This document shows positions 1 through 15,024 of a stretch of DNA of 15,024 nucleotides, in pieces (position 1 is the first letter of the stretch; each line of letters opens with the position of its first letter). The notes below the pieces were generated by a model, which saw only the letters and a list, made by a program, of their open reading frames with translations, was not told the DNA's origin and searched no databases. This stretch comes from Anaerolineales bacterium. Its GTDB lineage: Bacteria > Chloroflexota > Anaerolineae > Anaerolineales > Villigracilaceae. The stretch covers positions 1-15,024 of the forward strand of contig WGAD01000316.1 in the NCBI GenBank assembly GCA_015489255.1, in the 5' to 3' direction. The translations under genes were made by a program, and so were the position numbers.

Positions 1-557
1 GTATATAAGGTGACGGTGGGCGCTGGAACTTCGTAGAGCACGCGCTGGTTGATAGGGATATGCAGCGCATACAAGGCGGCGCCGACGAGCATCAGGCCGA
101 TGCCGATCCAGTCCACTTCGCCCTGGATGCCGGCGGTCATCAGCCCGGTGGCGAGGATTGCCAGCAAGACGCGCAGCAGCGTCAGGCGGGTGGGGGGCTG
201 GGCGTCGAGCGCCAGCCAGAGGGCCACGAAGAGGGGATAGGTGGCATACAGCAACTGCCCCAGGCCCGCGTCCAACCGGCCCAGCGCCAGGTAATAGGCA
301 ATAGAACCCAGCCCATTGATGCTGCCAGCGAGCAGGCAGCCCATCAGCCCGACCGGGTAGATGTACAGAAATTGACGTTGGGTGAACAGCATGATGATGA
401 ACAGCAGCAAGACGGCCATCAAGGTGCGCAGTGCAACCACAGCCATCGGCGAAAAACCGAACAAAATGGCCTGCTTGCCGAAGACTGGCGCAAACCCCAG
501 GAAAAGGGCGGAAAGCAGCGCTGCCGAAATGCCGCTGCGTTGACCTTTTTTGCCCAT
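1..557 (-). CDS. EamA/DMT-family membrane transporter (partial, C-terminus beyond left edge)
   Basis: Probable integral inner-membrane metabolite exporter of the drug/metabolite transporter superfamily (EamA fold). The ATG at 557-555 opens a frame that runs without a stop to the window edge, giving the first 185 residues. It is very hydrophobic, with about six predicted membrane helices (roughly residues 10-28, 36-57, 66-88, 96-115, 125-143, 150-168). Typical EamA features are the GFAPVFGKQA segment in helix 1, ALRTLMAVLLL in helix 2 and QLLYATYPLFVALW in helix 4. The first EamA repeat is complete and the second is just beginning; full-length members have about ten helices. It starts 6 bp after the stop of the threonine-synthase/receiver fusion, with only a weak AGGG ribosome site, so it is probably translationally coupled. 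The family includes the threonine/homoserine exporter RhtA, which would fit the neighbour, but substrate cannot be read from the sequence. The family call is firm; the substrate is unknown. Confidence 0.85.
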   Translation of the reverse strand, partial: MGKKGQRSGISAALLSALFLGFAPVFGKQAILFGFSPMAVVALRTLMAVLLLFIIMLFTQRQFLYIYPVGLMGCLLAGSINGLGSIAYYLALGRLDAGLGQLLYATYPLFVALWLALDAQPPTRLTLLRVLLAILATGLMTAGIQGEVDWIGIGLMLVGAALYALHIPINQRVLYEVPAPTVTLY

Positions 558-563
558 CGTGCC

Positions 564-2291
564 CTAATCCAGGATCGAACGCACTTCGTTCAAAAAGTCA
601 TCGCTCATGAAATTACCCTTTTGCATCAAGGCCTGGATGCGGCCTTGCAGGCGCGCTTTTTCTCTGGGGGTGAGGATTTTAGCCGTGGAGACGATGACGG
701 GGATTTGCGCTGTTTGTGGGTCTTCTTTCAGTTTTTCCAGTACGGTGAAGCCGTCCATTTCCGGCATCATCAGGTCGAGCACAACGAGGTCGGGCTTGCT
801 GGTGCGGATGAGTTCCAGAGCGTCGCGGCCATTGTCCGCTTCCAGGATTTCGAAGTCGCCCTGGGATTGCAAGATGCGGCGGACCAGGCGGCGGGCCTCG
901 GCGGTATCATCGACGATGGCGATGCGCGGGAAGCGCTCCGGCGCCACCTGATCGAGGGCGGCCAGCAGGCCGTCCTCGGTGGCCCCTTTGTCCTTGTCGC
1001 TTTGTGGTTGCGTTTCGGGTTGTTTGAGCAGCCCTGTCTTGGATGGGATGATGACGTTGCGGGCCCAGCCTTCGCCGAGGACGATCGGTTCGGTGGGCAT
1101 GGTGTGCCCGGTGCAATTGACGACAACCACGTCGCCGGGCTTGATGATGCCAGCGCGGATCAATTTGAACAAACCAGCGAAAGCAACCCCGGCGGCCGGT
1201 TCCATGGAGATGCCTTCCATTTTTGCCAGGACGTGCATGGCACGAAAGGCCTCGTCGTCGCTGACGGCTTCGAACGTGCCGCCGACGCGCTTGGCCCAGT
1301 GGTAAAGCATGGTGTACGTCCGCCCTGGGGAGCCGGTTGCCAGGGTTTCGATGTAGGTATTGGGCGATTCAACCGGCGTGGCCTCGGGCTGATCGGCCTT
1401 CCAGGCCGTGACCATCGGCTGGCAGCCGGCGGCCTGGATGGCCGCAAAAGCCGGGATGTGGTCAATCAGGCCCATGCGTTGCAGTTCGGCAAAGCCCTTC
1501 ATAACGCCAAGCGGCCCCATGCCGCCGCTGACGGCCTGGATGTACCAGTCGGGCGTGCGCCATAGAGGTTTGCCCGTTTCGGGGTGTGTTTTGGGGCCGA
1601 GCTGGCGGGTCAATTGTTCTGCGATTTCGAAGGCAATGGTTTTCATGGCCTCGATGGCTGTGATGGTGCGCGATCCCATGTCCTGGTATAACCCGCGTTG
1701 GGCGGCAAATTCAGCGGCGATCTTCTTGGTTTGGTCGTAGGAGCCAGTGACTTTGATGACCTGGCTGCCGTAGAGGGCGATCTCGCGCATTTTGACGGCT
1801 GGCACCAGGCTGGTGACAAAGCCCCAAAGTTTGATGCCGGCGCGGGCAGCGTAAGCCGAGTAGGCGATGGCGACGTTGCCGGTGGAGGCAGCCACGATTT
1901 CGGTGATGCCGGCGTCTTTGATGGCGGCGATGGTGACGGAAGCTTGCCGATCTTTGAAGGAGCGGGTTGGCCCCTGGCGTTCGTCTTTGATGTAAATCCC
2001 CTGCACGCCGAGCATCATGCCCAGGTTTACGGCGTGGATCAGCGGCGTGCCTCCCTCGCCCAGGGTGATGTAAGGGGAAGGCGTTTGCGAGGGCAGGAGT
2101 TCTTTGTACCGCCACAGGTTGAAGGGGCGGTTGGGCAGATCCAGCCGCCATTTTTCGGCTACATGGGGGTAGTTATACACGGCTTCACGCCACATGCTGC
2201 CGCAGGCGGGGCATTGAATCTCAATAGGGCGGTAATCGGTCAGGTGCCCGCAATCCAGGCAGCGGATTTGCAGGTGTTGAAAATTATCCAT
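564..2291 (-). CDS. Threonine synthase-like PLP enzyme fused to a C-terminal response-regulator receiver domain
   Basis: A 575-residue two-part protein. Residues 1-35 form a zinc-ribbon-like start with C11-x2-C14 and C27-x2-C30. Residues about 70-415 are a fold-type II PLP enzyme closest to threonine synthase (O-phosphohomoserine to threonine): SFKDRQ with the putative Schiff-base Lys113, the cofactor-contacting ASTGN at 135-139, SGGMGP at 255-260 as the likely phosphate loop, and the NCTGH motif at 392-396. A polar linker (about 424-453) leads to a complete receiver domain (455-575): acidic pair D461/D462, phospho-acceptor D506 in VLDLMMPEMDG, T536 and K558. There is no effector after it. 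The start overlaps the hybrid-kinase stop by 8 nt (ATGGATAA) and has only a weak ribosome site, implying coupling. A receiver on a biosynthetic enzyme is unusual and suggests phosphorylation control or recruitment to the kinase. Cysteate synthase or a related PLP lyase cannot be excluded as the exact activity. All key residues of both halves are present. Confidence 0.9.
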   Translation of the reverse strand: MDNFQHLQIRCLDCGHLTDYRPIEIQCPACGSMWREAVYNYPHVAEKWRLDLPNRPFNLWRYKELLPSQTPSPYITLGEGGTPLIHAVNLGMMLGVQGIYIKDERQGPTRSFKDRQASVTIAAIKDAGITEIVAASTGNVAIAYSAYAARAGIKLWGFVTSLVPAVKMREIALYGSQVIKVTGSYDQTKKIAAEFAAQRGLYQDMGSRTITAIEAMKTIAFEIAEQLTRQLGPKTHPETGKPLWRTPDWYIQAVSGGMGPLGVMKGFAELQRMGLIDHIPAFAAIQAAGCQPMVTAWKADQPEATPVESPNTYIETLATGSPGRTYTMLYHWAKRVGGTFEAVSDDEAFRAMHVLAKMEGISMEPAAGVAFAGLFKLIRAGIIKPGDVVVVNCTGHTMPTEPIVLGEGWARNVIIPSKTGLLKQPETQPQSDKDKGATEDGLLAALDQVAPERFPRIAIVDDTAEARRLVRRILQSQGDFEILEADNGRDALELIRTSKPDLVVLDLMMPEMDGFTVLEKLKEDPQTAQIPVIVSTAKILTPREKARLQGRIQALMQKGNFMSDDFLNEVRSILD

Positions 2292-5200
2292 TCGCTACTC
2301 GTTTCAGTTCCTTTTGCAGGTGTTGCAGGATGTCTTCGCGGGTCAGGTTGGTTTTGCGCAGGAGTTGCAAGCCAAATTCTTCCAGTTTTTGTTGTTGTGT
2401 GGGGGTCAGGTCGCCGCCGGTGAGGATGAGCACCGGAATTTGCTGCCAGGCAGGCTGTTCTTGCAGGGCCTCGAGCACGGCAAAGCCGTCCATCTCTGGC
2501 ATGAAGAGGTCGAGGATGATGGCGTCCGGCGGGGCAGCTTCTATGGATTTCAAACCGACGCGTCCGTTTTCGGCCAGGGTGGTTTTAAAACGTCCGTTTT
2601 CGGTGAGCAATTTGTCTACCAGGCGCAAATCGTCCGGGTTGTCGTCGATGACCAGGATGTGCCGGATTTCGCGCTCTTGCTGGTGGATCAGGCGTTCCAG
2701 CGCCTGCAACAAATCATCGGGCAAAATAGGCTTCACCAGGTAATCGGCTGCGCCCAGCTTGAAGCCGCGTTCACTATCTTCGACGATGCTGCACACCAGG
2801 ATGGGGATCTCCTGGGTGGCGGGGTCTGACTTGAGGGCCTGGAGAACGTCCCACCCGCTGCGTCCGGGCATCATGATATCGAGGGTGATGGCCTGGGGTT
2901 GGAGTTCGCGCGCTTTTTCCACGGCTTGTGTGGGGTCCGTCAGCGGGACGATGCGCCAGCCTTCGCCGCGGAGATAGCGTTGGTAGAGGCTGATCACGTT
3001 CGGATCGTCGTCGATGGCGAGCAGCAGACGTCCCGTGCCCTCCGCGGGATCGGCGCCGCCAGCGGGCGGCTGCGGCTGTTCCCAGGTCGGCAGGCTGAAG
3101 AAGAAAGTGCTGCCGTGCCCCACTTTGCTGTGCAGGCCGATTTCTCCTTCGTGCATGTGCACCAACGCCTGCGAAATGGAGAGACCCAAGCCCGAGCCGC
3201 CGACTTTGCGCGTCAGGGAAGCATCTACCTGGGAGAAGGGCTGGAAGAGCTTCTTTTGATCCTCTTCCGAGATGCCCGGCCCGGTATCGGTTACGGTGAC
3301 GCGCACCATGCGGCGCCCGTTTTCATCGAAGACGGTTTCTGCCGCTACGGTGATGCTGCCTTCGTCGGTGAATTTGGCGGCGTTGGAAACCAGGTTGAGC
3401 AAAACCTGGCGAATGCGCATCTGATCGGCGCGGACGGTGGGAAGGTCTTCCGGGATGCGCTGCACCAGCTGGACGGGTTTGTCTTTGACCAGGCCGCGGG
3501 CGGTGGACATGACGCTTTCGACGAGCGCTTTGATGTCCACTTCCTCGAAGTTGAGTTCCATCTTGCCGGCTTCGATGCGCGAGAGGTCCAGGATGTCGTT
3601 GATCAGGCCCAGGAGGTGTTGCCCGGAGTTGTAGATGGAGGTCAGGTCTTGTGTTTGCAGATCGGTGAGCGGGCCGTCGATGCCCTTGAGGATGACCCGC
3701 GAAAAGCCGATGATGGAGTTGAGCGGCGTGCGCAGTTCGTGGCTCATGTTGGCCAGGAACTGGCTCTTGAGGCGATCGACCTCGCGCATTTCACGAACGG
3801 CTTGCTGTGCCAGTTCGTAAGAGCGGGCGTTGTCGATGGCGATGGCGATCTGGTCGGCAAGAATTTGCAGCACGGCGATATCGTCTTCGTGGAAGGCGTT
3901 GGCTTGCTCCGCTTGCAAAACCAGCGCACCGATGATGCGCTCACCGATTTTGAGGGGCAACCCGGCGGCGGATTTGGGTTCTCCCTGGCTTTTCTGGCGC
4001 TTGAAGCGGGCCAGTTCGTCTGCGGTGTTGGCAATGATGGTTTGCCCTTTGCTGGTGACCTGGCCGACCAGGGTCTGGCTGCCGACGGGCAGGCTGAAGC
4101 CCTCGGCCTTCAGTTTTTGTCCTTTGCCATCGGTGGCTTCGCGTAAGATGGCGTCCAGGCCGCTTTCGTTCAGGGTGAAGATCATGGCATGGTCGTAATT
4201 GAACCGTTCTCGCAGCAGGTTGACGGTGCGGCGGAAGAGGGTGTTGAGGTCCAGGGTGGATGTGATCAAGCGGCCAACTTCGGCGGCGGTGGCCAGGTAT
4301 TCGTTGCGGCGGCGCAGGTTTTCTTCGGCGCGTTTGCGGTCGGTGATGTCGCGGGCGATCCAGAAGAGTTCTTCTTCGTTCAGTTTGCTGATGGAGGCGT
4401 CGAACCAGACGATGCGATCGCCGATGGGTAGGGGGTATTCAATGCGTTGGTTTTCGCCGGTTGCGAAGGCGGCTTCTACCGTGCTTTGGAAGAGCGAGCG
4501 CAACGGCTCATCGAAGATATCGACCATGCGCTGCCCGATCAGCTCCTCCGGAGGGCGATACAGGCCGCCCGGGTTGGTGGGGGCGATGCGTAAATAGGTG
4601 GTATCCCGTCCGACCACCAGGATGACGTCATCCATGGAGGCAAAGAGGGTGCGCAATTCGGCTTCGGAACGGGCCAGGGCTTCGGCGGCTTGAAAACGTT
4701 CCAGCGCGGAGGCCGCCTGAGTGGCCAGCAGGCGGAAGATGTCTTCGTGGCGCGGGGTGATGCGGATTTCCGGATCGTAACTTTGGATGGCCATGGCGCC
4801 AATGACGGCGTCTTTGGTTCTCAGCGGGACGCCGAGCCAGTCCACAGCCTGTACGCCGCGGATATCAACCCCTTGCTCGCGGAGCCGGTCGAACTCCGCT
4901 TCGCGCACCAGCAATGAACGGCCCTCACGGATGATGAGGCTGGTCAGCCCGTTGCCGAGCGGTAGTTCTTGCGGCTTTTCGGGTTCTTTTTCGTCCACGA
5001 AGTAGGGGAAGCGCAGGATATCGTTTTCCCGGTCGTAGAGGGCGACGTAGAAGTTCTTGGCAGGCAGCACTTCCTGGACGCTATAGTGGATCTTTTGCAG
5101 TAGATCGTCCAGGGAGTCGGTCGTTAGGGCGGCATCGGTGATCTGGTAAATGGCGTTTTGCAGGCGTTCGGCGGTTTTGCGTTCTGTGATGTCGGTATAT

Positions 5201-6405
5201 ACGCCGCGGTAACCGAGCAAGTGATTGTGTTCGTCCAGGATGGGCACGGCGTCCGCTTCGAGGACGACGATTTCGCCGTCTTTCCGCAGGTGGCGCATTT
5301 CCATTTGAACGATGCGCGCGCGGCTGCGGATGAACTGCCCCATGGTTTCCTGGATTTGGTTTTTGTCTTCCTCGGGCATGAAGTCGCCGGGCCGTTTGCC
5401 AATGATTTCTTCCGGGGTGTACCCGAGCACGTCGCGCACACGGTCGGAGCAGTAGGTGTAATTGCCCTGGGCGTCCATTTCCCACACCCAGTCGGCAGAA
5501 GCCAGGGCCACGTCGCGGAAGCGGGCTTCCGATTCGCGGATGTTGCGCAACAGGCGGGCGTTTTCAATGGCGCCGGCGATCTGGATGAAGATCGTCTCCA
5601 GGAGTTTGACTTCATAGGCATCCAGCACCCGCTGCGGATCGATCAGGTGCAGGCTGGTGAGGGCGATGACTTCATCGCGGCTGACGATAGGCATCAAAAC
5701 CAGGGTGTGTGTGCCGACAGCAGTAGCGATTTCCTGGATCAATGACGGCAGATCCCGCTCGGGGACGTTGGGCAGCACGGTGGTCTTGCGCGTGCGCCGA
5801 ATTTGCTGAATGAGCGGCAGGTGAACGTCCAGGTGGCGCCCGTAGGCGGCAAGCCCTTCGATCTCCGGGTATAGGCTGATGACGACGTAAGAGCGCTGGT
5901 TGGAATCGAGCAGGGCGAACCCGACCTGGGCGAAGTTGAATGCTTCGCTGATTTCGCGGCCAATGCGGGAAAGGGTGGCTTGGATGTCGCTGTAATCGCT
6001 GGCGATGCGGCTGATGCGGTTGATTAACTCCAGCTCTTCTGCACGGCGACGAGTTTCTTGCAGCAGGCGGGCGTTTTGCAAGGCCAGGGAGAGTTGGTCC
6101 GCCACTTGTTCGATCAGCAGGCGCTCGTCTTCGTCCCAGGAAGCGTGGTCTTCAATGACTTGCAGCTCGCCCCATTCATCTTGCCCCAGGCGAATGGGGG
6201 CGGCGATGATGGCTTGATTCCCTTGCTGGCGGACAGCCGCCTGACGAAGGGGAATGGTATCTGGCGAGATAGCGGCCCGGGTTGCCGCCGGCGACGAGGC
6301 CGCGGCGGTTTGTTCGCCATCTCCCCGGACCGGTTGCCGCTGGTTTTCTATCTCGCGGAAGAGGTCTTCAATGTTTTTATTAATGTCTTTCTTTTTCCTG
6401 GGCAT
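2284..6405 (-). CDS. Soluble multi-GAF/PAS hybrid sensor histidine kinase with two C-terminal receiver domains
   Basis: A 1373-residue cytoplasmic hybrid kinase with no signal peptide or membrane helix. Domains in order: basic and low-complexity head (1-62); the second half of a GAF domain (65-118); GAF (about 125-288); PAS/PAC (290-410); GAF (412-572); PAS/PAC (575-695); GAF (700-865); HisKA (878-945) with the phospho-acceptor H889 in SHELRTPLNSIIGF; HATPase (about 990-1105) with N-box N1004/N1008, DTGPGI at 1040-1045 and GGSGLGL at 1069-1075; REC1 (1127-1240; D1132-D1134, D1176, S1206, K1225); REC2 (1249-1367; D1254/D1255, D1299, T1329, K1351). All catalytic motifs look intact. No output domain follows, so phosphotransfer to another protein is expected; the nearest candidate is the receiver fused to the next gene. 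The start is supported by GAGGAG at 6421-6416, inside the end of parA (26-nt overlap). Ligands of the GAF and PAS domains are unknown. Confidence 0.96.
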   Translation of the reverse strand: MPRKKKDINKNIEDLFREIENQRQPVRGDGEQTAAASSPAATRAAISPDTIPLRQAAVRQQGNQAIIAAPIRLGQDEWGELQVIEDHASWDEDERLLIEQVADQLSLALQNARLLQETRRRAEELELINRISRIASDYSDIQATLSRIGREISEAFNFAQVGFALLDSNQRSYVVISLYPEIEGLAAYGRHLDVHLPLIQQIRRTRKTTVLPNVPERDLPSLIQEIATAVGTHTLVLMPIVSRDEVIALTSLHLIDPQRVLDAYEVKLLETIFIQIAGAIENARLLRNIRESEARFRDVALASADWVWEMDAQGNYTYCSDRVRDVLGYTPEEIIGKRPGDFMPEEDKNQIQETMGQFIRSRARIVQMEMRHLRKDGEIVVLEADAVPILDEHNHLLGYRGVYTDITERKTAERLQNAIYQITDAALTTDSLDDLLQKIHYSVQEVLPAKNFYVALYDRENDILRFPYFVDEKEPEKPQELPLGNGLTSLIIREGRSLLVREAEFDRLREQGVDIRGVQAVDWLGVPLRTKDAVIGAMAIQSYDPEIRITPRHEDIFRLLATQAASALERFQAAEALARSEAELRTLFASMDDVILVVGRDTTYLRIAPTNPGGLYRPPEELIGQRMVDIFDEPLRSLFQSTVEAAFATGENQRIEYPLPIGDRIVWFDASISKLNEEELFWIARDITDRKRAEENLRRRNEYLATAAEVGRLITSTLDLNTLFRRTVNLLRERFNYDHAMIFTLNESGLDAILREATDGKGQKLKAEGFSLPVGSQTLVGQVTSKGQTIIANTADELARFKRQKSQGEPKSAAGLPLKIGERIIGALVLQAEQANAFHEDDIAVLQILADQIAIAIDNARSYELAQQAVREMREVDRLKSQFLANMSHELRTPLNSIIGFSRVILKGIDGPLTDLQTQDLTSIYNSGQHLLGLINDILDLSRIEAGKMELNFEEVDIKALVESVMSTARGLVKDKPVQLVQRIPEDLPTVRADQMRIRQVLLNLVSNAAKFTDEGSITVAAETVFDENGRRMVRVTVTDTGPGISEEDQKKLFQPFSQVDASLTRKVGGSGLGLSISQALVHMHEGEIGLHSKVGHGSTFFFSLPTWEQPQPPAGGADPAEGTGRLLLAIDDDPNVISLYQRYLRGEGWRIVPLTDPTQAVEKARELQPQAITLDIMMPGRSGWDVLQALKSDPATQEIPILVCSIVEDSERGFKLGAADYLVKPILPDDLLQALERLIHQQEREIRHILVIDDNPDDLRLVDKLLTENGRFKTTLAENGRVGLKSIEAAPPDAIILDLFMPEMDGFAVLEALQEQPAWQQIPVLILTGGDLTPTQQQKLEEFGLQLLRKTNLTREDILQHLQKELKRVANG

Positions 6406-7159
6406 AACGGATCAACTCCTCGGCTAGGGCGCGGTATTGCTGCGCGCCGCGGCTTTTGGGGGTGTAATGCGTGATGGGAACGCCACTGATGGGGCTTTCG
6501 CGCAGTTTGGTATCGACCTCGATGACCGTTGAAAACAGGCCGTCTTTGAACGTGTTTTTCAGCTGTTTGTAAATGTCTCGGTGTGCGCGGTTGCGCCGGT
6601 CGAACATGGTGACCAGGATGCGGTAAGACAGGTAAGGGTTGCCTTCCCGACGCACGGTTTGGATCATTTGCATCATGTTGCGCAGAGCATAGGCGGAGAA
6701 AAATTCTGCCTGGGTTGGGATGAGCAGGAGATGGGCGGCGGTGAGGGCGTTGCGCGTGACCGCGCCCAGGGCTGGCGGGCAATCCAGGATGATGAATTCA
6801 TAAGGCAAGGGCAAGGCCTCGGCGATGGCGTTTTTCAACCGATCGGCGTAGTTGATGTAAACGGGCAGCAGTTGTTCGACCAGTTCGATCTTCGTGTTGG
6901 AGGGGACGATGTCCAAGCCGGAGATCGGCGAAGACTGGATACAATCTTGCAGGGCAACTGAGGCCAGCAAAACATCATTGGAACCCAGGCTGACGCGGGC
7001 CGGCGGAATGCCCAGCGCTAGGGTGAGGTTGGCCTGGGCGTCGAGGTCGATCATCAGCACCTTTTTCCCCAAACGGGCCAGAGCGCCTCCCAGGGAAAGC
7101 GCTGTGGTCGTCTTGGCGACGCCGCCTTTTTCGTTGGAGATGGCAACTACATACGTCAT
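6380..7159 (-). CDS. ParA/Soj-family deviant Walker ATPase
   Basis: A 259-residue cytoplasmic ATPase of the ParA/MinD superfamily. It starts with MTYVVAISNEKGGVAKTT, giving the deviant Walker A loop with signature Lys11 and Lys16. The A-prime strand VLMIDLDAQ holds D38 and D40, and Walker B is FIILDCPP with D126. A Soj-like IPTQAEFFSAYAL segment (147-159) and TKLRESP (217-223) follow. Length is typical of chromosomal Soj/ParA proteins without an N-terminal DNA-binding extension. Such ATPases form ATP dimers that bind nucleoid DNA and position cargo such as partition complexes, chemoreceptor arrays and carboxysomes. No ParB-like gene or parS-like array is visible here. The gene lies 6 bp after the last membrane sensor and overlaps the hybrid kinase by 26 nt, so its cargo is more likely the signalling assembly than a chromosome or plasmid; that is inference. 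The C-terminal MinD amphipathic membrane helix is not obvious. Confidence 0.94.
   Translation of the reverse strand: MTYVVAISNEKGGVAKTTTALSLGGALARLGKKVLMIDLDAQANLTLALGIPPARVSLGSNDVLLASVALQDCIQSSPISGLDIVPSNTKIELVEQLLPVYINYADRLKNAIAEALPLPYEFIILDCPPALGAVTRNALTAAHLLLIPTQAEFFSAYALRNMMQMIQTVRREGNPYLSYRILVTMFDRRNRAHRDIYKQLKNTFKDGLFSTVIEVDTKLRESPISGVPITHYTPKSRGAQQYRALAEELIRYAQEKERH
6416..6421 (-). promoter_or_regulatory. Ribosome binding site for the hybrid kinase, inside parA
   Basis: On the minus strand GAGGAG lies 10 nt before the kinase ATG (6405-6403). It sits within the last codons of the ParA-like gene. It fixes the kinase start and shows that the 26-nt overlap between the two genes is real and carries its own initiation signal. 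Confidence 0.7.
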
Positions 7160-7165
7160 GGCTGC

Positions 7166-8902
7166 TCAATCACGTGAAATAATCCGCACTTCTCGGGCGC
7201 CAAGCGCTTGTTTGAGCTCGCGGATGGCGGTTTGCAACATCTCATCGGGGTCGTCGGTGCTGCGCAGAGCATTGGCAATTTGGGCGACCATGTGTTCGCG
7301 TTGTGCGCGGCGGGTGGTTTCTTCGTACAGGCGGGCGTTTTCGAGCGCCAGTGCGATGCGATCGGTCAGCGCCTGGATGACCTCCTCCGAGGCATCTTGC
7401 TCGGCGATCTCTGCCGGGGCGCGGATTTCCAGCACGGCCAGGGTCTCTCCGCGCAATTGGATGGGCGCCAAAATGCGGCTTTCGGCGCGGTCGCGCATAC
7501 GGGTCATTTGGATCCGGTCGGGCGGCGTTTCCAGTCCGCGCAAGGGGTTTTCCAGGGGCTGCAAAAGGCCCGGGCGGTAACGATACCCCACCACGCGCAG
7601 GCGGCGGGCCATGTTTTTCCATGAAGTTTGCGCCTGCTCCCGGTAAATGGTTTCCAGTTCCGCCAGCTGGCGTTGGGTGCTTTCCAGCAGCTGAACGTTG
7701 TAGATGGCGACGGCGATTTCATCGGCCAGGATTTCCAGCACCTCAATGGAAGCTTCATTGAAGGCGTCCTGGCGGTCACTTTGTACATCCAGTACGCCGA
7801 TGATTTCATTGCCCGCAAACAGTGGAAAGGCGGCTTCCGCCTGGGTATCTGGCAGGCGCGGGTTCTTGAAGTGTGAAGCCTCTTCTGCTGTGTTGGCGAC
7901 CACATAAGGCTCGCCGCGCACGATGGCCATGCCGACGACGCTGTCTTGTCCGACGGGCAGCATGTGGTGGTCTTCCAGCATGTCGCGCCCACCGGCGCTG
8001 TTGGCAGCGCTGAGCACGGCGTAACGCTTGCTGCGATCGAGAAGAAAAATGCCGACATGGTAATAGCCGAAGGTTTCGCTGACGAGGATGGTGATTTCTT
8101 TGAGCAGGGAGGCGCCAGCCTCGGCCTGGGCGGAGCTTTGTGCAATGCGGCGCGCCAACACAGCAACGCTTTGGTAGATTTTCGAGAGGCGTTGCTCTTC
8201 GGCGCGCAGGGTTTCCATCGCTGCCAGGCTTTCCTGCAGGGCGGCGGTGCGTTCCTGCACCAGGTCTTCGAGCGAGTTTCTGATGGATTCCAGGTCCTGG
8301 GTGGCTTTTTGTTGTTCGCTCAGGGCCTGGTTGAGATCGTCTAGCAGGCGGTATAAGCGGTTTTGCACCTGGCTGAGCACCAGGATCGTTAATCCGACCA
8401 GGGCGCTGCTGATGAGCAGATCATCGATTCCGGTGTGGCGGGCAAATTCGGGTGGCCCGGCCAGGCCCTTCATATCCATGATGACGACCAGCCCCAGGCT
8501 GACAATGGACAAAAAACTGACGTAAATGGTGCTCTTGGGGCCGAGCAGTAAGGTGCTTAATGTGATAACAACAGCATAACCGATCAGCGCGGAATCGTGC
8601 ATGCCATTGCCGAGGATGAGAACATACGTCAGGATGGCGTAGGAAGCCAGCGGCAGCACCAGTTTGGTGGGCAAGAGATAGTTACGGCGGAACATCCAGT
8701 ACGCGTATTGGGTGATCAGCAGCACGATGCTCAGCCCGGTGACCGTGTACAAGGCGCCGCGGCGCTGGATGAAGAAAGCCTCGGCCAGGATGAGGAAGAG
8801 GACGCCGGCGTTCAAGATGATGAGCACTCGCCCGACAAAGGTGCGAAACTCCGGGTGAGCATCGAAGGGGCTGGCAAACATTTGCCTCAGGTATTTACGC
8901 AT
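7166..8902 (-). CDS. Six-helix membrane GAF sensor protein without output domain (array member 5)
   Basis: A 578-residue membrane protein from the chosen ATG at 8902. About six helices lie at residues 24-46, 52-71, 81-98, 104-120, 124-143 and 163-178, followed by a coiled coil (about 182-241) and a GAF domain (about 251-405) with FGYYHVGIFLLD, SAANSAGG and GVLDVQSD. A linker with an invariant Trp (TSWKNMARRL) leads to a short second GAF-like module (APIQLRGETLAVLEI to ALALENARLY). The C-terminal tail is shared by all array members. No kinase, phosphatase, cyclase, MCP or DNA-binding domain is present, and no cysteine. The next upstream ATG (8914) lacks a ribosome site, whereas GGAG sits 6 nt before 8902, giving an 8-nt overlap (ATGCGTAA) with the preceding gene. 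It ends 6 bp before parA. It probably senses a small ligand or membrane state and signals by contact with a partner; the ligand is unknown. Confidence 0.87.
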   Translation of the reverse strand: MRKYLRQMFASPFDAHPEFRTFVGRVLIILNAGVLFLILAEAFFIQRRGALYTVTGLSIVLLITQYAYWMFRRNYLLPTKLVLPLASYAILTYVLILGNGMHDSALIGYAVVITLSTLLLGPKSTIYVSFLSIVSLGLVVIMDMKGLAGPPEFARHTGIDDLLISSALVGLTILVLSQVQNRLYRLLDDLNQALSEQQKATQDLESIRNSLEDLVQERTAALQESLAAMETLRAEEQRLSKIYQSVAVLARRIAQSSAQAEAGASLLKEITILVSETFGYYHVGIFLLDRSKRYAVLSAANSAGGRDMLEDHHMLPVGQDSVVGMAIVRGEPYVVANTAEEASHFKNPRLPDTQAEAAFPLFAGNEIIGVLDVQSDRQDAFNEASIEVLEILADEIAVAIYNVQLLESTQRQLAELETIYREQAQTSWKNMARRLRVVGYRYRPGLLQPLENPLRGLETPPDRIQMTRMRDRAESRILAPIQLRGETLAVLEIRAPAEIAEQDASEEVIQALTDRIALALENARLYEETTRRAQREHMVAQIANALRSTDDPDEMLQTAIRELKQALGAREVRIISRD

Positions 8903-10649
8903 CTTCCGCTCCATTTTTTACGGTGGCAAATTGAACGGTGACCTCGGAGCCGGGTAAAATCTGGCCGATTTCCTCGGCGGCAATGCGCAGGATGTTTTGC
9001 ACGTTGACTGATGAGGCCAGCTGCGCGCTGAAGGCGCTGATGCGGCGCTCGCGGTCCGCGCGTTCGCGGGCGTCTTCCAGCAGACGGATGTTTTCCGTTG
9101 CCAGGGCAACGCGCTCGGCGATATCCTGGGCGACGGCCAGCAAGTCGTCGTTGATGATGGGGCTTTCGATTTCTATCACGCCTACAACCTGGCCGCGCAA
9201 GCGAATGGGCACCAGCATTTGCTCACCGTGGCGGTAGTAGGGTTGTTTTTGCAGGGCTTGCTGCACCTCGGGAGGGTATTCCCGCGCCTTGCCGATGTAC
9301 GACTTATACCCTGCGCGGCGTTGCACGCCGGCGATCTGGTGGCGCCGGGCCAGCGCGCGCCAGCCTTGCTGGAGGGTTTCGCCGTAAATCAGGCTGGCTT
9401 CCCGCGCGAGGCGCTCGGCTTCTTGCAGGCGGCGGCTGTTTGCTAACATGTAGGCGATTTGATCGGCCAGGATGGCGAAGATGTGCACATCGTCTTCGGT
9501 GAATGCGTTGGGTTCGGTGCTTTGAATGTCTAGCACGCCGATAACGCGGCGGCGGACGATCAGAGGGAGGGCGATTTCTGCGCGCGTGTTGGGTAGGTCG
9601 GGGTTATCGAAGTACACGGCATCGCTGGACGTATCGAGCACTACGCGCGGCAGCCCGCTGGCGGCGACAGCGCCTACGATGCCCGTTTGTCCAATAAATA
9701 GTTTGTGCTGGCGGGTGAGCATGGCCTGGCCGCCAGCGCTTTGGCTGTTGACCGCTTGCAAAACCGCGTAGCGGTTGTCGTCATCTAACAAGAAGATGCC
9801 CACATGATAAAAACCAAAATGCTGGTGAATCAGGTTGGCGATGCGGGTGAGCAGCGTGTGGGTATCGTTGCTTTCTTGCAGCGTGGCGCGGGCGATCTGG
9901 GCGATGGCTTCTAACTGGCGGGCGCGTTTCTCTTCCTGGGCGGAAAGTTGTCGCAAGGAAAGGGTTTGTTCTTCCAGCTCTTGTGTGCGTTCTGCGACGA
10001 TCGTTTCCAGATCGGTGTTGATTTGCTGCAATTTCTCGTTGGCAAGACGGGCCGCCGCCAGGCTTTCGCGTTCATGCTCCAGGCTGGAGGTCAGGTTATA
10101 GGCCGCCAGCGTGAGCGCGGTGCCGCCGATGCCGAGGATGGTGATGTAGGAAAAAATCATCGAACGCGGATCGGGTCGCGCCAGGCTGGGGACCAAGGTT
10201 CCGCTGTCGATGCCCATTTGGATGAGCGGGAATGTGACAGCGATGATGGCGAACACCCCGGCCGTCTCCCAGGGGGAGAGCAGCAGCACAGACAACCCAA
10301 TGACGACCACATAAGCGAAGACGGCCGGCCCGACGCCGATGTCGGCGTAAGCGGCCAGGGGGTAGGTCGAGGCCAGGTAAGCGGCCAGCACCAGGAGGTG
10401 GCTTACGGGGCGCAGCCCGCCTTTGCGCAGCCAGAACAAAAGGCCCACCGCAATGGCGGCTTCCAGCGCATTGGAGATGACGTTGAACAAACGGTTGGCT
10501 TTGGGCGCGTAAAGCCCTTGGAGGATGGCGGAAGCGATGGTCAGCGCAACGGTCAAGATGAGCAGCACGTTCAGAATGCGCGCTGTGCGGTGTTGAACCT
10601 CGTCTTCTGTATAAGGGGGAATCTGTGGCCAGAACAGGTTTTTGATCAT
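8895..10649 (-). CDS. Six-helix membrane GAF sensor protein without output domain (array member 4)
   Basis: 584 residues. Six predicted helices lie at about 24-46, 55-74, 82-102, 106-124, 128-146 and 164-184, then a coiled coil (about 187-250). The GAF domain (about 255-410) has FGFYHVGIFLLD at 278-289, a QAVNSQSAGGQAML segment, AVYFDNPDLPNTRAEIALPL and GVLDIQST. The Trp-containing linker is QQGWRALARRHQIAG (427-441). The second, short GAF-like module spans about 475-525 (LVPIRLRGQVVGVIEIE to VALATENIRLL), followed by the shared C-terminal tail (RISAFSAQLASSVNVQNIL). There is no cysteine and no catalytic or DNA-binding output domain. The start is well supported: GGGGAGG lies 7 nt upstream, and the ATG overlaps the previous stop as ATGA (4 nt). 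Paralogous to both flanking genes over its whole length, including the membrane part, where a DxALxxY-like helix is shared only weakly. It likely acts by protein-protein contact; the ligand is unknown. Confidence 0.88.
   Translation of the reverse strand: MIKNLFWPQIPPYTEDEVQHRTARILNVLLILTVALTIASAILQGLYAPKANRLFNVISNALEAAIAVGLLFWLRKGGLRPVSHLLVLAAYLASTYPLAAYADIGVGPAVFAYVVVIGLSVLLLSPWETAGVFAIIAVTFPLIQMGIDSGTLVPSLARPDPRSMIFSYITILGIGGTALTLAAYNLTSSLEHERESLAAARLANEKLQQINTDLETIVAERTQELEEQTLSLRQLSAQEEKRARQLEAIAQIARATLQESNDTHTLLTRIANLIHQHFGFYHVGIFLLDDDNRYAVLQAVNSQSAGGQAMLTRQHKLFIGQTGIVGAVAASGLPRVVLDTSSDAVYFDNPDLPNTRAEIALPLIVRRRVIGVLDIQSTEPNAFTEDDVHIFAILADQIAYMLANSRRLQEAERLAREASLIYGETLQQGWRALARRHQIAGVQRRAGYKSYIGKAREYPPEVQQALQKQPYYRHGEQMLVPIRLRGQVVGVIEIESPIINDDLLAVAQDIAERVALATENIRLLEDARERADRERRISAFSAQLASSVNVQNILRIAAEEIGQILPGSEVTVQFATVKNGAEDA
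8909..8912 (-). promoter_or_regulatory. Ribosome binding site deciding the start at 8902
   Basis: Minus-strand GGAG ends 6 nt before the ATG at 8902-8900. The alternative ATG four codons upstream (8914) is preceded only by an A-rich and pyrimidine-rich stretch with no purine-rich site. The downstream start also gives the same 8-nt ATGNNTAA overlap seen at two other junctions of the operon. Confidence 0.6.
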
Positions 10650-12346
10650 GCGTCGGCCTCCCCGTCTTTGGATTCTGCGGGCGAGATGGGACTGATTTGG
10701 ATGCTAATGGACGAATCGGGCAGCAGCGCGCCCAATTCTTCGGCGGTGATATCCAGGACGTTTTCCAGGCTGGTGGTGCGGAAGATTTTATCGCTGATTT
10801 GCCCAACCAATTGTTCGCGGGCGGCGCGTCGTTGCAGTTCGTCGAGGAGGCGGGCATTGTCCAGCGCGGCGGCAATGCGTTCAGCCGCCTCGGCTACCAG
10901 GGTCTGCTCGGCGGGTAAGATCTCTTTGCGCCGTCCCTTGCGGCGTACTTCAATGATGCCGATGGTCTGTCCGTGGAGGACGATGGGGCGACGGTAAGCG
11001 TCGGCCAGGGATGCGCCGTCATCGCGCAAGGGGCGCAACTCTGCGCCGTCGTAGCGGTAGCCCTTGGCTTGCAAGGTGTCGCGCAGGGCGCGCCAGTCTT
11101 GGCGGATGAATTCCTGGTAAATTTTCTGCGCCTGCACCAGCGCCTGGCGTGTTTGCTCGAACAGGCGGGCGTTTTCGATGGCAACGGCAACCTGGTTGGC
11201 GAGGATGTTTAGGGTGGCAATGTCTTCTTGCGAGAAGGCGTTGGCTTCGGTAGATTGGATGTCCAGCACGCCGATGGTCTTTTCGCCAGCGACGAGCGGC
11301 AGGGTCATTTCGGCGCGCGTATCTGGCAGGTCGGGGTTTTCAAAGTGGACGGCGTCAACGCCCACGTCCAGGGCGATGCGCGCTTTTTGCGTTTGGGCGG
11401 TGTAGCCAACCAGGCTGGTGCTTTCTACCGGCAGGCGGTGTCGGCGTTGCAGCATTCGCTGCCCGCCTTCACTGTTGGCCGCTTGCAGGATGGCAAATTC
11501 GTTGCGCTCGTCGAGCAGGAAGATGCCGACGTGGTAGAACCCCAGTTTTTCGCTGATTTGCTGGACGATGCTGGCGAGCAGCTGTTCCGGGTTCTGCACC
11601 CGCACGATGGTTTGGGCAATTTCGGAGATGGCTTCCATCTGGCGCGCGCGGCGGCGCGCCCGGTCGCTTTCCTGTTGCAAGGCTGCGGTGCGCTCTGTCA
11701 CGCGTTTTTCCAGGTTGGCGTTCAGCGCTTCCAGCTCGCTGCGGGCGGTTTCTGCTGCTTCGTGTTCCCGGTTGACTTGCTCGATGATGGCGTTGAAGTC
11801 CGAAAAAATGTGCCAGATGAGCAAAGCGCCCAGCAGAAGGATGATGCTCAGATAAGAGGCGGCGATAAAGGGAGGGTGGTATTGGGGGATGATGAACCGC
11901 CCGTTTTGGAAGAGCGCCAGCAGGTAGGCGGTGAGGATGCTGATCAAAACCAGGTAGGCCAGCCAGTGCCGTTCCAGCAGCACGGCTGCCAGCATAAAGA
12001 TGATCAGATAGGCCGCCAGGGCCGTATCTTGAACATTGCCGGCGTTGTAAGCCTGGATAGTCATGGCCAGCCACCCGCCAAAGATGAGTGTCAGGGAAGC
12101 CGCTGTAACTGCGCCCTTGCGCACCAGAAGGTGTACGAACAAGGCGGCGATAAACATCCCCAAGAAGCGCGGAACGTCATGGTATTGCATGGCGGCAGAC
12201 AGGCTGCCCGCCGTAGCCAGCCGGGATAAAAGCACGGCGCCAAGAAGCACGCTTGTTGCCAGGCTGAGATTGAAGACGTACCGCGCCTGGCGGGTTTTGA
12301 CCTCATCGTTTGCGAACACCGGGGAGGAGAAGAAACGGTTAGGCAT
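10646..12346 (-). CDS. Six-helix membrane GAF sensor protein without output domain (array member 3)
   Basis: 566 residues from the ATG at 12346. Six predicted helices lie at about 25-46, 60-76, 80-100, 107-124, 128-146 and 162-181, then a coiled coil (about 185-240). The GAF domain (about 245-400) has LGFYHVGIFLLDE, QAANSEGGQRML, AVHFENPDLPDTRAEMTLPL and GVLDIQSTEANAF. The linker RQDWRALRDTLQAKGYRYDG is followed by a short GAF-like module (PIVLHGQTIGIIEV to AAALDNARLL) and the shared tail (QISDKIFRTTSLENVL). There is no cysteine and no enzymatic or DNA-binding output. The longer frame from 12364 is disfavoured: it has no ribosome site, while GGAGG lies 8 nt before 12346 and produces an 8-nt ATGCCTAA overlap with the gene upstream. 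The stop overlaps the next start as ATGA. Role inferred as an input-only receptor for the operon's kinase or ParA; the ligand is unknown. Confidence 0.87.
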   Translation of the reverse strand: MPNRFFSSPVFANDEVKTRQARYVFNLSLATSVLLGAVLLSRLATAGSLSAAMQYHDVPRFLGMFIAALFVHLLVRKGAVTAASLTLIFGGWLAMTIQAYNAGNVQDTALAAYLIIFMLAAVLLERHWLAYLVLISILTAYLLALFQNGRFIIPQYHPPFIAASYLSIILLLGALLIWHIFSDFNAIIEQVNREHEAAETARSELEALNANLEKRVTERTAALQQESDRARRRARQMEAISEIAQTIVRVQNPEQLLASIVQQISEKLGFYHVGIFLLDERNEFAILQAANSEGGQRMLQRRHRLPVESTSLVGYTAQTQKARIALDVGVDAVHFENPDLPDTRAEMTLPLVAGEKTIGVLDIQSTEANAFSQEDIATLNILANQVAVAIENARLFEQTRQALVQAQKIYQEFIRQDWRALRDTLQAKGYRYDGAELRPLRDDGASLADAYRRPIVLHGQTIGIIEVRRKGRRKEILPAEQTLVAEAAERIAAALDNARLLDELQRRAAREQLVGQISDKIFRTTSLENVLDITAEELGALLPDSSISIQISPISPAESKDGEADA

Positions 12347-14549
12347 CGGCAGGACCTCCCTCATGGGGTTCTATGGTTTTGATGATAATTTCCGAGTTGC
12401 TCAGGTAGCGTCCCAGGCCGACGGCAGCCTCGCGCAGGATGCTTTCCACGTCCACTGCCATGGACAGGCGGCTGGAAATTTCGCCGATGGCATGATCGAT
12501 CAGGGCTTGTTGTTGCGTTTCCGTATACAGGCGGGCGTTTTCAATGGCGGCGGCCAGCTGGTTGAGGAGGAGGGCGACCATGTTTTTCTCTTCGTCCGAC
12601 CAGGGCGGCAGGCCGGAGCGTTTCGTCAAGCGCAAGAGGCCGATGGTGGTCTTGCGCAGTGCAATGGGGGCAATGAGGGTCAGCCCGTCGTCGCTGGTTT
12701 GGGGTTGTCTTTCTTGCAGGGCGCGTTTGTGCGCCGGGCCGATCTGCGGTTCGGCGAGTTCCAGCAGGCCGCCCTGGGCCACGCTGATGAAACCGGTGAC
12801 AGCGCGCCGTTGGGCAAATTCGCGCCAGGAGCTGAGCGTTTGTTCTTCTAGCAGGCGGTTCAGGGTTTGGCTGACCTGTTGCGCTTCCTGGTAGAGGCGG
12901 GCGTTTTCCAGGGCGATGGCGATCTGGTTCGCCAGGGTTTGCAGCACGCTGACGTCCTCGTCGGTGAAGGCGTTGGCTTCGCGGCTTTGGATGTCTAGCA
13001 CGCCGATAACCTGCTGGTGGAGGACGATCGGCAGGGCCATTTCGGAGCGGGTTTCTGGCAGGTCGGGGTTGTCGAAATAGACGGCGTCCTGGCCGACGTC
13101 CAGCGCGATGCGCGGGCGGCCAGTAGCCGCGACGTAACCGACGATGCCCACTTGCCCGACGCGCAATTTGTGCTGGCGCGCCAACATGCGTTGTCCGCCG
13201 GCGCTGTTGGCCGCCCGCAGAACGGCGTATTCGTGGCGTTCATCGAGCAGGAAGATGCCGACGTGGTAGAAACCAAATCGCTCGCTGATGCGGAAGGCAA
13301 TTTGGCGCAGGGCCTGGTCGATCTCTTGGCCGGTGATCACGATGTTGCCCACGTCGGAGGTGGCTTGCAGGAGGGAGGCGCGCCGCTCGAGGGCGGCGGT
13401 GCGTTCACGCACGCGGGCGTCCAGGTTGGCGATCAGATCGCGCACCTGGGTGATCATGGTGTTGAGCGCACGCCCTAATTGTCCGATCTCGTCTGTGCGC
13501 CTGGTTTCCTGGAAGAAGACGTTGTATTCTCCTTCGGCGACGCGCTCTGCCACTCGCCTCATTTCGCTGAGCGGTGCGATGGCGCGGTTGATGCTGATGC
13601 CCAGCCCCAGGCTGCCGACGGCCAGCACGCTGGCGATGATCAGCAGGTTGGAGACCAGCGTGTTGAACTGGTTGGCAAGCTGGGCAGTCTGGTTTTGGAT
13701 GATGTCCAGCACGCCGATGATTTCCCCATTGGCGTCGGTGATGGGGGAGCTCAATACACTGTAGACCTGGCCGCCTTGACGGCGCAGGGAGGTGGTGACA
13801 ATGCCATCTTCCAGGGTGGCGAGGTAATTTTCGCGGGTGTTGAAGACTGGAACCGCTCCGGAGAGCGACTGCAATAACAGGATGTCTTCGGGGGCGTCTT
13901 GCGTCTGGATGCGGCTGCTGAAGCCAACTCTGGAGGCGGCGTCGGCGCGTATGGAAACCTGCCATTGGGCCTCCACGTATTGGGTCAGGTCGCGCAAGGT
14001 TTGGTCGTTAACATCGGTGACAATTTCCAACACGGCGATCAGCCGCCCCTGGTAGTAAATGGGAGAGATATCTAGCAGGCTGATGCCGTGGTTATCGACC
14101 GCCCAGGTTTGAACGGATTGTCCCGTCTGAAAGACGGTTTCGATGGCATCGGCTTTCAGCATCTGGATGACATCGTCCTGGGCCATGGGGGCTGTGTCCA
14201 GGAATTTTAACCCCGGTGGCAGGTAAAAACGGATGGCGGCGATGTGGGTGTCGGTGTGTTCGTTGAGGCCGCGGATGATTTCTTCTGTCTGGGCTTGCAA
14301 AGCCTCCCGATCGCCGCGCGCCAGCGCCTCGCTCAGACCATCGGCTTCGCTGATGTAGTGCCCGGCCAGGTTCATCGCTTGCTGGTGGGCGGCAATGCGG
14401 TTGCGGAAGTAAGAAAGCGTCTGCACCTGGGCGGCGCGGTTTTCTTCTTCCAGGAAGGATTGCATACGGAAGAAGTTGATGCTGGTGACGAGCAAGAGGA
14501 TCGTTAGCATCCAGAAGACGGTGAAAATGGTCAGGCGGCGAGACAGCAT
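12339..14549 (-). CDS. Double-Cache/HAMP/GAF membrane sensor without output domain (array member 2)
   Basis: 736 residues with a different input end from its neighbours. A short N-terminus and helix (about 7-28) is followed by a large extracytoplasmic region (29-297) that resembles a double Cache domain: a helical stalk, then GISLLDISPIYYQGRLIAVLEI (near 155-176) and a second lobe ending VLSSPITDANGEIIGVLDI (265-283). Helix 2 is at about 298-318. A HAMP domain (320-372) carries P326 and DEIGQLGRALNTM. A coiled coil then leads to a GAF domain (about 395-550) with FGFYHVGIFLLDE, RAANSAGGQRML and GVLDIQSREANAF. The Trp linker (SSWREFAQRRAVTG), a short GAF-like module (625-672) and the shared tail match the other array members. 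There is no kinase, MCP or cyclase domain and no cysteine. The start is supported by AGGAG at 14560-14556, 6 nt upstream; it begins 3 bp after the previous stop. It probably binds a small extracellular ligand. Confidence 0.9.
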   Translation of the reverse strand: MLSRRLTIFTVFWMLTILLLVTSINFFRMQSFLEEENRAAQVQTLSYFRNRIAAHQQAMNLAGHYISEADGLSEALARGDREALQAQTEEIIRGLNEHTDTHIAAIRFYLPPGLKFLDTAPMAQDDVIQMLKADAIETVFQTGQSVQTWAVDNHGISLLDISPIYYQGRLIAVLEIVTDVNDQTLRDLTQYVEAQWQVSIRADAASRVGFSSRIQTQDAPEDILLLQSLSGAVPVFNTRENYLATLEDGIVTTSLRRQGGQVYSVLSSPITDANGEIIGVLDIIQNQTAQLANQFNTLVSNLLIIASVLAVGSLGLGISINRAIAPLSEMRRVAERVAEGEYNVFFQETRRTDEIGQLGRALNTMITQVRDLIANLDARVRERTAALERRASLLQATSDVGNIVITGQEIDQALRQIAFRISERFGFYHVGIFLLDERHEYAVLRAANSAGGQRMLARQHKLRVGQVGIVGYVAATGRPRIALDVGQDAVYFDNPDLPETRSEMALPIVLHQQVIGVLDIQSREANAFTDEDVSVLQTLANQIAIALENARLYQEAQQVSQTLNRLLEEQTLSSWREFAQRRAVTGFISVAQGGLLELAEPQIGPAHKRALQERQPQTSDDGLTLIAPIALRKTTIGLLRLTKRSGLPPWSDEEKNMVALLLNQLAAAIENARLYTETQQQALIDHAIGEISSRLSMAVDVESILREAAVGLGRYLSNSEIIIKTIEPHEGGPADA
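12355..12359 (-). promoter_or_regulatory. Ribosome binding site deciding the start at 12346
   Basis: Minus-strand GGAGG stands 8 nt before the ATG at 12346-12344. The ATG at 12364, six codons upstream, is preceded by CCATAGAACCCC, which contains no ribosome site. The sequence therefore favours the shorter protein and a coupled 8-nt overlap with the preceding sensor gene. Confidence 0.65.
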
Positions 14550-14552
14550 ACC

Positions 14553-15024
14553 TTACTCCTGTCCTTCCTCCCCGCCTGCCAGGTCCGGCGGGAGAATTTG
14601 CACTTCGGCTTCGGCCAGGTCTAACCGCCATTGTAGTTCGTGGACGGCGGTACGCAGCACGGCATCGAGATCGAGGCTCTGGCGCATACGGTTGGAGATG
14701 TTGCTGATGGTTTGCTCGCGGGCGACGAACTGGCGGGTTTGCTCCAACAGGCGGGCGCTTTCTAGCGCCAGGGCGATTTGCTGGGCGATGACATCGGCCA
14801 TTTCGCGCTCCGAGCGCGTCCAGGGACGGTCGGAACGTTTGACTTGCAAGGCGCCCAGCCGGATGCCCTGCAATTCAATGGGAATGCGCATGACGTGGGC
14901 AGCCGCCAATTGGCTGCTTTCTTTGCCTTTGGCGAAGACGCCCAGGCCGGTGTAGGTGTAGGCGAGTTTCTTTTCTTGCAGGCGGGCAGCCCAGTGAGAA
15001 CGCAGGTCTTCCTGGATGAAAACT
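14553..15024 (-). CDS. C-terminal part of a further GAF sensor protein (array member 1, partial)
   Basis: The frame is open from the right edge to a TAA at 14555-14553, giving the last 156 residues of a longer protein. They match the C-termini of the next four genes: a Trp-containing linker (QEDLRSHWAARLQEKKLAYTYTG), a short GAF-like module (MRIPIELQGIRLGALQVKR to IALALESARLL) and the tail (ISNRMRQSLDLDAVLRTAVHELQ), then an acidic end GGEEGQE. This also closely resembles residues 65-118 of the hybrid kinase in the same operon. No cysteine is present and no output domain follows. A TTG at 14909 could start a 118-residue protein, but homology continues upstream of it, so the true start lies beyond the window. 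The input part cannot be seen. Confidence 0.85.
   Translation of the reverse strand, partial: VFIQEDLRSHWAARLQEKKLAYTYTGLGVFAKGKESSQLAAAHVMRIPIELQGIRLGALQVKRSDRPWTRSEREMADVIAQQIALALESARLLEQTRQFVAREQTISNISNRMRQSLDLDAVLRTAVHELQWRLDLAEAEVQILPPDLAGGEEGQE

Follow-up and report, generated by a model that had tools for sequence, protein, structure and literature searches.

A threonine synthase-like PLP enzyme fused to a receiver domain and linked to a hybrid histidine kinase in the Anaerolineae: a putative response regulator with an enzymatic output

The window analysed here, i.e., the whole stretch of 15,024 nucleotides of contig WGAD01000316.1 from an Anaerolineales bacterium (assembly GCA_015489255.1), holds a tight run of genes on a single strand. 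In the direction of reading, these genes encode five GAF-type proteins, a ParA-like ATPase, a hybrid histidine kinase, a protein in which a PLP enzyme is joined to a receiver (REC) domain, hereafter PLP-REC, and an EamA transporter. The features are the following.

3..557, minus strand: EamA (DMT) transporter (PF00892, E 5.5e-14), truncated at the contig start
564..2291, minus strand: PLP-REC fusion protein, 575 aa, recognised from the open frame, the Pfam PALP and Response_reg domains and a conserved family; stop codon at 564-566
564..929, minus strand: receiver domain of PLP-REC, residues 455-575 (PF00072, E 5.9e-21); phospho-acceptor D506 at 774-776
930..1076, minus strand: linker, residues 406-454, with a conserved short helix at about 441-449
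1110..2069, minus strand: PLP fold-type-II domain, residues 75-394; PLP lysine K113 at 1953-1955
2202..2261, minus strand: zinc-ribbon-like CxxC...CxxC, residues 11-30; the four cysteines are present in 79 of 79 distinct relatives
2284..6405, minus strand: hybrid histidine kinase, 1373 aa, with GAF/PAS, HisKA, HATPase, REC1 and REC2 (Pfam)
2284..2664, minus strand: second REC of the kinase, which groups with the REC of the enzyme (REC tree, SH-aLRT 99)
6380..7159, minus strand: ParA/MinD-like ATPase (PF13614), sharing 26 bases with the start of the kinase gene
7166..8914, 8895..10649, 10646..12364, 12339..14549 and 14553..15023, minus strand: five GAF-type proteins, all with Pfam GAF, the last one cut by the window end

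The PLP-REC gene is read on the minus strand from position 2291 to 564 as 575 codons without internal stops; translated on the plus strand, this segment is interrupted by stops. Pfam assigns residues 75-394 to PALP (E 2.6e-64) and residues 457-549 to Response_reg (PF00072, E 5.9e-21); the order from the N- to the C-terminus is a zinc ribbon, the PLP fold-type-II domain, a linker of approx. 50 residues and a complete receiver domain. Neither a DNA-binding domain nor any further domain was detected in the Pfam scan of the window protein. The initial annotation of this DNA had proposed a single unbroken frame that joins a PLP enzyme to a receiver without a DNA-binding or other effector, next to a gene for a hybrid kinase; the open frame and the Pfam scans agree with this description, and the kinase shows GAF/PAS, HisKA, HATPase and two REC domains. 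The key residues that it had named, i.e., K113, the ribbon cysteines 11, 14, 27 and 30, D461/D462, D506, T536 and K558, are correct as well. The kinase and PLP-REC genes share 8 bases, with the ATG of the enzyme gene spanning the stop codon of the kinase gene. As regards the genes further upstream, one of the GAF-type proteins (12339-14549) also carries dCache_3 and HAMP, and no kinase domain was found by Pfam in any of the five (7166..15023); they possibly form a sensory array that feeds the kinase, and the ParA/MinD-like ATPase could position a sensory cluster.

The fusion is spread over the class Anaerolineae, and it is present in two further families of the phylum sample (f69 and f80). Matches at E<=1e-80 were found in 100 of 298 class genomes, the window's own included, and in 70 of the 189 that are near-complete; some of these matches are fragments, and the one in genome G259 has two internal stops. 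The other 198 class genomes gave no match at this threshold, and some of these (G243, G253 and G263) are of the same order, which indicates that the system is dispensable. With the PLP part alone as the query, 44 of 301 phylum genomes matched at E<=1e-60. Among the 54 places listed for this search, 43, including that of the window, reached at least 396 bits and all lie in open frames of at least 551 aa; the remaining 11, at 206-217 bits and 35-39% identity, occupy frames of 385-502 aa. This split reveals a gap between the fused family and its unfused relatives. A REC domain was present in 104 of 104 frames from the fetched loci with a PLP match above 250 bits (duplicates and the window counted). 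Likewise, both domains were found in each of the 120 protein matches listed when the window fusion was the query, and in each of the 120 listed when the query was the Herpetosiphon copy (at least 120 matches exist in each case), a protein of Herpetosiphon giganteus being among the latter. Of 592 confirmed places in the genome scan, 80 were listed, and those relatives among them that match across the PLP part (L038-L057) come from Anaerolineae groups, Ardenticatenales, Thermoflexales and Chloroflexi. No match at E<=1e-60 was found among 72,556 plasmid records. A one-off fusion or an assembly artefact, named beforehand as what would speak against the proposal, is ruled out by the 100 of 298 class genomes and the 104 of 104 fused frames.

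To describe conservation, 91 two-domain frames were reduced to 81 non-identical ones and, once the window copies (L001 and L004) were set apart, to 79 distinct relatives with 47-72% identity; the selection of two-domain frames masked no unfused strong match, because every one of the 104 strong PLP-match frames carries REC. C11, C14, C27, C30, K113, D462, D506 and K558 are invariant in all 79 relatives. Position 461 is D or E and position 536 is T (57) or S (22), so that the residues that characterise a response regulator (D/E461, D462, D506, T/S536 and K558) are found in 79 of 79, within a domain recognised as PF00072. On the enzyme side, the PLP lysine in the SFKD motif and the STGN loop are kept, with K113, S136, G138 and N139 in 79 of 79 relatives, and S111-R115 and T137 are conserved in 81 of 81 locus rows. 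In the AF2 model (pTM 0.73) the linker shows pLDDT below 50 at residues 416-440 and 448-453, and no confident packing of REC onto the enzyme was observed; therefore, an allosteric route is not visible in this model. Of the 81 locus rows (the window copy counted twice), 75 have G441 and 77 have L442, two conserved residues of the linker helix, and this short helix (441-449) ahead of REC is a candidate signal transmitter.

Another characteristic feature of the family is the presence of a kinase gene next to the fusion. Of the 64 loci that could be tested, i.e., those with at least 2.5 kb of upstream sequence, 56 have a same-strand histidine kinase no more than 2.5 kb upstream; 53 of these were detected by profile and three (L041, L050 and L056) by phmmer. 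In L041 the upstream kinase is split over two frames, and no kinase core was detected within 2.5 kb upstream in 8 of the 64 loci. The kinase tree comprises 85 rows, and every one of the 32 sampled upstream kinases lies in a single group of 40 rows (SH-aLRT 97). From genome G027, 26 of 30 kinase rows (two identical) lie outside this group, and one of the four inside is its own upstream kinase. Regarding the four rows labelled as other kinases inside the group, that of L118 and one of L119 are upstream kinases that were mislabelled through an overlapping frame; L119 and L053 each hold one extra kinase inside the 40-row group. A direct fusion of kinase and enzyme, considered for L118 and L119 given their frames of 1784 and 1157 aa, was rejected, since the long N-terminal parts of these frames overlap a kinase frame on the same strand. 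In two f13 genomes (L123:10035-11108 and L167:9621-10694) PLP-REC has no kinase neighbour and lies directly after mtnA, a gene of methionine salvage that it may overlap; in L167 a PNPase gene is located further upstream on the same strand.

In a REC tree of 123 rows, 34 first and 7 second RECs of the enzymes, together with 15 second RECs of the kinases, form one group of 56 rows (SH-aLRT 99), and the first or only RECs of the kinases, the single RECs and those of REC-kinases are located outside of it; both this tree and the kinase tree were built rapidly from selected loci, with SH-aLRT as the sole support, and their inner order was left unused. D462, D506 and K558 are kept in 34 of 34 first enzyme RECs of this set, and the kinase RECs vary more (D462 in 16 of 19 for HK_r1). 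The one-REC kinases (L145, L148, L154 and L157) do not have an enzyme-like REC. These results fit a common origin, within this system, of the switch of the enzyme and the second REC of the kinase.

The genes that surround the kinase and PLP-REC are more variable. Where the flanks are long enough to judge, an EamA gene follows downstream on the same strand in 26 of 59 loci, and a ParA gene lies within 8 kb upstream in 17 of 57; in the close set (at least 62% identity) the counts are 10 of 10 for EamA and 9 of 10 for ParA. These close-set counts exclude the 18 of 88 loci to which an identity class could not be assigned. Given the totals of 26 of 59 and 17 of 57, neither gene is essential. Other lineages show different layouts: kinase, PLP-REC, REC-kinase and EamA in L148, L152, L156 and L157 (the REC-kinase of L152 was checked with Pfam); kinase and PLP-REC-REC followed by one or two single RECs in L122, L124, L125 and L137; and kinase, PLP-REC, REC and an unfused threonine synthase in L126-L128 and L130. 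The proximity of an unfused threonine synthase to PLP-REC, with a single REC between them, was seen in L119, L126, L127, L128 and L130; L126 and L127 were scanned, and in both the unfused gene exceeds the cut-off of NF006050. In addition, L138-L143 and L165 have, close to EamA, genes for kinases and RECs that lie next to the cluster and run on the opposite strand; those of L165 code for a GAF kinase, a REC-GAF kinase and a receiver with an OmpR-type DNA-binding domain.

Many fused sequences bear the automatic name threonine synthase, and the initial annotation had also taken the enzyme as such. Nevertheless, the window fusion scores below the curated cut-offs for this function (154.5 vs 167.1 for TIGR00260 and 243.7 vs 303 for NF006050), although the TIGR00260 cut-off is passed by 5 of the 13 fused copies listed, i.e., the family straddles this threshold. 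The presence of a second, stand-alone thrC, which had been suggested as a check, was verified: the genome of the window has two unfused genes above the cut-offs (304 vs 167.1 for TIGR00260; 577.7 vs 303 for NF006050). A better-scoring unfused thrC is present in 11 of 11 genomes tested, and thrB lies beside it in two (G027 and G213) of the six genomes searched for thrB. The idea that the fusion is the only thrC of its genome is discarded by these unfused genes, both in the window's genome and in the 11 of 11 tested. In a PLP tree that took 23 of 44 fused rows, a quick tree with SH-aLRT support only, the fused enzymes form a separate clade (SH-aLRT 100). Their motifs also differ, since the segment before K217 reads, with few exceptions, D-x-G-x-(R/K)...E-(A/S)-M-K-T, unlike the unfused rows, and the terminal TG-x-GLK of nearly all the unfused rows shown is replaced by (T/S)GHT. 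The segment N-S-x-N-P-x-R (or its E-P-Y-R form), which we take to be the substrate-phosphate-binding site from the role known for the Thermus enzyme, was not found in the fused family in this motif comparison; the aligned position 212 is A, S, G, T, C or V in 80 of 81 locus rows, and S, A or T in 120 of 120 listed proteins. The argument that the missing phosphate arginine proves the absence of threonine synthase activity is weakened by the unfused L166 lineage, which scores above the TIGR00260 cut-off and is also devoid of this arginine, and by the R or K found at position 208 in most fused members; this residue could possibly substitute for the lost arginine. Cysteate synthase does not fit either, given that the window protein (101.6 bits) and the Herpetosiphon copy (133.2 bits) are below the TIGR03844 cut-off of 324.9 bits.

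Considering these comparisons, the label threonine synthase is doubtful for the fused family, and the many sequences that received it automatically suggest that the whole family may be misnamed. Hence, of the original proposal, the architecture is supported, i.e., a response regulator made from a PLP enzyme, next to a kinase, given that 79 distinct relatives keep the architecture and the key residues, and that a kinase was found upstream in 56 of 64 loci, with the 32 sampled forming one group; the identity of the enzyme is not supported in the form proposed, in view of the cut-offs, the separate clade and the changed active-site motifs.

The reading that we prefer, and whose chances we judge to be evenly balanced, is that PLP-REC would be a response regulator with a catalytic PLP fold-type-II output controlled by the upstream kinase, in which the PLP domain would be a specialised threonine synthase paralogue distinct from the housekeeping enzyme; phosphotransfer, the effect on catalysis, the substrate and export are inferred. 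A signal would be sensed by the GAF/PAS modules of the kinase, perhaps jointly with the GAF-type proteins in this lineage, and the kinase would hand the phosphate to D506 of the PLP-REC receiver. Via the flexible linker, the phosphorylated REC would then alter how active the PLP domain is, its oligomeric state or its binding to partners; the substrate of this domain is probably a related amino acid, and the product may exit via the EamA transporter in the lineages that possess one. Direct phosphotransfer from kinase to enzyme is indicated by the complete REC in every relative checked, the linked kinase and the overlapping genes; adjacent and often translationally coupled genes for a kinase and a regulator are commonly partners, according to the retrieved part of a published article (PMC3018481). 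On the other hand, the kinases with two RECs could phosphorylate their own RECs first, which counts against this reading, and so do the one-REC kinases devoid of an enzyme-like REC, the 8 of 64 loci in which no kinase core was detected within 2.5 kb upstream, the 198 class genomes that gave no match and the 5 of 13 fused copies above the TIGR00260 cut-off. Given the low confidence of the linker in the model, the phosphate could act on catalysis, oligomerisation or location alike. A broader proposal, which we consider tentative, is that these proteins form a class of response regulators of the Anaerolineae and Herpetosiphon in which a kinase directly switches the making or the destruction of a specific amino-acid-like metabolite, exported in many lineages by the adjacent EamA.

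The receiver could instead be a docking module that, phosphorylated or not, recruits the enzyme to an assembly of kinase, GAF-type proteins and ParA, so that control would be exerted by location and not by catalysis. We consider this unlikely. In its favour, the predicted linker is long and flexible, the REC of the enzyme shares a group with the second REC of the kinases that have two, as might be expected of a homotypic docking domain, and close relatives have the run of GAF-type proteins and the ParA-like ATPase; however, a full phospho-site in 79 of 79 relatives exceeds what docking needs, and ParA was found in only 17 of 57 loci. Somewhat harder to sustain is a genuine threonine synthase isozyme under two-component control, with phosphorylation tuning the supply of threonine, given that the 11 genomes tested all hold another, higher-scoring thrC that is unfused, that thrB adjoins the unfused gene in G027 and G213 (of six genomes searched), that the window copy is under the TIGR00260 and NF006050 cut-offs, and that in the fused rows other motifs take the place of the stretch ahead of K217 and of the terminal TG-x-GLK.

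In the MocR/GabR regulators, an aminotransferase fold works as a ligand sensor. By analogy, the PLP domain might be a sensor rather than a catalyst: an amino acid would be bound in the form of a PLP aldimine, and its level reported into the phosphorelay. The strong conservation of the PLP site while the segment before K217 drifts, and the unfused thrC elsewhere in the genome, are in agreement with this possibility; nevertheless, response regulators normally carry outputs rather than inputs, and the kinase is already equipped with several GAF/PAS sensors, therefore we regard it as quite improbable.

In two-component systems, the familiar outputs act by binding DNA or on second messengers, and response regulators with enzymatic outputs, such as the methylesterase CheB and the GGDEF/EAL proteins, are also known. 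As in these, REC is fused to an enzyme in PLP-REC; the difference is that the output is here a PLP fold-type-II enzyme of the amino-acid type, located N-terminal to REC. With threonine synthase (EC 4.2.3.1; TIGR00260/NF006050) it shares the fold and the PLP lysine; the ribbon cysteines at the N-terminus resemble those of the NF006050-type unfused paralogues, and the STGN loop that of the TIGR00260 type. In contrast, PLP-REC belongs to a separate clade with other substrate-side motifs, has the extra REC and is not the sole thrC-like gene of its genome. From cysteate synthase (TIGR03844; CapA2, 9k3c) it is set apart by a score far under the cut-off, and the match to 9k3c does not include REC. 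A threonine synthase-like lineage with another activity is likewise represented by a cyanobacterial ThrC with threonine deaminase activity, seen only in cyanobacterial genera in its description (PMC12172450), the text of which does not contain the term response regulator. The words receiver, two-component and response regulator are also absent from the retrieved part of a review on the allostery of PLP enzymes (PMC9081730), and in that of PMC7090099 thrC is a gene with a measured transcript, without mention of a fusion. The words pyridoxal and threonine are likewise missing from the main text of the source consulted on REC-enzyme fusions. No published description of a PLP enzyme fused to REC was found in a literature search limited to CC-licensed PMC articles.

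PLP-REC would add a variant to the enzymatic response regulators, with the name threonine synthase in doubt. A cultured bearer of the fusion exists, i.e., Herpetosiphon, which makes the question experimentally approachable now. The occurrence of a fused PLP enzyme in a third of the sampled class genomes, plus Herpetosiphon, would place small-molecule metabolism directly under a sensor kinase and, if true, an amino-acid signal or effector would be under direct phosphate rather than transcriptional control.
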